The translations under genes and the position numbers were made by a program. The notes beneath the pieces were generated by a model. The model was not told where the DNA came from, did no database searches, and worked only from the letters and a program-made list of their open reading frames with translations. A DNA stretch of 64,000 nucleotides from the NCBI RefSeq assembly GCF_900114655.1, contig NZ_FOTT01000001.1, positions 68,973 through 132,972 on the forward strand, written 5' to 3'. Below are positions 1 to 64,000 of this stretch, piece after piece (the first letter of the stretch is position 1; every line of letters begins with the position of its first letter). This DNA comes from Candidatus Frackibacter sp. WG13. GTDB lineage: Bacteria > Bacillota > Halanaerobiia > Halobacteroidales > Acetohalobiaceae.

Positions 1-124
1 CAGTAATATCGGCATCTTTCCTAGTTAAACCAACTATCTCATACTTATCTTCATAATATCGTTGTAAACGAGAATTAATAAATCCTGTTGCCCCGGTTAA
101 AAGTAACTTTGTCTTTTGCTTCAT
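1..124 (-). CDS. NAD(P)-dependent sugar-nucleotide epimerase/reductase, N-terminal fragment
   Basis: Only the first 41 codons are in the window; the rest lies to the left. The start is ATG at 124. The N-terminus reads MKQKTKLLLTGATGFI, a beta strand followed by the GxxGxx nucleotide-binding loop of extended short-chain dehydrogenases. The later 'YEIVGLTRKDADIT' resembles the second strand of dTDP-4-dehydrorhamnose reductase (RmlD), where a similar 'LD(I/L)TD' stretch follows. An RmlD-like role in cell-surface sugar synthesis is therefore likely, but other epimerases cannot be excluded from so short a piece. The third loop glycine is replaced by Asn (GFIN), which is unusual. Confidence 0.65.
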   Translation of the reverse strand, partial: MKQKTKLLLTGATGFINSRLQRYYEDKYEIVGLTRKDADIT

Positions 125-218
125 TGTTTGTTTCAACTCCTTATTATTCATCATTCAAGTTGCTTGCATCTTCAATTGATTATACTTATAAACTAATTAT
201 TTAACTGATATTACTCTA

Positions 219-2864
219 TTATTTTGAAACTACATCAATTTCTTCTGTTGTTAATTCATAAATATTATAAACCATTCGTTCTATCTGTTGCTCAATCTTC
301 TCAATACTAAATTCTAATTCTTTAATCTTCTCTTGGGTCTCATTCCAGTCACTAACTATTCTTTTTACTATCTCATCTTGATTATAGTTAGATATTTCAA
401 TCTGTAAAATTTTTTGAATTAAACCCCCACTAAATCTATTCACTTCTTCTAGCTTCTCATCACTCAAGTTCTCAAAATAATACTTAATATACTGTTGTTT
501 AGCTTCATCTTGAACTTCAAATTTTATCAGCTCATACTTCCTATTACTCGTTTTATCAGCATAAAGCGTTAAAATAGAATCTTCAATATTAATCGTCATT
601 GCTCTAACTTTACTTGCCCGACCAGAATAAACTTTATCATAAAACGAATTATCCTTTCCTACTATATCTGCTAATTGCAAACCACCTTTAGAAATGTGTC
701 CATTAATTAAATCTATAAAGCTGGTATTCTTTAATTTATTTAATACCTCATATAGCTCTAATAACCTATTAACTAAATTAACAAACTCTTCTTGCTTCTC
801 TTTTTCCAATTCCAAAATAGGAAACTTCTCTAAATGATGATTCTTTAACTGTGGCATTGACTCTAAATTAGTAACTAATCGGGTTGTATAGTAAAAACTG
901 AATAATCTACTATTCATTAAAGCTAATATATATTTTAAGTCATATTCTTGTTTAGGCTCATAAAGAAAATATAGAGACTGTTCAGGGAAAACCCCACTAT
1001 CATCATAAGTAGCAATAATACTTCTCCCTGTCTTTCTTAAGAGTACCTTTTCTGGAAATGATAATTTTTCTTCATCTCTTGTTCTTCCAGTAATATTTTC
1101 ATCTTTAAATTCAAAATAATGACATCCTTTAATCTGATATCGACCTATATCTTCTCCTTTATAAACTTTAAGCTGTTCTTTAGATTCTTTTGTTTCAGCT
1201 ATTTTAAAGGCTTTTCCTCCGAAACCAGAAGTAGATTTAACAATAGAACTTAACAAGATGCTTTTTTTATTCTCTTCCATTTTACAGATAATATTATAAG
1301 CTTCTTGGTTATCAAAATAATCAAACGTAAAATTATCATGACATAAATAATCTTGCTGTTGAATCTTTAAGTAATCATTTCCGTATGATTTTACTTCAAT
1401 TATATGATCTTTTTCAGGTTTTGACTTTTTAATAGTATAAACCATTGTATCAGTCGTAATCCTTGGGAAGTCAACCCTATACATTAATTTCATTAAAGTA
1501 TAATTCTTTAATATTTTTTCTCGCAAATTAACAAATTGTTGGTTAAACCCTAGTCGATCTGGCACAATAAAAGAATGAACTCCCCCATCTTTTGTTAACT
1601 GTAGTGATAATTTAACAAAGTACTCATATAAATTCGGCATATAAGTATTAGATTCATATCTGTTTATTAAGTAATCTATTTCACCTTCAGAAATTTGATT
1701 AGCAAATTTTCCAGTTAGAGAGACCCAAGGTGGATTCCCTAAAACTATGTCAAAGCCTCCATTATCCATAATTTGAGGAAATTCCTGATTCCATTTAAAA
1801 GCTTTATCTCCAGCTATCTCTTCATCTTCAATTAGCGAATTCCCAACCTTAATATTGCTATCAAGACTAGCTAAAGATTGATTTTGGCTTGCTGTTTTTA
1901 ACCATAAGGATAACTTAGTAATCTCTACTGCTTCTTCATTAAGGTCTACACCATAAATATTATTCTGTAAAACTTCTTTCTGTAAAGGAGTTAAACTAAA
2001 GATACTTCTTTGTCCATATTCATTCCTAAGAAAGTCAATCTTTTCATAAACTTTTTGATACTCTTCTAATAAATAATCAAAAGCTTGAGTTAAAAAAGCC
2101 CCTGATCCACAAGCGGGATCTAAGACTTTAACTTTCTTTAGCTGCTCTTCATATTTTCTATAAAATTCTAAATGTGCTGCTTTATACTTTTCTTTTAACT
2201 GAGCTGTAGATGCAGAATCAACATCTGGTAAATCACTCTCTCCTAACTCTTCTCTAACTTTCTTCAAATATACATCAATCGAATTCTTTACTATATATTT
2301 AGCAATATATTCTGGCGTATAAAAGATACCTGTCTTCTTCTTTTGAGTAGCCTTAACCTCGTCTTCATCACTGAAAATATTAGCTTTTAGCTCTGCAATA
2401 TCAGTAATAGACTGCTCAAAGATATGCCCTAAGATATTAACATCTAAATCATTATTAAAATCATAATCAGCAATTTGCTCTATTAGTTCAAAAAAATCAT
2501 CTTTAATTAATAATCCATTTAAAACTTTATCTTCTTTAAATAATCCTCCATTATAAGCATTAATATTATATTCTGAACTTCCTTGATCTATAGCTTTAAA
2601 AAGTCCTCTAATCTCATCCCAAACCGGTGTCTTGCTGATTGTAAAGGAATTATTAGCTCTCTGAATTACTTTTTGTAAAATATTAGCTGGTAATAATCCT
2701 AAGTCTTCACAAAAACAGATAAAAATAATCCGATCTAGTACTTTTTGGGATTTTTCTAATAAAACCTCTTCGTCACAATTAGAATTATACTCTTTTAAAT
2801 GTTTAAATAGTCTTATTCGCGTCTCTTTATATAAATTATAGAATTCTACTACTATATCTTCCAT
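219..2864 (-). CDS. Eco57I-family N6-adenine DNA methyltransferase, possible type IIG restriction-modification enzyme
   Basis: About 881 aa. It has the SAM-binding motif I 'VLDPACGSGAFL' (about residue 250), the catalytic motif IV 'NPPW' of N6-adenine methylases (about residue 382), and 'TGIFYTPEYIAKYIV' upstream, as in Eco57I-type fused enzymes. The N-terminal 'LDRIIFICFCEDLGLLP' segment is common in this family. The C-terminal half probably holds target recognition and ends in a Glu/Lys-rich coiled coil. I could not point to a PD-(D/E)XK nuclease site, so restriction activity is unproven. The start is chosen at ATG 2864; a TTG at 2879 is in frame but sits directly against the GGAG sequence. 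No specificity subunit, separate nuclease or BREX-type partner lies beside it. Confidence 0.8.
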   Translation of the reverse strand: MEDIVVEFYNLYKETRIRLFKHLKEYNSNCDEEVLLEKSQKVLDRIIFICFCEDLGLLPANILQKVIQRANNSFTISKTPVWDEIRGLFKAIDQGSSEYNINAYNGGLFKEDKVLNGLLIKDDFFELIEQIADYDFNNDLDVNILGHIFEQSITDIAELKANIFSDEDEVKATQKKKTGIFYTPEYIAKYIVKNSIDVYLKKVREELGESDLPDVDSASTAQLKEKYKAAHLEFYRKYEEQLKKVKVLDPACGSGAFLTQAFDYLLEEYQKVYEKIDFLRNEYGQRSIFSLTPLQKEVLQNNIYGVDLNEEAVEITKLSLWLKTASQNQSLASLDSNIKVGNSLIEDEEIAGDKAFKWNQEFPQIMDNGGFDIVLGNPPWVSLTGKFANQISEGEIDYLINRYESNTYMPNLYEYFVKLSLQLTKDGGVHSFIVPDRLGFNQQFVNLREKILKNYTLMKLMYRVDFPRITTDTMVYTIKKSKPEKDHIIEVKSYGNDYLKIQQQDYLCHDNFTFDYFDNQEAYNIICKMEENKKSILLSSIVKSTSGFGGKAFKIAETKESKEQLKVYKGEDIGRYQIKGCHYFEFKDENITGRTRDEEKLSFPEKVLLRKTGRSIIATYDDSGVFPEQSLYFLYEPKQEYDLKYILALMNSRLFSFYYTTRLVTNLESMPQLKNHHLEKFPILELEKEKQEEFVNLVNRLLELYEVLNKLKNTSFIDLINGHISKGGLQLADIVGKDNSFYDKVYSGRASKVRAMTINIEDSILTLYADKTSNRKYELIKFEVQDEAKQQYIKYYFENLSDEKLEEVNRFSGGLIQKILQIEISNYNQDEIVKRIVSDWNETQEKIKELEFSIEKIEQQIERMVYNIYELTTEEIDVVSK

Positions 2865-3039
2865 AACTAGAAATATCAACTCCCTTATTTTAACACTACT
2901 ATGATTTATTCTTTAATCTTTACCAAATTTCCTTTAGACATTATAAAACCGAAACTAAAATTATAAAATTTACTTACATAAAAATTTATAACTTAGAAAA
3001 AAATAAAAGAGACCTAAAAGTAAGAAGGAGGTGGCCTCG

Positions 3040-3201
3040 ATGTCTAAAATCAAATGCAATGTAGAAGAATGTCAGTATAATACAAGTGACTTATGCCAAG
3101 CTTCTACAATTCAAGTGAAAGAAGGAATGCAAGATCATATGATTAGTACTTCAGATGATACTGCATGCAAAACTTTCACACCTAAAACAGATTTAAGTTA
3201 A
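3040..3201 (+). CDS. DUF1540 small cysteine-containing protein
   Basis: A 53-aa ORF preceded by AGAAGGAGGTGGCCTCG, a strong ribosome binding site. The protein has three cysteines in the N-terminal half (CNVEEC...LC) and one in 'TACKTF' near the end, the spacing typical of DUF1540 (MSxIxCxVxxCxYN...CxA). This family is widespread in Firmicutes, often as one or two 40-residue modules, and is thought to bind metal. Its function is unknown. It is a single-gene unit divergent from the methylase gene and convergent with carB. Confidence 0.85.
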   Translation: MSKIKCNVEECQYNTSDLCQASTIQVKEGMQDHMISTSDDTACKTFTPKTDLS

Positions 3202-3210
3202 TCATATCAA

Positions 3211-3238
3211 AAAACTCCTGGTTAGAAACCAGGAGTTT
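3211..3238 (-). terminator. Rho-independent terminator of carAB (possibly bidirectional)
   Basis: A perfect 12-bp stem (3212-3223 with 3227-3238) around a 3-nt apex. Reading the minus strand, the stem is followed by a run of T, placing it at the end of the carB transcript. The plus-strand side lacks a good T run but could still help end the DUF1540 message. Confidence 0.85.
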
Positions 3239-3302
3239 CAAATTATGATTATAATATTTTCAATCATTCTCTTGCTTTAATTTACTGACACTTGCTTATA
3301 GA

Positions 3303-6300
3303 CTAAGCTAAATATTTATCCAATGATAAGACCTGAAAGTTATCTAAGTCTTCTTTTAACATCTCTACTAAAGCTTTAGCCGTACTAATCGAAGTCAAAC
3401 ACGGAACATTATATTCAACTGCTGTTCTTCTTATCTGAAACCCAGTTCTATTAGCAATCTTACCTCTAGTAGGAGTATTGATTACTAAATCGACCTCATT
3501 CTCCTTAATCAAGTCAAAAACATCTTCACCCTGACTATGCTTAAGTACAGTTTCTATTTCAATCCCTACTTCAAATAACTTCTTAGCCGTATTAGTAGTC
3601 CCAATTAAACTAAAACCTAATTCAATAAGCTCATTTGCCAAATCAATAGTCGCTTCCTTATCTCTGTCAGCTACTGATAATAGCACTTTTCCTCCCTGTG
3701 GAAGATTAAAACCTGCTGATAAGATAGATTTATATAATGCTTTTGAGAAAGTAGTGTCAGTTCCCATTACCTCCCCAGTTGACTTCATCTCCGGACCTAA
3801 AAAGATATCTACATCAGCTAACTTTTCAAAAGAAAATACTGGTGATTTAACAGTGATTAATTCTGATTCTGGTACTAAGCCATATTCGTAACCTAACTCC
3901 GGAAGTTTCTTCCCTAACATCGCTTTAGTAGCTAGTTTCACCATCGGCACTCCTGTAACCTTACTTAAGATTGGAATCGTTCTACTAGCCCTTGGATTAA
4001 CTTCTAATACATAAGGCTTACCTTCCTGGTCGATAACAAATTGTATATTTACTAACCCTTGTACTTCTAACCTTCTTGCTAACTTAACCGTATAATCAAC
4101 AATCTCATCAATCTGCTTCTGACTTAAGGTCTGTGGAGGATAAACAGCCATGCTATCGCCTGAATGAACCCCTGCTTTCTCAATATGCTCCATAATTCCA
4201 GGGATCACTACATTCTCACCATCAGCAATTGCATCTACCTCTACCTCTTTACCAAGAATATACTTATCAATTAAGACTGGATGCTCCGGAGAAGCCTCTA
4301 CTGCTAACTCCATATATTCTAGAAGTTCTTGCTCTTTATAAACAACCTCCATAGCGCGCCCACCTAGTACATAAGAAGGTCTAACTAATAATGGATAGCC
4401 TAAATCTTCTGCAATTTCTAAAGCCTCATCAGTTGAAGTAGCTGTAGAACCTTCCGGATACCTAATCTCTAATTCATCTAACACTTCACCAAACTTCTGT
4501 CTATCTTCTGCCAAATCTATACTCTCTACGGAAGTTCCTAAAACTTTTACTCCTCTTTCAGCTAATGGTTTAGCTACATTAATTGCTGTCTGTCCTCCAA
4601 ACTGTAAGATTACTCCTTTCGGGTCTTCTCTATCGATGATATTCATTAAGTGCTCCGGGGTTATCGGTTCAAAGAATAACTTATCTGAAGTATCATAATC
4701 GGTACTAACAGTTTCTGGATTATTATTAACAATTAATGATTCTATATTCTCTTCCGATAGAGCCTTTACCGAATGGACACTGCAGTAATCAAATTCTATT
4801 CCTTGTCCGATCCTAATCGGACCAGAACCAACTACTAATACACTATCATTCTTAGAATCGAAAGTCTCATCTTCTAACTCATAAGTAGAATAATAGTAAG
4901 GGGTAGCAGCTTCAAACTCTGCTGCACAGGTATCTACCATTTTAAATACCGCTTCTACTTCTAACTCTTTTCGTTTAGTTGATACCTCTTCCTCATTAGA
5001 GCCTATTAAGTCAGCAATATAAGCATCAGAAAAACCATTCCGCTTCAGTGTTCTAAATTTATCTTTATCTAATTCTTCTAAGGTAGTATTCTTTAAGTTA
5101 GTTGCTTCCTCTACTAAATACGCTACTTTAAAGAGAAAGAATTTATCGACTTCGGTAATTTCAAATATCTCTAGTAAATCAAATCCTCGCTTAAGAGCCT
5201 CTACAATAATAAATAGCCTTTCATCAGTTGGTACTGCTAACTCCTCTTTAATCTCGTCATCGGATAAATGACTAAAATCAGCAGAGATTAAATCAATATC
5301 GGTATCTAACGAATCAATCGCTTTCATCATAGCTTCTTCAAAATTTCTCCCAATTGCCATTACTTCGCCAGTTGCTTTCATCTGAGTAGCCAAATCTCGA
5401 TCAGCAAAACTAAACTTATCAAACGGCCATCTTGGAATCTTAGCTACTACATAGTCTAAAGTTGGTTCAAAACAAGCAGTAGTCTCCTTAGTAATTGAAT
5501 TTTCTATTTCATCTAATCTCAACCCAATAGCGATCTTGGCTGCTACCCTAGCGATCGGATATCCGGTTGCTTTTGATGCTAAAGCACTAGAACGACTCAC
5601 TCGTGGATTAACCTCAATTACACAATATTCTAAGCTATTAGGATTTAAAGCAAACTGAATATTACACCCACCTTCAATTTCTAACTCTCTAATTATCTTT
5701 ATTGAAGCTGAACGTAACATCTGATATTCTAAGTCTGCTAAGGTTTGACTAGGTGCTACCACTATACTATCTCCGGTATGAATTCCGACTGGATCAAAGT
5801 TCTCCATATTACAAACGGTAATGCAGTTATTATTACCATCTCTTAAAACCTCATACTCGATCTCTTTCCAGCCTTTAATACTTCGTTCAATCAAGACCTG
5901 ACTAATCGGACTATTATTTAGACCTCGACTCACTATATTCTCTAACTGTTCTTGATCATCAGCGATTCCTCCGCCGGTACCACCCATTGTATAAGCTGGT
6001 CTAATTATAACTGGATAACCAATCTTTGCTACAAATTCTTCTGCCTCTTCTAGGCTACCTATTATCTCGCTTTCTGCCACCGGCTCTCCAATCTTCTGCA
6101 TGGTACTTCTAAATCTATCTCGGTCTTCAGCCTTTTGAATAGAATCTAAGGAAGTACCTAATAGATTAACTCCTGTTCTTTCTAAAACTCCAGCCTCTGC
6201 TAAGTCTACAGCTAAATTAAGTCCGGTCTGCCCTCCTAAAGTCGGTAAAATACCATCAGGCTCTTCAATTTCAATTACTCTCTCTACAAAATCTATAGTT

Positions 6301-6506
6301 ATCGGTTCTACATAAACCTTATCTGCTATATCAGTATCTGTCATAATTGTCGCTGGATTACTATTAACTAATACTACTTCTATTCCTTCTTCTCTTAATG
6401 CTTTACAGGCTTGTGTTCCAGAATAGTCAAATTCGGCTGCCTGCCCAATAATAATTGGACCGGAGCCAATGACTAATACTTTATTTAAACTTTTATTTTT
6501 TGGCAT
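3303..6506 (-). CDS. carB: Carbamoyl-phosphate synthase large subunit
   Basis: The 1067-aa large subunit makes carbamoyl phosphate from bicarbonate, ATP and ammonia tunnelled from CarA, for arginine and pyrimidine synthesis. It shows the internal duplication of the family: '[21 protein letters not shown]' in the first half and the paired '[19 protein letters not shown]' in the second, each followed by an ATP-grasp domain ('[13 protein letters not shown]' and '[14 protein letters not shown]'). The C-terminal MGS-like allosteric domain (from about residue 930) ends in '[13 protein letters not shown]'. Length is typical. Start at ATG 6506, 8 nt after AGGAGGGG; an upstream in-frame start would overlap carA. 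The gap to carA is 13 nt. A terminator follows. Confidence 0.97.
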
Positions 6507-6519
6507 AAAGAATCCCCTC

Positions 6520-7602
6520 CTAAGCTGCTGAATCAACTAGTAGTTTAATAAATTCATTAAACAAATACTCTGAATCATTCGGTCCTGGTGCTGCTTCTGG
6601 ATGATACTGCACCGAACAGATAGGTAGCTGTCTATGCTTCATCCCCTCTATCGTCCCATCGTTTAAATTTTTATGGGTAACTATAATTTCTTTCGGTAAC
6701 GAATCTGCTTTAATAGCATAACCATGATTCTGGGAAGTAATATATACTTGCCCAGTACTCAAATCTTTAACTGGATGATTCGCTCCTCGATGTCCGAACT
6801 TAAGTTTATAAGTATCAGCCCCTAAAGCTAAACCAAGAATCTGATGTCCAAAACAGATCCCAAATAGCGGCACTTTCCCAACTAACTTCTTTACTTCTGT
6901 TACAACTTCTGGTACATCTTTAGGGTCGCCTGGACCATTAGAAATGAAAACACCATCAGGATTAATTTCTAAAATCTCATCAGCCGATGTTTCTGCTGGT
7001 AAGACAGTTAGCTTAACATTACACTTTCTAAACGACTCTAAGATATTATTCTTAACTCCTAAATCTAAGACTGCAATATGATATTTAGCTTGGTCAGTAA
7101 TAGCATCTAAGGAGTATTTCTCATTAGTAGTAACTTCATAAACTAAATCACTACCTAAACTACTTGCCTTTGCTTTCTGAATTAAGCTTTCTGGATTTAA
7201 GTCCTCAGTTGAAATTACTGCTTGCATCATTCCATGATCTCTAATATGCTTTGTTAAAGAGCGAGTGTCAATTCCTTGAATGCCAACCACATTATGATGC
7301 TTTAAAAATTCTTCATCCGTCTCTTGACAACGCCAATTACTAGGATAATTACAACTCTCTCTAACTATAAAACCACTAACTTGTGGTTCTTTAGATTCAT
7401 TATCTTCATCATTAATCCCATAGTTACCGATTAATGGATAAGTCATATTCACAATTTGACCGCGGTAAGATGGGTCAGTCATCACTTCCTGATAACCGGT
7501 CATACTAGTATTAAATACTACCTCACCATCTACCTCACCAGTAGCACCAAATGACTCGCCAATAAAATATGTGCCATCTTCTAAAGCTAAAATCGCCTTC
7601 AT
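6520..7602 (-). CDS. carA: Carbamoyl-phosphate synthase small (glutaminase) subunit
   Basis: The 360-aa glutamine amidotransferase subunit hydrolyses glutamine and channels ammonia to CarB. The N-terminal CPSase domain starts '[20 protein letters not shown]'. The class I amidotransferase domain has the nucleophile Cys in '[14 protein letters not shown]' (about residue 248) and the His/Glu pair in '[10 protein letters not shown]' near the C-terminus, so the triad is complete. It is first in the carA-carB operon, and an ARG-box promoter lies about 70-100 nt upstream. The other arginine-operon genes are 10 kb away, and no other pyrimidine genes are nearby. Confidence 0.97.
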
Positions 7603-7672
7603 ACTATCCCCTCCATCTATTTAAGTTAAGTTTTTAACAGAATTGGTTATTGCTTATTAATTGTTGTTAATA

Positions 7673-7702
7673 ATTATACATCATAATGTATAAAGATGCA
7701 AA
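7673..7702 (-). promoter_or_regulatory. carA promoter with ARG box (ArgR/AhrC operator)
   Basis: On the minus strand TTGCAT (7701-7696) is separated by exactly 17 nt from TATAAT (7678-7673). On the plus strand 7685-7702 matches the Bacillus AhrC/ArgR half-operator CATGAATAAAAATKCAAK at 14 of 18 positions. The box covers the -35 hexamer and most of the spacer, so a bound arginine repressor would block RNA polymerase. The argC promoter (21966-21996) has the same geometry. Confidence 0.8.
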
Positions 7703-7720
7703 CGTATTATTAAATTTTTA

Positions 7721-7752
7721 CAAAAATAAAAAGACACCACTGAACTGGTGTC
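7721..7752 (-). terminator. Rho-independent terminator downstream of the nucleotidyltransferase-like gene
   Basis: A 7-bp stem, GACACCA/TGGTGTC (7733-7739 with 7746-7752), is followed on the minus strand by TTTTTATTTTT. It sits between the 3' end of the 103-aa gene at 7887 and the carA promoter, insulating carAB from read-through. Confidence 0.8.
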
Positions 7753-7886
7753 CTCTATTCTAATATTTAATTATATATTATTAATAAATTACAACTAAAA
7801 AATATTCAAATTTATTTTCTCGCCATAATAACTTGCCACTTTAATTGATAAGTCAGCCTAATTTACAATAATTTCCTCTCCTACAA

Positions 7887-8198
7887 TTAATCTTCTCTTA
7901 TATACAGTACTTCTCCTTCTTCTAAGACTTCTTTATAAAGCATAGGTCCTAATCTAGTTTCAGGAGTTAGTTCATCAGGAGTAAATACAAAAGGATTAAA
8001 AGGCAATTTACGGTTAGTAATTAAATTAGAAACTACTGTTCCACGTTCATAACTCCTCATCTCAGTTTCTTTAACAATTAACATATTAATCATAACCTGA
8101 TTAGTTCCAAAAAGAATAATCTTATCCGGTTCATACTCTTCTTTAATTATTTCTGTAATACGCTCAACCTCACTTCTATACAGATCCGTTGTAGACAT
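7887..8198 (-). CDS. Degenerate nucleotidyltransferase-fold protein, probably catalytically inactive
   Basis: 103 aa, start ATG 8198 behind GGGAGGAG. 'EPDKIILFGT' matches the first strand of MNT/pol-beta-like nucleotidyltransferases (normally 'KIILFGSxARG...DSDIDLLVV'), and 'INMLIVKET' matches the following strand. The intervening Gly-Ser loop and the catalytic DxD are missing: G-S is G-T and roughly ten residues containing both aspartates are deleted. The downstream sequence ('VSNLITNRKLPFNPFVFTPDEL...YKEVLEEGEVLYI') fits the usual tail of these domains. The reading frame is intact and has its own terminator, so it may be a maintained non-enzymatic protein. No HEPN partner is adjacent. Confidence 0.6.
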   Translation of the reverse strand: MSTTDLYRSEVERITEIIKEEYEPDKIILFGTNQVMINMLIVKETEMRSYERGTVVSNLITNRKLPFNPFVFTPDELTPETRLGPMLYKEVLEEGEVLYIRED

Positions 8199-8350
8199 CT
8201 TATCTCCTCCCTAATCTTTTAAATAATATTATCTTAAATTAGAATTATTTTCTATGAAGAATATCACAGAGATTAGGTAAATTTATCCTTGTATGAATTA
8301 TAAATTTATAAGGAGAATAATAATAACATCTAAAAAAGAAGGAGCTAAAA

Positions 8351-8746
8351 ATGATAATGAATTATTTTATTGGATTTCTATTAGCATCATTAGCACAAGC
8401 AGGAATAGTTTTTACTGGTGAAAGTCTTAATATATCAACATTAAACCCTAAGTTTTCATTAGGTCAACTTTTAATACACATTATCGTTGGACAAATCGCA
8501 GGTTGGATTCTAGTTTATTTAGTCAATAATGTTAAATCTATCGCCTCTTTAAGCAAATGGTTAATAGGTATAATATATGGTTTTTTAGTATGGGTAATTG
8601 TCTTACCTATTGCCGCCAGCCAAGGAACGATAACTACTACTTGGATGCAAGGAACAAACTTAATCATCTCATTAACTGCGTTTTTACTATTTGGAATAAT
8701 AGTCGCTTATACAGTTTATCTAGGTCAAAGAGCTACTACTAAATAA
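8351..8746 (+). CDS. Hypothetical four-helix membrane protein
   Basis: 131 aa, ATG at 8351 after GAAGGAGCTAAAA. Four hydrophobic segments are visible, at about residues 4-22, 40-60, 68-90 and 102-124, with short polar links and a basic C-terminus (GQRATTK). I do not recognise a named family; the size and Gly/Ala-rich helices recall small integral membrane proteins of Firmicutes with no known role. It is a single-gene unit between the divergent nucleotidyltransferase-like gene and convergent putP, with a bidirectional terminator after it. Confidence 0.7.
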   Translation: MIMNYFIGFLLASLAQAGIVFTGESLNISTLNPKFSLGQLLIHIIVGQIAGWILVYLVNNVKSIASLSKWLIGIIYGFLVWVIVLPIAASQGTITTTWMQGTNLIISLTAFLLFGIIVAYTVYLGQRATTK

Positions 8747-8756
8747 CTTCTTTATT

Positions 8757-8789
8757 AAAAAAGACGAAGGCATACTACCTTCGTCTTTT
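8757..8789. terminator. Bidirectional terminator between the membrane protein and putP
   Basis: A 12-bp stem AAAAGACGAAGG/CCTTCGTCTTTT with a 7-nt loop, flanked by A on the left and T on the right, works for both convergent genes. Confidence 0.85.
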
Positions 8790-8806
8790 ACATTAATGAT
8801 ATATTA

Positions 8807-10306
8807 TTATGAAGCTATTTCCATACTATCTTCTTCCATTAATTCATCAGTTTTAGCTAATCTAGTTACTTCTTCAAATTCATCTAAAATCTCTTCATCT
8901 TCTTGAGTAACAAAAGTATTAACAATCAAAATAGTCAAAGCATTAATAATAAAACCAGGTACTATTTCGTACATAGTAGCACCTAAACCGATCTGCTTCC
9001 AAACTACCAAAACAATAGTTCCGGTAACCATTCCTGCTAAAGCAGATTTCCAACTTGTCTTTTTAGAAAAGAGCGCAAATAAAACTATCGGACCAAAAGC
9101 AGCCCCAAATCCTCCCCAAGCATAGGCAACAAGACCTAAGACGGTATTATTAGGATTTAAAGCTAAGAATAAAGCTACTATCGCAATTAAGATTACACAG
9201 ATTCTACCAATCTTCATTAATTTCTCTTCCGACGCTTCCTTATTTATAACTTTTTTATAAAAATCCTCAGTCAAAGTAGAAGATGAAACTAATAACTGTG
9301 AATCTATAGTAGACATAATTGCAGATAAAATAGCCGCTAATAAGATACCACCAATCCATGGGTTAAATAATTGCTCAATCATATAGATAAATACTTTCTC
9401 ATTATCTCCACTAGCCAAATTTTCAAACATAGGAATCGAAATAAGCCCTATAATCACTGCCCCACCTAAAGAGATAAAGACCCAAACAACAGCAATAGTC
9501 ATTGCTTTTGGAAGCTTTTTAACTGATTCAATACTCATAAATCTAGCTAAAATATGTGGCTGTCCAAAATATCCTAATCCCCAAGCCATAGTTGAAATAG
9601 TAGCCATAATAGAAAACTCTTTACCAAATAAACTAGTTGAAACACCTTTAAGATTCATTGCACTTGTAATTTCAGTCGCTCCACCTACATAATTATAAGC
9701 TAAAAAAGGCACAACTATTATCGCACCAAACATAAGTAATCCTTGGAAAAAATCAGTCCAACAGACTGCCATAAATCCACCTAAAAAAGTATATAAAACA
9801 ATTATTAATCCGCCAATAAGTACCGCTAAAGTATAATCAATACTAAACATCGATTCAAATAGCTTACCAGCAGCTACTAATCCAGACGACGTATAAATTG
9901 TAAAGAATAATAAGGTTATAATCGCTGCTATAATTCTTAATAATCCTGTTGGGTCTTTAAAACGGTCTTCAAAAAATGATGCTAAAGTCATTGAATCTGT
10001 CTTTTCAGTATACATTCTCAACCTAGGAGCAACAAACTTCCAATTTAAAGCTGTTCCAATAAATAGACCGATAGCTATCCATGCCTGTCCCATTCCACCT
10101 ATGTATATAGCGCCAGGTAGCCCCATTAATAACCACCCACTCATATCACTTGCCTGAGCAGATAAAGCAGTCACCCAACTACCCATGCCTCGTCCACCTA
10201 ATAAGTAATCTTCAATATCAACTGTCTTCTTATAAAAATAAAGTCCAACTCCCATTAAAAAGATAAAATAAAATATAAATGTTATTAAAGTCTGCATCTT
10301 AATCAT
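8807..10306 (-). CDS. putP: Sodium/proline symporter (SSS family)
   Basis: The 499-aa Na+/solute symporter has about 13 membrane segments. PutP-type signatures are clear: 'SAQASDMSGWLLMGLPGAIY' in the Na+-binding TM2 region, 'GTALNWKFVAPRLRMYTE' and 'ILSAIMSTIDSQLLVSSS' in TM8-9, where Ser/Thr residues coordinate Na+. The length matches PutP (about 500 aa). In a halophile or halotolerant cell it would import proline as osmolyte and nutrient (inference). Start ATG 10306, 11 nt after GGGAGG; ATG 10297 is also possible. The acidic C-terminal tail (EDEEILDEFEEVTRLAK...) is cytoplasmic. It is monocistronic, with no proline catabolic genes beside it. Confidence 0.9.
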   Translation of the reverse strand: MIKMQTLITFIFYFIFLMGVGLYFYKKTVDIEDYLLGGRGMGSWVTALSAQASDMSGWLLMGLPGAIYIGGMGQAWIAIGLFIGTALNWKFVAPRLRMYTEKTDSMTLASFFEDRFKDPTGLLRIIAAIITLLFFTIYTSSGLVAAGKLFESMFSIDYTLAVLIGGLIIVLYTFLGGFMAVCWTDFFQGLLMFGAIIVVPFLAYNYVGGATEITSAMNLKGVSTSLFGKEFSIMATISTMAWGLGYFGQPHILARFMSIESVKKLPKAMTIAVVWVFISLGGAVIIGLISIPMFENLASGDNEKVFIYMIEQLFNPWIGGILLAAILSAIMSTIDSQLLVSSSTLTEDFYKKVINKEASEEKLMKIGRICVILIAIVALFLALNPNNTVLGLVAYAWGGFGAAFGPIVLFALFSKKTSWKSALAGMVTGTIVLVVWKQIGLGATMYEIVPGFIINALTILIVNTFVTQEDEEILDEFEEVTRLAKTDELMEEDSMEIAS

Positions 10307-10416
10307 ACTTCTTTATTCCTCCCTGCTAAAATAAAAATTATATGATATTAATGATAACATAAGTCATCTTTTTATTCAAATCTATTTATAATTATAAACT
10401 TGTTTCCCGTTTATTA

Positions 10417-11493
10417 CTAAACTATCTCTTCTTCAATAATAAGATCAACCTTTTCATTTAAATCAATTGTTATTGGCTCAGGTAATTCTTCATCATCATG
10501 CTTTAAAACTTTAATTACCGGTCTTGAATTAGCATGTTTTCTAGCTTTAATAACTACACCTTCATACCCATTATTTAACTTAACTTTTGTCCCAACCGGA
10601 TAAGGAGTTAAATAATTTAAAAACTCTTCCATCAATCTATCATCTAGTTGCTGTTTAGTTATCATCGTATATAGATATTCAATCACTTCTCTTATACTAC
10701 AAGCAGGTCTATAAACTCTATCACTGCGCATAGCATCAAAGACATCAGCAATAGCAACTACTCTTCCGAATTCATGAATCTCTTCTTGCTCAATTCCTAA
10801 AGGATAACCCGAACCATCACATCGCTCATGATGCTGATAAGCAATACGTGCTGATAATTCATCAATATCAGTATGCTTTGTTAAAAGACTATATCCATAA
10901 ACAGTATGCTTCTTCACTACCTCAAACTCTGCATCTGATAACTTCGCTGGTTTATTTAAAATTTCAGCCGGCACTAACGCCTTACCGATATCATGCAAAA
11001 AAGCACCTATTCCTAATAATTTCAATTCCTCTTGAGTATAATTTAAACTTTCCCCAAGAATTAAAGAAAAGATAGTAACATTAACTAAGTGAAAGAATAA
11101 CTCATCTTCTAACTTTCTAATATCTCGCAAATTAATAATTATATCACGATTATTCCTGATATCCTCTAAAATTTCCTCAACTAAATTGATAATCTTTTCA
11201 GGTTGAATTAATCTACGAGACTCTTTATTCAAATTAACATTTTTTAAACACTCTTTAGCTATAACTACTGCTTCACGTTTGATTTTATCCGAAACTATTT
11301 CTTCAACTTCTATATCATCTTTTAATTTCTTATCTTTAACATAAATATAATTTATATTTAATTCCTTTAATTTTTCTATGTAATTTTTGGTTAATTTAAT
11401 ATCTTTTTTAAGTAAAATTTTGTCATCAGCAGTATATATATCCTTAGCTAATTTAACGCCAGGGTCTAACTTTGTAACTTCGGCTAAATACAT
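10417..11493 (-). CDS. HD-GYP domain cyclic-di-GMP phosphodiesterase
   Basis: 358 aa. The central HD domain has 'HDIGKALVPAEILNKPAKLS' (about residue 170) and the complete HD-GYP hallmark 'HHERCDGSGYPLG' (about residue 225), followed by 'VVAIADVFDAMRSDRVYRPA'. Such proteins hydrolyse c-di-GMP and so promote motility or dispersal. The N-terminal 100 residues resemble the DUF3391-like cap ('LDPGVKLAKDIYTADDKILLKKD'). A C-terminal 55-residue beta-rich tail ('PYPVGTKVKLNNGYEGVVIKA') is common in clostridial relatives. Start ATG 11493, 9 nt after GGGGG; the TTG 9 nt upstream abuts the RBS. No membrane segment, so it is cytoplasmic. Monocistronic. Confidence 0.9.
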   Translation of the reverse strand: MYLAEVTKLDPGVKLAKDIYTADDKILLKKDIKLTKNYIEKLKELNINYIYVKDKKLKDDIEVEEIVSDKIKREAVVIAKECLKNVNLNKESRRLIQPEKIINLVEEILEDIRNNRDIIINLRDIRKLEDELFFHLVNVTIFSLILGESLNYTQEELKLLGIGAFLHDIGKALVPAEILNKPAKLSDAEFEVVKKHTVYGYSLLTKHTDIDELSARIAYQHHERCDGSGYPLGIEQEEIHEFGRVVAIADVFDAMRSDRVYRPACSIREVIEYLYTMITKQQLDDRLMEEFLNYLTPYPVGTKVKLNNGYEGVVIKARKHANSRPVIKVLKHDDEELPEPITIDLNEKVDLIIEEEIV

Positions 11494-11710
11494 TATTGTC
11501 AACCCCCATTGCTACAAATTAAAACTCTATTTTCATTTTATGTATTCTATACAAACAATAACCTTTTCACTTTGCTTTACTATATAATTCTATATTAAAT
11601 TATATTTACCTGCAATTTATGTGCTGAAAATCACTAATGAATTGAGCTATAACCATTCATTACTACCAAGTTAGATTTCTAATTTATTAAGAATCATTTA
11701 TATTTAATAC

Positions 11711-11739
11711 TTTACAATTACGTAAGAGTTAGTTATAAT
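11711..11739 (+). promoter_or_regulatory. SigA-type promoter of the plus-strand flavodoxin-like gene
   Basis: TTTACA (11711-11716), a 17-nt spacer and TATAAT (11734-11739), about 50 nt before the GTG start at 11793. The rest of the 290-nt gap from the HD-GYP gene shows no further feature. Confidence 0.7.
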
Positions 11740-11792
11740 TGTGAGTAAGGTGGTAAAATAAAACACAGATTACATATTAAGGAGGTAAAAGA

Positions 11793-12425
11793 GTGAAAAT
11801 TATAGGTTTTAGTGCCGGAGCAATTGGAAGGAAAACAAATGTTGACCGAATGGTTAAAACTATTATGGATGAAAGTGGATTTGAGGCTGAATTCGTAAAG
11901 CTTACTGATTTGAATTATTCTGGCTGTAAAGGATGTGCAAATCTATGTGCTGAACCTCAGGAATGTCGACTTAAGGATGACCTCTACCCTTACTACAAAA
12001 AAATCAAAGAAGCAGATGCAGTAGTAGTAGGAAGCCCTATTTACTTTGGTTCAATTAATGCAATGACTATAAGCTTTTTAGAAAGATTCTTTGGCTATCG
12101 ACATGTAAACAACACCATTGCTGGTAAACCCTTTGTTCTAGCAGTTTCTGGAGGCGGATTCCTTGAAAAAATAGAGGAACAGTTTAATCGATTATTGGAC
12201 CCCTTCGATGTTGAAATTCTTGAGTTTGTTAAATATGAATCAGGAATAATGCCTTGTTTTAAATGTGGTCGTCATCAAGAATGTAAAATTGGAGGAGCTT
12301 ACCATAAATACGGAGAAGAAGTATTTGACATGGATATTACTCAAGATATGTTTAATGCCTGGGAAGACAATCCTCAAATTCTATCGCAAGTAGAAAATGC
12401 AGTTAAAAAATTAAAAGATATTTAA
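11793..12425 (+). CDS. Flavodoxin-fold NAD(P)H-dependent FMN reductase-like iron-sulfur flavoprotein
   Basis: 210 aa, GTG start 11793 after AAGGAGGTAAAA. The N-terminus 'MKIIGFSAGAIGRKTNVDRMV' is a flavodoxin-like phosphate-binding loop. A Cys cluster follows ('GCKGCANLCAEPQEC', about residues 44-58), then 'ADAVVVGSPIYFGSINAMT', the FMN ring-binding loop. This is the layout of iron-sulfur flavoproteins and NADPH-dependent FMN reductases. A second Cys motif, 'CFKCGRHQEC', lies near residue 150. The convergent gene at 12543 encodes a paralogue with both motifs. Likely a redox carrier or reductase; the substrate is unknown. Confidence 0.8.
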   Translation: MKIIGFSAGAIGRKTNVDRMVKTIMDESGFEAEFVKLTDLNYSGCKGCANLCAEPQECRLKDDLYPYYKKIKEADAVVVGSPIYFGSINAMTISFLERFFGYRHVNNTIAGKPFVLAVSGGGFLEKIEEQFNRLLDPFDVEILEFVKYESGIMPCFKCGRHQECKIGGAYHKYGEEVFDMDITQDMFNAWEDNPQILSQVENAVKKLKDI

Positions 12426-12426
12426 T

Positions 12427-12460
12427 AATTAGGAGGGATAATAATAAACCCCTCCTAATT
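12427..12460 (+). terminator. Terminator-like hairpin between convergent flavodoxin-like genes
   Basis: AATTAGGAGGG (12427-12437) pairs with CCCTCCTAATT (12450-12460) around an AT-rich loop. The T tract after the stem is poor on both strands, so it may act weakly or serve as a 3' stabiliser. Confidence 0.55.
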
Positions 12461-12542
12461 CATATAGTATCTATCTCCCTTTCTTATTAACAATTAACTA
12501 TATTTTTCATTTCCTCAACTGTGTATAAATCATATCCAACCT

Positions 12543-13172
12543 TTATAGTTCACTTCTGAATTTTTGAGCTAATTCTTTAGCCTTATCAGTTACTTCATCT
12601 TGCTCTTCAATAGACGTAAACTTATCATCAGTGATCTCACAATCTTCACCAAATAACATAGGCAATGCACTGACCTCACATTCTTCTCCGTAGCCACAAG
12701 AAAGACAGGTAACATTCCCATCAGCCATAACTGTTCCTAAGAGATTCATCTGTTCCATTTCAGCAAATGTTGCAATCTGATTTACTGCATTTTCTACGCT
12801 ACCCATTCCTTTCATTCCTACAGCAACTGCCACAGCTGGTTTACCTTGGTTCATAACTTTCTGGTGCCGCATAGAATACATTCTTTCCATCAAAATCTTT
12901 GTTCTTGCATCTATTGCATTATAAGGCGCATAACCACCAATTACAAAACCATCCGCTTCTTTAATCTTAGGTGCAACTTCTGACCACTCATCATCTTGTT
13001 TACAGACATTATCTGATGCACAGCCTAAACACGCTTGACAAGGATTTAAATCATAATCGGATAGCTTAATTAACTCATAGTCTTCTCCACTATTCTTTAA
13101 TATTAATTCTATTAACCGGTCTGTATTACTCTTCTTAACTGGACTTCCGCTAATTCCTAATAATTTTGGCAT
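12543..13172 (-). CDS. Flavodoxin-fold NAD(P)H-dependent FMN reductase-like protein (paralogue of the 11793 gene)
   Basis: 209 aa. It starts 'MPKLLGISGSPVKKSNTDRLI', a classic flavodoxin/FMN-reductase phosphate loop (GSPxxxSNT). A Cys cluster 'CQACLGCASDNVC' (about residues 46-58) follows, then 'ADGFVIGGYAPYNAIDA', where the usual GSPxY loop is altered to GGYAPY. A second motif, 'CLSCGYGEEC', near residue 158 matches 'CFKCGRHQEC' of the paralogue. It is third in the minus-strand order DUF1638, MTH865, flavoprotein, 18 nt after the MTH865 gene, so likely cotranscribed. Role inferred: electron transfer or reduction of a small molecule. Confidence 0.8.
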   Translation of the reverse strand: MPKLLGISGSPVKKSNTDRLIELILKNSGEDYELIKLSDYDLNPCQACLGCASDNVCKQDDEWSEVAPKIKEADGFVIGGYAPYNAIDARTKILMERMYSMRHQKVMNQGKPAVAVAVGMKGMGSVENAVNQIATFAEMEQMNLLGTVMADGNVTCLSCGYGEECEVSALPMLFGEDCEITDDKFTSIEEQDEVTDKAKELAQKFRSEL

Positions 13173-13190
13173 TTAATTATTCCTCCTTTA

Positions 13191-13430
13191 CTATAAACCA
13201 GCCTTATCTAATATTGTATCAGCAACATCTTCAGCACTTGTAAATGGAAAATCATCGCCAGTCAATAATTCTCCTGCTTCTCCAGCAGTCATCTCCACAT
13301 CACCAGCTTTGCAAGTGGTATCAGCTCCTTGTGGAAATGCTCCTAGCAATGCTTCTGGCGTTTCAATTGGAAATTCAGCTCCCTTTAAAGCACCAACAAT
13401 TTGACTCTTAATCTCTTCTTTTACTGACAT
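13191..13430 (-). CDS. MTH865-like family protein
   Basis: 79 aa, start ATG 13430 after AAGGAGG. The whole sequence matches the MTH865-like family (an EF-hand-like helical fold known from a methanogen structure): '[22 protein letters not shown]', '[21 protein letters not shown]', '[21 protein letters not shown]'. Function is unknown; members occur in methanogens and anaerobic bacteria. It lies between the DUF1638 gene (42-nt gap) and the flavoprotein (18-nt gap), suggesting a shared redox or metal-linked function. One Cys (in TTCKAG) is conserved in the family. Confidence 0.88.
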
Positions 13431-13472
13431 AATAACTCCTCCTTGTTATTTTTATTTAGTTAGACTTAATCA

Positions 13473-14042
13473 TCAGTCTAACTTATTTAAAATTAATCTT
13501 TCAAAATGACTCAAGTCAGTTGTAAATGGTTCAATAGCAACCTGAGCATATTCAAAGAATTCTAGTATTTCTTCATCTGGAATCTCTCTAACTCCAGTAT
13601 CTATTAATAATATTCGATCATAAAAACCAAAGTTTTGCCTCCCATCTATTTCATCCCAACCTAAGCCCTCAATAAATATCTTCCGCCAATTATTAAGCCA
13701 GCCACTAGTTAAATAAAAAGTATTTGCTTCCTTATCTAATTCCTGTCGTTTTTCACCAAGTAAAGCACCAATACAATCTTTTACAGCTAATCTTTCTCCC
13801 TCAAATTCTTTAATTATTGCATCAATATCTGGATGGCAACTTCCAAAAACTACTAGTAATTCTTCGTGTTTCTGTGCAGCCTCTTCTAAGGTTTGTACTA
13901 ATCCTTCTTCTAATCTATCTAAATCTACATGTAATGCTGGATTTACGTAGTACCTTGTTAATCCTATATCTTCAGCTTGGCATACTGCTTCTAACTCTTC
14001 CTTTAAGATTCCACAAGCTACAAGACCAATATCTTGATTCAT
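13473..14042 (-). CDS. DUF1638 domain-containing protein
   Basis: 189 aa, ATG 14042 behind AAAGGAGGGAAAA. 'IGLVACGILKEELEAVC' at the N-terminus, 'YYVNPALHVDLDRLEEGL' and 'VVFGSCHPDIDAII' fit DUF1638. In methanogens and acetogens this family often sits beside corrinoid-dependent methyltransferase genes. Here no methyltransferase or corrinoid protein is within the window; the neighbours are MTH865 and a flavoprotein. It is the first gene of the three-gene minus-strand unit. Conserved Cys residues (ACG, GSCHP) could bind metal (inference). Function unknown. Confidence 0.8.
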   Translation of the reverse strand: MNQDIGLVACGILKEELEAVCQAEDIGLTRYYVNPALHVDLDRLEEGLVQTLEEAAQKHEELLVVFGSCHPDIDAIIKEFEGERLAVKDCIGALLGEKRQELDKEANTFYLTSGWLNNWRKIFIEGLGWDEIDGRQNFGFYDRILLIDTGVREIPDEEILEFFEYAQVAIEPFTTDLSHFERLILNKLD

Positions 14043-14146
14043 TTTTCCCTCCTTTCTTGCTTTCGTTAAATTAAGTATATAAGAATGATTAGTTTAATTC
14101 TGTAAAATATTTAACTAAAACTGTAATTAAATTAGAATTTCTTCAT

Positions 14147-14203
14147 AATTAAAAATAAAATAACCAGTAAAGCCATCTTCTTTAATCGATAGCTACTGGT
14201 TAT
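14147..14203 (-). terminator. Rho-independent terminator of the MerR gene
   Basis: ATAACCAGTA (14160-14169) pairs with TACTGGTTAT (14194-14203); the minus strand continues TTTTATTTTTAATT. It separates the MerR gene from the downstream DUF1638 operon. Confidence 0.8.
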
Positions 14204-14229
14204 CAATCTCCAGCTATATTCAAATATTC

Positions 14230-14667
14230 CTATAGCATAGCATTCTTATGTTCACATCCCGGAGGACATTTATCGACCTCACAATTCTTACACTGATTCA
14301 GAGAATCTATTGCACTCTTAATATTCGCTTTTGTATCTCTTAAACTTTGAATCTCTTCTTCGACCTGTTGTAATTGTTTGCCAAGCAATGAAAGACTAGC
14401 TGAGACTCTTCCTGACTTATCATCACCAATTTCTATAGAATCAATTAACTCTTTTATTTTATCTAATGGAAAGTCTATCTCCTTAAACCTATTTATAAAT
14501 AGAAGTCTAGATAAATCATTTTCGTTATATAATCGAAATCCTCCTTCACTTCTTTCAGAAGGGGATAATAGACCTAACTCTTCATAATAACGTATAGTTC
14601 GTTTAGTCACTCCAGCCCTTTCAGCCAATTCACCTATCTTTAATAATTCTTGTTTATTTCTCCCCAC
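14230..14667 (-). CDS. MerR-family transcriptional regulator with C-terminal cysteine cluster
   Basis: 145 aa. GTG start 14667, 7 nt after AAGGAGG; the ATG overlapping it is out of frame. The winged-helix N-terminus reads 'LKIGELAERAGVTKRTIRYYEELGLL' and 'GGFRLYNENDLSRLLFI', both textbook MerR. A coiled-coil dimerisation helix follows (about residues 85-120). The C-terminus ends in a C-x2-C-x4-C-x3-C cluster ('CKNCEVDKCPPGC'), so it probably senses metal or redox state. It lies between a Fe-S protein and the flavoprotein operon, which it may control together with itself (inference). Confidence 0.9.
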   Translation of the reverse strand: MGRNKQELLKIGELAERAGVTKRTIRYYEELGLLSPSERSEGGFRLYNENDLSRLLFINRFKEIDFPLDKIKELIDSIEIGDDKSGRVSASLSLLGKQLQQVEEEIQSLRDTKANIKSAIDSLNQCKNCEVDKCPPGCEHKNAML

Positions 14668-14711
14668 ATTAAGGCCTCCTTAATTAAAGACTACTTCCTA
14701 CCATTGAATTC

Positions 14712-14740
14712 ATTATATCAAAAGGAGCCTTGTACGGCAA
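14712..14740 (-). promoter_or_regulatory. Probable promoter and operator of the MerR gene
   Basis: On the minus strand TTGCCG (14740-14735), a 17-nt spacer and TATAAT (14717-14712), about 45 nt before the GTG start. AAAAG...GCC / GGC...CTTTT forms an imperfect dyad across the -35 and spacer, the place where MerR proteins bind. Most MerR-activated promoters have a 19-bp spacer, so the 17-bp spacing argues for simple autorepression. Confidence 0.5.
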
Positions 14741-14784
14741 CACTTTTAACTACTTATGTGCTAAATTCGGCAAACTGAATTCAC

Positions 14785-15465
14785 TTAATCAGTAAATGGA
14801 CAAGCTTTTATACAAATCCCACATCTATTCCCGCCTAATTTAACAAAGATTTTATGATAGCATCTTTCCTTATCCATTCGCCACCCTTCTTGTGAAGTAT
14901 AATTATCTTCCCAATCATCTAAGGCATTCGTTGGACACTCTTTTACACATTGCAAGCATTCATTGCAGACTTGTTCTACTTCATAGTTCGTCGGTTCTAG
15001 TTCAGCAGTAGTAATAATCGTTGTAAAGCGTACTCTAGGTCCATATTCAGGAGTAATGACTAAATTATTAAGACCAAACTTTCCTAAGCCAGCAGCTACT
15101 GCAATATGTTTATGAGATAAGTCTGCTGCCAATCTTTTAGCATCACCAATGCTAGCTGTTCCTGGTACCCCTAACGCTAAATATCCTTTTTCTTCTAAGA
15201 ACCTACCTACTTGATGATTAATTAAGTTAAGTTTTCGATTAGCAAGATTAAACTCTAACATATAACTATTTCTACTCGTTGGTAAGTTTAGAATTCCACC
15301 TTTATTTAAACTACAAGCAATAGAAATTGCACTTTTAGCTCCAGATAAATAACCCGTCGGATGATGTCCTTTAGGGAAGTTAATTTTACTTATATCAACT
15401 ATCCCTACTAAGTCAGCACCTTTTTGTTCTGCGAACTTAATGATCTCTTTACTTAGATCTTTCAT
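14785..15465 (-). CDS. Ferredoxin-type double 4Fe-4S protein, epoxyqueuosine-reductase-like
   Basis: 226 aa. The N-terminal two thirds lacks cysteine motifs and includes 'LAADLSHKHIAVAAGLGKFGLNNLVITPEYGPRVRFTTIITTAEL', characteristic of QueG-like proteins. The C-terminus has two cluster motifs: 'CNECLQCVKECP' and 'CGICIKACPF', with extra Cys in 'DKERCYHK'. It is shorter than QueG (about 310-380 aa) and lacks its C-terminal HEAT-like region, so assignment to queuosine synthesis is doubtful; many anaerobes have such short homologues of unknown function. ATG 15465 follows AAAGGAGTTG. Monocistronic. Confidence 0.75.
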   Translation of the reverse strand: MKDLSKEIIKFAEQKGADLVGIVDISKINFPKGHHPTGYLSGAKSAISIACSLNKGGILNLPTSRNSYMLEFNLANRKLNLINHQVGRFLEEKGYLALGVPGTASIGDAKRLAADLSHKHIAVAAGLGKFGLNNLVITPEYGPRVRFTTIITTAELEPTNYEVEQVCNECLQCVKECPTNALDDWEDNYTSQEGWRMDKERCYHKIFVKLGGNRCGICIKACPFTD

Positions 15466-15560
15466 AGCAGTTCAACTCCTTTACTCTATTATCTTTACGT
15501 TAACGTCAATATATAATTAAAAATATAGCTACTAGGCTAAGTCTATCATCCAAGTAAACT

Positions 15561-16232
15561 CTAACTAATCAAACTTAGTAAAGAATCCGGTTCATTAATT
15601 ATAAATTTCTTATCCTGCTTAACAATACCGGTTAACTGATTTAAAGCTTTAGTTACCATCACCCGTGAAGCACCAACAAATTCAGATAAATCTTGATGCG
15701 TTAATGTTAAATCAATCTTAACTCCTTGTGATGTTTCAATCCCATACTCTTCACTTAGGTGAAAGAGTAAATTAACTAATCTTCCCTTGACATCATAAAT
15801 TGTTAAGCTATTTACTCGCTCAGTCAATTGTGATAGCTTTTGCCCTAAAGTTTTAATGATCTTCATCCCTACTTGAGGGTGCTCAGTAATTACCCTCTCA
15901 AACTCTTCTTTAGTACAAGCACATATAAAAGCATCCTCAACTACTTTAGCAGTAAAAGAATGTGTGGTATCACTAAACAAGGCATTTTCCCCTAATACTT
16001 GGTCATTATTAATTAATTGCAGAGTAATCTCTTTCCCGTTTTTAAATACTTTAGAAAGTTTAACCTGGCCGCTCTTAATTAAATAGATAGCCTCCATTTC
16101 TTCTCCTTCGTTAAAGAGAATTTCCCCTTTCTCATATAACCTTCCTTGAGCAAATGAAGGAATCATCAATAACTCCTTATTAGATAAGCCTTCAAAAATT
16201 GACAACTGACTCATACAACTAAGATTTTTCAT
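15561..16232 (-). CDS. Crp/Fnr-family transcriptional regulator
   Basis: 223 aa. The N-terminal cyclic-nucleotide-binding-like beta barrel ('FEGLSNKELLMIPS...YEKGEILFNEGEEMEAIYLIKSGQVKLSK', 'DQVLGENALFSD') precedes a long dimerisation helix and a C-terminal winged helix ('LTLTHQDLSEFVGASRVMVTKALNQL'). The four-Cys N-terminal cluster of oxygen-sensing FNR is missing; only scattered Cys are present (residue 6 and 'FICAC'), so its signal may be a small molecule or heme (unknown). Start ATG 16232. A candidate TTGTGA-N6-GGACAA site precedes the cytochrome gene at 48 kb. Confidence 0.88.
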   Translation of the reverse strand: MKNLSCMSQLSIFEGLSNKELLMIPSFAQGRLYEKGEILFNEGEEMEAIYLIKSGQVKLSKVFKNGKEITLQLINNDQVLGENALFSDTTHSFTAKVVEDAFICACTKEEFERVITEHPQVGMKIIKTLGQKLSQLTERVNSLTIYDVKGRLVNLLFHLSEEYGIETSQGVKIDLTLTHQDLSEFVGASRVMVTKALNQLTGIVKQDKKFIINEPDSLLSLIS

Positions 16233-16312
16233 CTTATCCCCCCAAATTCACTAAAATATTATCAACAATAATCGTATATTTATATAAGTTGGTCGCAAGC
16301 CTACGATAGACT

Positions 16313-16345
16313 CTGCTTCTAATTCGAAAGCTCTTTTCTGGGCTT
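16313..16345. repeat. 33-bp intergenic repeat, copy A
   Basis: CTGCTTCTAATTCGAAAGCT and the following 13 nt match copy B at 19532-19564 at 31 of 33 positions. It contains AAGCTC...GGGCTT and GCTT...AAGC inverted arms. It lies just after the RNase HI stop codon on the minus strand. Confidence 0.8.
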
Positions 16346-16360
16346 CACTGTCAATTATCG

Positions 16361-16798
16361 TTACCTAATCTTACCTGCTGCCTCTTGAGCTAGATCATCA
16401 CAGACTTCATTCCATTTATTACCAGAGTGTCCTTTAACTTTTACAAATTCTACTTCATGTTTGTTGACTAAATCATCAAGACAGATCCATAAGAATTTAT
16501 TCTTTAATTCTCCCTTGCTTTTTTTCCAACTCTTTCTTTTCCAGCCATCGATCCAACCTTGTTGATAAGCATTTACCAAATATGCGCTATCGGAATAGAG
16601 TTTAACCTTAACTGGTTTTGTTAAAGCGGCTAACCCCTTAATTGCAGCTAATAATTCCATCTGCTGATTAGTTGTATCCTGCACTGAACCACTTAACTTC
16701 TTAATATTATCTCCAAATAATAAGACAACACCCCAACCTCCAGGGCCTGGATTATCCAAGCAGGAGCCATCTGTATATATCTCTACCATCTGTGTCAT
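16361..16798 (-). CDS. rnhA: Ribonuclease HI
   Basis: 145 aa; removes RNA from RNA-DNA hybrids. The catalytic residues are visible: Asp in 'IYTDGSCLDNPGPGGWG', Glu in 'QQMELLAAI', Asp in 'LYSDSAYLVNA' and Asp in 'NEVCDDLAQEA'. 'GWKRKSWKKSKGELKNKFLW' is the basic handle. Start ATG 16798, 7 nt after GGGTGAG; the ATG at 16819 lies upstream of that RBS, and ATG 16789 is a less likely option. Length is normal for type 1 RNase HI. Monocistronic. Confidence 0.93.
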   Translation of the reverse strand: MTQMVEIYTDGSCLDNPGPGGWGVVLLFGDNIKKLSGSVQDTTNQQMELLAAIKGLAALTKPVKVKLYSDSAYLVNAYQQGWIDGWKRKSWKKSKGELKNKFLWICLDDLVNKHEVEFVKVKGHSGNKWNEVCDDLAQEAAGKIR

Positions 16799-16985
16799 AA
16801 ATATTCTCACCCCATTCATCTTATTATTTCTCTGTTTAGCCTATTTCACCTGCCTACTATTTAGGAAAACTAAAAATTAATGCTATACTAATTTATGTGC
16901 CTTTCTTAAATTATATACAAAGCTAAAGAATAAAACCAATATAACCATAATTTGAAATTAAGCATAATTTCCTATGTATAATAAA

Positions 16986-17010
16986 AAAGACCGTCATTAC
17001 AACGGTCTTT
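16986..17010 (-). terminator. Terminator of the DUF6485 gene
   Basis: AAAGACCGT/ACGGTCTTT stem with a 7-nt loop; the minus strand then runs TTTTTTATTATA. It sits 40 nt after the stop codon of the small Cys-rich gene. The remainder of the 230-nt space to RNase HI shows nothing else. Confidence 0.85.
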
Positions 17011-17049
17011 AGAGATCGTTACATTATGTTCAAGCAAGCCTCTTCTGAC

Positions 17050-17202
17050 TTACGCAAGACATGCTGGCAGGTTGCCTAACTGGCGATGTGCTTCAATACA
17101 AGCACAACAAACTCCATGACGTTCACAATCTGCTTCACAGTTGCAGTCTATATCATTAACTTCAATATTTGGACACTCTTCTCGCTCTTTAATTTCTGCC
17201 AT
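17050..17202 (-). CDS. Small cysteine-rich protein, DUF6485-like
   Basis: A 50-aa ORF with start ATG 17202 behind AGGAGGTGAAAGGCT. It contains nine cysteines: 'EECPNIEVNDIDCNCEADC', 'HGVCCACIEAHR' and 'LPACLA'. The pattern C-N-C-x3-C-x(2)-[RK]-x-G-x-CC-x-C-[IV]-x2-H-[RK], ending LPAC, matches from memory the DUF6485 family of anaerobic Firmicutes, thought to bind metal. Own RBS and terminator support a real gene. Function unknown. Confidence 0.8.
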   Translation of the reverse strand: MAEIKEREECPNIEVNDIDCNCEADCERHGVCCACIEAHRQLGNLPACLA

Positions 17203-17338
17203 TATAGCCTTTCACCTCCTCCTAACTTATTCAAATAAAAGAAACATCTTCAAAAAATATACTAATTATATTATAGCAAACCCTATCGTAAACGTCAATG
17301 TATAAAATGATTATTCTATCTGCAATTCTATGAACCAT

Positions 17339-17366
17339 AAGAGACAGGTCTTTTGACCTGCCTCTT
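17339..17366 (-). terminator. Hairpin after argD
   Basis: AAGAGGCAGGTC/GACCTGTCTCTT on the minus strand (one G-U pair), tetraloop AAAA. There is no clean T run after the stem, so termination may be weak; its position 15 nt after the argD stop suggests it ends the arg operon. Confidence 0.65.
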
Positions 17367-17380
17367 AAAAATTATTTCTA

Positions 17381-18574
17381 TTATAAATACTTTGCAAATA
17401 TTCTATCCAAGATATCAATTACATTATCAATATCACCTTTTTCCACGATTAATGGCGGTAAAAATCGTAGAGTCGTCTCACTAACTGCATTAATCAATAA
17501 TCCCTTCTCTAATGCCTCATGAACTAATTTTTTAGCATCTAAGTCTACTTCTAATCCAAGCATTAATCCTTTTCCACGTACACTATTAACAAAATCATAT
17601 TTTTTAATTAATTCACTTAGCTTTTCTTCAAAATACTCTCCTATCTCAACAGTATGCTGCACTATATCTTCCTCTAAAATAGTCTTAACCGTCGTATAAG
17701 CCGCTATACAAGCTAATGGATTACCTCCAAAAGTGGAACCATGATCACCAGGTTCAAAGGCATCTGCTACTTCTTCCTTAGCTAAGAAAGCACTGACCGG
17801 AACTCCATTGCCTAACGCTTTAGCCAACGTGAAAATATCCGGTTCAATCCCGTAGTGCTCATAACCAAAAAATTTACCCGTTCTACCTAACCCTGTCTGA
17901 ATTTCATCTAAAATAAGTAAGATACCTTCTTCATCACATAGCTTTCTAACACCTTGTAAATACTCTTGATCAGCTACATTAATGCCGCCTTCACCTTGAA
18001 TCGGCTCTACCATAATTGCACAAGTTTTATCAGAAACAGCTTCTTTTAAGGCAGCCAAATCATTAAACGGTACCTCTTTAAAACCTTCCGGTAAAGGTGT
18101 AAAAGGTTTCTGATACTTCTCTTGTCCAGTAGCAGCAATTGTTGCTAAGGTTCGTCCATGAAATGACTTAGTCGTAGTAATTACCTCATATCGTTCCTCA
18201 TCTCTTACCTTGAAGTATTTACGAGCCAACTTAATTGCTCCTTCATTAGCTTCTGCACCACTATTACCATAAAAGATTCTATCACCAGCAGAGTTCTCTA
18301 CCAATAACTTATTTAATTTAGCTTGTGGTTCAATATAATAGATATTAGTACAGTGAATGACCTTATCAATCTGTTCCTTTAAAGCTTGATTAACCTTAGG
18401 ATGGCTATGTCCTAAAGCATTAACCGCAATTCCAGCTAAAAAATCTAAGTATTCATTTCCTTCTTCATCCCAAACTTTAATCCCTTCTCCTTTATCAACT
18501 ACAATCGGTAACCGACCACCAAAGACATTCATAAAATAAGCTTCATCAGATTGAATGATATCTTCCTTATTCAT
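17381..18574 (-). CDS. argD: Acetylornithine aminotransferase
   Basis: The 397-aa class III PLP aminotransferase converts N-acetylglutamate semialdehyde to N-acetylornithine. Markers are 'FYGNSGAEANEGAIKLARK' (cofactor phosphate site), 'SFHGRTLATIAATGQ', 'EPIQGEGGI', 'LLILDEIQTGLGRTG' (Asp contacting the PLP nitrogen) and 'LAKALGNGVPVSAF' with the Schiff-base lysine. 'GDHGSTFGGNPLACIAA' completes the family signature. It is the last gene of argC-argJ-argB-argD, 13 nt after argB, and followed by a hairpin. A 4-aminobutyrate or succinylornithine specificity is less likely given the operon. Confidence 0.96.
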   Translation of the reverse strand: MNKEDIIQSDEAYFMNVFGGRLPIVVDKGEGIKVWDEEGNEYLDFLAGIAVNALGHSHPKVNQALKEQIDKVIHCTNIYYIEPQAKLNKLLVENSAGDRIFYGNSGAEANEGAIKLARKYFKVRDEERYEVITTTKSFHGRTLATIAATGQEKYQKPFTPLPEGFKEVPFNDLAALKEAVSDKTCAIMVEPIQGEGGINVADQEYLQGVRKLCDEEGILLILDEIQTGLGRTGKFFGYEHYGIEPDIFTLAKALGNGVPVSAFLAKEEVADAFEPGDHGSTFGGNPLACIAAYTTVKTILEEDIVQHTVEIGEYFEEKLSELIKKYDFVNSVRGKGLMLGLEVDLDAKKLVHEALEKGLLINAVSETTLRFLPPLIVEKGDIDNVIDILDRIFAKYL

Positions 18575-18587
18575 ACTATTTCCTCCC

Positions 18588-19457
18588 TTACTTAGTCACC
18601 ATTGTGCCTATCCCTTTATCTGTAAATATCTCCAATAATAATGCATGGGTTACTCTACCATCTAAGATATGTGTTCTCCTAACTCCCTGCTCTAAAGCAT
18701 TGATACATGAATTAACCTTAGGAATCATACCTCCAGCAATTCTACCTTTCTCCATCATTACCTTAGCATCACTAATATTTAATGATGAAATTAAAGAGCT
18801 TTTATCTTCTTCATCGGCTAAGATTCCTTCAACATTAGTTAATAAGATTAATTTATCAGCATCTAAAGCAGCCGCTAAATGACCAGCAACTAAATCAGCA
18901 TTAATATTATAACTTTCTCCTTTATTACCTACTCCAATCGGTGAAACTATCGGCAAAAAGTCATCTTCAATTAAATTATCTAAAACTTGAGAATTAATCT
19001 TTTTCACCTGACCTACATATCCTAGGTCAACATCTTCATCAGCCTCTAATTCATAACTTTCAGCCTCAATCAAATTACCATCTTTACCACAGATGCCTAT
19101 TGCCTGACTTCCAAATGCATTAGCTAAAGAGACAATCTCTTTATTAATCTTTCCTACTAAAACCATCTCCACTATTTCCATAATCTCTTCAGTAGTGACT
19201 CTCAAACCTTGATAGAACTCACTATCAATCTCAAAACGGTCTAAAGTCTCACTAATCACTGGGCCTCCACCATGAACAATCACCGGATTAACCCCCACAT
19301 ACTTTAAAAGCGTAATATCCTCTAAAACTGATCTTTTAATTTCATCATTAACCATCGCATTACCACCATACTTAATCACAATCGTCTTATTACGAAACTT
19401 ACGCATATATGGTAACGCCTCAACCAATATATCAGCCTTCTTAATTAAATCATCCAT
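18588..19457 (-). CDS. argB: Acetylglutamate kinase, probably arginine-sensitive type
   Basis: 289 aa; phosphorylates N-acetylglutamate. 'IVIKYGGNAM' (ATP-binding Lys), 'PVIVHGGGPVIS' (glycine loop) and 'YNINADLVAGHLAAALDADKLILLTNVEGIL' identify it. The N-terminal helix 'ADILVEALPYMRKFRNKT' is the extension that lets arginine-inhibited enzymes form hexamers (known from Thermotoga and Pseudomonas), so feedback inhibition is expected; this suits the ornithine-recycling pathway implied by argJ. 105 nt separate it from argJ, and that gap holds copy B of the 33-bp repeat. Confidence 0.96.
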   Translation of the reverse strand: MDDLIKKADILVEALPYMRKFRNKTIVIKYGGNAMVNDEIKRSVLEDITLLKYVGVNPVIVHGGGPVISETLDRFEIDSEFYQGLRVTTEEIMEIVEMVLVGKINKEIVSLANAFGSQAIGICGKDGNLIEAESYELEADEDVDLGYVGQVKKINSQVLDNLIEDDFLPIVSPIGVGNKGESYNINADLVAGHLAAALDADKLILLTNVEGILADEEDKSSLISSLNISDAKVMMEKGRIAGGMIPKVNSCINALEQGVRRTHILDGRVTHALLLEIFTDKGIGTMVTK

Positions 19458-19531
19458 TCCCCATCACCTCTACTATAAATCAACTAATATTCCGTATACC
19501 CTTAACCTTAACCTCAGCCTCAACAACACCC

Positions 19532-19564
19532 CTGCTTCTAACTCGAAAGCTCTTTTCTGAGCTT
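19532..19564. repeat. 33-bp intergenic repeat, copy B
   Basis: Matches copy A at 16313-16345 in 31 of 33 positions and has a perfect AAGCTC-TTTTCT-GAGCTT hairpin. Its last two bases fall in the argJ stop codon. Next to it (19498-19531) the plus strand is C-rich with CCTTAACCTTAACCTCAGCCTC-like iterations. Confidence 0.8.
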
Positions 19565-20789
19565 ATGTATGATATTCCGCGTTAATCTTTACGTATTCAT
19601 AAGAAAGATCACAAGTCCAAACTCTATACTTCCCTTGCCCTAGATTAAGATTGACTTTAATATTAATCTCATCTTGAGCTAATAAATCTCTTAATCGATC
19701 GCTATCAACCTCTGTCTTCTGTCCATCAACTAATAACTTTAATCCATTAATCTCAATCCCTAATCGGTCTAACTCTACTTGACCACCAGAATAACCAGCA
19801 GCGGCTACTATTCTACCCCAATTTGGGTCTTCACCAAATAAAGCGGTTTTAACCAATTGAGAATTAGCAATTGCTCTCGCAATCAACTCGGCATCGCTAA
19901 GAGTTAAGGCATTGATTACTTCGATCTCTACAAATTTAGTAGCACCTTCACCATCCTTAACAATCTGTTGTGCTAGATTCTTAGTTACTTCCTCTAAAAT
20001 ACCTAAGAACTTATAATAATTATCATCTTTACAATTAATTAACGAGTTACCCGCTGTTCCGTTAGCCAAAATAGCTACTGTATCATTGGTGCTTTGGTCT
20101 CCATCGACAGTAATCCGATTAAATGAAGAGTTAACTGCTGTTGATAATGCTTCCTGTAATAACTGCTGTGAAATATTCAAGTTTGTCGTTAAGAATGATA
20201 GCATAGTAGCCATATTTGGTTCAATCATACCTGAACCTTTAGCCATACCACCAATAATTATCTCTTGACCATCTATTTCAAAGGTAACCGCTATCTCCTT
20301 AGGATAAGTGTCAGTTGTCATGATTGCTCTTGCTGCTCTCTTACCTCCAGCAGGGTGAAGATATCCTGTAATCTCTTTTATCCCCGCTTTCAATAATTCT
20401 ATTGGCAAAGTTTCACCAATTACCCCTGTTGATGCTGGAAATACTAAATCAGGAGCAATTCCTAAATGCTGTGCTGTTAATTCAACTATCTCTTCTGCAT
20501 CTTTAAAACCTTGTGCTCCTGTACAAGCATTAGCATTACCACTATTAATAATTAAAGCCTGAGCTCTACCATTACTCCGTAATCTTTCTCCAATGACTAC
20601 CGGTGCAGCTTTAACTTGATTCTTAGTAAAAACAGCTGCTAGCTTTGCTTCTTCTTCACTATATATTAAAGCTAAATCTTTCTCATATTCTTTTAAACCG
20701 CAGTTAATTCCAGCTCCTGAAAACCCAGGAGTATTAGTAATCCCACCAGAAATATCTTTAAAATTAATCTCTTCTAAACTACTTACCAT
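19563..20789 (-). CDS. argJ: Bifunctional glutamate N-acetyltransferase / ornithine acetyltransferase
   Basis: 408 aa. It transfers acetyl from N-acetylornithine to glutamate, recycling the acetyl group, and probably also uses acetyl-CoA. 'KGSGMIEPNMATMLSFLTTN' contains the A-T-M-L self-cleavage site where Thr becomes the nucleophile of the beta chain. 'INSGNANACTGAQG' and 'FNRITVDGDQSTNDTV' are family signatures. Start ATG 20789, 6 nt after AAGGAGGT; ATG 20795 abuts the RBS. The presence of argJ rather than argE/argA-type recycling fits the usual Firmicute cyclic pathway. Confidence 0.96.
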   Translation of the reverse strand: MVSSLEEINFKDISGGITNTPGFSGAGINCGLKEYEKDLALIYSEEEAKLAAVFTKNQVKAAPVVIGERLRSNGRAQALIINSGNANACTGAQGFKDAEEIVELTAQHLGIAPDLVFPASTGVIGETLPIELLKAGIKEITGYLHPAGGKRAARAIMTTDTYPKEIAVTFEIDGQEIIIGGMAKGSGMIEPNMATMLSFLTTNLNISQQLLQEALSTAVNSSFNRITVDGDQSTNDTVAILANGTAGNSLINCKDDNYYKFLGILEEVTKNLAQQIVKDGEGATKFVEIEVINALTLSDAELIARAIANSQLVKTALFGEDPNWGRIVAAAGYSGGQVELDRLGIEINGLKLLVDGQKTEVDSDRLRDLLAQDEINIKVNLNLGQGKYRVWTCDLSYEYVKINAEYHT

Positions 20790-20825
20790 AATCATACCTC
20801 CTTATTTATAACTACATTCATTACT

Positions 20826-21872
20826 TTATGGAAATATTCCTGCAAACTTCAAACCAGTTTCTTCCGCAAACCCTGACATTAAATTAAAGTTTTGAATTGC
20901 TTGACCACTTGCACCTTTAATTAAATTATCTATAACTGAAACAATTATTATTCGCTTAGTCCTTAAATCGACCTTTAAACCAATATCACAATAATTCGAT
21001 CCAGCCACATATTTAGTATCTGGCATCTTATTAATATCCTGAATTCTAACAAAAGGATGAGTTCTATAAAATTCTTGATATAATTTTATAATCTCTTCAG
21101 TATTAAGATCACTATTTTGATCTAAATTAGCATAAACTGTACTTAAAATCCCTCGCTTCATTGGAACTAAATGAGGAGTAAATGAAAGTATAACTTCTTC
21201 CTCTGTTAGAAATTCTAATCCATTCTCAATTTCTGATGTATGACGATGCTGAGCCACTTTATATGCCTTAAAACTTTCATCAACCTCAGTAAAGTGAGTA
21301 ACTCGACTAGGTTCTCTTCCCGCTCCTGTTACCCCTGATTTAGAATCGATAATAATTGAGTTTAAATCAACTAACTTCTTCTTGATTGCCGGCGCCAAAG
21401 CCAAAATCGACGATGTTGGGTAACAACCAGGATTAGCTACTAGACTACTTTCTTTAATCTGTTCTCGATTTATCTCCGGCAAGCCATAGATTGCTTCTTC
21501 TAATAATTGAGGACTTGTATGTTCTTGTTGATACCATTCCTCATATAATTTCTGTCTTTGATACCGATAATCCCCACTCAAATCTATTACTTTAACTCCT
21601 GCTTTACATAATTTTGGTACGATAGACATCGAAACTCCATGCGGTAAAGCAGTAAAGACAACCTCTACTCTATTAGCTAACCTTTCTACTTCTAATGCTT
21701 CGCATTTAAGATTCACAATTCCCTGTAAGCTAGGGTAAACTTCTGCAATATTCTTACCTGCAAAACTTCTTGAAGTTATCATCTCTAAATCTACTTTTGG
21801 GTGTCTAGTCAATAGTCTTACTAATTCTAAGCCTGTATATCCAGTTGCACCAATTATTCCTACCTTAATCAT
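20826..21872 (-). CDS. argC: N-acetyl-gamma-glutamyl-phosphate reductase
   Basis: 348 aa; the NADPH-dependent third step of arginine synthesis. 'KVGIIGATGYTGLELVRLL' is the Rossmann loop. 'LVANPGCYPTSSILALAP' contains the catalytic Cys, 'SGVTGAGR' and 'EVDESFKAYKVAQHRHTSEIE' (catalytic His) follow, and 'FTPHLVPMKRGILSTVYA' is the dimer-type signature. Start ATG 21872, 6 nt after GAGGTG; the GTG at 21881 overlaps the RBS. First gene of the arg operon; no argF, argG or argH occurs here. Confidence 0.96.
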   Translation of the reverse strand: MIKVGIIGATGYTGLELVRLLTRHPKVDLEMITSRSFAGKNIAEVYPSLQGIVNLKCEALEVERLANRVEVVFTALPHGVSMSIVPKLCKAGVKVIDLSGDYRYQRQKLYEEWYQQEHTSPQLLEEAIYGLPEINREQIKESSLVANPGCYPTSSILALAPAIKKKLVDLNSIIIDSKSGVTGAGREPSRVTHFTEVDESFKAYKVAQHRHTSEIENGLEFLTEEEVILSFTPHLVPMKRGILSTVYANLDQNSDLNTEEIIKLYQEFYRTHPFVRIQDINKMPDTKYVAGSNYCDIGLKVDLRTKRIIIVSVIDNLIKGASGQAIQNFNLMSGFAEETGLKFAGIFP

Positions 21873-21887
21873 TAACTTCACCTCACA

Positions 21888-21925
21888 TCTATTACTATCT
21901 ATTACTATCTATTACTATCTATTAT
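21888..21925. repeat. 10-bp tandem repeat in the argC leader
   Basis: ATTACTATCT is repeated three times without change (21891-21920) and flanked by partial copies (CATCT before, ATTATTATTT after). It lies in the untranslated leader between the promoter and the argC RBS. Probably a slippage-prone microsatellite. Confidence 0.85.
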
Positions 21926-21965
21926 TATTTTACCTAATTTATTAATAAAAACAGCATTGATTATA

Positions 21966-21996
21966 ATTATACATAAATACGAATAAAAATGCAAAT
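21966..21996 (-). promoter_or_regulatory. argC promoter with ARG box
   Basis: Minus strand TTGCAT (21994-21989), 17-nt spacer, TATAAT (21971-21966). On the plus strand, the 18 nt from 21978 (TACGAATAAAAATGCAAA) match CATGAATAAAAATKCAAK at 15 of 18 positions. The flanking TAATTATACAT is shared with the carA promoter. Confidence 0.85.
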
Positions 21997-22077
21997 ATTT
22001 TTACTACAAACCTAAGAGCATAAAAAAGAGCCAAAGTACCTACACCAAAAGATACTAAGGCAAGCTAAGATGGATAA

Positions 22078-24753
22078 TTACAATAACTGTTTAAATATTT
22101 CAACTATAATAATTGGAAGAATAGCTAGCCCTCCAATTATTACCCAATCAATTCCGCTCAAAGTTATAACTTCAAATATCTTTTGCAAAAATGGAACTAA
22201 TAGGACTGCTAGCTGTAATAGAATCGAAACTACTACTCCAATGACTAAATATCGGTTACTAAAGAAACCTATTTCTATTAGTGAAGCTTTAGACCTTAAA
22301 TTAAAAGTATGAAATAACTGAGCAAATGCTAAAGTCGCAAATGTCATTGTCTGTGCTTTAACCAATCCACCTCGTTGTAAACCTATCCAATAACCCAATA
22401 AAGCCAAAGTGCCTATCAAGACTCCTTGGGCTATAGTACTATAAGTATCTTGCTTTGAAAAGACACCACTATCTGGAGCTCGTGGCGGACGGTCCATTAT
22501 TTCTTGCTCTGCTTCTTCTAAACCTAAAGATATTGCTGGCAAACTATCAGTTACCAAATTAATCCATAATATTTGAATAGGAATTAAGGGTCTTTGAAAG
22601 CCAATAATTAAAGCAACCAACAAAGTAAAGACTTCTCCTAAGTTACAAGAAAGCAAGAATTGAATTGAACGTTTGATATTATCAAAGATACGTCTACCTT
22701 CTTTTACTGCTGTAATAATCGTAGCAAAATTGTCATCAGTCAACACCATATCCGCACTTTCTTTTGCTACATCTGTTCCTTTTTTACCCATTGCTGTACC
22801 TATATCCGCATTCTTGAGGTCCGGAGCATCATTAACTCCATCACCAGTCATTGCTACTACATTACCTCGTTTTTGTAAATTCTTCACTATTCGCACCTTA
22901 TGTTCTGGTGAAACCCGAGCATAAACTCTAACCTTATTTACTCTTTGTTCAAATTCAGCAGTAATCATCTCTTCTAATTCTGGACCTGACAATGCTAAAT
23001 TACCTTTATTAGTCAAACCTATCTCCTCAGCAATAGCCAATGCTGTAGCTTTATGATCACCTGTAATCATTATAGGTTTAATTCCTGCCCTTTTACATTG
23101 ATCAATAGCTTCTTTAACTTCTGGTCGCGGTGGATCAATCATAGCAACAAAACCAACAAAGACTAAGTCTGTTTCAATCTCTTCATCCTTTAAGTCTGAA
23201 GAATAATCGTCTAATTGACGCCAGGCTATCCCTAAGATTCTTCTCCCCTTGCTAGCTAATTCTTCGTTTAACTTTAGCAATTCTTCTCTTTTATCATCAC
23301 TAAGCTTATCAATGCCATTAGCTGTGTAGATTAGATTAGCTTTCTCTAAAATAACATCTGGTGCTCCCTTAGTATAGACTTCTACTTTTGATGCTTCCGT
23401 CTGATAGATAACTGACATTATCTTTCGTTTTGAATTAAATTCTATCTCTCTCTTCTTATCATAACTATTTATTAATTCTTCTCTGTTTATGCCACTTTTA
23501 CTACCTAAGACTAATAATGCTCCTTCTGTAGGATCTCCTAATACTTGCCAGTCTCCTTTTTCAGTTTTACTTAACTTAGAGTTATTGCAAAGTAGACAAG
23601 TTTTAAATAGTAATTTTAAGCTTAACTTAAAGTCTGAATTAATCTCTTTACCATCAACTGTAAAGCTACCTTTAGGAGCATAACCATCACCACCAACCTT
23701 TATTTCTTCATAATCAGGTAAAGTCACCTCCCTAGCTACCATCTTATTTTGAGTTAACGTTCCAGTCTTATCAGTACAGATAGCTGTAGCTGAACCTAAA
23801 GTTTCTACTGCTGGAAGCCGCCTAATTATTGCATTATTCTTAATCATTCTCTGCATTCCTAAGGCTAAAACAATAGTTACAATTGCAGGCAATCCTTCTG
23901 GAATTGCGGCTACTGCTAGACTAACCCCAGTCATAAACATAGTAAATGGCTCTTCCCCTTGAATGATCCCCAATATAGAAACAATAGCACTCAAGAACAA
24001 AGCTCCAATTCCTAGCTTCTTACCTAGCCTTTCTAAACGCTTCTGTAAAGGAGTCTGTTGTTGGTCAACCGCTTGAATCATCTCCGCTATCTTACCAAAT
24101 TCAGTATCCATAGCCGTAGCCACAACTAATGCTTTCGCCTGCCCTGATTGCACAGTCGTTCCTTTAAATAACATATTAGTCTGGTCTCCTAAAGCTACTT
24201 CATCTTCAAGAATTACATCAGCATCCTTCTGCACAGCCACTGATTCACCAGTTAAAGCTGCCTCTTGTACTTCTAATCCATCACTAGAGATTATTCTAAG
24301 GTCAGCTGGGACTGCATCACCGACTCCTAAATTAACTATATCACCAGGTACCAAATCTCTTGAATCAATCTCAATCCATCTCTCATCTCTAAGTACTTGA
24401 GCACTAGGAGTATCCAATGCTCGTAAAGCCTGCAAAGAGTTTTCTGCTTTATTTTCTTGTACTACTCCTAACACTGCATTTAAAATAATAATGATTAGAA
24501 TAACAATTGAATCTTTAAGTTCTCCTAAAAATCCAGAAACCAAAGCAGCTAATAATAAGATTATAATCATAAAATCTTTAAATTGGTCTATTAACATCTG
24601 AAAAATACTACGTCGATTAGTCTCTTCAATTGTGTTCTCGCCATATTTATCTTTCCTTTTTTGTACTTCATTAGTATTCAATCCTACTTTAATATCAGTC
24701 TTTAGTTGATTAATCACATCTTCAATCTTTAACTTATACCACTTTTCTCTCAT
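22078..24753 (-). CDS. Calcium-type cation-transporting P-type ATPase (P2A)
   Basis: 891 aa. '[14 protein letters not shown]' holds the phosphorylated Asp, 'LTGES' the actuator loop, '[19 protein letters not shown]' and '[18 protein letters not shown]' the hinge. '[19 protein letters not shown]' (TM4) and '[15 protein letters not shown]' (TM6) carry the Ca2+ site II-type residues, so Ca2+ export is most likely, though Mn2+ is possible. Ten membrane segments fit SERCA/PMR1-like pumps. The N-terminal cation-ATPase domain begins '[26 protein letters not shown]'. It stands alone, with two hairpins in its leader (24831-24904). No recognisable yybP-ykoY riboswitch precedes it. Confidence 0.93.
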
Positions 24754-24830
24754 AAACCTTCCCTTCTTTTTTGAAAATTTGGTATTATGAATTTGAATAA
24801 ATCTTGAATGAATTCACATACTATTAATGC

Positions 24831-24871
24831 GAGTAACATACTAAGCATTTATAATTCCTTAGGTGTTACTC
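24831..24871. other. Inverted repeat in the Ca2+-ATPase leader
   Basis: GAGTAACA (24831-24838) pairs with TGTTACTC (24864-24871); an inner AAG/CTT adds to the stem. It is not followed by T. Possible mRNA or protein-binding element upstream of the ATPase gene. Confidence 0.55.
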
Positions 24872-24877
24872 TTAAAG

Positions 24878-24904
24878 CAGATGCCTTTCTCTCCTAGGCA
24901 TCTG
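24878..24904. terminator. Terminator of the 64-aa gene
   Basis: CAGATGCCT (24878-24886) pairs with AGGCATCTG (24896-24904). It directly abuts the stop codon at 24908; the T tract is better on the plus strand (TCTTTATTTTT) than on the minus, so it may also stop opposing transcription. Confidence 0.65.
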
Positions 24905-24907
24905 TCT

Positions 24908-25102
24908 TTATTTTTCTGCCTTAGAACCTTTCTTACCGGTCACTTTAATCCCATTATTTAGGCCTTTAATTCCCTTTACACTACTAATAAGATTTTGAAT
25001 CACTTCTAAAGCTCCTACCTCTAAATCATCAGCTAACTTATCTTTGACTAGTAAACTCAAACTATCACCTTTTACTTCTGGATTATTTCTTTCTTCTGAC
25101 AT
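24908..25102 (-). CDS. Small hypothetical hydrophilic protein
   Basis: 64 aa, ATG 25102 after AGAAGGAGGGGTGTGA. The middle 'LVKDKLADDLEVGALEVIQNLISSVKGIKGL' can form amphipathic helices and the tail is very basic (GIKVTGKKGSKAEK). No cysteine, signal peptide or membrane segment. I do not recognise a family. The strong RBS and following hairpin make it a real gene; it is transcribed ahead of the Ca2+-ATPase but separated by hairpins. Confidence 0.65.
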   Translation of the reverse strand: MSEERNNPEVKGDSLSLLVKDKLADDLEVGALEVIQNLISSVKGIKGLNNGIKVTGKKGSKAEK

Positions 25103-25170
25103 TCACACCCCTCCTTCTAAGGCTGGTTAAATATATTATATCTAGCTCCTTAAGGATCTATACTTTCCTA

Positions 25171-26724
25171 TCAAAATGATTTCTGCATAATATGGTCATG
25201 AGGTAACTCTTCTAAATTATTTTTTAATTTTTCTTCGCCGGTATTAATTATAATTTTAAAGATATCACTCTCTGATATATTCTCATCTTGTAAATCATTC
25301 ACTATTTTATCTAAATCGCCAATAACCGATTCAAAAAGTCCTATCTTTTGATAAAGGAGATTCAATACTTTCTCTTCAATAGTTCCCCTAGTAGAGAGAT
25401 TATAGATCTCTACATCCCTGCTCTGCCCTAATCGATGAACACGCCCAATTCGTTGTTCTAATTTCATTGGATTCCATGGCAAATCATAATTAATAATTAC
25501 ATTACAGAATTGTAGATTGATACCCTGTCCTCCAGCTTCAGTACTAACTAAAACATCTCCCGCTTCAGCAAACCTATACTTAGCCCATTCTTTTTGTGTA
25601 TCTGTCAAGCTACCATCAAATTTAACCGGCATAATCCCTCGATTATAAAGATAGCGACAGATATAATCCTGAGTAGCTAAGTATTCAGTAAAAATAACTG
25701 CTTGTCCGTCGACCTTCTTTAGTATTTCTTCCACTATCTTGACCTTTTGATTAATTGTAATACCTTTAGCTAAATTTAATAGTTTTCTTAATTGTGGTTT
25801 AATTTCTTCTGATGCAGACTCCATAAAGTCTTTTAAAGTATTAATCACCGCAAAGGAACTACTACAGATCTCTCGTTGCAAAGTAACTAAATGTAAAATA
25901 CTTTTATTTTCCGAAACACAACGTTGATATTCTGCTTTAATTAAGTCAGTAAGCCCATCATAAAGTCGTTGTTCGGAAGGTGATAACTTAAGAGGAATTA
26001 GCTTTACCTTACGCTCAGTATAATCCAATTTAGACTCTACTCTTTTATTTCTAATCATAACATTTGATAATTTATCCTTTAAAACTTCATATTTTGGTGT
26101 TTGTCTTTCAAAATTAGTTTTAAAATCACTATAATTCTTAAATAATTTCGGCTTTAAAAGAGAGATTAAATTATAAAGTTCTTTTAATTCATTTTGAATA
26201 GGAGTAGCAGTCAAAAATAGCATATATTTAGGAGAGAGATTATTAACAAACTTCCAATTCATAGTCTTGTTATTCTTTAATTTATGTGCCTCATCAACTA
26301 TGATCATGTCAAAACCACGGTCATATATATAGTTACAATGAGGCTCTCTCTTTGCTAAATCGATAGAAGCAATCTGATTATTAAAGTAATGCCACCCCTT
26401 GCCTTTACGATTATTAAATAGATCTATATCAAATTTATTTGTTAATTCTACCCACCATTGGTAGCCTAAAGAGGCTGGTGTTAAAACTAAAAAATTATCA
26501 ATTTCTCCTCTTAAGAGATATTCTTTTATAATTAAGCCAGCCTCAATTGTCTTACCCAAGCCTACCTCATCAGCCAATAATGCTCTTCCATCTAATTCAT
26601 TAATTACTCGATTAGCCGTCTCTATCTGATGCGGATATAAACCGAAATTATTCTTAGACCAGAATTCACTCAATTCATCTATTACCAATAAGTTATTATC
26701 GATTGCCTCTTGCTTAACTACCAT
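25171..26724 (-). CDS. SNF2-family DNA/RNA translocase
   Basis: 517 aa. 'LADEVGLGKTIEAGLIIKEYLL' (Walker A), 'DMIIVDEAHKLKNN' (DEAH box), 'LFLTATPIQNELKELYNLI' (motif III), and in the C-terminal lobe 'VSTEAGGQGINLQFCN' and 'LPWNPMKLEQRIGRVHRLGQ' (motifs V-VI). This is the compact bacterial RapA/HepA-like SNF2 core without extra N- or C-terminal domains. Start ATG 26724, 6 nt after GGAGTG. Such lone SNF2 proteins act in transcription recycling or mobile-element defence; the neighbouring 159-aa unknown may be a partner, but this is inference. No DISARM or similar genes are present. Confidence 0.88.
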   Translation of the reverse strand: MVVKQEAIDNNLLVIDELSEFWSKNNFGLYPHQIETANRVINELDGRALLADEVGLGKTIEAGLIIKEYLLRGEIDNFLVLTPASLGYQWWVELTNKFDIDLFNNRKGKGWHYFNNQIASIDLAKREPHCNYIYDRGFDMIIVDEAHKLKNNKTMNWKFVNNLSPKYMLFLTATPIQNELKELYNLISLLKPKLFKNYSDFKTNFERQTPKYEVLKDKLSNVMIRNKRVESKLDYTERKVKLIPLKLSPSEQRLYDGLTDLIKAEYQRCVSENKSILHLVTLQREICSSSFAVINTLKDFMESASEEIKPQLRKLLNLAKGITINQKVKIVEEILKKVDGQAVIFTEYLATQDYICRYLYNRGIMPVKFDGSLTDTQKEWAKYRFAEAGDVLVSTEAGGQGINLQFCNVIINYDLPWNPMKLEQRIGRVHRLGQSRDVEIYNLSTRGTIEEKVLNLLYQKIGLFESVIGDLDKIVNDLQDENISESDIFKIIINTGEEKLKNNLEELPHDHIMQKSF

Positions 26725-26831
26725 TGATTTCACTCCTTTTCTGCATTCAGACTTCATATATATTTAGAATATCCACTTCTAGTCTCTATAATAACGGTAG
26801 TTTAATACAGAAAAGAAAGTAATTGTCCTAA

Positions 26832-27311
26832 TTATAAGTTTTTATTCTTCCAACCCCCTTCTTCTAAGTCTAGCATCAACCTTATTTTATCTCTATCTCT
26901 ATCTGTATCTTCACTTTCAGTTAAAGCCACTATTTTATCCCACATATCTCCTAAATTATTAAAGGCTTGCTTTAATTCCTTTGGATCATCGCTTTCAACT
27001 ATAGCAATAATCTCAATCCCTTGATACTCAAATTCAAATTCAAATTTAGGTGCATGGCTTTTCTTCTTTGACTCAATTAATAAACCCTTAATTTTATACC
27101 AAACTTCTTTTCCAATCTCTTTTAAGATTCCACTCGTAACCGCACCTAATGAAAAACTGATAATTTTCGGCAGCCAATCAATTCCACCTAAATCAATAGT
27201 CTCTAATTTGTAGTTTTCATAGATTATGCTTAATTCTCGATCAATAGTCTCTTTAATTTCATCTAATTCTTTTCCTTTTAAATCTATTCTTTTCTTATTT
27301 ATTTTAATCAC
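26832..27311 (-). CDS. Unknown protein with central hydrophobic segment, EACC1-like layout
   Basis: 159 aa, not confidently recognised. A helical N-terminus (residues 10-45) leads to 'DWLPKIISFSLGAVTSGIL', a Gly/Ser-containing hydrophobic stretch, then a basic amphipathic helix and a beta hairpin 'PKFEFEFEYQGIEIIAIVES'. The order short domain, hydrophobic helix, beta strands, 'DDPKELKQAFNNL' recalls effector-associated constant component 1 (EACC1) of bacterial conflict systems; this is a resemblance from memory, not a match. The GTG at 27311 has a poor RBS spacing; ATA six nt after GAGGTG would be better placed, so the N-terminus is uncertain. It is 4 nt from the TIGR04086 gene upstream and 107 nt from the SNF2 gene downstream. 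Confidence 0.6.
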   Translation of the reverse strand: MIKINKKRIDLKGKELDEIKETIDRELSIIYENYKLETIDLGGIDWLPKIISFSLGAVTSGILKEIGKEVWYKIKGLLIESKKKSHAPKFEFEFEYQGIEIIAIVESDDPKELKQAFNNLGDMWDKIVALTESEDTDRDRDKIRLMLDLEEGGWKNKNL

Positions 27312-27315
27312 CTCT

Positions 27316-27717
27316 CTACTTACTTACAATATTTATACCAGACATGCCACCTATTACACCTGTGATTAAACCTATCATTGCCATAATTATAATACTAGTA
27401 TTAAATAAAGCGTCTAACCAAAGCATACTAATTATAAATATTAATAACATATGCCCAAACCCCACTATACTTCCATTTAACCAACCTTTCTTCTTTACGT
27501 TGCTTCCTGTCAAAATTGCTCCCATTAAGATTGAAATATAGTTAAAAATAATTAGCAATCTTTGAACCACAAGTTTATTAATATTAGTAAAAGTAATCAA
27601 GCAACCAATAATAATGCTCCCTGACAATAAGAGACTAAAACTAACCAATATTCCCCACGCAATAATTTTGAAATCTAACGATAAACTTTTCGCATCTGAC
27701 CCATAATTTTTAGACAT
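27316..27717 (-). CDS. TIGR04086/DUF3792 family membrane protein
   Basis: 133 aa with four predicted membrane helices (about residues 17-42, 52-68, 82-102, 106-128). 'ISILMGAILTGSNVKKKGWLNGSIVG' is the family hallmark, and the protein ends 'GVIGGMSGINI'. Members (YrzE-like) are common in spore-forming Firmicutes; function unknown. The RBS AGGAGGT lies in the 3' arm of a 16-bp inverted repeat (27724-27766), so translation may be gated. Likely cotranscribed with the 159-aa gene. Confidence 0.82.
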   Translation of the reverse strand: MSKNYGSDAKSLSLDFKIIAWGILVSFSLLLSGSIIIGCLITFTNINKLVVQRLLIIFNYISILMGAILTGSNVKKKGWLNGSIVGFGHMLLIFIISMLWLDALFNTSIIIMAMIGLITGVIGGMSGINIVSK

Positions 27718-27723
27718 AAAGAA

Positions 27724-27766
27724 ACCTCCTATAGAATAATGTTATTATAAATTATTCATAGGAGGT
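27724..27766 (-). promoter_or_regulatory. RBS-sequestering inverted repeat upstream of the TIGR04086 gene
   Basis: ACCTCCTATGAATAAT (27766-27751) is complementary to ATTATTCTATAGGAGGT (27740-27724) with one bulge and a 10-nt loop. The second arm contains the AGGAGGT ribosome binding site for the gene starting at 27717. There is no T run, so it is not a standard terminator for surE. Confidence 0.7.
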
Positions 27767-27795
27767 AAATTTATGTTCATTTTATTTAAATTATT

Positions 27796-28566
27796 CTAAA
27801 AAAGTTCCAATCCTTTTAATTCTAACTCTTTAATAGTATCAAAATCAGTTAGATTGAGTCGAATAGGTGTAATCGAAATTTGATTTTGGTTAATAGCTGT
27901 TACATCTGTTTGTTCATCATTACCTTCTTCGATTATATCTCCTGCTAACCAATAATACTCTTCTCCTCGAGGATCAATTCGTTGATCAAACATATTAGTA
28001 TAACTTCTATTTCCTAATTTAGTAACCTTCACTCCTTCTAATTGCTCTTTATCAAGAGGGGGAATATTAATATTCAACAGAACATCTGATCTTAAATCAT
28101 CTCGGTCTAAACTCTTTACTAACCCCCTCATAAATTCAGTTGCATACGAAAAGTTCCAATCTTCATAAGTTGCCAATGAAACAGCTATCGAGGGAATTCC
28201 TAATAATAGGCCTTCAAAAGCAGCTGAGACAGTTCCGGAATATAGAACATCACAGCCTAAATTAGGTCCTCGATTAATTCCTGAAATAACTAAATCTGGC
28301 TCATCATCTAAGATTGCTTCTACTCCTAACTTAACACAATCAGCAGGAGTGCCATCAACAGATAATACCTTTGAATTAATATCTTTATAATTCATTTCAG
28401 CCACACGTAAAGGCCTCCGCAAAGTAATAGCATGACCAGTAGCACTCTGCTCTCTATCAGGTGCTACTACTATTATTTCGTGTTCCTCGTCTTTTTCTAA
28501 AGCTTTAGTTAAGTGTTGGATTCCATCAGCATAGACTCCATCATCATTCGTTACCATAATCTTCAT
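27796..28566 (-). CDS. surE: 5'/3'-nucleotidase SurE (survival protein)
   Basis: 256 aa; dephosphorylates nucleoside monophosphates. 'MKIMVTNDDGVYADGIQHLTKAL' carries the metal-binding DD pair. 'PDREQSATGHAITL' (Ser/metal), 'DGTPADCVKLGVEAI' and 'LVISGINRGPNLGCDVLYSGTVSAAFEG' (Asn) complete the active site. Start ATG 28566, 9 nt after GGAGAG; ATG 28572 is closer to the RBS but adds only MV. The C-terminal tetramerisation arm ends 'LNLTDFDTIKELELKGLELF'. It is first of a probable series with the TIGR04086 gene. Confidence 0.95.
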   Translation of the reverse strand: MKIMVTNDDGVYADGIQHLTKALEKDEEHEIIVVAPDREQSATGHAITLRRPLRVAEMNYKDINSKVLSVDGTPADCVKLGVEAILDDEPDLVISGINRGPNLGCDVLYSGTVSAAFEGLLLGIPSIAVSLATYEDWNFSYATEFMRGLVKSLDRDDLRSDVLLNINIPPLDKEQLEGVKVTKLGNRSYTNMFDQRIDPRGEEYYWLAGDIIEEGNDEQTDVTAINQNQISITPIRLNLTDFDTIKELELKGLELF

Positions 28567-28675
28567 TACCATCTCTCTCCTTCTCTTATATTTTATATTA
28601 ACCTTTAAAATGAAGTATTAACTCGTTTAGATTAGCTTATCTATTCTAAAGATAAATAATGTAGTTTAATGATTC

Positions 28676-28704
28676 TTGACATCTTTATGAATATAAGTTA
28701 TACT
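28676..28704 (+). promoter_or_regulatory. Promoter of the tRNA pair
   Basis: Consensus TTGACA (28676-28681), a 17-nt spacer and TATACT (28699-28704), ending 14 nt before the tRNA-Pro 5' end. A strong stable-RNA promoter. Confidence 0.88.
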
Positions 28705-28718
28705 ACAAATTGTCGCTA

Positions 28719-28795
28719 CGGAGCGTGGCGCAGTTTGGTAGCGCACCTGGTTTGGGACCAGGGGGTCGAAGGTTCAAATCCTTTCGCTCCGACCA
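28719..28795 (+). tRNA. tRNA-Pro (anticodon TGG)
   Basis: 77 nt with encoded CCA. Acceptor CGGAGCG/CGCTCCG, D arm GCGC/GCGC, anticodon stem CCTGG/CCAGG with loop TTTGGGA (anticodon TGG), T arm GAAGG/CCTTT around TTCAAAT. The whole cloverleaf closes. First of two tandem tRNAs, 4 nt apart. Confidence 0.97.
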
Positions 28796-28799
28796 TTTT

Positions 28800-28876
28800 G
28801 GACCCATAGCTCAGTTGGTCAGAGCACTCGGCTCATAACCGAGTAGTCCTAGGTTCGAATCCTAGTGGGTCCACCA
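28800..28876 (+). tRNA. tRNA with CAT anticodon (probably Ile2, possibly elongator Met)
   Basis: 77 nt with encoded CCA: acceptor GGACCCA/TGGGTCC, D arm GCTC/GAGC, anticodon stem CTCGG/CCGAG with loop CTCATAA, T arm CTAGG/CCTAG. It is not an initiator, since position 1 pairs. The GGACC acceptor start and GGCTCATAACC anticodon arm resemble Bacillus tRNA-Ile2 (read by TilS-made lysidine) more than tRNA-Met, so Ile2 is favoured. Confidence 0.93.
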
Positions 28877-28914
28877 TTTATTTTAATGAAATTAACATAA
28901 CTTTAATTGCCATT

Positions 28915-28944
28915 AAAGCCTGACCTTAATCAGGCTTTTTTTAT
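28915..28944 (+). terminator. Terminator of the tRNA pair
   Basis: AAAGCCTGA/TCAGGCTTT stem with 6-nt loop, followed by TTTTATTTT. It overlaps the 3' side of the convergent CPBP gene and may serve it too. Confidence 0.9.
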
Positions 28945-28945
28945 T

Positions 28946-29689
28946 TTATATACTACTATTTTGCCATAATAGATAAATAATAATAACTACAATTAAATTC
29001 CAAGTAATATGTGCAATAATATTAGTATATAATGATTCACTTAACTCGTAAATAATAATCAAAGATAATCCACCTAAAAAAGTAGCTAAGAATGTCCATG
29101 GGTTTAAATGAGCTAACCCAAATATAACTGCTGCTAAAGAAGCTCCTTTAATTAATCCTAATCTACTTTTTAAATATTGGTATAATAGACCACGAAAAAA
29201 TATTTCCTCCGCAATAGGTCCAATAATAATTACTAAACTGCTATAAATGAAAAAGAACAAAAGACTTTCACTATTAATTAACTGAGTGACTATCGATTGA
29301 GAAGGGATGGTAACCTCCCACCACTTATCAACAAGCCTCTGTATTCCTAAGTTAGTTAAGATAATCATTATAAAGATGACTATCCCACCTATTAAACCAA
29401 AAATAATTATCTTCTTCCAGTCTGTTATTTTTAAGCCTAAATATTCTAAATTTAAATCATACTTATACATAACAATATATGAACTAGCACCTATAAGCGT
29501 AATAAATTGCAAAAAATTAACTAGAATAGGCTTATAAGTAAGGATCGATTCTCCTACTAGATTAAAATTCTGAACTACAAAGGTTAATATGGTTCCGAAT
29601 GTTATTGTAACAAATAAGGTGATTAGAATAATCAATAATAAGTCTTCACCATTCCAAAAGATTTGACCTTCATCAGTCTTCTTAACCAT
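28946..29689 (-). CDS. CPBP-family intramembrane glutamic protease
   Basis: 247 aa, about seven membrane helices. The four motifs are visible: 'AEEIFFRGLLYQYL' (EExxxR), 'AVIFGLAHLNPWTFLATFLGG' (FxxxH) and 'IIAHITWNLIVV' (HxxxN). These Rce1/Abi-type enzymes cleave within the membrane and in Firmicutes often act on bacteriocins, anti-sigma factors or peptides; the target here is unknown. No bacteriocin genes are near. Convergent to the tRNA pair. Confidence 0.88.
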   Translation of the reverse strand: MVKKTDEGQIFWNGEDLLLIILITLFVTITFGTILTFVVQNFNLVGESILTYKPILVNFLQFITLIGASSYIVMYKYDLNLEYLGLKITDWKKIIIFGLIGGIVIFIMIILTNLGIQRLVDKWWEVTIPSQSIVTQLINSESLLFFFIYSSLVIIIGPIAEEIFFRGLLYQYLKSRLGLIKGASLAAVIFGLAHLNPWTFLATFLGGLSLIIIYELSESLYTNIIAHITWNLIVVIIIYLLWQNSSI

Positions 29690-29791
29690 CGCCCTTCCTC
29701 CTACGCAGATATATTTAAAAAAGAAAAAGATATATCTACACCTAGACCAACAGTCTAAGCTTAAATATACCTTAACTTTAGAGTCTAAATC

Positions 29792-30637
29792 TTATTTCGA
29801 TTTCAGCGTAAACTCTTTTTCTATAACCTCACCATGTTTGCCAAATGGGCCCAAGACTCTATCCTCAGAAACAATTCTAATTCCAGCTGCATTAGATGTT
29901 AGTAATTTAAGTTTTTGGTCTGCATGCCAACTTTTGCTTTCCCCAGAATTTAATATCTTTTCGAATACTACCTTGCCATCTACAACTACCTTAACCCATG
30001 ATGCCTCTAAAGCCTCAATTGTAAAGTTTAAGTTATCTGCTAATAAATCTTTATCTTTAACTTTATTTTTATTTTTCTTCTTAATCTTTTCAGGTCTATT
30101 TATTTCATGTGACTCTTTACTTTCTTGATTTAGCTCTCTTCTAACTTTTGATGTAACCTTAACCTCTTTTAAACGTAATTTTTCTTTCTTAACTGACCCT
30201 TCTTGTATACCCCGAATCTTCTGAGTTATCCTAACTAAAAGATTACTTCTATATAATCCTATTCCCATCGTTAATAATATCACTACAATTAAAGTGGCAA
30301 TTACACCCTTTTTCCAATTTCTATGTAATAGATCTAATATATCTTCTAGTAGTGGATGTAATTCTTCTTTAGAATCTTCATCATTTACTCCTGGGTCTAT
30401 ATTCGAATTATTCTTTCTTTTATACTCAGCCAATATTTCCTGTCCATCAAGTCCGACATAATTAGCATACACTCGCAAAAATCCTTTTAAAAAAACCTCT
30501 TCTGAAATCACATCAAACTTTCCCTCTTCAATAGCCCTTAAGTATTTACTACGAATCTTAGTAGCTTGCTGTACATCTTCGATTTTAAGACCTTTCTTCA
30601 ACCGTGCTTGTCTTATTCTTTCCCCTACCTCCTCCAT
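29792..30637 (-). CDS. rodZ: RodZ-like helix-turn-helix membrane protein
   Basis: 281 aa. The N-terminal HTH_25-type domain 'VGERIRQARLKKGLKIEDVQQATKI' and 'LKGFLRVYANYVGLDGQEILAEYK' is followed by one membrane helix ('KKGVIATLIVVILLTMGIGLY', about residue 108-130), a charged Lys/Glu linker and a C-terminal DUF4115 beta domain ('ALEASWVKVVVDGKVVFEKILNSGESKSW'). RodZ anchors MreB and sets rod shape. Start ATG 30637. Neighbours in other Firmicutes (ftsK, pgsA) are not adjacent, so its role is assigned by domain order. Confidence 0.88.
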   Translation of the reverse strand: MEEVGERIRQARLKKGLKIEDVQQATKIRSKYLRAIEEGKFDVISEEVFLKGFLRVYANYVGLDGQEILAEYKRKNNSNIDPGVNDEDSKEELHPLLEDILDLLHRNWKKGVIATLIVVILLTMGIGLYRSNLLVRITQKIRGIQEGSVKKEKLRLKEVKVTSKVRRELNQESKESHEINRPEKIKKKNKNKVKDKDLLADNLNFTIEALEASWVKVVVDGKVVFEKILNSGESKSWHADQKLKLLTSNAAGIRIVSEDRVLGPFGKHGEVIEKEFTLKSK

Positions 30638-30752
30638 TGGCTTTGTCCTCCTTTGATGTTATTATATTATCATGATAAGTACTGTAACTATTTTTATTAA
30701 TTAAAGTAGTATGCAAATGTTATGACAATTTCTAGCACAGCATTATCTCTTT

Positions 30753-31532
30753 TTAGATAAAATTAAGCGTTAAAATCAAAAGGCCTAATCCCCAAACATA
30801 ATAAGCAAAATAATTAAGACGATTCTCTTCTAACACTTTCAATAAAAACTTAATAGCTAAAAATCCAATACCAATTGCAGTTAATGTTCCTGTTAACAGA
30901 GCTAAATAATTAACATTAATTACTCCTGCCTGAATAACATCTAAGACTTCTAATAAATTTGCCCCCAATACAGCCGGAATAAAGATTAAAAATGAGAATC
31001 TGGCCGCTGAGTCTCTATTCATTCCTAATAGTAAACCAGCTACAATAGTAGTCCCTGAACGAGAGACCCCAGGAGTAATTGCTAGACCTTGAGCAATGCC
31101 AATCAATATTGCCTGCATCCAACTTAAATCTGACATATTCTTATTAAAACTAATATTTATATTTTCCACTAACCAAAGTAAAACCCCAGTTACTAATAAT
31201 GCAATAGCTACAGCTGTAATTGAACCAAATAACTCTTCAAAGAGGTCTTTAAAGCCAAAACCAATTAAAGCAGTAGGTATAGACGCAATAAGAATCAATA
31301 ATCGCTCTTTATTATGTTGAGGGTCAAAATTTAATAGCCTCTTAAGGTCATCCCAATAAAAGCTAACCACCACTATTAAAGTCCCTAAATGAAAAAATAC
31401 ATTATAAATTAATTGCGGTTCTGTAATTCCTAATAACCTCTGGAAAATGACTAAATGACCTGAACTGCTAATAGGTAAAAATTCCGTAATCCCTTGGACT
31501 ACTCCCAGAATAATACTTTCTAATATAGACAT
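30753..31532 (-). CDS. uppP: Undecaprenyl-diphosphatase (bacitracin resistance)
   Basis: 259 aa, eight or so membrane helices. 'VVQGITEFLPISSSGHLVI' (E-rich and PxSSSxH motifs) and 'LAITPGVSRSGTTIVAGLLLGM' (PGxSRSG) are the two active-site motifs of the BacA family. It recycles the C55 lipid carrier for cell-wall synthesis. Start ATG 31532; a GTG at 31544 lies on the AAAGGG RBS. Adjacent to rodZ, both serving the envelope. Confidence 0.94.
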   Translation of the reverse strand: MSILESIILGVVQGITEFLPISSSGHLVIFQRLLGITEPQLIYNVFFHLGTLIVVVSFYWDDLKRLLNFDPQHNKERLLILIASIPTALIGFGFKDLFEELFGSITAVAIALLVTGVLLWLVENINISFNKNMSDLSWMQAILIGIAQGLAITPGVSRSGTTIVAGLLLGMNRDSAARFSFLIFIPAVLGANLLEVLDVIQAGVINVNYLALLTGTLTAIGIGFLAIKFLLKVLEENRLNYFAYYVWGLGLLILTLNFI

Positions 31533-31670
31533 TAAAATATTCACACCCTTTAATTAAAGAGTTAATTATTTATATTTTATCATATTCAAAATAAACATTT
31601 TAATAACCTTCACTTAATAGTTATTCTATATAACAACTTATATCCCCTTCAATAAGTAAGATTATTCACA

Positions 31671-31724
31671 AAAAAATACCTATATCCCTAAGATTAATAA
31701 GTATCTCTTAGTAATATAGGTATT
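31671..31724 (-). terminator. Terminator of the ZIP transporter gene
   Basis: AATACCTATAT (31675-31685) pairs with ATATAGGTATT (31714-31724), with an inner CTAAGA/TCTTAG helix. The minus strand continues TTTTTTTTGTG. It lies between ZIP and uppP. Confidence 0.8.
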
Positions 31725-31748
31725 ATCCTTTTATTATATGTCAACTGC

Positions 31749-31786
31749 TCCACCTAAATGCAATATTTAGATGGGGTTTTTTGATT
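31749..31786 (+). terminator. Orphan plus-strand terminator-like hairpin
   Basis: CCACCTAAAT/ATTTAGATGG (one mismatch, loop GCAAT) followed on the plus strand by GGTTTTTTG. No plus-strand gene precedes it, so it may close a small RNA or be an insertion-sequence relic. Confidence 0.5.
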
Positions 31787-31821
31787 ATTTTAAATAAATA
31801 TTTTTCTAATATATATAGCTT

Positions 31822-32604
31822 CTACCCTAGAGTATTATCTAAAAACATCATAATCACAAATCCTAATAATAAAGCGTGAGTAGAAAGTTTAGATGCCATA
31901 TTATCTTTTTGACTTTCAGGAATGATCTCATGACTAATTACAAATAGCATAGACCCTGCTGCAAAAGCCAATGCTAAAGGCAAGATAGATGCTGTAATCT
32001 GTACTAAACTTACTCCTAACAAGCCTCCTATCGGCTCTACCAAGCCTGTCATCAATGCAATTAAAAACGATTTCCATGGTGGTAATCCTTCCCTCACAAA
32101 AGGTAACGCTACAGCTAAGCCTTCCGGTAAGTTCTGCAAACCTATTGCTATCGCTATAGTCAAACCATTTAAAATATCACCATTCCCAAAACCAACTCCT
32201 ACTGCTAACCCTTCAGGAAAGTTATGTAGAGTTATAGCAAACGCAAACAACCAAATCTTTCTTAAATTAGAATTTTGGTCTGTAGAGTTGTTCAGTAAAT
32301 TTGTATCATCGAAGAAATGGTCAATAAGGTCCAAAAATATTCCTCCTAGCAAAATACCAAGCAAGGTGATGGCAGCACCCTTAACTCCACCTCCACCATA
32401 CTCAATAGCCGGAATTATTAAACTAAATGAAGTTGCAGCTAACATAATCCCCGCAGCAAATCCTAAGAGTATATTTAATAGTTTCTTACTAATATTTCTA
32501 GTGAATAGAATAGGCATCGCTCCTACTCCAGTTGCTAACCCAGCCGCTAAGCTAGTTAACAAACCTATTACTACTAAGTTATAATTTTCTAAGTAATTTA
32601 TCAA
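31822..32604 (-). CDS. ZIP-family divalent metal transporter
   Basis: 260 aa, eight membrane segments. The two metal-site helices are 'TLHNFPEGLAVGVGFGNG' and 'IGLQNLPEGLAVALPF', with 'SHEIIPESQ' later; all are ZupT/ZIP signatures. It imports Zn2+ or other divalent metals such as Fe2+ or Mn2+. TTG start at 32604 beside GGGGAGGAAG, since no ATG occurs before residue 29. A short acidic loop (DDTNLLNNSTDQNSNLRK) replaces the usual His-rich loop. Monocistronic with its own terminator. Confidence 0.9.
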   Translation of the reverse strand: MINYLENYNLVVIGLLTSLAAGLATGVGAMPILFTRNISKKLLNILLGFAAGIMLAATSFSLIIPAIEYGGGGVKGAAITLLGILLGGIFLDLIDHFFDDTNLLNNSTDQNSNLRKIWLFAFAITLHNFPEGLAVGVGFGNGDILNGLTIAIAIGLQNLPEGLAVALPFVREGLPPWKSFLIALMTGLVEPIGGLLGVSLVQITASILPLALAFAAGSMLFVISHEIIPESQKDNMASKLSTHALLLGFVIMMFLDNTLG

Positions 32605-32722
32605 CTTCCTCCCCCCTTAAACTATTCTTTCTTCCACTTTATTATATTCCTAGTTAAATCATAGGTGAGAGGATATTTTTACATTAATTACTTAAAATTA
32701 ACTTTTCATAATCTTTTTATTG

Positions 32723-33262
32723 TTAACCATCTATAATCTTATCTATTATACTCAAATAGTCTAATAATGCTAGCCCTTTAGCACTTAATTTATATCTCCC
32801 TTTAGCTATTTCATCATATGGAATGCTCTTTCTTCCACCTTGTTTCTTATTCTTCATATATTGAGCCAATAACTCAAATGGAAGATAATAGGTTTCATCC
32901 AAACTCTTAAATCTAACCAATAAAAAAGCAATAGCACCACACTGGTGCTGAGATTTTAAATATTGATATTGATGTTCTTTTATATTTTTAAGATCAAACC
33001 GTGTTTCTACATTAGTCTCCTTTGCATCAAAGACTATACTTCTACCTTCATAAGTCCCAATATAGTCAACTGTCGATTTCTTCTCATAAAATGCACTAGT
33101 GATCTTGCCAGTTCTTTGATCTAAATTTAGTACTTTTACTGGAATAGGAATCTTTTGAACCATTGCTATCCCATGTGAATTATAATATTGATTAGTAGTC
33201 TCTAATTCAACTTCTAATTGTTTTCCTCGATTAGCATAAGAAGTTCGCCTATAACTTACCAT
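32723..33262 (-). CDS. recU: Holliday junction resolvase RecU
   Basis: 179 aa. 'KKSTVDYIGTYEGRSIVFDAKET' contains the catalytic Asp/Glu-x-Lys of this PD-(D/E)xK resolvase. 'FDLKNIKEHQYQYLKSQHQCGAIAFLLVRF' and 'YYLPFELLAQYM' match RecU through its length. The stalk region 'AMVQKIPIPVKVL' is present. Only Firmicutes and mollicutes use RecU in place of RuvC. It is 4 nt from the downstream sigma-factor stop, so the pair is probably cotranscribed in the order sigma, recU; no penicillin-binding protein gene follows as in Bacillus. Confidence 0.93.
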   Translation of the reverse strand: MVSYRRTSYANRGKQLEVELETTNQYYNSHGIAMVQKIPIPVKVLNLDQRTGKITSAFYEKKSTVDYIGTYEGRSIVFDAKETNVETRFDLKNIKEHQYQYLKSQHQCGAIAFLLVRFKSLDETYYLPFELLAQYMKNKKQGGRKSIPYDEIAKGRYKLSAKGLALLDYLSIIDKIIDG

Positions 33263-33266
33263 TGTA

Positions 33267-34091
33267 TCACCTCAAATAGCCTTCTAACTGTTTAATACGA
33301 GTAGGATGTTTTAATCTGTTAAGAGCCTTAATTTGAATCTGTCTTATTCTTTCTCTGGTTACTCCAAATTCTTGTCCTACTTCCTTTAAGGTTCTTGGTC
33401 TACTATCTTTTAATCCAAACCTCAATCTAATAACTTCAGCTTCTCGATCAGATAATTGAGTCAATAGTTCCTCTAAGTCTTCTTTTAACAACTGTTGACT
33501 AGTCCCCTCTACAGGGTCATCAACCTCATTACTAGCAACTAATTCTCCTAACTCAGTATTTTCGTCATCACCTACTAATTGATTCAAAGAAGCAAGATTT
33601 TGGTCAGTAACTATCTGCAAGACTTCTTTTATTTTTTCTAACGAAATATCCGTTTCAGCAGATATCTCTTCTGCCTTTGGTTCTCGTCCTAATTCATTCT
33701 GTAATTTACCTTTAATCTTAAATATCTTATTGGTCTTTTGCCAGACATGAACCGGAATACGAATGGTCTTACCTTGGTTTGCTATCGCCCTAGTAACTCG
33801 TTGCTTAATCCACCAAGAAGCATACGTACTAAAACGATACCCTTTATCAGGATCAAACTTTTCTACCGCTGTAATCAAACCGATATTCCCTTCTTGTATT
33901 AAATCCTGCAAATCCAAACCTTTACCTTGATACTTATTAGCAATACTTACAACCAAACGCAAATTATGTTCTATTAACTTATCCTTAGCCTCTGAATCCC
34001 CAGCCTTAGCTTTTTTAGCTAAAACAACTTCTTCCTCTTTTGAAAGAATATCATGTGAAATATCTTGATAATATTGACTGATAGAGCTAAT
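33267..34091 (-). CDS. Group 2 sigma-70 family sigma factor, apparent ATT start codon
   Basis: 274 aa if begun at ATT 34091-34089. Regions 1.2 ('[30 protein letters not shown]'), 2 ('[30 protein letters not shown]', '[19 protein letters not shown]'), 3 and 4 ('[23 protein letters not shown]') are complete. An in-frame TAG sits 15 nt before ATT; AGGAGG is 8 nt before ATT; the next ATG, GTG or TTG (TTG 33962) would remove region 1.2. ATT is therefore the only fitting start. It lacks region 1.1, so it is an RpoD-like alternative factor. Followed by recU after 4 nt. Confidence 0.85.
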
Positions 34092-34348
34092 CTTTTTTCC
34101 CTCCTAACTTCAATATATAAATTATGATTTTCTTCACTACCTTATACAGAATTAAATCATAAAATTTTAAAGGTCAGTAACCTCATCACACTTATTTCCT
34201 TTCTTTAAGTAGACTTCTCATTCCTGCCTAATCGATTAAATTTAAAGAAATCTTCTAAATTTATATAAGAAAAATTATAAATAATAAAAATAATTGTATA
34301 TTATTACTATTATATTTACAGAATAAGTAATAAAGGAGTTGATTTAAT

Positions 34349-34561
34349 ATGAACACCCTCGATAGATTAGCACTCATTTTAGTAATTATTGGTGCTCTAA
34401 ATTGGGGAGCAATTGGATTATTTCAATATGACCTAGTTGCTGCTTTATTTGGTGGACAAACTTCTGTCCTTAGTAGAACAATCTATTCTTTAGTGGGCTT
34501 AGCCGGTCTTTATTCTATTATCCTCCTCTTCAAAGATGAAACAGTAGAAGAGAATAATTAA
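34349..34561 (+). CDS. DUF378 small membrane protein
   Basis: 70 aa, ATG 34349 after AAAGGAGTTGATTTAAT. 'LDRLALILVIIGALNWGAIGLFQYDLVAALFGG' and 'LSRTIYSLVGLAGLYSIILLF' are the two helices of the DUF378/YuzA family. Function unknown; common in Firmicutes, sometimes linked to stress. Monocistronic, divergent from the sigma-factor gene. The 250-nt gap between them shows only AT-rich sequence. Confidence 0.88.
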   Translation: MNTLDRLALILVIIGALNWGAIGLFQYDLVAALFGGQTSVLSRTIYSLVGLAGLYSIILLFKDETVEENN

Positions 34562-34573
34562 AGTATTAACAAT

Positions 34574-34607
34574 AAAAAATCAGCTGCTTATAAGCAGCTG
34601 ATTTTTT
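34574..34607. terminator. Bidirectional terminator, DUF378 / nucleoside ABC operon
   Basis: A perfect palindrome with 15-bp arms centred at 34590/34591 (AAATCAGCTGCTTA and its complement), with A and T tracts on both sides. It closes two convergent units. Confidence 0.9.
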
Positions 34608-34610
34608 ACT

Positions 34611-35498
34611 TTATCTCTTACCTTTTTCAAATGGTTCCCCAATAGCTGTAGGAGGAGTCGATTTTCCTATAACTCCTGCTAAAGCAATAATTGTAAAGAT
34701 ATATGGAATCATCTGCACGAATTCAGTAGGAATTCCCAACCCTTGTAATCTAATCTGTACCGCTTGTGAAAATCCAAATAATAGACTAGCTCCTAAAGCA
34801 CCAAATGGAGTCCACTTACCAAAAATCATTGCCGCCAAAGCAATAAATCCACGCCCCGCTGTCATCCCTTCACGAAAACTATCTAATACACCTAAAGATA
34901 GATGAGCCCCTGCCAAACCTGCTAAAATTCCACTAATACCTACACATATATATCTAATCTTTTCTACATCAATCCCTACCGAATCAGCAGCATGAGGATG
35001 TTCCCCAACTGACCTAACTCGCAGCCCAAAAGGTGTCTTAAATAGAACATAATGGGCAATAAATACTACTAATAAACCAATATAGACTGTTGGCTTGAAA
35101 GGACCCCAGTAAGGCAAAGCATTTACAGACTCAGAGGTACCTGACGTATTAAAGATAATATTCAACATAAATACCGTTCCACCAGCCGCTAACATATTGA
35201 TCGCTACACCACTTACTACCTGATCAGCATGGTACTTAATACTAACTACAGCATGGATCATAGCGAAGAGACCACCAAAGACTAACGCCCCTAATAATCC
35301 TAACCAAGGAATACCTGTAAAATAACTAACAACTACCGCTATAAAGGCTCCCGCTAACATTAACCCTTCTAAAGCAATATTAATAATTCCTGAACGCTCA
35401 GAATAAAGCCCTCCTATAGCTGCAATAGCCAAAGGTGTAGCCATTCGCAAAGTTGAACTTAAAGTCTCTAAACTAAATATTTGTGTCAAAATCTCCAT
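34611..35498 (-). CDS. ABC transporter permease, BMP/nucleoside type (second permease)
   Basis: 295 aa, eight or so helices. 'ERSGIINIALEGLMLAGAFIAVV' and 'YHADQVVSGVAINMLAAGGT' are typical of the NupQ/YufQ-like permease paired with BMP binding proteins. 'VGEHPHAADSVGIDVEKIRY' is the EAA-like loop contacting the ATPase. It overlaps the first permease stop by one nt (TAATG) and is the last gene of the operon. Confidence 0.92.
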   Translation of the reverse strand: MEILTQIFSLETLSSTLRMATPLAIAAIGGLYSERSGIINIALEGLMLAGAFIAVVVSYFTGIPWLGLLGALVFGGLFAMIHAVVSIKYHADQVVSGVAINMLAAGGTVFMLNIIFNTSGTSESVNALPYWGPFKPTVYIGLLVVFIAHYVLFKTPFGLRVRSVGEHPHAADSVGIDVEKIRYICVGISGILAGLAGAHLSLGVLDSFREGMTAGRGFIALAAMIFGKWTPFGALGASLLFGFSQAVQIRLQGLGIPTEFVQMIPYIFTIIALAGVIGKSTPPTAIGEPFEKGKR

Positions 35499-36562
35499 TA
35501 AGCTACACCTCCTTCACTCTTATTAGGAATAAATTGTCTAAAGATTAAATCAGCAGCTACAAAGAAGATAATAATAGCTTGAATAATATTTACCAAATCA
35601 ATCGGCACTCCAGCTGCCATATTCATAAAAGTTCTACCATTAGACAAAGCTCCAAATAAGATTCCTGCTAATAAGATTCCAAATGGATGATTCCTTCCTA
35701 ATAGAGCAACTGCAATCCCAGTAAATCCATAACCTGGTGAAAACCCCTGAATATAATAGTGATATAAACCTAAAGTTCTTTCAGCTCCTCCTAAACCAGC
35801 TAAAGCACCACTGATTAACATTGCTAAAATAATATTTTTAGGAGCACTAATACCTCCGTATTCCGCTGCATCAGGATTAATTCCAACTGCTCTAATTTCA
35901 TAACCAATAGTCGTCTTCCAAAGTAAATAATAAATAAATAATAAGACTAATAAAGCTAATATAAATCCTAAATTCATATATGACCTAATATCTAAAATAT
36001 TTGAAAATCTCCATAAATAAGCACTTGCCTCGATTGGCGGTGTCTTTATCTCTCCTGGATTGGCTAGCACTTTCAAACTCAAATATGCAACCATAGCATA
36101 AGCAATATAATTCATCATAATAGTTGTAATCACTTCGTGCACACCTAAAAATGCCTTTAAAACAGCAGGAATAGCAATCCAAATGGCTCCAGCTATTGCT
36201 GCTGCTAACACAGCTAATGGCACATGTACAACTACCGATAAACCATCAAAAGTTCCTACCCAAGCTGCTGCTAAACCGCCAACTAATAACTGACCTTCGC
36301 CTCCAATATTGAATAGACCACAACGAAAAGCAAAAGCAACTGCTAAACCAGTAAAAATTAATGGAGTTGCTGCTAATAATGTATCTGCAAAACGATTCAA
36401 GTTACCAAAAGCCCCTTGTAACAGTGCCGCATAAGTTTCAATAGGATCATACCCAAAGGTATATACAATAATTGCACCAATAATAAATGAAAATATAATT
36501 GCTAAAAGTGGAATTAATAATTCAATTGCTAATTCTTTAATATCAATCTTATCAACTCCCAT
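35498..36562 (-). CDS. ABC transporter permease, BMP/nucleoside type (first permease)
   Basis: 354 aa with about ten hydrophobic segments. 'LAVAFAFRCGLFNIGGEGQLLVGGLAAAWVG' and 'AVGINPDAAEYGGISAPKNI' match the NupP/YufP-like permease. Its start overlaps the ATPase stop by 11 nt, showing translational coupling. Forms a heterodimeric channel with the 34611 product; the substrate is probably a purine nucleoside (family inference). Confidence 0.92.
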   Translation of the reverse strand: MGVDKIDIKELAIELLIPLLAIIFSFIIGAIIVYTFGYDPIETYAALLQGAFGNLNRFADTLLAATPLIFTGLAVAFAFRCGLFNIGGEGQLLVGGLAAAWVGTFDGLSVVVHVPLAVLAAAIAGAIWIAIPAVLKAFLGVHEVITTIMMNYIAYAMVAYLSLKVLANPGEIKTPPIEASAYLWRFSNILDIRSYMNLGFILALLVLLFIYYLLWKTTIGYEIRAVGINPDAAEYGGISAPKNIILAMLISGALAGLGGAERTLGLYHYYIQGFSPGYGFTGIAVALLGRNHPFGILLAGILFGALSNGRTFMNMAAGVPIDLVNIIQAIIIFFVAADLIFRQFIPNKSEGGVA

Positions 36563-38084
36563 TAGCTATCCCTCCTTCTAAACTACCACCAGCCATTAAA
36601 ATTCCTAACTTCTCTTCTGTCGCCTCTGCAGCATCTACTATGTCAACAATTTCACCTTCATACATAACTGCAATCCGATCACTCAATGAAATTACTTCCG
36701 GTAGCTCAGCTGAAACTAACAGAACTGCCTTCCCTTCATCGCGCTGTTCTAAGATTCGTCGATGAATAAATTCAATAGCACCTACATCTACTCCACGAGT
36801 CGGCTGGGAGGCAATTAAGAATTCAGGGCCTAAATCAAACTCTCGTGCTACAATAATCTTTTGCTGATTTCCTCCGGATAAAGAACGTGCTAGTGCTTCC
36901 TTATTTTGAGGTCGAATATCATACTCTGGAATCAAACGATTAGCATGCTCAGCCAAGTTATTAAAGTTTAAATTAATCCCTTTAGCAAATGGCTCACGAT
37001 AATGATAACCCAAAACTAAATTATCTTCGACTGTATAGTCTAAAACCAAGCCATGCTTATGTCTATCCTCGGGAATGTGAGCTACTTTGGCTTCTTTAAT
37101 TTTCCTAGCTGAATGATTATAAAGTGAATCACCATGTAAATTATACTCACCAGCAGTAGCCTCTCTTAATCCAGTCAAGACCTCAACCAACTCAGTCTGT
37201 CCATTTCCTTCCACTCCAGCAATACCTAAAATCTCACCAGCCCTAATTTGAAAAGAGACTGAATTTAACGCCTCCATCCCTCGGTCATTGAAGGCACTCA
37301 AATTTGAAACTTCTACTAATACTTCACCAAAATCAGCTTCTTCTTTTTCTACCTCTAATAGAACTTCACGTCCAACCATCATCCTAGCTAATTCTTTTTG
37401 ATTAGTCTCTGAAGTTGTAACAGTTCCTATTCCTTTCCCTTTACGTAAAACAGTAATCCGATCCGAAATTCGTAAGACTTCCTTTAATTTATGAGTAATA
37501 AATATAATTGACTTTCCTTGTTCAGTTAGAGACTCCATGATTTGATATAACCCCTCTACTTCTTGCGGGGTTAAAACAGCCGTTGGTTCATCTAAAATTA
37601 ATACCTCTGCTCCACGATAAAGAGCTTTTAAAATTTCTACTCTTTGCTGCATTCCAACCGGAATATCCTTAACTTTAGCTGTAGCATCAACTTGTAATCC
37701 AAATTTATTAGCCAGTTCGTTAACTTTAGCAATAGCCTTTTCAATATCTATTTTCAATCCTCGTTTTGGTTCAGAACCTAAAATAATATTTTCTGCCACT
37801 GTCAATGTTGGTACTAACATAAAATGCTGATGAACCATACCAATTCCTAATTCAATGGCATCTTGAGGCCCATCAATATCTAATTTTTGACCTTTATAAA
37901 ATATTTCTCCTTCCTCAGGAGTATACATACCAAAAAGTACACTCATTAGTGTTGATTTGCCAGCACCATTTTCACCAATCAAAGCATGAATTTCTCCTTG
38001 GTATAAATCTAAGTTAACGTTATCATTAGCTAATACTCCTGGAAATCGCTTAGTAATAGCTTTCATTTCTAAGATCGGCTCCAA
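36552..38084 (-). CDS. ABC transporter ATP-binding protein, double-domain nucleoside/sugar type
   Basis: 510 aa, two fused nucleotide-binding domains. The first is canonical: 'IGENGAGKSTLMSVLFG' (Walker A), 'PVGMQQRVEILKAL' (degenerate signature), 'LILDEPTAVLTPQE' (Walker B). The second has 'IAGVEGNGQTELVEVL' (altered Walker A lacking GKS/T) and 'LSGGNQQKIIVAREF' (good signature). This asymmetry is normal for CUT2/BMP-type ATPases (RbsA, NupO). Starts ATG 38084; a hairpin lies in the 76-nt gap after the binding-protein gene. Confidence 0.94.
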   Translation of the reverse strand: MEPILEMKAITKRFPGVLANDNVNLDLYQGEIHALIGENGAGKSTLMSVLFGMYTPEEGEIFYKGQKLDIDGPQDAIELGIGMVHQHFMLVPTLTVAENIILGSEPKRGLKIDIEKAIAKVNELANKFGLQVDATAKVKDIPVGMQQRVEILKALYRGAEVLILDEPTAVLTPQEVEGLYQIMESLTEQGKSIIFITHKLKEVLRISDRITVLRKGKGIGTVTTSETNQKELARMMVGREVLLEVEKEEADFGEVLVEVSNLSAFNDRGMEALNSVSFQIRAGEILGIAGVEGNGQTELVEVLTGLREATAGEYNLHGDSLYNHSARKIKEAKVAHIPEDRHKHGLVLDYTVEDNLVLGYHYREPFAKGINLNFNNLAEHANRLIPEYDIRPQNKEALARSLSGGNQQKIIVAREFDLGPEFLIASQPTRGVDVGAIEFIHRRILEQRDEGKAVLLVSAELPEVISLSDRIAVMYEGEIVDIVDAAEATEEKLGILMAGGSLEGGIANGS

Positions 38085-38114
38085 TTGATTGCCACCTCCT
38101 ATTAGTCATTATTA

Positions 38115-38150
38115 AGAGTAGTTATCAGCTATCTCACTGATAACTACTCT
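38115..38150 (-). other. Intercistronic hairpin between the binding protein and ATPase genes
   Basis: AGAGTAGTTATCAG pairs with CTGATAACTACTCT (14 bp, 8-nt loop). It lacks a T tract. In binding-protein operons such hairpins protect the upstream message and lower downstream expression; that is inferred here. Confidence 0.65.
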
Positions 38151-38160
38151 ATTAATTTAT

Positions 38161-39318
38161 CTATTCTCCTTGTTGTTCTAAATAATTAGGTACTTTAATT
38201 TCTCCAGCAATAATCTTCTCTTTAATATCTTTTACCTTTTGCTTAACCTCTTCTGGAATTCTATTCTTCATTTCCTTAATAGTCTGGACATCTTCTGCAG
38301 TAATATCACCTAACTCCTTAGCAGTCTTTACTGTAGGACCAACACCAGTTAAAGGAGTTAAGCCTACCCCATTCTCTTTTAGACCAAATTCTTGAACTCC
38401 AGATTCAAAATTATCATTTTTAACAGCTTTAACTGTTTGATAAACTGCATTATCAACTCGCTTTAACATACTAGTTAAAACAAATCCTGGCTGTACCCAA
38501 TCTTGATCTGAATCGACACCAATTGCATACTTACCTTGTTTAGCAGCAGCTTTAAATAATCCCCCACCAGTACCACCAGAAGCATGATAAATTATATCTG
38601 CTCCAGCATTATATTGAGATAAAGCAATTTCTTTCCCTTTAGCTGGGTTATTAAAAGCATCCGGTGAAGTCCCAGCATAAGCGACTTTAACCTTTACATT
38701 AATTCCTTCTTGCTCATTGATATAGTCTACTCCAGATGTATATCCTAATTCAAATTTATGGATTAAAGGCATATTCATGCCGCCTAAAAACCCTACTACT
38801 TTTTCTTCATTAATTCCTTTAACCTCATCATGAGTAGTTAATAAAGCAGATAAAGCACCTGCTAAGAATGAACCTTGATGCTCTTTAAAAGTTAAAGAAA
38901 CAACATTGTCTCTTTCTACCACACTATCAATTAAAGCAAACTTAGTATCTGGGAATTCTTTAGAAACTTTATCAACTGCATCTTGCTGCATAAACCCTAC
39001 ACCAATTACTAAATCATAACCATTTTGGGCTAAAAATCTTAATCCTTTTTCAGCAGCTGAAACTTGTTTTGGCTCAATATACTTATATTCAATATCAAAA
39101 TCCTCTTTAGCTCTTTCTAAACCTCTAATAGCTGAATCATTAAATGACTTATCTCCTTTACCACCACTAGATAAGACAATACCAACTTTTAAACTTTCTT
39201 TTTGGTCTTCCTGAGTTCCTTGTTGATCCTGATTATTTCCACCACCACAGCCGGCTACTAATAGTCCTACCAGCAAAATAGCTACTAATACAACTGTCTT
39301 TCGATTAAATTTTAACAT
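38161..39318 (-). CDS. BMP-family substrate-binding lipoprotein
   Basis: 385 aa. Signal peptide 'VLVAILLVGLLVAGC' ends at a lipobox (VAGC), so the protein is lipid-anchored. The mature part is the basic-membrane-protein fold: 'KVGIVLSSGGKGDKSFNDSAIRGLERA' (ligand-binding Asp/Phe), 'GFMQQDAVDKVSKEFPDTKFALIDS', 'AIGVDSDQDW'. Members bind purine nucleosides (PnrA/TmpC, NupN). Longest-range partner is the GntR gene just upstream (83-nt gap). Start ATG 39318, 9 nt after GGAGG. First structural gene of the operon. Confidence 0.93.
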   Translation of the reverse strand: MLKFNRKTVVLVAILLVGLLVAGCGGGNNQDQQGTQEDQKESLKVGIVLSSGGKGDKSFNDSAIRGLERAKEDFDIEYKYIEPKQVSAAEKGLRFLAQNGYDLVIGVGFMQQDAVDKVSKEFPDTKFALIDSVVERDNVVSLTFKEHQGSFLAGALSALLTTHDEVKGINEEKVVGFLGGMNMPLIHKFELGYTSGVDYINEQEGINVKVKVAYAGTSPDAFNNPAKGKEIALSQYNAGADIIYHASGGTGGGLFKAAAKQGKYAIGVDSDQDWVQPGFVLTSMLKRVDNAVYQTVKAVKNDNFESGVQEFGLKENGVGLTPLTGVGPTVKTAKELGDITAEDVQTIKEMKNRIPEEVKQKVKDIKEKIIAGEIKVPNYLEQQGE

Positions 39319-39401
39319 TAAATTACCTCCTTGATTTTAAGGTTTAATTAATTTAATCCCTCTTATTAATCTTTACTACTTACTAAGTATTAATTCACCT
39401 C

Positions 39402-40136
39402 CTATCTTCTTTGTCTAATCACTTGAAACTTAAACTTATCACTTCTAAAGTAAAGTTTAGAATAGAGAATTGGATTTTCATTATCATAATGCATCTGTTT
39501 TAAAAGTAAAAACGGTACTCTAGTATCAATATCTAAAAATTTAGTCACCTCACGATCAGTAGTAATTGGACTGATATCTGCTATAGCGTGAGTAATATAA
39601 ACATTACATTTATTTTCAAGCAAATCAAAGAGTGATCCATAAAAATCTTCATCATCAACTAACTCATTTAGTACATCTTTTAATAAATAATCATTACAGA
39701 AAGCAACTGGTTCACCATCAGCAGTTCTAATTCGTTGGATATTAAGCAATAGATCACCTTCATTAACTCCAAACTTCTCAGCTAATTCTGTATCTGCCTT
39801 TACTTGCTTTTTTTCCAAACAAGTAGTTCCTGCTTCTAACCCTAACTCTTCTATCATCTCTGTCAAACTTGACAATTCCTCAATTCCACTTTCAAATAAT
39901 GGAGTATTATCCTTAACAAAAGTTCCTACTCCTTGTCTCCGATTCACTCGACCTTCTTCTTCTAAAACTCTTAATGCCTCGCGTAGAGTAGCTCTACTAA
40001 CTCCAAAACTTTCTGATAATTTTGCTTCTGAAGGTAACTGATCCCCGGACTGATAAGTACCATCTTCAATTAATTCTTCAAGCTTATTCTTAACTAATAT
40101 ATATAGTGGTCTAGAATCCTGTTTGATTAAACTCAT
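39402..40136 (-). CDS. GntR/HutC-family transcriptional regulator
   Basis: 244 aa. Winged helix 'KNKLEELIEDGTYQSGDQLPSEAKLSESFGVSRATLREALRVLEEEGRV' and 'RRQGVGTFV' precede a UTRA effector domain ('LEKKQVKADTELAEKFGVNEGDLLLNIQRIRTADGEPVAF'). It is first in the operon with the BMP transporter and should sense the imported ligand or a product. A palindrome just below its own promoter (40241-40262) is the likely operator, implying autoregulation. Start ATG 40136 after GGAGGGAGAAG. Confidence 0.93.
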   Translation of the reverse strand: MSLIKQDSRPLYILVKNKLEELIEDGTYQSGDQLPSEAKLSESFGVSRATLREALRVLEEEGRVNRRQGVGTFVKDNTPLFESGIEELSSLTEMIEELGLEAGTTCLEKKQVKADTELAEKFGVNEGDLLLNIQRIRTADGEPVAFCNDYLLKDVLNELVDDEDFYGSLFDLLENKCNVYITHAIADISPITTDREVTKFLDIDTRVPFLLLKQMHYDNENPILYSKLYFRSDKFKFQVIRQRR

Positions 40137-40240
40137 TCTTCTCCCTCCTGACTGATTAAATAAATATTATTAATCATAGCAATTATTCTAAAACTTATTA
40201 TTTAAACTTAATAAATTTTCAAACAAATTAAAATTCGTAT

Positions 40241-40307
40241 AGTCGTCTAACATCTGACGACTAACTTTATGATAGCAAATGACAATTTATTTGTCAAGGT
40301 TTGTCAA
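40241..40307 (-). promoter_or_regulatory. GntR operon promoter and operator
   Basis: Minus strand TTGACA (40297-40292), 17-nt spacer, TATCAT (40274-40269). The palindrome AGTCGTC-N8-GACGACT (40241-40262) lies just past the -10, at the transcription start, and resembles elongated HutC/DasR-type operators. A second TTGACA at 40307-40302 and ATTTATTTG/CAAATAAAT arms surround the -35. Confidence 0.72.
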
Positions 40308-40313
40308 ATAAAT

Positions 40314-40350
40314 AATGGTGAATTATCGTGATTTTTCACGAAATCCACCA
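40314..40350 (-). terminator. Terminator-like hairpin of the Rossmann-chemoreceptor gene
   Basis: AATGGTG/CACCATT with an inner TCGTGA/TCACGA helix, followed on the minus strand by ATTTATTT. It separates this gene from the GntR promoter. Confidence 0.65.
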
Positions 40351-40356
40351 TTAAAA

Positions 40357-41043
40357 TCAATCTTCTAATTCTAAACTCTGTTTTTGTAAATTATTAACAG
40401 CATCTGTAATATTTTCATTTAGATTAATAATATTTTGATTTACCTCTTGAATATTACTAACTAAGCCACTAGACTTCCCAGCCAAATCTTTTACTGCCCC
40501 AGCTACTACTGAAAATCCTTTACCTGATTCTCCAGCATGGGCTGCTTCAATAGAAGCATTAATAGCCAGCATATTTAGATCACTAGTTACTTTTTCGATT
40601 TCAATTACTGATTGTTTTACATCCTGTGAATTATCCCTAATCGCATCATGCACCTCAGTCAAATGATTAGTTACTGTTCCTAATAAGTTCTGTTGGGACT
40701 CTTTATAATCCTCAATAATATTGAATAGTAAAAATGAAGCATGACCAGCAATTACATCTACATCCTCCATCTTATTATCATTAACCTTCTTTAGTACATC
40801 TTTAGAGCCTGTAACTTCTATAATTAAATCAATTTGCTTATCATTAAGTATATCCATTATTTCAGTAGTAGTTTTAAGTCCCTCTTTTTTAGCCAAGACC
40901 ATCGCTGGAGCATTCACATCTATATCAGCAACATATTTAATGTTAATTGAATCCATCTTTAAAAATATTTCTAGTAAATTAGACCCCCCCGTTCCTCCAC
41001 CAATAATTCCAACATTAATTTCTTCCGCAAATTTTGTGTTCAA
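40357..41043 (-). CDS. Soluble Rossmann-fold protein fused to a short chemoreceptor signalling hairpin
   Basis: 228 aa, no membrane segment. Residues 8-120 form an NAD(P)-binding fold: 'VGIIGGGTGGSNLLEIF', strand 2 ending in an acidic pair ('KYVADIDVNAPAMVLAKKEG'), 'DLIIEVTGSKDV' and 'DVIAGHASF'. After a helical arm, residues 160-200 match the methyl-accepting chemotaxis protein tip: 'NMLAINASIEAAHAGESGKGFSVVAGAVKDLA'. The two coiled-coil arms are only about 40 and 30 residues. TTG start 41043 after GAGGAGG. It should couple a dinucleotide or redox signal to CheA/CheW (inference). No chemotaxis genes are nearby. Confidence 0.82.
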   Translation of the reverse strand: MNTKFAEEINVGIIGGGTGGSNLLEIFLKMDSINIKYVADIDVNAPAMVLAKKEGLKTTTEIMDILNDKQIDLIIEVTGSKDVLKKVNDNKMEDVDVIAGHASFLLFNIIEDYKESQQNLLGTVTNHLTEVHDAIRDNSQDVKQSVIEIEKVTSDLNMLAINASIEAAHAGESGKGFSVVAGAVKDLAGKSSGLVSNIQEVNQNIINLNENITDAVNNLQKQSLELED

Positions 41044-41116
41044 ATCGCTAACGCCTCCTCATTTCTACTTTAAACTATATAATGTGCGCTTATACTTCAA
41101 TTTCTATATAAATAGC

Positions 41117-43372
41117 TTATCCTCCTTCACCATTAAATAATTCTTTTAAGTCATCTTCATCAATCAATACTTCTCTTGGTTTACTACCACGATGTTCACC
41201 TACAATACCTTCTTCCTCCATAGTATCTATCAATCTAGCTGCTCTAGTATACCCGATTCTTAACCGTCTTTGTAGCATAGAAATTGAGGCTCTCTTATCA
41301 ACTACTAATTTTACTGCTTCTTCATATAGTTCATCTTTATCTTCAGTTTCGATTGTAATCTCTTTATCCTTAATCTTTTCTAATTTTTCTGCGTATTCAG
41401 GATTCTCTTGTTCCTTTACATACTTAACTAAATCTTTTACTTCACTTTCAGAAATGAAAGCTCCTTGAATTCTAGTTGCTTTCTGTGACCCAACTGGTGA
41501 AAATAACATATCACCTTTTCCTAATAACTTTTCAGCACCACCTGTATCTAAGATTGTTCGTGAGTCAGTCTGAGACGAAACAGCAAATGAAATTCTACTA
41601 GGAATATTAGCCTTAATCACTCCTGTAATAACGTCTACAGATGGACGCTGAGTAGCTATGATTAAATGGATACCTGCCGCTCGAGCCATCTGAGCCAAAC
41701 GACAGATAGCATCCTCTACTTCATTAGCAGCTACCATCATCAGGTCAGATAACTCATCAATTACTACTACTATATATGGTAACTTCTTAGTTTCTTCTTC
41801 AGCTGAAAACTGCTGATTATAACTTTTAATTCCTTTCGCTCCGTTAGAAGCAAAAAGCTCATACCGATTTTCCATCTCTTCTACTACCCACTTCAAAGCA
41901 GCAGCTGCTTTTCTAGCATCAGTTACTACCGGTGCAATTAGATGTGGAATCTTATTATATATAGCTAGCTCTACCATCTTAGGATCAATTAACATCATCT
42001 TTATCTCTTCTGGACTACCTTTATATAATAGGCTACTGATAATACTATTAATACATACACTCTTACCAGAACCAGTAGCCCCAGCCACTAAAAGGTGGGG
42101 CATAGCTGAAAGATCAGCTACGATCGACTTACCAGCTATATCTTTTCCTAAACCTACACTTAATTTAGAACTAGATTCCGTAAATTCAGATGATTCCAAG
42201 ATTTCTCGTAAATGAACCATAACTTGTTCTTGGTTTGGTACTTCAATCCCTACAGCGGCTTTACCAGGAATTGGTGCCTCAATTCTAACATCTGAAGCAG
42301 CCAATGATAGAGCAATATCATTAGATAGATTAGATATCTTACTTACTTTTACGCCTGGAGCCGGATGAATCTCATATCTCGTAATCGTGGGTCCATAATT
42401 AACATCTACTACTTCAGCCTCTACTCCAAAGCTACTTAATGTTTCCTCTAAAACTTGGCTATTAGCTTGATTAACCTCAGAACTATCTACATTCTCTATC
42501 GGTTGTAAGAGGGATAATGGAGGCAAATTATATCCATCATCAGTCTGTTCAGATACTTCATTAAAATTACCCTCTCTTATCTGTTCTTCATTTTTAGTTT
42601 CCTGCTTCTTAGCATCTTCTTCTTTATCTTTAACTTCACTACTTTTCATCTTATTATTCTCACTATTTGGATTTGAAACAGAAATACTCTTCTTTAATTT
42701 GTTCTTTGACTGCTGCTTATTCTTTTTTAATTCTTCCTGTAAATCTAATTCCTCCTCAATTTCTTTCTTTACTTTTCGTTTCTCTTTTTTTCGTTGTTCT
42801 CTAAGTTGAGTCCATCTTGCTTGTATCTTATTAAACTTTACCTTAAGTTTGTCTACCATTGATTTAATATAATCTCTTATTTGACTTATAATATTAGCCA
42901 AAAACAGATTAGCCGCTAATAAAAACCCAATTAAACCTAAAGCACCTAAGACAATATAAGTTCCAACTTCCTCTAAACCTTGTCTCAATATGTATAAAAG
43001 CAGTGCTCCTACTATTCCACCACCTTTACCTTCTAAAGCAAACTTAAACTCCGTTCCTGGCTTTACATCTAAATGTAAAATAGTTATAACCACTACAAAC
43101 ATTATAATTAATCCTATAACTCTTACTGTAACTTCAATTCTTTCAGATTTAATTAGATTAATTCCATATAACAAAAATAAAAAAGGTAAAATATAAGCTC
43201 CTCTCCCAATGATGACCTTAAATCCTCTAGTTAAAATCTCCCCTACTACTCCAGTAGCTTGGAAATATAGGCTCACTCCTAATAAAATAGCTATTACAAT
43301 TAAGAATATACCTAATAATTCATCATTGCGTTCTTCATATATTTTAATTAATGCTGATTTCAATTTTATCAC
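41117..43372 (-). CDS. spoIIIE: DNA translocase FtsK/SpoIIIE
   Basis: 751 aa (748 if begun at TTG 43363; both follow the GGAGATGAGGTG region). Four N-terminal membrane helices (within about residues 15-190), a charged Lys/Glu linker, then the motor: '[12 protein letters not shown]', '[22 protein letters not shown]' (Walker A), '[17 protein letters not shown]' (Walker B) and the C-terminal gamma winged helix '[29 protein letters not shown]'. It pumps chromosome into the forespore or across the division septum. It stands in the ylzJ-tepA-rnjB neighbourhood as in Bacillus, so the symbol spoIIIE is preferred. Confidence 0.93.
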
Positions 43373-43423
43373 CTCATCTCCTGTATTCGATATCACAATC
43401 AAATAATCCTGCTTTTCACAAAT

Positions 43424-43459
43424 CAAGTAAAAAAAGAATGCACCATTAAAGATGCATTC
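43424..43459 (-). terminator. Terminator of the Na/Pi symporter gene
   Basis: GAATGCA (43436-43442) pairs with TGCATTC (43453-43459); the minus strand follows with TTTTTTTAC. It separates the symporter from spoIIIE. Confidence 0.85.
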
Positions 43460-43522
43460 ATAAAATAAATAATCCTCAACCACCTAATAATTGAAGTATC
43501 ATCCCTAGCAACAAATTTCTTT

Positions 43523-44470
43523 TTAGGATAACCTTCTTATTAGTTGAGCAAATTTATCAAAAATTAAATAGAATAAAAAAGCATTTATTATATTAAAAAT
43601 TGTGTGCCCATTGGCTATTTGACGCACTAAGTTATGACTCGTTAAATGAATCATATTGGAATAAAGAGACACAAAAGGTAAAAAGATTAATGCTCCGCCC
43701 AAATTAAAGATAATATGTCCTTGAGCCACTAGTTTTGCTGTCTTTGTACCATTAATAGCAGCGATTACGGCTGTAATACAAGTGCCTATATTACTTCCTA
43801 ATAATAATAAGATTGCTGTAGATAAGTTAACCAAATTCTGCCTAGCTAGCGTTAAAATAACCCCAATAAAAGTACTACTACTCTGTAACATAGCAGTACC
43901 TATAATTCCACTAATAAAAGCTTTAATACTACTATGAGAAAGCTTATATATTAAGTCTAAAAATGTTTTGGTTTCTGCTAATGGTACTAAAGAATTCGTC
44001 ATTAACATTAATCCAGCAAAAATCAAACCAAAACCTCCTGCAGCCTCAGCTAAAGCTATGTACCTTTTACTTTTATTTTTATTTTTATTCTTATCCTTCT
44101 TCCCAAAAAGATAAAGTCCAAAACCCACTACAAAAAAGATCCAAAAATAATTTTCTAGACTAAAAGAAATAATCTGTCCAGTAATTGTAGTACCTATATT
44201 AGCTCCAATAACCATGCCCAAAGCCTGATTTAAACCTATTAAATTGACATTTACTAGGCTAATGACTAATACTATAGTAGCACTACTACTTTGCATCAAG
44301 ATAGTTATTATTATTCCAAGAAATATACTAGACAATTTTGTTCCGGTCAGATAGTTCAATACAAACTTATTGTGATCATTAATAGATTGGCTTAAGCCTA
44401 ACTTAACTACTTTCATACCATACACAAAGACCATTAAACCACAGAATAAATAGATAACTGTTAGGATCAT
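43523..44470 (-). CDS. Na+/phosphate cotransporter family protein (NptA-like)
   Basis: 315 aa, about eight helices in two inverted halves. Each half bears the QSSS motif: 'ILMQSSSATIVLVISLVN' and 'AMLQSSSTFIGVILTLAR', plus 'GANIGTTITGQ' and 'GSNIGTCITAVIAA'. This is the PF02690 repeat of type II Na/Pi symporters; the C-terminal PhoU-like domain seen in longer bacterial homologues is absent. Start ATG 44470. It interrupts the ylzJ-spoIIIE synteny and has its own terminator. Confidence 0.9.
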   Translation of the reverse strand: MILTVIYLFCGLMVFVYGMKVVKLGLSQSINDHNKFVLNYLTGTKLSSIFLGIIITILMQSSSATIVLVISLVNVNLIGLNQALGMVIGANIGTTITGQIISFSLENYFWIFFVVGFGLYLFGKKDKNKNKNKSKRYIALAEAAGGFGLIFAGLMLMTNSLVPLAETKTFLDLIYKLSHSSIKAFISGIIGTAMLQSSSTFIGVILTLARQNLVNLSTAILLLLGSNIGTCITAVIAAINGTKTAKLVAQGHIIFNLGGALIFLPFVSLYSNMIHLTSHNLVRQIANGHTIFNIINAFLFYLIFDKFAQLIRRLS

Positions 44471-44545
44471 TTGATTTATCTCTCCTATTTATCAATCTAT
44501 TAAATATATATGTTAGGAAATGATTAATAAATCATTATTATAAAA

Positions 44546-44586
44546 ATAAAAAACAGAGAAACAAATTCATCATTTGTCTCCCTGTT
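44546..44586 (-). terminator. Terminator of the tepA-ylzJ unit
   Basis: AACAGGGAGACAAAT/ATTTGTTTCTCTGTT on the minus strand (with G-U pairs) followed by TTTTATTTTTATAA. Confidence 0.85.
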
Positions 44587-44615
44587 ATGATCATATATAG
44601 TTATCTGACTTTAAA

Positions 44616-44858
44616 TCACATAGAAAATTCCGGAGTGAATTGCACAACATTACCTGGTTGGTAATTTAAATTTAAATAGTCTTTAGGATTTGAACTGATC
44701 ACTTTAACTATTTCTCCAGCATCTACTTCTGTTTGCTTAACCAGCATAGTAATTCCATTAACTTCTACTTCTATCAAGTCTGTTTCTTTTGTTCCTACTA
44801 CTTCTTCGTCTTCTTCATTAAATATCACTTCACCAGGAATTATAGAATAATATAGCAT
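44616..44858 (-). CDS. ylzJ: YlzJ-like family protein
   Basis: 80 aa. 'MLYYSIIPGEVIFN' at the N-terminus and 'EVEVNGITMLVKQTEV...ISSNPKDYLN' match the YlzJ-like family. Start ATG 44858, 6 nt after GAGGTG; the upstream start at 44888 would overlap tepA. Gene order tepA-ylzJ-(spoIIIE) is the same as in Bacillus subtilis. Function unknown. Confidence 0.88.
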   Translation of the reverse strand: MLYYSIIPGEVIFNEEDEEVVGTKETDLIEVEVNGITMLVKQTEVDAGEIVKVISSNPKDYLNLNYQPGNVVQFTPEFSM

Positions 44859-44874
44859 CTTAGCCACCTCTGAT

Positions 44875-45675
44875 TTAATTATCGTCAACTACTGATTCAA
44901 TAGATGAGCTTGGATTACCTTCATTATTATCAATCATCCTTCGTAATTCACTCATAGCTTCACTTAGTCCTCCTACTTCATCAATAACTCCTTCTTTAAC
45001 GGCTTCTTGACCAATTAAGACTGTTCCTACATCTCTTACTAACTCTCCAGTCTGGAACATTAATTTTCTGAAATTATCTTCGTTTATATTTGAATGACTG
45101 CTAACAAAGTTAATTACTCTATCCTGCATTTTATCCAGATAATCATATGTTTGTGGCACCCCAATTACCATTCCGGTTAATCTGATTGGGTGAATAGTCA
45201 TAGTCGCAGTTTCTGCAATAAATGACTTATCAGTAGCTGCTGCAATTGGTACCCCAATACTATGTCCTCCTCCTAATACTAATGAAACTGTCGGCTTGGA
45301 AAGGCTACTTAACATTTCAGAAATAGCTAATCCAGCTTCTATATCTCCACCAACTGTATTTAAGATCATAATGACACCTTTAATATTATCATTCTGCTCT
45401 ATAGCTACTAATTGGGGGATCAAGTGTTCATACTTAGTAGTCTTATTCTTAGGCGGTAAACTTCTATGACCTTCAATCTGTCCAACTATGTTGATACAAT
45501 GAATATCAGATTCTGCACTTTCAGGTAAATTAGTCTGTCCTAACTGCTTTAAAGTCTGTAAAGCATTCCCTTTTTTCTTTCTTTTTTTCTTACTACGAGA
45601 TTTTTTCTTTGGTCGAGCAGGTTTAGAAATTCGCGTTGGATTTATTCTCTGTCTATAATCATTATCTCTAACCAA
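44875..45675 (-). CDS. tepA: ClpP-like protease TepA (translocation-enhancing)
   Basis: 266 aa. A very basic N-terminus ([19 protein letters not shown]) precedes a ClpP fold: '[25 protein letters not shown]', '[22 protein letters not shown]' with the Ser nucleophile in GHSIG, and '[13 protein letters not shown]' with the His. TepA was linked to protein translocation and to spore small acid-soluble protein degradation in Bacillus. It is followed by ylzJ after a 16-nt gap and preceded by its own promoter region, since a strong terminator isolates it from rnj. Confidence 0.92.
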
Positions 45676-45737
45676 AATTAATCACGCTCCTAAATAAGTA
45701 GTCTATTGTTAGTATGATTAATTTCTTTTTATTTATG

Positions 45738-45790
45738 CATAAAGAAAAAAAGCATGTGAAGAATTTATATAAATTCTTCACATGCTTTTA
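45738..45790 (-). terminator. Strong terminator of the ribonuclease J gene
   Basis: A perfect 20+ bp palindrome centred at 45768/45769 (AAGCATGTGAAGAATTTAT and complement), followed on the minus strand by TTTTTCTTTATG. Confidence 0.9.
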
Positions 45791-45805
45791 ACGTCTTTTT
45801 TACTT

Positions 45806-47482
45806 TTAAACTTCCATAATAATCGGTAAAATCATTGGTCGTCTCTTTATTCTATGATAAATAAAGCTACCTAAAGCATCTTTGATTTCCGATTTTAAAA
45901 CCGACCATTCTGTAACATTATTCTCTTCACACTTTGATAAAGCATTTTCTACTCTATTAGTAGCAGCAGAAAGTAATGCTTCTGATTCACGAATATAAAC
46001 AAAACCCCGAGAAATAATATCTGGTCCGGCAATAATCTGACCTTTTTGATCAATAGTTAAGACCACAATTAAAATACCATCCTGAGAAAGCAAACGACGA
46101 TCCCGTAAAACAATATTTCCAACATCACCAACACCCAAACCATCTACTAATACTCGACCCGCCTTTACAGAACCAGCAGTCTGACTATCATCATTACTAA
46201 ATTCTAAAACATTTCCTGGTTCCGTAATGAAAATATTCTCTTTAGAAATACCTACTTCTTGAGCTAATTTAGCATGACGATTTAAATGACGATACTCACC
46301 ATGAACGGGAATAAAGAACTTAGGTTTAGTTAGATTTAACATTAATTTTAATTCTTCCTGGCTAGCATGACCAGAAACATGAACCCCTGAAACAGACTCA
46401 TAAATAACTTCTGCCCCTCGCTTGAAGAGCTTATTGATAGTCTTGCCTACTGACTTTTCATTTCCAGGGATAGCTGTCGCTGAAACAACGACAGTATCTC
46501 CATTCTTAATATTAATATGCCTATGATCCCCACGAGCCATTCTCGTTAAGGCCGCCATCGGTTCACCCTGGCTTCCTGTTGTTATTAGTACTACTTGGTC
46601 ATCTCGCAGGTGCTTTAACTCTTCTAAATCTACTAGCATCCCTTCCGGAATATCTAAATAACCTAAATCTTTAGCAATATGGACATTATTAATCATACTT
46701 CTCCCGGTAACTGCTACTTTGCAATCATTTTTAAAGGCCGAATCTATGAACTGTTGAATTCGGTCGATATTAGAAGCAAAAGAAGCTACAATAATTCGCC
46801 CTTGTGCATCACTAAAGATATCATCAATCGCTTCTCCAACAACTTTTTCTGACATAGTATATCCAGCACGTTCAGCATTAGTACTATCAGAAAAGAGTGC
46901 TAATACACCTTCGTCTCCTAATTCGGCTAAACGATGAATATCTGCCATCTGACCATTGACTGGAGTCTGATCAAATTTAAAATCACTAGCATATACTAAT
47001 ACGCCAACCGGAGTATGAACTGCTAAAGCACAAGCGTCAGCAATACTGTGATTTACAAGAATAAATTCTACATTAAAATAATCGCCAATTTCAACTGAAT
47101 GTCCAGGGTAAACATGTTTTAAATAGGCATCCTTTAATAATCCGTGTTCTTTTAACTTACCACGTACTAACCCTAAAGTAAGCTTCGTTCCATAAACTGG
47201 AACATTAATTTCTTTTAAAAGATATGGTAGTGCACCGATATGGTCTAAATGACCGTGAGTAAGAACAACCCCCTTAATTCTTTCTTTATTCTTCTTAAGA
47301 TAAGTAATATCAGGGATTACTAAGTCTATTCCTAATAGGTCATCTTCTGGAAACATAACTCCCGCATCGATAATTAATATTTCATCTTCTACTTCCACTA
47401 CCATCATATTTTTCCCGATCTCTCCAACTCCACCTAGAGGAATCAAAGATAATTTGTCTATTTGATTTTTAACCGTTGCCAT
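45806..47482 (-). CDS. rnj: Ribonuclease J
   Basis: 558 aa metallo-beta-lactamase/beta-CASP nuclease with 5'-exo and endonuclease activity on RNA. 'VLTHGHLDHIGALPYLL' is the HxHxDH zinc motif; 'VNHSIADACALAVHTPVGVLVYASDFKFD' and 'FSDSTNAERAGYTMSE' follow; 'IPVHGEYRHLNRHAKLA' is the beta-CASP motif C. The C-terminal domain (from about residue 450) is present. Position next to dapA and tepA corresponds to rnjB (ymfA) of Bacillus, but J1/J2 cannot be distinguished from sequence alone. Promoter at 47596-47624. Confidence 0.94.
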   Translation of the reverse strand: MATVKNQIDKLSLIPLGGVGEIGKNMMVVEVEDEILIIDAGVMFPEDDLLGIDLVIPDITYLKKNKERIKGVVLTHGHLDHIGALPYLLKEINVPVYGTKLTLGLVRGKLKEHGLLKDAYLKHVYPGHSVEIGDYFNVEFILVNHSIADACALAVHTPVGVLVYASDFKFDQTPVNGQMADIHRLAELGDEGVLALFSDSTNAERAGYTMSEKVVGEAIDDIFSDAQGRIIVASFASNIDRIQQFIDSAFKNDCKVAVTGRSMINNVHIAKDLGYLDIPEGMLVDLEELKHLRDDQVVLITTGSQGEPMAALTRMARGDHRHINIKNGDTVVVSATAIPGNEKSVGKTINKLFKRGAEVIYESVSGVHVSGHASQEELKLMLNLTKPKFFIPVHGEYRHLNRHAKLAQEVGISKENIFITEPGNVLEFSNDDSQTAGSVKAGRVLVDGLGVGDVGNIVLRDRRLLSQDGILIVVLTIDQKGQIIAGPDIISRGFVYIRESEALLSAATNRVENALSKCEENNVTEWSVLKSEIKDALGSFIYHRIKRRPMILPIIMEV

Positions 47483-47595
47483 TTAATTAACTAACACCTC
47501 CATGTTTTCTATAAACATTATTACTATTTTTATTAATTTAACTTACTACAACCAATCACTCCGGTCAAAACCCGTTCTAAATTGCTCTATTTATT

Positions 47596-47624
47596 ATTAT
47601 AAGGGATTTATACCGTTAACACAA
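47596..47624 (-). promoter_or_regulatory. Promoter of rnj
   Basis: Minus strand TTGTGT (47624-47619), 17-nt spacer, TATAAT (47601-47596), about 115 nt ahead of the ATG. The long leader between has no hairpin that I can identify. Confidence 0.65.
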
Positions 47625-47631
47625 GGATAAA

Positions 47632-47661
47632 ATGAAAAAAAGAACCATGGAAGGCTCTTTT
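47632..47661 (-). terminator. Second terminator between cytochrome and rnj
   Basis: AAAAGAGCC/GGTTCTTTT on the minus strand (one G-U) followed by TTTTTC. Together with the hairpin at 47726 it makes a tandem block against read-through into rnj. Confidence 0.7.
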
Positions 47662-47717
47662 AATTAAATAATCAACAAAAGTTCTCTAATTATTTTTTTG
47701 ATTTTAAAAGCTACTTA

Positions 47718-47755
47718 ACTTAAAAAGTCCTCTCTAAATAATATTAGAGAGGACT
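47718..47755 (-). terminator. Terminator of the cytochrome gene
   Basis: AGTCCTCTCT (47726-47735) pairs with AGAGAGGACT (47746-47755); minus strand follows TTTTTAAG. A further CCCTCTCTAA copy at 47764-47773 makes a direct half-repeat. Confidence 0.82.
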
Positions 47756-47792
47756 CGCGTAAGCCCTCTCTAACTTTAAATCTTATTAATTT

Positions 47793-48194
47793 TTAATCTA
47801 AGCCTATCTTACCTGTCTTAGCATTAAGTGCGTGACAACTAATACAGTTAGCTTCACCACTCTTCACTTCTGCTAAGAAATGATTAGTCTTAGGCGTTCC
47901 TGTTAAGTGAGCTTTGTGTAATACCTTCCCAAAGTTACTTGAGTGACAAGCCATACACTTCTCAGGACCTTCATTACTTACCATCGCTGCTACATTCGCA
48001 TGCTTTCCTGCACTAGCCATATCTTTAATCTCATTCTTAAGATTATGTTCACTATCTGGCTCGTGACAACTTACACCACACCCAGCATTAGCCTTAAACA
48101 TATCCTCTACAGATTTAGTAGCAGCAAAAGCCATTGTACTTACTAAAGTAATTGTGAAAAGTACTACTAGAGTCATTAACAACGTCTTTTTCAT
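47793..48194 (-). CDS. Small secreted multiheme cytochrome c
   Basis: 133 aa. A signal peptide (about residues 1-24, 'LLMTLVVLFTITLVSTMAFA') precedes a mature protein with two canonical heme sites, 'CMACH' and 'CISCH', and a first site 'CGVSCH' with three residues between the cysteines (CX3CH). Additional His residues (SEHN, GKHAN, LHKAH, TNHF) could be distal ligands. So two or three covalent hemes are expected, exported to the periplasm or cell surface, as electron carriers in respiration. The rest resembles small NapC/NrfH-partner or doubled-CXXCH proteins. Inserted between dapA and rnj, with its own terminator; ATG 48194 after GGGGAGGG. Confidence 0.85.
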   Translation of the reverse strand: MKKTLLMTLVVLFTITLVSTMAFAATKSVEDMFKANAGCGVSCHEPDSEHNLKNEIKDMASAGKHANVAAMVSNEGPEKCMACHSSNFGKVLHKAHLTGTPKTNHFLAEVKSGEANCISCHALNAKTGKIGLD

Positions 48195-48305
48195 TATTTT
48201 CCCTCCCCTAATTATTAATTAATTTGAAAATTATTACCTTATATACATTATCTCATAAATCACTTTTCTGCAAAAGGTGTCAATTGTCCCAAATTTTCGG
48301 GTCAT

Positions 48306-48323
48306 TTGTCCTATATTTCACAA
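48306..48323. promoter_or_regulatory. Possible Crp/Fnr-type site upstream of the cytochrome gene
   Basis: TTGTGA-N6-GGACAA (minus strand) has one perfect half-site and four of six matches in the other. It lies about 110 nt before the cytochrome ATG, upstream of TTGACA at 48283-48278. The window encodes one Crp/Fnr regulator (15561-16232). Weak evidence. Confidence 0.3.
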
Positions 48324-48389
48324 TTCAAAGGCAAATTTAGTATCTGTTTTCTATATTAATTCAAAATAATCACATATCTATTTCCTATA

Positions 48390-48424
48390 AAAAACTAGAC
48401 ACGCAACCTAAAGTTACGTGTCTA
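48390..48424 (-). terminator. Terminator of the dapB-dapA operon
   Basis: TAGACACG...AAC / GTT...CGTGTCTA stem; minus strand follows with GTTTTTTATAGG. It lies just after the dapA stop codon at 48431. Confidence 0.85.
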
Positions 48425-48430
48425 ATCTTC

Positions 48431-49312
48431 TTAAATTAAATTATGACTTTTTAAAAGATATCTTAAGACTTCTTCTTCTTCTGCATTAGCATCCACTAAA
48501 GGAGGTCTAACTGGTCCTACTTGCTGTCCCATTAAATTTAACGCTGCTTTAACTGGAATCGGATTAGTAGTCATAAATATTTTAGCAAATAGCTCACCTA
48601 ATTCAGCATTTAATCCCGCTGCTTTTTGTACTTCTCCCGCTTTATAAGCAGTTACCATATCTTTAATCTTACTACCGACTAAATGAGCAGCTACACTGAT
48701 TATTCCTGTTCCTCCTATACTTAAAATAGGTAAAGTTAGACCGTCATCGCCACTATAAATCATAAAATCATCATCAGTCAAACGATTAATAGTTGCTGCT
48801 TGTTCCACATCACCACTAGCTTCTTTAATTGCTACTATATTATCTATATCTGCTAGCTTAGCTACCGTTTCCGGTTCAATATTTCTAGAAGTACGTCCTG
48901 GAACATTATATAAGATTACTGGTAGGTCAGTTACTTCTGCCACCTGTTTAAAATGATTATATAGACCAGCCTGTGGTGGTTTGTTATAGTAAGGAGTGAC
49001 TAACATTACCCCATCTACACCTAAATCGGTTACCTTTTTAGTCATCTTTATACTTTCTTGAGTAGAGTAAGACCCGGTTCCAACAATTACTTTTGCTCTA
49101 TCTCCAACTGCCTCTTTAACAATTTCTATCAATTTCATCTTCTCTTCTTTAGTCAAAGTTGGGACTTCACCAGTAGTTCCTAATACTAAGATACCGTCTG
49201 AACCATTATTAACTAAGTAATTAGCTAAATCTGCTGCTGCTTCATAATTCACTTCTAACTCCTCATTAAAAGGAGTCACCATCGCTGTTATTACTTCACC
49301 TAATTCAACCAT
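48431..49312 (-). CDS. dapA: 4-Hydroxy-tetrahydrodipicolinate synthase
   Basis: 293 aa; condenses pyruvate with aspartate semialdehyde. 'GEVITAMVTPFNEELEVNYEA', 'GTTGEVPTLTKEEK', 'YYNKPPQAGLYNHF' (Tyr of the triad), 'ILYNVPGRTSRN' and the Schiff-base Lys in 'IVAIKEASGD' are all present. Start ATG 49312 (RBS GGAGGTG); the TTG before it lies 3 nt upstream. It is the last gene in the lysine/dipicolinate operon, 17 nt after dapG. Confidence 0.96.
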   Translation of the reverse strand: MVELGEVITAMVTPFNEELEVNYEAAADLANYLVNNGSDGILVLGTTGEVPTLTKEEKMKLIEIVKEAVGDRAKVIVGTGSYSTQESIKMTKKVTDLGVDGVMLVTPYYNKPPQAGLYNHFKQVAEVTDLPVILYNVPGRTSRNIEPETVAKLADIDNIVAIKEASGDVEQAATINRLTDDDFMIYSGDDGLTLPILSIGGTGIISVAAHLVGSKIKDMVTAYKAGEVQKAAGLNAELGELFAKIFMTTNPIPVKAALNLMGQQVGPVRPPLVDANAEEEEVLRYLLKSHNLI

Positions 49313-49329
49313 CAAAACACCTCCATAAA

Positions 49330-50553
49330 TTATTCTGCTAAATTAAATTGATCATGCAAAGCACATAACGCCTTCTTTTCATCGCTCTTTTTAATTAAAA
49401 AAGAGATTGTAGTATGTGAATCGGTCGTTTGGTAAATTGGTATCCCATTATCATCTAAAGCATTGACTACGCTTGACATTACACCAGGAAGCCCAGTCAT
49501 ACCAGCACCTACTATTGAAATTTTTACTAAATTATTACCTATCTCATAATTATATTCTGTCTCACTTAAGACTTCTTCAGTCGTTTCCATTAATTGATTA
49601 TTAATAATAAAGGTAATCATCTCTGGTCTTACATTAATAAAATCAACACTGATATCTTCTTTAGCTAAAACCTCAAAACAGCCTAAAGCAGTAGCATATT
49701 CCTGCTGTTGCCTAGGAATGATCTTAACCAAACTTACATTAGAACGGCTAGTAATTCCTGTTACTGGTCGGTCTCCTTTTATATCAATCTCGTTCTCTTG
49801 ATTAAAATTATCAGAGATAACAGTACCTGAACCATCACTAAAAGTAGATTTAATCATAACTGGTACTCTTTCACGCATCGCTATCTCTGCTGCTCGAGGA
49901 TGAATTACTCGTGCTCCTTGATAAGCTAACTCACAAACTTCATTATAAGTAACATGTTTTAATGTTCTAGCATTAGGTACTAAATCAGGGTCAGCTGTCA
50001 TTACCCCTTCAACATCGGTATATATCTCTACCATTTCAGCATGAAGAGCCGCCCCTAACACACAAGCCGTTGTATCACTTCCACCTCTTCCTAAAGTAGT
50101 AATCTCTCCTTTGCTAGTCATTCCTTGAAACCCAGCTACTATAGGAATTAAATTATCATCTAATGCTTCATAGATTTTAGCTGGTTTTACCTCTAAAATT
50201 CGGGTATCACCATAATTATCATCAGTGATAATGCCAGCTTGGGCACCAGTTAAAGCATGATAATCATAACCTCTAGCTTTTAATCCCTGACCTACTACTA
50301 CTGTAGAAATAATTTCTCCACATGACATCAATAAATCTTTATCTCGTGGATGGACATGTTCACAAGTATCTTCAGCCAAATTAATTAAAGTATCAGTGGC
50401 ATATGGAGCGCCATTGCGCCCCATAGCTGACACTACAATTACCGGCTTATAGCCCTGATTTATGCTACTTATTATCTTTTCAATTACCATCTGTCTCTTT
50501 TCTTCTGTATCAAGGGAAGAACCGCCAAACTTTTGTATTAAGATATTACGCAT
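49330..50553 (-). CDS. dapG: Aspartate kinase (DapG type)
   Basis: 407 aa; first step of the aspartate pathway. 'ILIQKFGGSSLDTEEKR' (KFGG), 'GRGGSDTTACVLGAAL' and 'EIYTDVEGVMTADP' identify the catalytic domain. Two ACT domains follow ('VSLVKIIPRQQQEYATALGCFEVLA', 'KISIVGAGMTGLPGVMSSVVNAL'). Length matches B. subtilis DapG, the diaminopimelate-inhibited isozyme, and it keeps the asd-dapG-dapA order. Start ATG 50553 after GAGGTGGGGGA; the ORF extends 9 codons upstream into asd. Confidence 0.95.
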   Translation of the reverse strand: MRNILIQKFGGSSLDTEEKRQMVIEKIISSINQGYKPVIVVSAMGRNGAPYATDTLINLAEDTCEHVHPRDKDLLMSCGEIISTVVVGQGLKARGYDYHALTGAQAGIITDDNYGDTRILEVKPAKIYEALDDNLIPIVAGFQGMTSKGEITTLGRGGSDTTACVLGAALHAEMVEIYTDVEGVMTADPDLVPNARTLKHVTYNEVCELAYQGARVIHPRAAEIAMRERVPVMIKSTFSDGSGTVISDNFNQENEIDIKGDRPVTGITSRSNVSLVKIIPRQQQEYATALGCFEVLAKEDISVDFINVRPEMITFIINNQLMETTEEVLSETEYNYEIGNNLVKISIVGAGMTGLPGVMSSVVNALDDNGIPIYQTTDSHTTISFLIKKSDEKKALCALHDQFNLAE

Positions 50554-50576
50554 TCCCCCACCTCTCTTTCTAACTA

Positions 50577-51581
50577 TCAAACACCTTTTTCAATTAGCTT
50601 TTCAGCAATCTGAACCGTATTTAATGCTGCTCCTTTACGCAAGTTATTGGCTACAATCCAGAGATTTAAGCCTGCATCTACAGTATTATCTTTACGAATC
50701 CTACCTACTAGCACATCATCGGTTTCTTCTACTTGGATCTGCATTGGATATTCGCATTTGCCTGGATTGTCAACCACTCTTACTCCTTCAGCAGCATCCA
50801 ACAATTCTTTCGTTTCATCTACCTCTAACTCGGAACCTAATTCTAAATTAATAGACTCAGCATGGCCGAGTAAGACTGGAATACGAACTGTAGTGGCTGT
50901 TAATTTAATAGAATCATCACCTAAGATCTTCTTAGTCTCATTAACCATCTTCATCTCTTCTTTAGTATAGCCATCATCAAAAAAGATATCAATATGTGGT
51001 AAGGCATTGAAGGCAATCTGATGTGGATAGACCTCAGCCTTTGCTTCTTTACCTTCTAAAATTGCCTTAGATTGTTCTAATAGTTCATCCATCGCAGCCT
51101 TCCCCGAACCAGAAACTGCTTGGTAAGTAGAGATTACGACTCGTTTGATTCCAACTTTATCATAAATAGGCTTCAATGCAGCTACCATTTGAATAGTCGA
51201 ACAGTTAGGATTAGCAATAATCCCTTGCTGTTTATCAATATCTTCCGGATTAACTTCTGGTACTACTAATGGTACCTCTGGATCCATCCTAAAAGCACTA
51301 CTATTATCCACTACTATCGTTCCGCGTTTAGCCGCTTCCGGTGCAAGCTTCTTACTTGCTTCACTACCGGCACTAAATAACGCAATATCAATATCCTCAA
51401 ACGCCTCCGGTGTAGCTGCTTCTGCTTCATATTCATTGCCATCCTCAGTAGTAAACTTTCCTGCTTCCTTTTCTAATAACTTCAACTCAGCATAAGGTAG
51501 TTCTCTTTCTTGTACTATACTTAACATCTCTCTTCCTACTGCGCCTGCAGCACCAACTATCGCTATATTATATTCCTTCAT
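50577..51581 (-). CDS. asd: Aspartate-semialdehyde dehydrogenase
   Basis: 334 aa. 'NIAIVGAAGAVGREMLSIV' (NADP loop), 'IIANPNCSTIQMVAALKPI' with the catalytic Cys, 'ISTYQAVSGSGKAAM' and 'RIPVLLGHAESINLEL' with the His. It supplies aspartate semialdehyde for lysine, DAP and dipicolinate. Between dpaB (100-nt gap holding a 32-bp inverted repeat) and dapG (23-nt gap). Confidence 0.96.
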   Translation of the reverse strand: MKEYNIAIVGAAGAVGREMLSIVQERELPYAELKLLEKEAGKFTTEDGNEYEAEAATPEAFEDIDIALFSAGSEASKKLAPEAAKRGTIVVDNSSAFRMDPEVPLVVPEVNPEDIDKQQGIIANPNCSTIQMVAALKPIYDKVGIKRVVISTYQAVSGSGKAAMDELLEQSKAILEGKEAKAEVYPHQIAFNALPHIDIFFDDGYTKEEMKMVNETKKILGDDSIKLTATTVRIPVLLGHAESINLELGSELEVDETKELLDAAEGVRVVDNPGKCEYPMQIQVEETDDVLVGRIRKDNTVDAGLNLWIVANNLRKGAALNTVQIAEKLIEKGV

Positions 51582-51607
51582 AATTAATAATACCTCCCAC
51601 GTATATT

Positions 51608-51677
51608 AGTTTACAGTTTACAGTGTATAGTTGACAGTTAAAATCAACTGTCAACTGTAAACTGTCACCTGTCAACT
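51608..51677. repeat. 32-bp imperfect inverted repeat between dpaB and asd
   Basis: Arms 51608-51639 and 51646-51677 match at 27 of 32 positions around the 6-nt loop AAAATC. Each arm is built from TTTACAG/TTGACAG iterations. It has no T run after it. Possibly a REP/MITE-like element or a processing site inside the operon. Confidence 0.8.
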
Positions 51678-51681
51678 GGAA

Positions 51682-52275
51682 TCATATCCCTTTATATTCT
51701 ATAAGTACAGGCTGGATCTGTTTTCCCTCTAATGCATATTCTAATGTTTCAGGAATTAAATCCATCCTTGCAACTAATGAATTAACTTTTTCCTTAGGGT
51801 TATCCTGCCCAAAAGGAACGAAATATATATTTTTAGTATTTAGTAGTTTTCCTATATTAGAAGCATTATTACCTAAGCCGTCATTAGTAGAAATTGCAAA
51901 AACTACCGGCCTATTGTTTCGCAAATGAGCTTTAGCCGCCATTAATACTGTAGAATCAGTAATTGCATTAGCAACTTTTGCTAAAGTATTTCCTGTGCAA
52001 GGAGCTATAATCAATATATCTAATAACTTCTTAGGTCCAATAGGCTCTGCTTCCACAATACTAGACCTTAATCCGTTGCCAGTAATCTCTTTAATTCTTC
52101 TTATCCACTTTTCAGCTTTCCCAAACTTAGTATCTATATTTTGTACTGATTCTGATAAGATCGGATAGACAATTCCACCAGCATCTACAATCCGCTCTAA
52201 TTGAGGAACTACTTTATCTAAAGTACAATAAGAACCGGTAACAGCAAAACCTATTCTTTTGCCTTTTAATTTCAA
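51682..52275 (-). CDS. dpaB: Dipicolinate synthase subunit B
   Basis: 197 aa flavoprotein-fold subunit (SpoVFB). 'KRIGFAVTGSYCTLDKVVPQLERI' and 'APCTGNTLAKVANAITDSTVLMAAKAHLRNNRPVVFAISTNDGLG' are the family signatures. With DpaA it oxidises dihydrodipicolinate to dipicolinic acid, the spore-core calcium chelator, in the mother cell. Gap to dpaA 29 nt; the RBS is AAAGGAGGTG. Confidence 0.94.
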   Translation of the reverse strand: MKLKGKRIGFAVTGSYCTLDKVVPQLERIVDAGGIVYPILSESVQNIDTKFGKAEKWIRRIKEITGNGLRSSIVEAEPIGPKKLLDILIIAPCTGNTLAKVANAITDSTVLMAAKAHLRNNRPVVFAISTNDGLGNNASNIGKLLNTKNIYFVPFGQDNPKEKVNSLVARMDLIPETLEYALEGKQIQPVLIEYKGI

Positions 52276-52304
52276 ATAAACACACCTCCTTTGGAAGGTT
52301 AAAA

Positions 52305-53186
52305 CTACATTCTATCAACAATTAAACGAGGAATGACTTTACCTAAAATCTGACCAGCAGTCTTAGGTGCTACTCTCCCAGGTAGACCTAAGCTTAATAA
52401 GGCTTTAATACCTAATTCCTTTGCTACTTCAAAATCGACGCCACCAGGTGCAGAAGCTAAATCAATAATTAAAGCATCTGATTTTACCTCAGTTAGCAAC
52501 TCTTTATCTAAAACTAAAGCAGGAACTGTATTGAATATAAAGTCCATTTCAGAAATAATCTCTTTCAACTCATCAAAATCAACAGGAGTAATTCCCATTT
52601 CTTTAGCTCGCGCTCTATCTCCAGCATCTCTTGCTACCCCATAAACCTGACTACCGATTCCAGCCAACATGCGTGCTTGAGTTAGACCTACTCTACCTAA
52701 CCCCAAAACCATAGATTTATTACTATGTAAAGTTATATTTGATTCTTCCATAGCAATCTGAATTGCTCCCTCAGCAGTAGGAATTGCATTTAGAATAGCC
52801 ACTTCATCTAATTTGGCTAACTGAATCAGACTTATATCATATTCATTACAGTAATCATTTACGCTCCCTCTAGCTACCCCAATTAAGAATAAAGTATTCG
52901 ATTCTAAGCTGGCAAAGAATTCTTCTGTTAATTGTACTGCATTGTTAACAAAAGTTGCTTTTAAGTAATCATTTTCATCGGTACTAGTCATTGGAGCAAT
53001 AACTACATCAACATTATCAATTACTGTCGATAATCTGTCTTTAACTTCTATACCAGGAATCTTAACCCCTGGGTCCCCTAAAGTCTTAATCTGAGCACCA
53101 ATAGTTGCTAAGAGACGTAGCATCTCTAATTCCCGCTCGTCACCACCTAAAACTGCTATCTTAATTCCCTTTAATTGTGATTCCAT
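52305..53186 (-). CDS. dpaA: Dipicolinate synthase subunit A
   Basis: 293 aa (SpoVFA). An N-terminal regulatory part ('GIKIAVLGGDERELEMLRLLATIG', 'IDNVDVVIAPMTSTDENDYL') and an NAD(P)-binding half ('SMVLGLGRVGLTQARMLAGIGSQVYGVARDAGDRARA', 'FNTVPALVLDKELL', 'IIDLASAPGGVDFE') fit the DpaA family. It is 88 nt after dapB, which supplies tetrahydrodipicolinate-pathway flux, and in B. subtilis is driven by SigK; here it sits in the lysine-riboswitch operon. Confidence 0.94.
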   Translation of the reverse strand: MESQLKGIKIAVLGGDERELEMLRLLATIGAQIKTLGDPGVKIPGIEVKDRLSTVIDNVDVVIAPMTSTDENDYLKATFVNNAVQLTEEFFASLESNTLFLIGVARGSVNDYCNEYDISLIQLAKLDEVAILNAIPTAEGAIQIAMEESNITLHSNKSMVLGLGRVGLTQARMLAGIGSQVYGVARDAGDRARAKEMGITPVDFDELKEIISEMDFIFNTVPALVLDKELLTEVKSDALIIDLASAPGGVDFEVAKELGIKALLSLGLPGRVAPKTAGQILGKVIPRLIVDRM

Positions 53187-53274
53187 TTCATCCTCCTTTC
53201 CTCAATTTTTAATGAAAATATTTTTTAATCATTAATATTATATGGTCAACCTTCCAAAGTAGTGCTTGTCAAAC

Positions 53275-54069
53275 TTAAAATTCCATTAAATTATCTAATC
53301 CATAAACAACTCCATCAATCTCTTCTAGCTTGTCAATAGCTAATTTAACTCCTGGCATAAAGGAACGACGGTTAATTGAATCATGCCTAATCTTTAGCGT
53401 CTGTCCTTCACCTCCAAAGATTACTTCTTGATGCGCTACTAGGCCAGGCAAACGAACACTATGTATATTTAATCCTTCCTCTTCTCCGCCTCTAGCTCCA
53501 GGAATCTTCTCAATTACATCTAAATCATTCTCTTCATTATCTCTTATTTGATTAATTAATTCTGCCGTCTTAATTGCAGTCCCAGAAGGAGCATCTAACT
53601 TCTGGTCATGATGTAGTTCAATGATCTCTACTTGATTCAGATACTTAGCTGCTATTTTAGAAAACTCCATCATTAATATAGCCCCAATAGCAAAGTTAGG
53701 AGCTATAATTATATTGGTATCATTCGCTTTGGCTAGTTCTTCAATCTTTTCAATATCCACTTCTGTAATACCGGTAGTTCCTACTACCATATCGATACCA
53801 GCCTGCATTCCTAACTTAATATTTTCGATTACAACTTGAGGCGTTGTAAAGTCAACTATAACATCAATTGACTTATCCTCAATAGCTACTTCCAAATCAG
53901 ACTCAATCTTTACTGTAGGTTCTGATAAACCTAAGATTTGATGAATATCTTCCCCAACGTCTACTTTATCAGTTGCTGCTACTAACTCTAGATCTTCAGT
54001 TCTTGCTAATAACTTTACTACTTCTTGTCCCATTCTTCCGCAAGCACCATTAACTAATACCTTCTTCAT
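53275..54069 (-). CDS. dapB: 4-Hydroxy-tetrahydrodipicolinate reductase
   Basis: 264 aa. 'KVLVNGACGRMGQEVVKLL' (NAD(P) loop), 'VDFTTPQVVIENIK', 'VVGTTGI', 'IELHHDQKLDAPSGTAIKTAELI' (catalytic His pair and Lys) and 'FGGEGQTLKIRHDSINRRSFMPG' are complete. First gene after the lysine riboswitch, whose terminator ends about 65 nt upstream. DapB is normally elsewhere in Bacillus; its place at the head of spoVFA is a difference from that synteny. Confidence 0.96.
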   Translation of the reverse strand: MKKVLVNGACGRMGQEVVKLLARTEDLELVAATDKVDVGEDIHQILGLSEPTVKIESDLEVAIEDKSIDVIVDFTTPQVVIENIKLGMQAGIDMVVGTTGITEVDIEKIEELAKANDTNIIIAPNFAIGAILMMEFSKIAAKYLNQVEIIELHHDQKLDAPSGTAIKTAELINQIRDNEENDLDVIEKIPGARGGEEEGLNIHSVRLPGLVAHQEVIFGGEGQTLKIRHDSINRRSFMPGVKLAIDKLEEIDGVVYGLDNLMEF

Positions 54070-54130
54070 TATACTGTTAACAACTCCTTTCTCTTCATAA
54101 CTTATTAGTGGATTTTAATATGATAATACT

Positions 54131-54359
54131 AAAAATCGATTGGTAAGACTACCAATCGTTAATAATTAATCATCTTTAACGATTAAGATAGTCCTCCATC
54201 AATTATCATGATGACAGTTTTGAAGCTATTAACTCCAAACCCAATCTAACCCCAATGACCAGCTTGAACTTAGATTTCGGCAATAATTCCTTTCCTTAAA
54301 AGATAATCTAGTCTGTAAATCTGATAAGTACTGATAATTATTGCTCCTCAACCTTAATC
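54131..54359 (-). ncRNA. Lysine riboswitch (L-box) with terminator, controlling dapB
   Basis: The minus-strand leader has L-box landmarks in order: GATTAAG (P1 5' strand, 54359-54353), GGTTGAGGAGC, AAGGAAAGGAATTATTGCCGAAA, CTGGTCA, AACTGTCA, TTGATGGAGGACTATCTTAATC (P1 3' strand to 54181). CTGTCA and TGGAGG(A/G)CTATCT are almost identical to the Bacillus lysC leader. The expression platform is the stem CGATTGGTA/TACCAATCG (54158-54137) followed by ATTTTTAG, with a competing TTAATCGTTAA...TTAACGATT pairing upstream. Lysine should stop transcription of the whole operon. TTGACA at 54418-54413 and TATAAT near 54390-54385 lie upstream but with 22-nt spacing. Confidence 0.9.
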
Positions 54360-54424
54360 CTATTTATTTTTGAACCCAATTCTATTATATTTTCTAATAA
54401 ATTTTGCTAAATGTCAAGTCCTAA

Positions 54425-54456
54425 TAGAAAAAGGAGAGAATAAATTCTCTCCTTTT
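54425..54456 (-). terminator. Terminator of the YflT-domain gene
   Basis: AAAAGGAGAGAA (54429-54440) pairs with TTCTCTCCTTTT (54445-54456); minus strand follows TTTTTCTATT. It isolates the stress gene from the riboswitch leader. Confidence 0.88.
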
Positions 54457-54461
54457 AACTC

Positions 54462-55064
54462 TTATTCCTGATAAAGTTCAACATCTACCGCACCATTTCG
54501 CTGCATAATAGCAGCTACTTCAGCAGTATCTTCTTCACTTTCAGCTCCTTCAAAGATTGCTAACATATTACCCCGGCGTATATGGTCTTCGTAATTCTGT
54601 CCTACTTCTTTAGGAATTCCATAATCGACTAATGCTCCGGCCAAACCACCAGTTACAGCTCCACTTAATCCAGCAGCAATTGGACCAGCAGCAATAATTG
54701 GACCAATACCTGGAATAGCTAGCGCTCCTGCTCCAGCCACCAAACCAGCAAGTCCACCAAGCGTTCCTCCAGTAGCAGTCCCATCAGTTAAATTCTGGTC
54801 TTCAAAGGTCATTCCTGTCTCTGCTTGATTACCTTCAGTAGCATAGTTTCCTTCACGATTATAAACCGATTGACCATACTCATCTCCATAGTAACCGCCA
54901 TCACCATATTCGTCACCTTCATCCTTGTGCAGTTCTCCAGTAGCTTCTTGAGCTTGTTTAGCTATAATTGATATCTCTTCCTCTTCATATCCTGACTTTC
55001 TGATTTCATTAACCGTTCTTTCAGCTTGTTCTCTTTCATTAAAAACTCCAATTATAGATGCCAT
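54462..55064 (-). CDS. General stress protein with YflT domain and glycine zipper
   Basis: 200 aa. The N-terminus 'MASIIGVFNEREQAERTVNEIRKSGYEEEEISIIAKQ' is a YflT-type (heat-induced stress) domain. The middle is an acidic Gly/Tyr linker, then a glycine-zipper segment 'GTLGGLAGLVAGAGALAIPGIGPIIAAGPIAAGL' likely to associate with membrane. The C-terminus 'NMLAIFEGAESEEDTAEVAAIMQRNGA' resembles the same fold again. Homologues are common in Firmicutes; function is not established. ATG 55064 after AAGGAGG; an inverted repeat CTTAGTTTTA/TAAAACTAAG precedes the RBS. Confidence 0.82.
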   Translation of the reverse strand: MASIIGVFNEREQAERTVNEIRKSGYEEEEISIIAKQAQEATGELHKDEGDEYGDGGYYGDEYGQSVYNREGNYATEGNQAETGMTFEDQNLTDGTATGGTLGGLAGLVAGAGALAIPGIGPIIAAGPIAAGLSGAVTGGLAGALVDYGIPKEVGQNYEDHIRRGNMLAIFEGAESEEDTAEVAAIMQRNGAVDVELYQE

Positions 55065-55142
55065 AATTAGTTCAATAACCTCCTTAGTTTTAATTCTGCT
55101 TTAAAACTAAGATATCCAAAAGTAAAGGAGGCTATTCTAACA

Positions 55143-55409
55143 TTATATAGAAGCTCGCTGTGGTTGTAATCCATCTTCTAAATCAACAATAATTACTTCT
55201 GAACCCACTTTCTTTACTGCCTGCCAAGGAATAATTAAGTACTTTTCTTCGCCAAATACACTTAATAACCCACCTTGATTTGGAATAATAATTGATTCTA
55301 AGTCCCCAGTTAAAGTATTAAGAATTAATTCTGTCTCACCTATGATTCCTAAACGACCACCATCATGCATATTTATAATCTCTTTTCCTTGTAATTCACT
55401 TAACTTCAT
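55143..55409 (-). CDS. ymxH: YlmC/YmxH-family sporulation protein (PRC-barrel)
   Basis: 88 aa. 'LSELQGKEIINMHDGGRLGIIGETELILNTLTGDLESIIIP' and 'YLIIPWQAVKKVGSEVIIVDLE' match the YlmC/YmxH family. In B. subtilis ymxH lies directly before spoVFA, consistent with dpaA being near here. Function unknown, linked to sporulation by context. ATG 55409 behind AGGGAGGT. Confidence 0.88.
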   Translation of the reverse strand: MKLSELQGKEIINMHDGGRLGIIGETELILNTLTGDLESIIIPNQGGLLSVFGEEKYLIIPWQAVKKVGSEVIIVDLEDGLQPQRASI

Positions 55410-55482
55410 ATCAATACCTCCCTTAATATCCTTTCTTTAATATTCTATGCAAAAGATTCGGGAGGTATTAAAAACTTAATAA

Positions 55483-55923
55483 CTAATCAACAATACCCGT
55501 ATGCCCAAAACCACCTTCGCCTCTTTTAGTTTTTGATAAATCATCTACCTCTTGCCATTCTACTTCTTGATACTTCTGAATAATTAATTGGGCTATTCTT
55601 GCTCCTTTTTCGACAACAAAAGGTTCTTGGCTATGATTAATTAGAGTAATCCCTATCTCTCCACGATACCCAGGATCAATAACACCATCTGCATTTAAAA
55701 CAGTAATCCCATGATTTAAAGCTAAACCGCTCCTAGGATTAACAAATCCAGCATATCCTCGTGGTAAAGCGATAGCAATTCCTGTTTTAAATAGCTTATA
55801 TTCTCCCGGTTCTAAAGCACCTTCCTCACGCGAATAAAGATCCATCCCCACATCTTCACCTGGATGTTTATACTCTGGTAAAGGAACCGACTCATCTAAA
55901 CGTTTAATCTTAATCTTCATCAT
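55483..55923 (-). CDS. dut: dUTP diphosphatase
   Basis: 146 aa trimeric dUTPase. The five motifs are present: 'EDVGMDLYS', 'PRSGLAL', 'GVIDPGYRGEIGITL', 'KGARIAQLIIQ' and C-terminal 'RGEGGFGHTG', the last with His in place of the usual Ser. It keeps dUTP out of DNA and makes dUMP. Start ATG 55923 after GGAGGTAACTAA. Inserted between ymxH and the vanW/deacetylase genes. Confidence 0.95.
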   Translation of the reverse strand: MMKIKIKRLDESVPLPEYKHPGEDVGMDLYSREEGALEPGEYKLFKTGIAIALPRGYAGFVNPRSGLALNHGITVLNADGVIDPGYRGEIGITLINHSQEPFVVEKGARIAQLIIQKYQEVEWQEVDDLSKTKRGEGGFGHTGIVD

Positions 55924-55984
55924 TTAGTTACCTCCAATAGTGTTCTGTTTACTAACCAATAATCTATTTCATTATCAAGGTTCT

Positions 55985-56845
55985 CTATTCCTGCTCTTTA
56001 GCACCTAAAATTTTAATAAGTATTTGTCTTCCATAAACGCTGCCTTTAATAATTACTGGTAAAGAATACTGATTATTAAATTTAAAATCTAAAGAATTCC
56101 ATGCTACCGCTGCATCTTGGCCTGGAGGTACATATCTTACTCTTTTTGAATGAGGATATCTTTCTACTACTTCTAAATCAGCTTTCTGCACTGCGTTATA
56201 TAAAGTACTTGAAACCTGACAGACTCCACCACCGATCCCAGTTACTATAACCCCGTTCATAATAACAGGTGCACCTTTATATCCTCTTTCTTCAGTCCGA
56301 GGACCTACTACTTGATTAAAAGAAAAAGTTTCACCGGGTAAAACTAAAGTATTATTTATACTTTTAGCAGCCACTCTTATATTTTTAACTCGATTAGAGC
56401 TACCACCGATAGAGGTACGATAGCTACCGATTACATTTGTAACCTTCTCTAAAATTTCCTCAGTCATATATGGTTTGATTTCATAGATAATAGAATTTAT
56501 TTCTTTACCTTCATCAGCTAGCATAATCTCCTCAACTGTACTCTCTATGTCTAAAATTTGTCCTTCTTTTTCTGAAGTTACCTGACCTGAATCAGAGTCG
56601 ATTTTTGCTTCTTTACTCCAAACTCGCCGCTTCTGAGCTTCTTTATAGACTATCTCATAAACTTCTGCCCGAAATAGATAACTCATATCCTGATTTTCAT
56701 AAATTACTTCTGATGCTACTCCATATAATTGGCGTTTCAACCTTTCAACTATTAAGTTAGTTGTCAAAAATAAAGTTATAATTATTAAACAGATGATTAT
56801 GATTTTTTGCAACTTAACAACTTTAAATCTAAGCTTATCTAACAT
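55985..56845 (-). CDS. VanW family protein
   Basis: 286 aa with an N-terminal membrane helix ('IIIICLIIITLFLTTNLIV'). The VanW core runs from about residue 150: 'NTLVLPGETFSFNQVVGPRTEERGYK', 'VTGIGGGVCQVSSTLYNAVQKADLEVVER', 'WNSLDFKFNNQYSLPVIIKG'. The GGGVCQ motif, with Cys, is invariant in the family. VanW is found near cell-wall and sporulation genes, function unresolved. It overlaps no neighbour; the ylxY-like gene follows upstream 9 nt away, so likely cotranscribed. Confidence 0.9.
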   Translation of the reverse strand: MLDKLRFKVVKLQKIIIICLIIITLFLTTNLIVERLKRQLYGVASEVIYENQDMSYLFRAEVYEIVYKEAQKRRVWSKEAKIDSDSGQVTSEKEGQILDIESTVEEIMLADEGKEINSIIYEIKPYMTEEILEKVTNVIGSYRTSIGGSSNRVKNIRVAAKSINNTLVLPGETFSFNQVVGPRTEERGYKGAPVIMNGVIVTGIGGGVCQVSSTLYNAVQKADLEVVERYPHSKRVRYVPPGQDAAVAWNSLDFKFNNQYSLPVIIKGSVYGRQILIKILGAKEQE

Positions 56846-56854
56846 CTAACCACC

Positions 56855-57589
56855 CTATTCAGATAATAATTGAGAGACAGTTACTAATTTATACCCTTTC
56901 TCTCTCAATCTATCAATTAGGTTTGGTAACGCCTTAACAGTTGGCGCCGTAGGATGCATAAGTACAATGCCTCCATTACTAGCCTTCTTCAATACTCTAT
57001 TAATTATTACTTCTGGAGCTGGTCTTTGCCAATCAATAGTATCAGCAGTCCATAGGATTGTTCTGTAACCTAGTTCATCTACGATTTTCACTACTCTATC
57101 ATTATACTCACCATAAGGAGGAGCAAATAGTTTGGTCTGATACCCCGTTACTTCGATTAATAATTCTTCATTCTTCTTTATTAAATTAATTAATCCTTGT
57201 TTAGATAGTTGATTAGGATGGGGATGACTATAACCATGATTCCCCACCTCATGTCCTGCTTCAGCTATCTCCTTTGTCAACTCTGGAAACTTCTCTACCC
57301 ACTTACCTGTAAAGAAAAAAGTAGCTTTTACTTCTTTTTCACCTAAAGCCTTTAATATCCCTGGAATATGCTCTTGACCCCAAGCAACATTGATAGTTAA
57401 AGCCATTTCCGCTTTATCTTGAGGTCCATGATAATAAGGCTTTATCTCATTAAATACCGGTCTATCATTCGAAGTTAAATTATTAGCTAAAAGACTGACC
57501 CCCACTAGTAAAATTAAGATTAGAAATAATAATCCCCGATGTAGGGGTATAAAATAAAATTTTACTTTACGATTGAATTTTTTAAACAT
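56855..57589 (-). CDS. ylxY: YlxY-like polysaccharide deacetylase-fold protein, catalytic Asp lost
   Basis: 244 aa with an N-terminal anchor. NodB fold: 'MALTINVAWGQEHIPGIL' replaces the TFDDGP catalytic motif (no Asp), while 'AEAGHEVGNHGYSHPHP' keeps the two metal His. 'LFAPPYGEYNDRVVKIV' and 'ILWTADTIDWQRPAPE' follow. This Asp loss is typical of YlxY/SpoIVF-neighbour sporulation proteins. In Bacillus ylxY lies close to ymxH; here both are in the block. It abuts the next deacetylase gene with no gap. Confidence 0.85.
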   Translation of the reverse strand: MFKKFNRKVKFYFIPLHRGLLFLILILLVGVSLLANNLTSNDRPVFNEIKPYYHGPQDKAEMALTINVAWGQEHIPGILKALGEKEVKATFFFTGKWVEKFPELTKEIAEAGHEVGNHGYSHPHPNQLSKQGLINLIKKNEELLIEVTGYQTKLFAPPYGEYNDRVVKIVDELGYRTILWTADTIDWQRPAPEVIINRVLKKASNGGIVLMHPTAPTVKALPNLIDRLREKGYKLVTVSQLLSE

Positions 57590-58375
57590 TTAATCACTCT
57601 CCTTAGTGCTAACTTGCTTCTTTTGAACACCCGAATGACTTTCAATATAATAATTATCATCATATGTTAACTTAGATAACTTAACTATTTCATAACCTTT
57701 ATCCTTTAATTTAGGAATTAAAATCTCTAATGCCTCAGCGGTATGCACCCCGTTATTATGCATTAAGATAATTTCACCAGGTCCTGCTTTCTCTAAAATC
57801 CTATTAACTATAAAATTAGTTCCTGGTTCTTTCCAATCTAAAGAATCAATACTCCATTGAATAGTTTGAAAACCTAATTCATTAGCTACTTTTATTACTT
57901 TATTACTATATTCACCAAATGGCGGCCTAAATAACTTAGGTTGTTCTCCAACTAAATTCTCAATTAACTCCTGATTTCTAGTTAACTCCTCCTTAATCTC
58001 TGACTTGCTCAGCGAATTCAAATGAGGATGGCTATAAGTATGGTTCCCGATCTCATGTCCATTAGCAACAATCTTCTTTGCCATATCTGGATAATCTTCT
58101 AACCAATTACCACCAAAGAAAAAAGTAATCTCTACATCATTCTTTTTAAAGATTTCTAATAATTTCGGTGTATACTTTGCCCCCCACATCCCATCTAAAG
58201 TAATAGCTAATTTCTTTTCTGGAGTATCGACCTTATAAATTGGTACTAATCTTTTAGAGGTTAATAGACTTACTGTTCGACTTAAGTCAGGACTTAGATT
58301 TCCTAACATAAAGACTCCAACAAATAAAATCAAAACTAAGGTTAACGTAAGTTTTTTAGATAAATATAAATTCAA
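57590..58375 (-). CDS. Polysaccharide deacetylase-fold protein, second copy
   Basis: 261 aa with an N-terminal signal-anchor ('LTLTLVLILFVGVFMLGNL'). NodB fold: 'LAITLDGMWGAKYTPKLLEIF' keeps one Asp but has Gly for the second; 'ANGHEIGNHTYSHPHL' has the His pair; 'LFRPPFGEYSNKVIKVANELG' and 'TIQWSIDSLDWKEPG' follow. Tandem paralogue of the downstream 56855 gene (gap 0). Activity uncertain because the metal Asp is gone. Likely surface or cortex polysaccharide role. Confidence 0.85.
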   Translation of the reverse strand: MNLYLSKKLTLTLVLILFVGVFMLGNLSPDLSRTVSLLTSKRLVPIYKVDTPEKKLAITLDGMWGAKYTPKLLEIFKKNDVEITFFFGGNWLEDYPDMAKKIVANGHEIGNHTYSHPHLNSLSKSEIKEELTRNQELIENLVGEQPKLFRPPFGEYSNKVIKVANELGFQTIQWSIDSLDWKEPGTNFIVNRILEKAGPGEIILMHNNGVHTAEALEILIPKLKDKGYEIVKLSKLTYDDNYYIESHSGVQKKQVSTKESD

Positions 58376-58530
58376 CTTAAACTCCTCCTCAATATGACCT
58401 TCTCTGCTAACTACTTATTCGTAATTTAATTTAAATATAACTAAAATCCTATTTTGGTAAATATTACAGAACATATTTCAGTAAATAGCCTAATATAATT
58501 TTTATAGATAGTCATTTAAGGAGACTTAAG

Positions 58531-59724
58531 ATGAAATCAACAAAATTATTAGTCATTTCTAAGCCACAATTAACTATTGGTATTATAGTTATCTTCTTTA
58601 CCTTCAGTTTCTTAGCTAGTGGCATTACCCACAATAGTAACTTCTCTAAATTAGAAAAATTAATTATCATCGATGCTGGGCACGGTGGTATCGATGATGG
58701 TACTAGTCGCAATGGCGTTCATGAAAAGAATATTAATTTATATATTGCTAAGCAATTAAGGGATATGCTTGAAAAAGGTAGTATTAAAACAATTATGACT
58801 AGAAAAGCTGATTCTCTATACCAAAACAGCCGCAAAAAAGATATTATCCATCGTGCTGAATTAGCCAATAAAAAAAATGCTGACCTCTTTGTCAGCATCC
58901 ATGTAAATAGTTTCCCTGGAGCTAGTTCTTTTGGTGGTCAAACATTTTATACTCCCAACTCTGAAAAAAGCAAGGCATTAGCCAAATCTATTCAAGAAGA
59001 ATTAATCAACATCCAACCTGAAAACTATCGCCAGATAAAACCCGGCCCTTATTATGTTTTAGAGAATACAGAAATGCCAGCAGTATTAGTAGAAGTAGGA
59101 TTTTTAAGTAATCAAAAAGATTATAAGCGACTAACTAACAATGAAACTAAAAAAGAAATTGCAAAAGCTATTAAGAAAGGCATTATTAACTACCTAAATA
59201 ATACGTTACATTTACCTCCTAACAATACTCCGACTTCAGAAACATCAACTAAATATACTGCTAAAGAAGTCATCAATAATAACCAATTCAAACTCTATTT
59301 TGCCAAAAATAGACCAGCAAATGAGTTCTTAGTACCAGTTAGTAAGGAGATTACCGTTGCTAACATCTTAAATAATAGACCTAATATGTCATTAGTTGAA
59401 AATTTAGCTTATGAATCAGTACAGGATTTAATAGAAGGTCCACAAGGTAAAGAAAATCTTTACCATGTTATCCCAACTGGCACTAGACTATTGGGAGTGA
59501 AGATTAAGAATAAGATTGCTTATGTAAACTTTAGTGAAAATTTAATTACTAATCACTGGGGAGGAAGTACTGGAGAAAGATTAACTTTATCCGCTATCGT
59601 TAAAACCCTAACTCAATTTTCAGAGATCGAAGGGGTACAGCTTTTAATTGCCGGCAAGCGAATAAACACAATCAACGGACACCTCCTCCTTAATCATCCT
59701 ATAACCGAGAAAGACCTACCTTAA
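58531..59724 (+). CDS. N-acetylmuramoyl-L-alanine amidase fused to a GerMN domain
   Basis: 397 aa. An N-terminal signal-anchor helix ('LTIGIIVIFFTFSFLASGI') leads to an amidase_3 domain with all zinc/catalytic residues: 'IIDAGHGGID', 'GVHEKNINLYIAKQL', 'DLFVSIHVNSF' and 'AVLVEVGFLSN'. After a linker (about residues 230-250) comes a GerMN/Sporulation_spore-germination module: 'FKLYFAKNRPANEFLVPVSKEITVA', 'LYHVIPTGTRLLGVKIKNKIAYVNFSENL'. CwlD-like amidases make muramic-delta-lactam in spore cortex; GerM is needed for engulfment complex formation. The fusion ties both. ATG 58531 after AAGGAGA. A terminator overlaps the stop codon. Confidence 0.9.
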   Translation: MKSTKLLVISKPQLTIGIIVIFFTFSFLASGITHNSNFSKLEKLIIIDAGHGGIDDGTSRNGVHEKNINLYIAKQLRDMLEKGSIKTIMTRKADSLYQNSRKKDIIHRAELANKKNADLFVSIHVNSFPGASSFGGQTFYTPNSEKSKALAKSIQEELINIQPENYRQIKPGPYYVLENTEMPAVLVEVGFLSNQKDYKRLTNNETKKEIAKAIKKGIINYLNNTLHLPPNNTPTSETSTKYTAKEVINNNQFKLYFAKNRPANEFLVPVSKEITVANILNNRPNMSLVENLAYESVQDLIEGPQGKENLYHVIPTGTRLLGVKIKNKIAYVNFSENLITNHWGGSTGERLTLSAIVKTLTQFSEIEGVQLLIAGKRINTINGHLLLNHPITEKDLP

Positions 59725-59740
59725 AAAGGTAGGTCTTTCT
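59708..59740 (+). terminator. Terminator of the amidase-GerM gene
   Basis: AAAGACCTACCTT/AAGGTAGGTCTTT with a 3-nt loop; the TAA stop codon (59722-59724) is at the apex. T tract is short (TCTTGATT). Confidence 0.8.
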
Positions 59741-59828
59741 TGATTATATAAATAACTATATTTAATTTCAAAGTATAAATAACTTCTAGTCAATATATCT
59801 TTGTAGAAACTTTTAAAGATATTAAGTT

Positions 59829-60773
59829 CTATTCAGCAAATACATGATCACCAATCTGTACCAATGTGCTTCTTGTTGATAACCACCACATAGTCTTAGC
59901 AGTCCTTGGATTATAGAAGTATAATGCTCCTCGTGATGGGTCTTGTCCAGCTAAGGCAGCTCTAGCAGCACGATAGGCTGTCCAACTCGGTCTCATATTA
60001 ATTTGACCATTACTAACAGGAGTAAACTGTCCTGGTTGATAGATTACACTTCTAATAGTATCCGGAAAATAATTGCTAACAACTCTATTTAACACCACTG
60101 CCCCAACAGCAACTTGTCCAATAAATGGTTCTCCTCGTGCTTCACTATTAATTAATCGTGCCAATAAATTTAACTCTTCTTTAGAGATAGTCTTAGCAAT
60201 CACCTGTTTAGGAGTTAAATTATTAATTGGTAAAGTAATTTTATCTCCTATTCTAATTACATCCGTATTGTTTAAATTATTTAGTTTTCTTAACACAGTT
60301 ACTGATGTATTAAATTCTTGTGCTAATTCATAAAGAGTATCACCGGATTTAATATAGTAATCTAATGTTCTCAAATTTGAAACATCTATATCCTCTGTAG
60401 AATCATCATTTAACTTAATAATGACTTTACCATTATCTCTATGCAATTTATACTTCATAACTTCCTCTTCATCATATAATTCCTTTAATAGATTAATTTC
60501 ATAATCTTTTTTTACTTGCTGACCAGCTTTGTGTTCTTGTGGAATTATAATTTCTTGTCCTTCTTTTATGAATTTATCCTCTAAATTGTTGACCTCTTCT
60601 AATCTTTTAACTGTAGTTCCAAATTCATTAGCAATTGTATATAAGGCATCTCCTGGTTGAACCTCATAATATAATTCAAATTGCGGTGTAGCAAATCCTG
60701 TTGATACTAATGCAAGTAATAAAATAGATAAAATAATAAAGACCATAACCAATCTTTTACGCCACATATCCAT
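59829..60773 (-). CDS. Cell-wall hydrolase with two LysM domains and SleB-type catalytic domain
   Basis: 314 aa. Signal peptide (residues 1-28), LysM 1 ('YEVQPGDALYTIANEFGTTVKRLEEVNN'), LysM 2 ('YYIKSGDTLYELAQEFNTSVTVLRKLNN') and a C-terminal SleB/hydrolase_2 domain 'LLARLINSEARGEPFIGQVAVGAVVLNRV', with the catalytic Glu in SEARGE and 'GALYFYNPRTAKTMWW'. These lytic enzymes hydrolyse spore cortex (SleB) or act at sporulation. LysM rather than the PG_binding_1 domain is the N-terminal module, as in many Clostridia. Convergent with the amidase gene. Confidence 0.9.
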   Translation of the reverse strand: MDMWRKRLVMVFIILSILLLALVSTGFATPQFELYYEVQPGDALYTIANEFGTTVKRLEEVNNLEDKFIKEGQEIIIPQEHKAGQQVKKDYEINLLKELYDEEEVMKYKLHRDNGKVIIKLNDDSTEDIDVSNLRTLDYYIKSGDTLYELAQEFNTSVTVLRKLNNLNNTDVIRIGDKITLPINNLTPKQVIAKTISKEELNLLARLINSEARGEPFIGQVAVGAVVLNRVVSNYFPDTIRSVIYQPGQFTPVSNGQINMRPSWTAYRAARAALAGQDPSRGALYFYNPRTAKTMWWLSTRSTLVQIGDHVFAE

Positions 60774-60865
60774 CCCCCTAAATAAAGAAGCTTCCCAAAA
60801 TTAACAAACTATAATATAACCACATTTATATTTCTTGATAAATACTTTTAATTCCTCTTTTAAAT

Positions 60866-63376
60866 TTAAAATTTATTAATTATTTTGGCTATTTTTTTAT
60901 GATTCTCTGTTACTAATTGGCATCCCTGAGGAATAGAGTTAATAAATGCCTTTCCATACCTTTTATTGATAATTCTTTTATCTAAAACCACTACTGCACC
61001 CGAATCTGATTTAGACCTAATTAATCTACCAAAGCCTTGTTTAAATTTAATTACTGCTCGTGGTAACATATAATTACTAAAAGCATTCTTCCCTGCTGAT
61101 TCTAATTCTTCAACTTTAGCCTCAATAATTGGATCAGTCGGTACTTGAAAAGGTAACTTAACAATGATTACAGAACTTAACTTCTGACCCGGAATATCTA
61201 TCCCTTCCCAAAAGCTATCGGTCCCCATAATTACAGGAGCTAAATCATCTTTAAAATCCTGGATTAATAAGTGACGTGACTTTTCGCCTTGACGATATAG
61301 ATTAATCTTTGTATCCTCTAATTGTGGTTTTAATTTATAATAAAAAGTATTTAACATTCCATATGAAGTAAATAAGACTAAACTTCGCCCTTGATTAGCA
61401 ATCAACAACTCTTTTAGAACTTTTAAAGCCTGAGTAGTAAATTCTTTTGTATAAGGTTCTGGCATATCTAGTGGTATTGCTAACATAGCTTGTTCATCAT
61501 AATTAAAGGGATCTCCGGTCTGTAATTCGGCTACTAAATCCTCTTCTAAGCCCAACCTTTCTCTAATATAAGCAAATGAATGGTCAACAGTTAACGTAGC
61601 AGAAGTAAAAATAATTGAATCGATTTCAATTAATAAATTTTCCCTAAACTCATTAGCAATATTTATAGGGGCAGAATTCAAATTCGCCCTAAATTCACCT
61701 TTACTATTCTGATTTATTTCGATCCAGTTCACTACATTATCATCTGAATCATTAATTACCGCGTCAATGACTTTGTTCATTGCTTTTAAACGATTTACTC
61801 TTGCATTTAAGTCTAATAATAAACCTTCATAATCATCAATAGCATTTTGAGGTAGTAACTCAAGTTCCTGTTGCAATCCTATCAATTTTCTGCTTAATTG
61901 ATTCATAGATAATAAAAGATTATCAGTCTCCTCAACCACTTCTCGCCAACTATCTTGACTCGTTAATTCATCTTTTAAACGCAATTTATTCTCTTTTTCC
62001 TCTTCAGATTCTAAACCTTTCTTGAAATTAATTAATCTATTAAAGAAATTATTAGTTCGATCGGTTACTTTTAATACTAATGGTTGTAATATATTATCAA
62101 TCAGTCTTTGTAACTCTAATCTACGATCTTTATTAATCTCACTCCGTGCTTGGTTAACTCTAAATCTAACCTCCATTAAGAAACCTTGAATTCCTTTCTT
62201 CGCCTCTTTAGTGTGTAAATCATATAAATACTTAAGTAGTTGCTGCTTGCTAATTCGCTTTCCTAAATAGTTAGTAGCTACTTCTTCTACATTATGTGCT
62301 TCATCTAATACAATATGCTTATACTTCGGTAAGACAGCTACCTCAAGGTCCATACCTTCTTCTTTACGTACAGCAATATCAGCAAACAACAAATGATGGT
62401 TCACAATCAAAAGGTCGGCATTAATACTCTTCATCCTTGCTTTAGTAAAGAAGCATTCACCATGATAGGAACAATTACTCCGCAAGCAAGTATCGCTCTC
62501 TGAAGCAACTTTCTCCCATACAGAGTATTCTGGCTGAAAGACAAGTTCTGAACGACATCCAGTTTGAGCATCTTGAACCCAATCTAGCAGTTGAATATAT
62601 GAATCGCGTTCCTTATTTTCGAATACCTGATCAGCTATCTCCTGTAAGCTATAGACCTTTCTTAGACAGACATAATTCCTTCTCCCCTTAACTAAGACCG
62701 CTTTAAAGTCTAAATCTAATGTCTTCTTTAAAAAAGGAATATCTTTATTAATTAATTGCTCTTGTAAATTAATAGTATTAGTAGAGACCACAACTTTTTG
62801 ATCATTCTGTGTTGCCCAATAGATACTAGGAATTAAATAAGCTAAAGACTTACCGGTACCTGTTCCGGCTTCTACTAAGAGATGGGTCTGTCGGTTAAAG
62901 GCTTTACTTATTACCTCAGCCATAGTCTGTTGTTGATAGCGATACTCATAATTAGGTAGAGCATTATCTAAAAGGTTGCCAGTAGCAAAGATATCACTAA
63001 TCTCTGATACTGGGACCTCCTTCACTTCAGGTTCTAATCCTGGCTCAACTACTACATAAAGTTCATCAACTAAATTATTAACAATAATAAAACCAATACT
63101 TTGAGCTCCAAATTTAGCCGCAAGGTTAAGATCAGGTTGAGAAGGGCTTAAATTACCACTAGGGTGATTGTGAATTACTACTTCTCCTGGTTTCAACTTG
63201 GCAGCTGGTACTGGAACAGCCGTCTTATTACCTCTAGCTACTACTTCTATTTCATCAATAACCTCTTTTTCACCTGTCAAACGTCCAATGCAGTAAACTT
63301 CCTGCCCTTTAGCCGTCTTTATCACTTCTTTTAATTCATTTTTCACTTCTGAAGTAAAGTAATCTAAAACTTCCAT
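60866..63376 (-). CDS. DinG-family ATP-dependent helicase with N-terminal JAB/RadC-like domain
   Basis: 836 aa. Residues 1-115 are a RadC-like JAB/MPN domain with 'VIHNHPSGNLSPSQPDLNLA' (JAMM His-x-His and Asp). From residue 135 it is an XPD/DinG helicase: 'LLVEAGTGTGKSLAYLIPSIY' (Walker A), a four-Cys Fe-S region (about 230-320; '...TCLRSNCSYHGEC...'), 'HIVLDEAHNVEEVATNYLG' (DEAH), and C-terminal 'MGTDSFWEGIDIPG' and 'QGFGRLIRSKSDSGAVVVLD'. So it unwinds DNA 5'-3' (family). ATG 63376 after GGGGTGA. Next gene upstream is endonuclease IV. Confidence 0.92.
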   Translation of the reverse strand: MEVLDYFTSEVKNELKEVIKTAKGQEVYCIGRLTGEKEVIDEIEVVARGNKTAVPVPAAKLKPGEVVIHNHPSGNLSPSQPDLNLAAKFGAQSIGFIIVNNLVDELYVVVEPGLEPEVKEVPVSEISDIFATGNLLDNALPNYEYRYQQQTMAEVISKAFNRQTHLLVEAGTGTGKSLAYLIPSIYWATQNDQKVVVSTNTINLQEQLINKDIPFLKKTLDLDFKAVLVKGRRNYVCLRKVYSLQEIADQVFENKERDSYIQLLDWVQDAQTGCRSELVFQPEYSVWEKVASESDTCLRSNCSYHGECFFTKARMKSINADLLIVNHHLLFADIAVRKEEGMDLEVAVLPKYKHIVLDEAHNVEEVATNYLGKRISKQQLLKYLYDLHTKEAKKGIQGFLMEVRFRVNQARSEINKDRRLELQRLIDNILQPLVLKVTDRTNNFFNRLINFKKGLESEEEKENKLRLKDELTSQDSWREVVEETDNLLLSMNQLSRKLIGLQQELELLPQNAIDDYEGLLLDLNARVNRLKAMNKVIDAVINDSDDNVVNWIEINQNSKGEFRANLNSAPINIANEFRENLLIEIDSIIFTSATLTVDHSFAYIRERLGLEEDLVAELQTGDPFNYDEQAMLAIPLDMPEPYTKEFTTQALKVLKELLIANQGRSLVLFTSYGMLNTFYYKLKPQLEDTKINLYRQGEKSRHLLIQDFKDDLAPVIMGTDSFWEGIDIPGQKLSSVIIVKLPFQVPTDPIIEAKVEELESAGKNAFSNYMLPRAVIKFKQGFGRLIRSKSDSGAVVVLDKRIINKRYGKAFINSIPQGCQLVTENHKKIAKIINKF

Positions 63377-63390
63377 CAAATCACCCCAAA

Positions 63391-64000
63391 TTATTCTCTT
63401 AGATCACTAATTTGCTTTAGATTTATCTCATCATTACCAAATTCATCAACCGGTGTTTCAATAATAAAGGCTTTATCTCTCAATTGTGGATGATTAACTA
63501 AATTATCGAATCCATCTAAACCAATCTTACCTTGACCAATATGATAATGACGGTCTTTATTATTTCCTAATTCTCCTTTAGAATCATTAGTGTGGATTAC
63601 CGATAGGTTTTCTACACCAAATGTCTCTTCAATCTCATTTATAAGATCTTCCAAACCTTCTTCTGTACTTAAGTCATAACCAGCAGCAAAAGCATGACAG
63701 GTATCTAAACAGATACCTACTCGTCCTAAAGAAATACCATCTGCCATCTTTGCTAATTCATCAAAGTTAGCCCCTACTTCTGTTCCGGCTCCTGCTACAT
63801 TCTCTAATAATAATTTTACTTCTGGTTCAGTCTCAGCAATCACTTCTTTTAAAGCTTGATTGACTCGCTTAATCCCTGCCCCAACTCCTGATCCAGTATG
63901 ATTTCCAGGATGTAGAACTAAGTAATCAGCATTCAAAAGGTCAGCCCGCTGAATATCATCTTTAAGTGCTGTTTTAGACTTCTCATGTAACTCGTCTTTA
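63391..64000 (-). CDS. nfo: Deoxyribonuclease IV (AP endonuclease), N-terminus beyond window
   Basis: The frame is open to the window edge, so the 5' end lies outside. The visible 203 residues include 'YLVLHPGNHTGSGVGAGI', 'LLENVAGAGTEVGANFDELAKM', 'GICLDTCHAFAAGYDL', 'VIHTNDSKGELGNNKDRHYHIGQGKIGLDGF' and 'IIETPVDEFGNDE', the zinc ligands and signatures of EndoIV. It repairs abasic sites. Distance to the JAB-DinG gene is 14 nt, suggesting a DNA-repair operon. Confidence 0.95.
   Translation of the reverse strand, partial: KDELHEKSKTALKDDIQRADLLNADYLVLHPGNHTGSGVGAGIKRVNQALKEVIAETEPEVKLLLENVAGAGTEVGANFDELAKMADGISLGRVGICLDTCHAFAAGYDLSTEEGLEDLINEIEETFGVENLSVIHTNDSKGELGNNKDRHYHIGQGKIGLDGFDNLVNHPQLRDKAFIIETPVDEFGNDEINLKQISDLRE

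Follow-up and report, generated by a model that had tools for sequence, protein, structure and literature searches.

The window, a stretch of 64,000 nucleotides, carries on its minus strand a gene of 228 codons (40357-41043) that opens with a TTG start and encodes a protein of 228 amino acids. An AGGAGG ribosome-binding site, read from the sequence, lies 10 nt upstream of the TTG (41054-41059, minus strand) and a hairpin just 3′ of the stop codon (40313-40353, minus strand; −21.4 kcal/mol, z −4.6) is a possible terminator. A consensus scan of the minus strand gave no sigma70-like promoter immediately upstream of the gene. Orthologues in other genera of the same order are 46-72% identical, thus the open reading frame is neither a chance one nor a fusion artefact; it is a real gene. 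Single-protein scans of genome contigs and viral contigs returned no relatives of the 228-residue protein. Of the neighbouring genes, GntR/BMP-ABC and ftsK recur beside it in the nearest relative (L039) alone, and no conserved gene neighbourhood that would explain the gene was found. In the window these neighbours include a GntR-type regulator followed by an apparent BMP-type (nucleoside) ABC transporter operon (34611-40136, minus strand).

Residues 8-99 (40747-41022, minus strand) form a Rossmann domain, located by Pfam and NCBIfam matches, profile, model and superposition. The Pfam matches GFO_IDH_MocA (E 2.3e-4, 22.3 bits) and NAD_binding_3 (E 9e-4, 20.4 bits) both fall below the cut-off of 24; the NCBIfam N-terminus of acetaldehyde dehydrogenase matches with E 1.2e-6. 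In an AlphaFold2 model built on 61 sequences of the family, with a mean pLDDT of 89.1 overall and mostly 92-97 in blocks of the Rossmann part, five strands and the helices between them take up residues 9-98; residues 100 to 227 are helical and constitute the hairpin. NAD-bound GenD2 (6nor_B) superposes on residues 4-104 with Z 12.8 and rmsd 2.1 over 97 residues (VIA-align). The fold is thus the beta-alpha-beta Rossmann type of NAD(P)-binding domains, with GxGxxG glycines conserved in 112-114 of 115 copies. An earlier note on this DNA had placed such a fold at residues 8-120 and staked its reading on structural similarity to Rossmann proteins; that similarity is clear from the GenD2 superposition, and the domain ends near residue 99, not 120. 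The last Rossmann helix of the model is also the first receptor helix, so that the hairpin follows directly. Pfam/NCBIfam, the model and the superpositions on GenD2 and Tsr agree on the proposed joining of this domain to a chemoreceptor tip, and no membrane helix is seen in sequence or model.

The remainder of the protein is a short MCP hairpin of about 8 paired heptads (residues ~116-228; 40360-40698, minus strand), identified by Pfam, model and superposition. Pfam places MCPsignal at residues 123-223 with E 1e-19 and 71.5 bits against a cut-off of 34.6. Residues 340-441 of E. coli Tsr in the core signalling unit (6s1k_E) superpose on residues 121-222 with Z 12.9 and rmsd 1.4 over 102 residues; Z scores run high for helical bundles, and the match of the tip sequence is separate evidence. 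The stretch between residue 100 and the tip counts 72 residues in 9/9 short members and 99-109 (median 106) in 52 longer relatives; on the far side of the tip the lengths are 49-67 (median 54) and 76-88 (median 86), respectively. The C-terminal arm of the window protein has 56 residues (~8 heptads). Compared with the ~24H relatives, the short form is missing ~34 residues from one arm and ~32 from the other, about five heptads in each case; the losses are matched in size and helix pairing would thus be preserved. The hairpin corresponds to about Tsr 335-447 only and the methylation (adaptation) region is absent; the Tsr methylation sites, 297-311 and 493, lie outside the matched part. Published MCP classes range from 12 to 32 paired heptads (PMC6628036), or 24H to 64H in MiST3 (PMC6943060). 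At ~8 the window hairpin is below the at least 12 of the catalogued classes, and the earlier remark that it falls far below the standard MCP classes in length was well founded.

In the tree of Rossmann domains one SpoIIE protein (L047) groups with the short members in a single clade (SH-aLRT 99), and the short hairpin is a lineage-specific form beside the ~24H-like relatives. With few columns in that tree, we only infer that it arose by shortening and not by lengthening of the relatives. The window receptor is a variant form of soluble chemoreceptor with an arm shorter than any class we found described. Like soluble 24H-class receptors (Thermotoga maritima 3g67 for the fold; L057 here), it is cytoplasmic, has no HAMP or membrane helix and ends in a conserved-tip hairpin, whereas its input is a Rossmann domain and both arms are about five heptads shorter. 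YfmS of Bacillus subtilis aligns with the model over the hairpin only (99-228) and is not among the 60 Rossmann-profile matches listed. As a natural minimal receptor, the short hairpin bears on how little of an MCP suffices to bind and control CheA. We note that L057, from the same genome (C1, 7494-8381, plus strand; 295 residues), combines a 24H-like C-terminal arm (86 residues) with a non-Rossmann input. Another locus, L056 (7259-8124, minus strand), holds a ~24H receptor in two frames (7672-8124 and 7259-7645), either a broken gene or a sequencing frameshift.

The receptor tip (residues 155-185, Tsr 374-404; 40489-40581, minus strand) differs from the norm at two positions: His-169 stands at Tsr Arg-388 and Ala-183 at Tsr Glu-402, both changes being shared with the closest relative. 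The longer relatives have Arg at Tsr 388 in 51/52 cases and Glu at Tsr 402 in 52/52. In two other short members three residues are inserted at the turn of the tip. Asn-162, Ile-165, Glu-166, Gly-174, Gly-176 and Phe-177 are invariant in 9/9 short members and Glu-402 is kept in seven of the nine. Since R388H and E402A fall at near-invariant positions, normal array function of the window member appears likely but not assured. The tip changes, taken with the missing methylation region, suggest either an input specialised for signalling without adaptation or looser contacts within the array; retention of the gene across the order and the invariance of much of the tip favour an active receptor.

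The genome (99.99% complete) has CheA/CheW genes, whose lack would have spoken against the earlier reading: three of its proteins are of CheA type and a further four are CheW, beside 17 matches to MCPsignal. In the phylum sample, matching the genome lists by eye, the CheA dimerisation domain was found in 54/54 genomes with a Rossmann-MCP against 246/299 overall (p 8e-6, ignoring ancestry). How so short a hairpin might join receptor arrays is a smaller puzzle than the earlier note made it, for the tip that binds CheA/CheW is retained and arrays in the cytoplasm do not depend on a membrane (PMC3964821). A title cited in PMC6628036 reports independent signalling by receptors that differ in length class, and sharing of arrays with the long MCPs of this genome is thus doubtful.

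The Rossmann domain extends well beyond this receptor. A profile search of 13 genomes of the order located it in nine, all of which have the short receptor; conservation of the architecture in other genomes, which the earlier note had proposed to check, is therefore borne out. Of 299 genomes sampled from all over the phylum, about 30% (89) contain the domain by a profile of the Rossmann part alone (E<=1e-10). For hosts, open frames were read at 100 loci from the phylum search and 20 from the order search; types were assigned by simple motif rules, with Pfam confirming partners on representatives. MCP hairpins are the commonest fusion partner: ~24H-like MCPs account for 53 hosts, PAS plus sigma54 activators for 31, MCPs with an extra middle domain for 10, short MCPs (the window protein included) for 9 and others for 16. 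Among the other hosts are PAS plus Fis-HTH proteins without AAA+, a SpoIIE phosphatase (L047) and an HD-GYP protein (L188), along with L178 and L179, in which the domain stands by itself. A scan of named genomes with a 12-row alignment located the domain in Priestia megaterium, Halalkalibacterium, Parageobacillus, Paenibacillus, Desulfosporosinus, Syntrophomonas, Thermincola, Pelotomaculum and Tepidibacter. Alphaproteobacterial matches (about 430-450 residues) were excluded as apparent enzymes of the homoserine-dehydrogenase type. General Pfam Rossmann families match many members weakly, reaching the cut-off in some only, and searches of Pfam and NCBIfam brought up no family dedicated to this sensor. 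We take it for a widespread, apparently uncatalogued sensor on many bacterial switches, and the module is a more interesting object than the receptor itself. The earlier note was right in description and outline and too narrow in scope, having missed the shared module, the lineage-specific hairpin and the tip changes.

Several hosts merit individual description. L047 (6379-7932, minus strand) combines the Rossmann domain with a SpoIIE phosphatase and an anti-sigma-type ATPase; its genome, that of a relative (G006), also has the short receptor, of which L047 is a paralogue, and an apparent anti-sigma antagonist lies two genes upstream of L047. The domain is fused to GAF plus GGDEF in L253 (1976-3373, plus strand; a Nitrospirae record) and to GAF/PAS plus HD-GYP in L188 (6099-8372, plus strand), fusions that would link the module to c-di-GMP. 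The Rossmann plus PAS plus Fis HTH proteins without AAA+ (L183-L186 and L189-L192, ~301-318 residues) form one clade (SH-aLRT 98), and fumarase genes lie directly downstream of four of them. In Rossmann-MCPs of ~490-520 residues (L120, 6184-7662, plus strand; L130, L134, L138, L147, L148, L162, L166 and L174) a middle region of ~230 residues (about 100-330 in L120) has no Pfam match and is possibly a second sensor.

Across the 115 copies of the Rossmann domain, the lowest-entropy columns are, in order, Gly-15, Gly-20, Gly-17, Asp-40, Thr-78 and Ala-51, and conservation of the first five holds across output types. The glycines belong to the GxGxxG dinucleotide-binding loop (residues 15-20, GGGTGG; 40984-41001, minus strand), in which Gly-15 is found in 114/115, Gly-17 in 112/115 and Gly-20 in 113/115. 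Strand 4 ends in an E-x-T-G motif (residues 76-79; 40807-40818, minus strand) that contains Thr-78 (111/115). Asp-40 (40924-40926, minus strand; 112/115) occupies the end of strand 2, a position at which an acid usually indicates binding of NAD(H) and not of NADP(H) or CoA. It lines up with an Asp common to both Rex proteins of this genome, which are separate paralogues (L286 and L287; C29 and C34) with 45% identity. Rex, which binds and senses NADH (PMC2883068), is among the PDB matches of the Rossmann profile and the closest folds are NAD enzymes. Like the window protein it has a Rossmann domain with GxGxxG and an Asp after strand 2; it differs in its winged-helix N-terminus and C-terminal Rossmann domain, and profile similarity is weak (hhalign probability 15%). 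No Rex-type winged-helix DNA-binding domain occurs in the window protein, where Pfam gives Rossmann and MCP parts only. Taken together, GxGxxG and the Asp aligned with that of Rex favour NAD(P)(H) as ligand, with NAD(H) more likely than NADP(H). We read the domain as a modular cytoplasmic sensor whose predicted ligand is most likely NAD(H).

The sigma54 versions provide metabolic context, gene names having been assigned by reading sequences. Downstream lie apparent genes for class I fumarase, fumarate reductase/SDH and malic enzyme, as well as succinyl-CoA synthetase (sucCD) and methylmalonyl-CoA mutase. MmcA, regulator of the Pelotomaculum mmc operon, looks to us like a further family member (L204 is from a Pelotomaculum MAG). 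In Bacilli the sigma54 version precedes ptb, leucine dehydrogenase and buk, that is, the BkdR operon. These BkdR-type activators (L243 and relatives) thus carry an N-terminal Rossmann domain of the window protein's family, with PAS, AAA+ and Fis-type HTH as output where the window protein has an MCP hairpin. One study of BkdR in Bacillus thuringiensis names only its two PAS/PAC domains (PMC4428206); with the Rossmann input recognised, the signal that BkdR-type activators sense becomes directly testable. A survey of Clostridiales sigma54 activators lists PAS, GAF, ACT, CBS and other inputs and no Rossmann domain (PMC6615313).

We propose, with a probability of about 0.5, that the window protein is a cytoplasmic chemoreceptor reporting an internal metabolic signal, most likely NAD(H) bound by the Rossmann domain. 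The redox state of the NAD(H) pool, or simply occupancy, would alter the packing of the two Rossmann domains in a homodimer. As the last Rossmann helix runs directly into the hairpin, such a change would travel down the short four-helix bundle to the tip and there alter CheA activity together with CheW. The protein has neither membrane anchor nor methylation region and would thus be a non-adapting energy/redox input to chemotaxis. That one Rossmann family is found on MCP, sigma54, SpoIIE, HD-GYP, GGDEF and Fis-HTH outputs is a sensor-like modularity which supports this proposal, and the position of sigma54 versions at NADH-yielding operons counts for NAD(H). What is known of energy and redox taxis comes mainly from flavin-PAS receptors. 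Aer and its kind read the internal redox or energy state (PMC9668731), as the window protein would, with a different fold and presumably a different cofactor. With a Rossmann receptor the chemotaxis kinase would have a direct reading of the NAD pool. Searches of the literature for a chemoreceptor of the Rossmann/NAD kind gave nothing relevant, which is weak evidence as subscription papers are mostly outside their coverage.

The ligand might instead be acyl-CoA, CoA or a small pathway metabolite (a branched-chain or C4 acid); NAD would then be missing or have no more than a structural role. Counting towards this and against NAD(H), the best PDB profile matches are acylating acetaldehyde dehydrogenases (E ~1e-7; Z 11-12 on the Rossmann part of the model by VIA-align), enzymes whose Rossmann site takes CoA as well as NAD. 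In addition, CoA_binding weakly matches 21/115 members. The sigma54 versions adjoin ptb/bcd/buk, sucCD and methylmalonyl-CoA mutase operons, pathways which yield NADH and also involve acyl-CoA, so that CoA sensing remains a rival. Asp-40, however, should repel the 3′-phosphate of CoA and the 2′-phosphate of NADP, and the aligned dehydrogenases, which have a catalytic domain that the window protein lacks, have no Asp in that column. A single ligand class would also need to fit all the operons and receptors. We consider this alternative unlikely. An accidental fusion of a truncated dehydrogenase, playing no part in signalling, is suggested by the similarity to dehydrogenase N-termini and is scarcely credible: the catalytic domain is missing, the Rossmann-MCP architecture is conserved across genera and the domain recurs on recognised signalling outputs in 89/299 genomes of the phylum sample.

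A separate question is whether the short form still controls CheA. The hairpin might serve for dimerisation, as a decoy or for another partner, the window member being in the course of dropping out of chemotaxis. R388H, E402A and the tip-turn inserts in two relatives would fit, as would the missing methylation region, a length under every catalogued class and the lack of the short form in 4/13 genomes of the order. Set against these, the gene is intact in the other nine, where six tip residues do not vary and most members keep Glu-402; loss of CheA control therefore seems rather improbable to us.

Returning to NAD(H) sensing, we tentatively suggest, with slightly more doubt than confidence, that the Rossmann domain senses NAD(H) as a mobile module of PAS/GAF-like portability, unrecognised as a sensor in the domain libraries searched. 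In Bacillota and outside them it would couple redox state to chemotaxis, to transcription by sigma54, to phosphatases of the partner-switching type and to the turnover of c-di-GMP, and in the window's order would drive a minimal ~16-heptad chemoreceptor below every catalogued class. The domain also occurs alone: L178 (5834-6217, plus strand) and L179 (6184-6576, plus strand) encode stand-alone Rossmann domains of 127-130 residues with no output domain.
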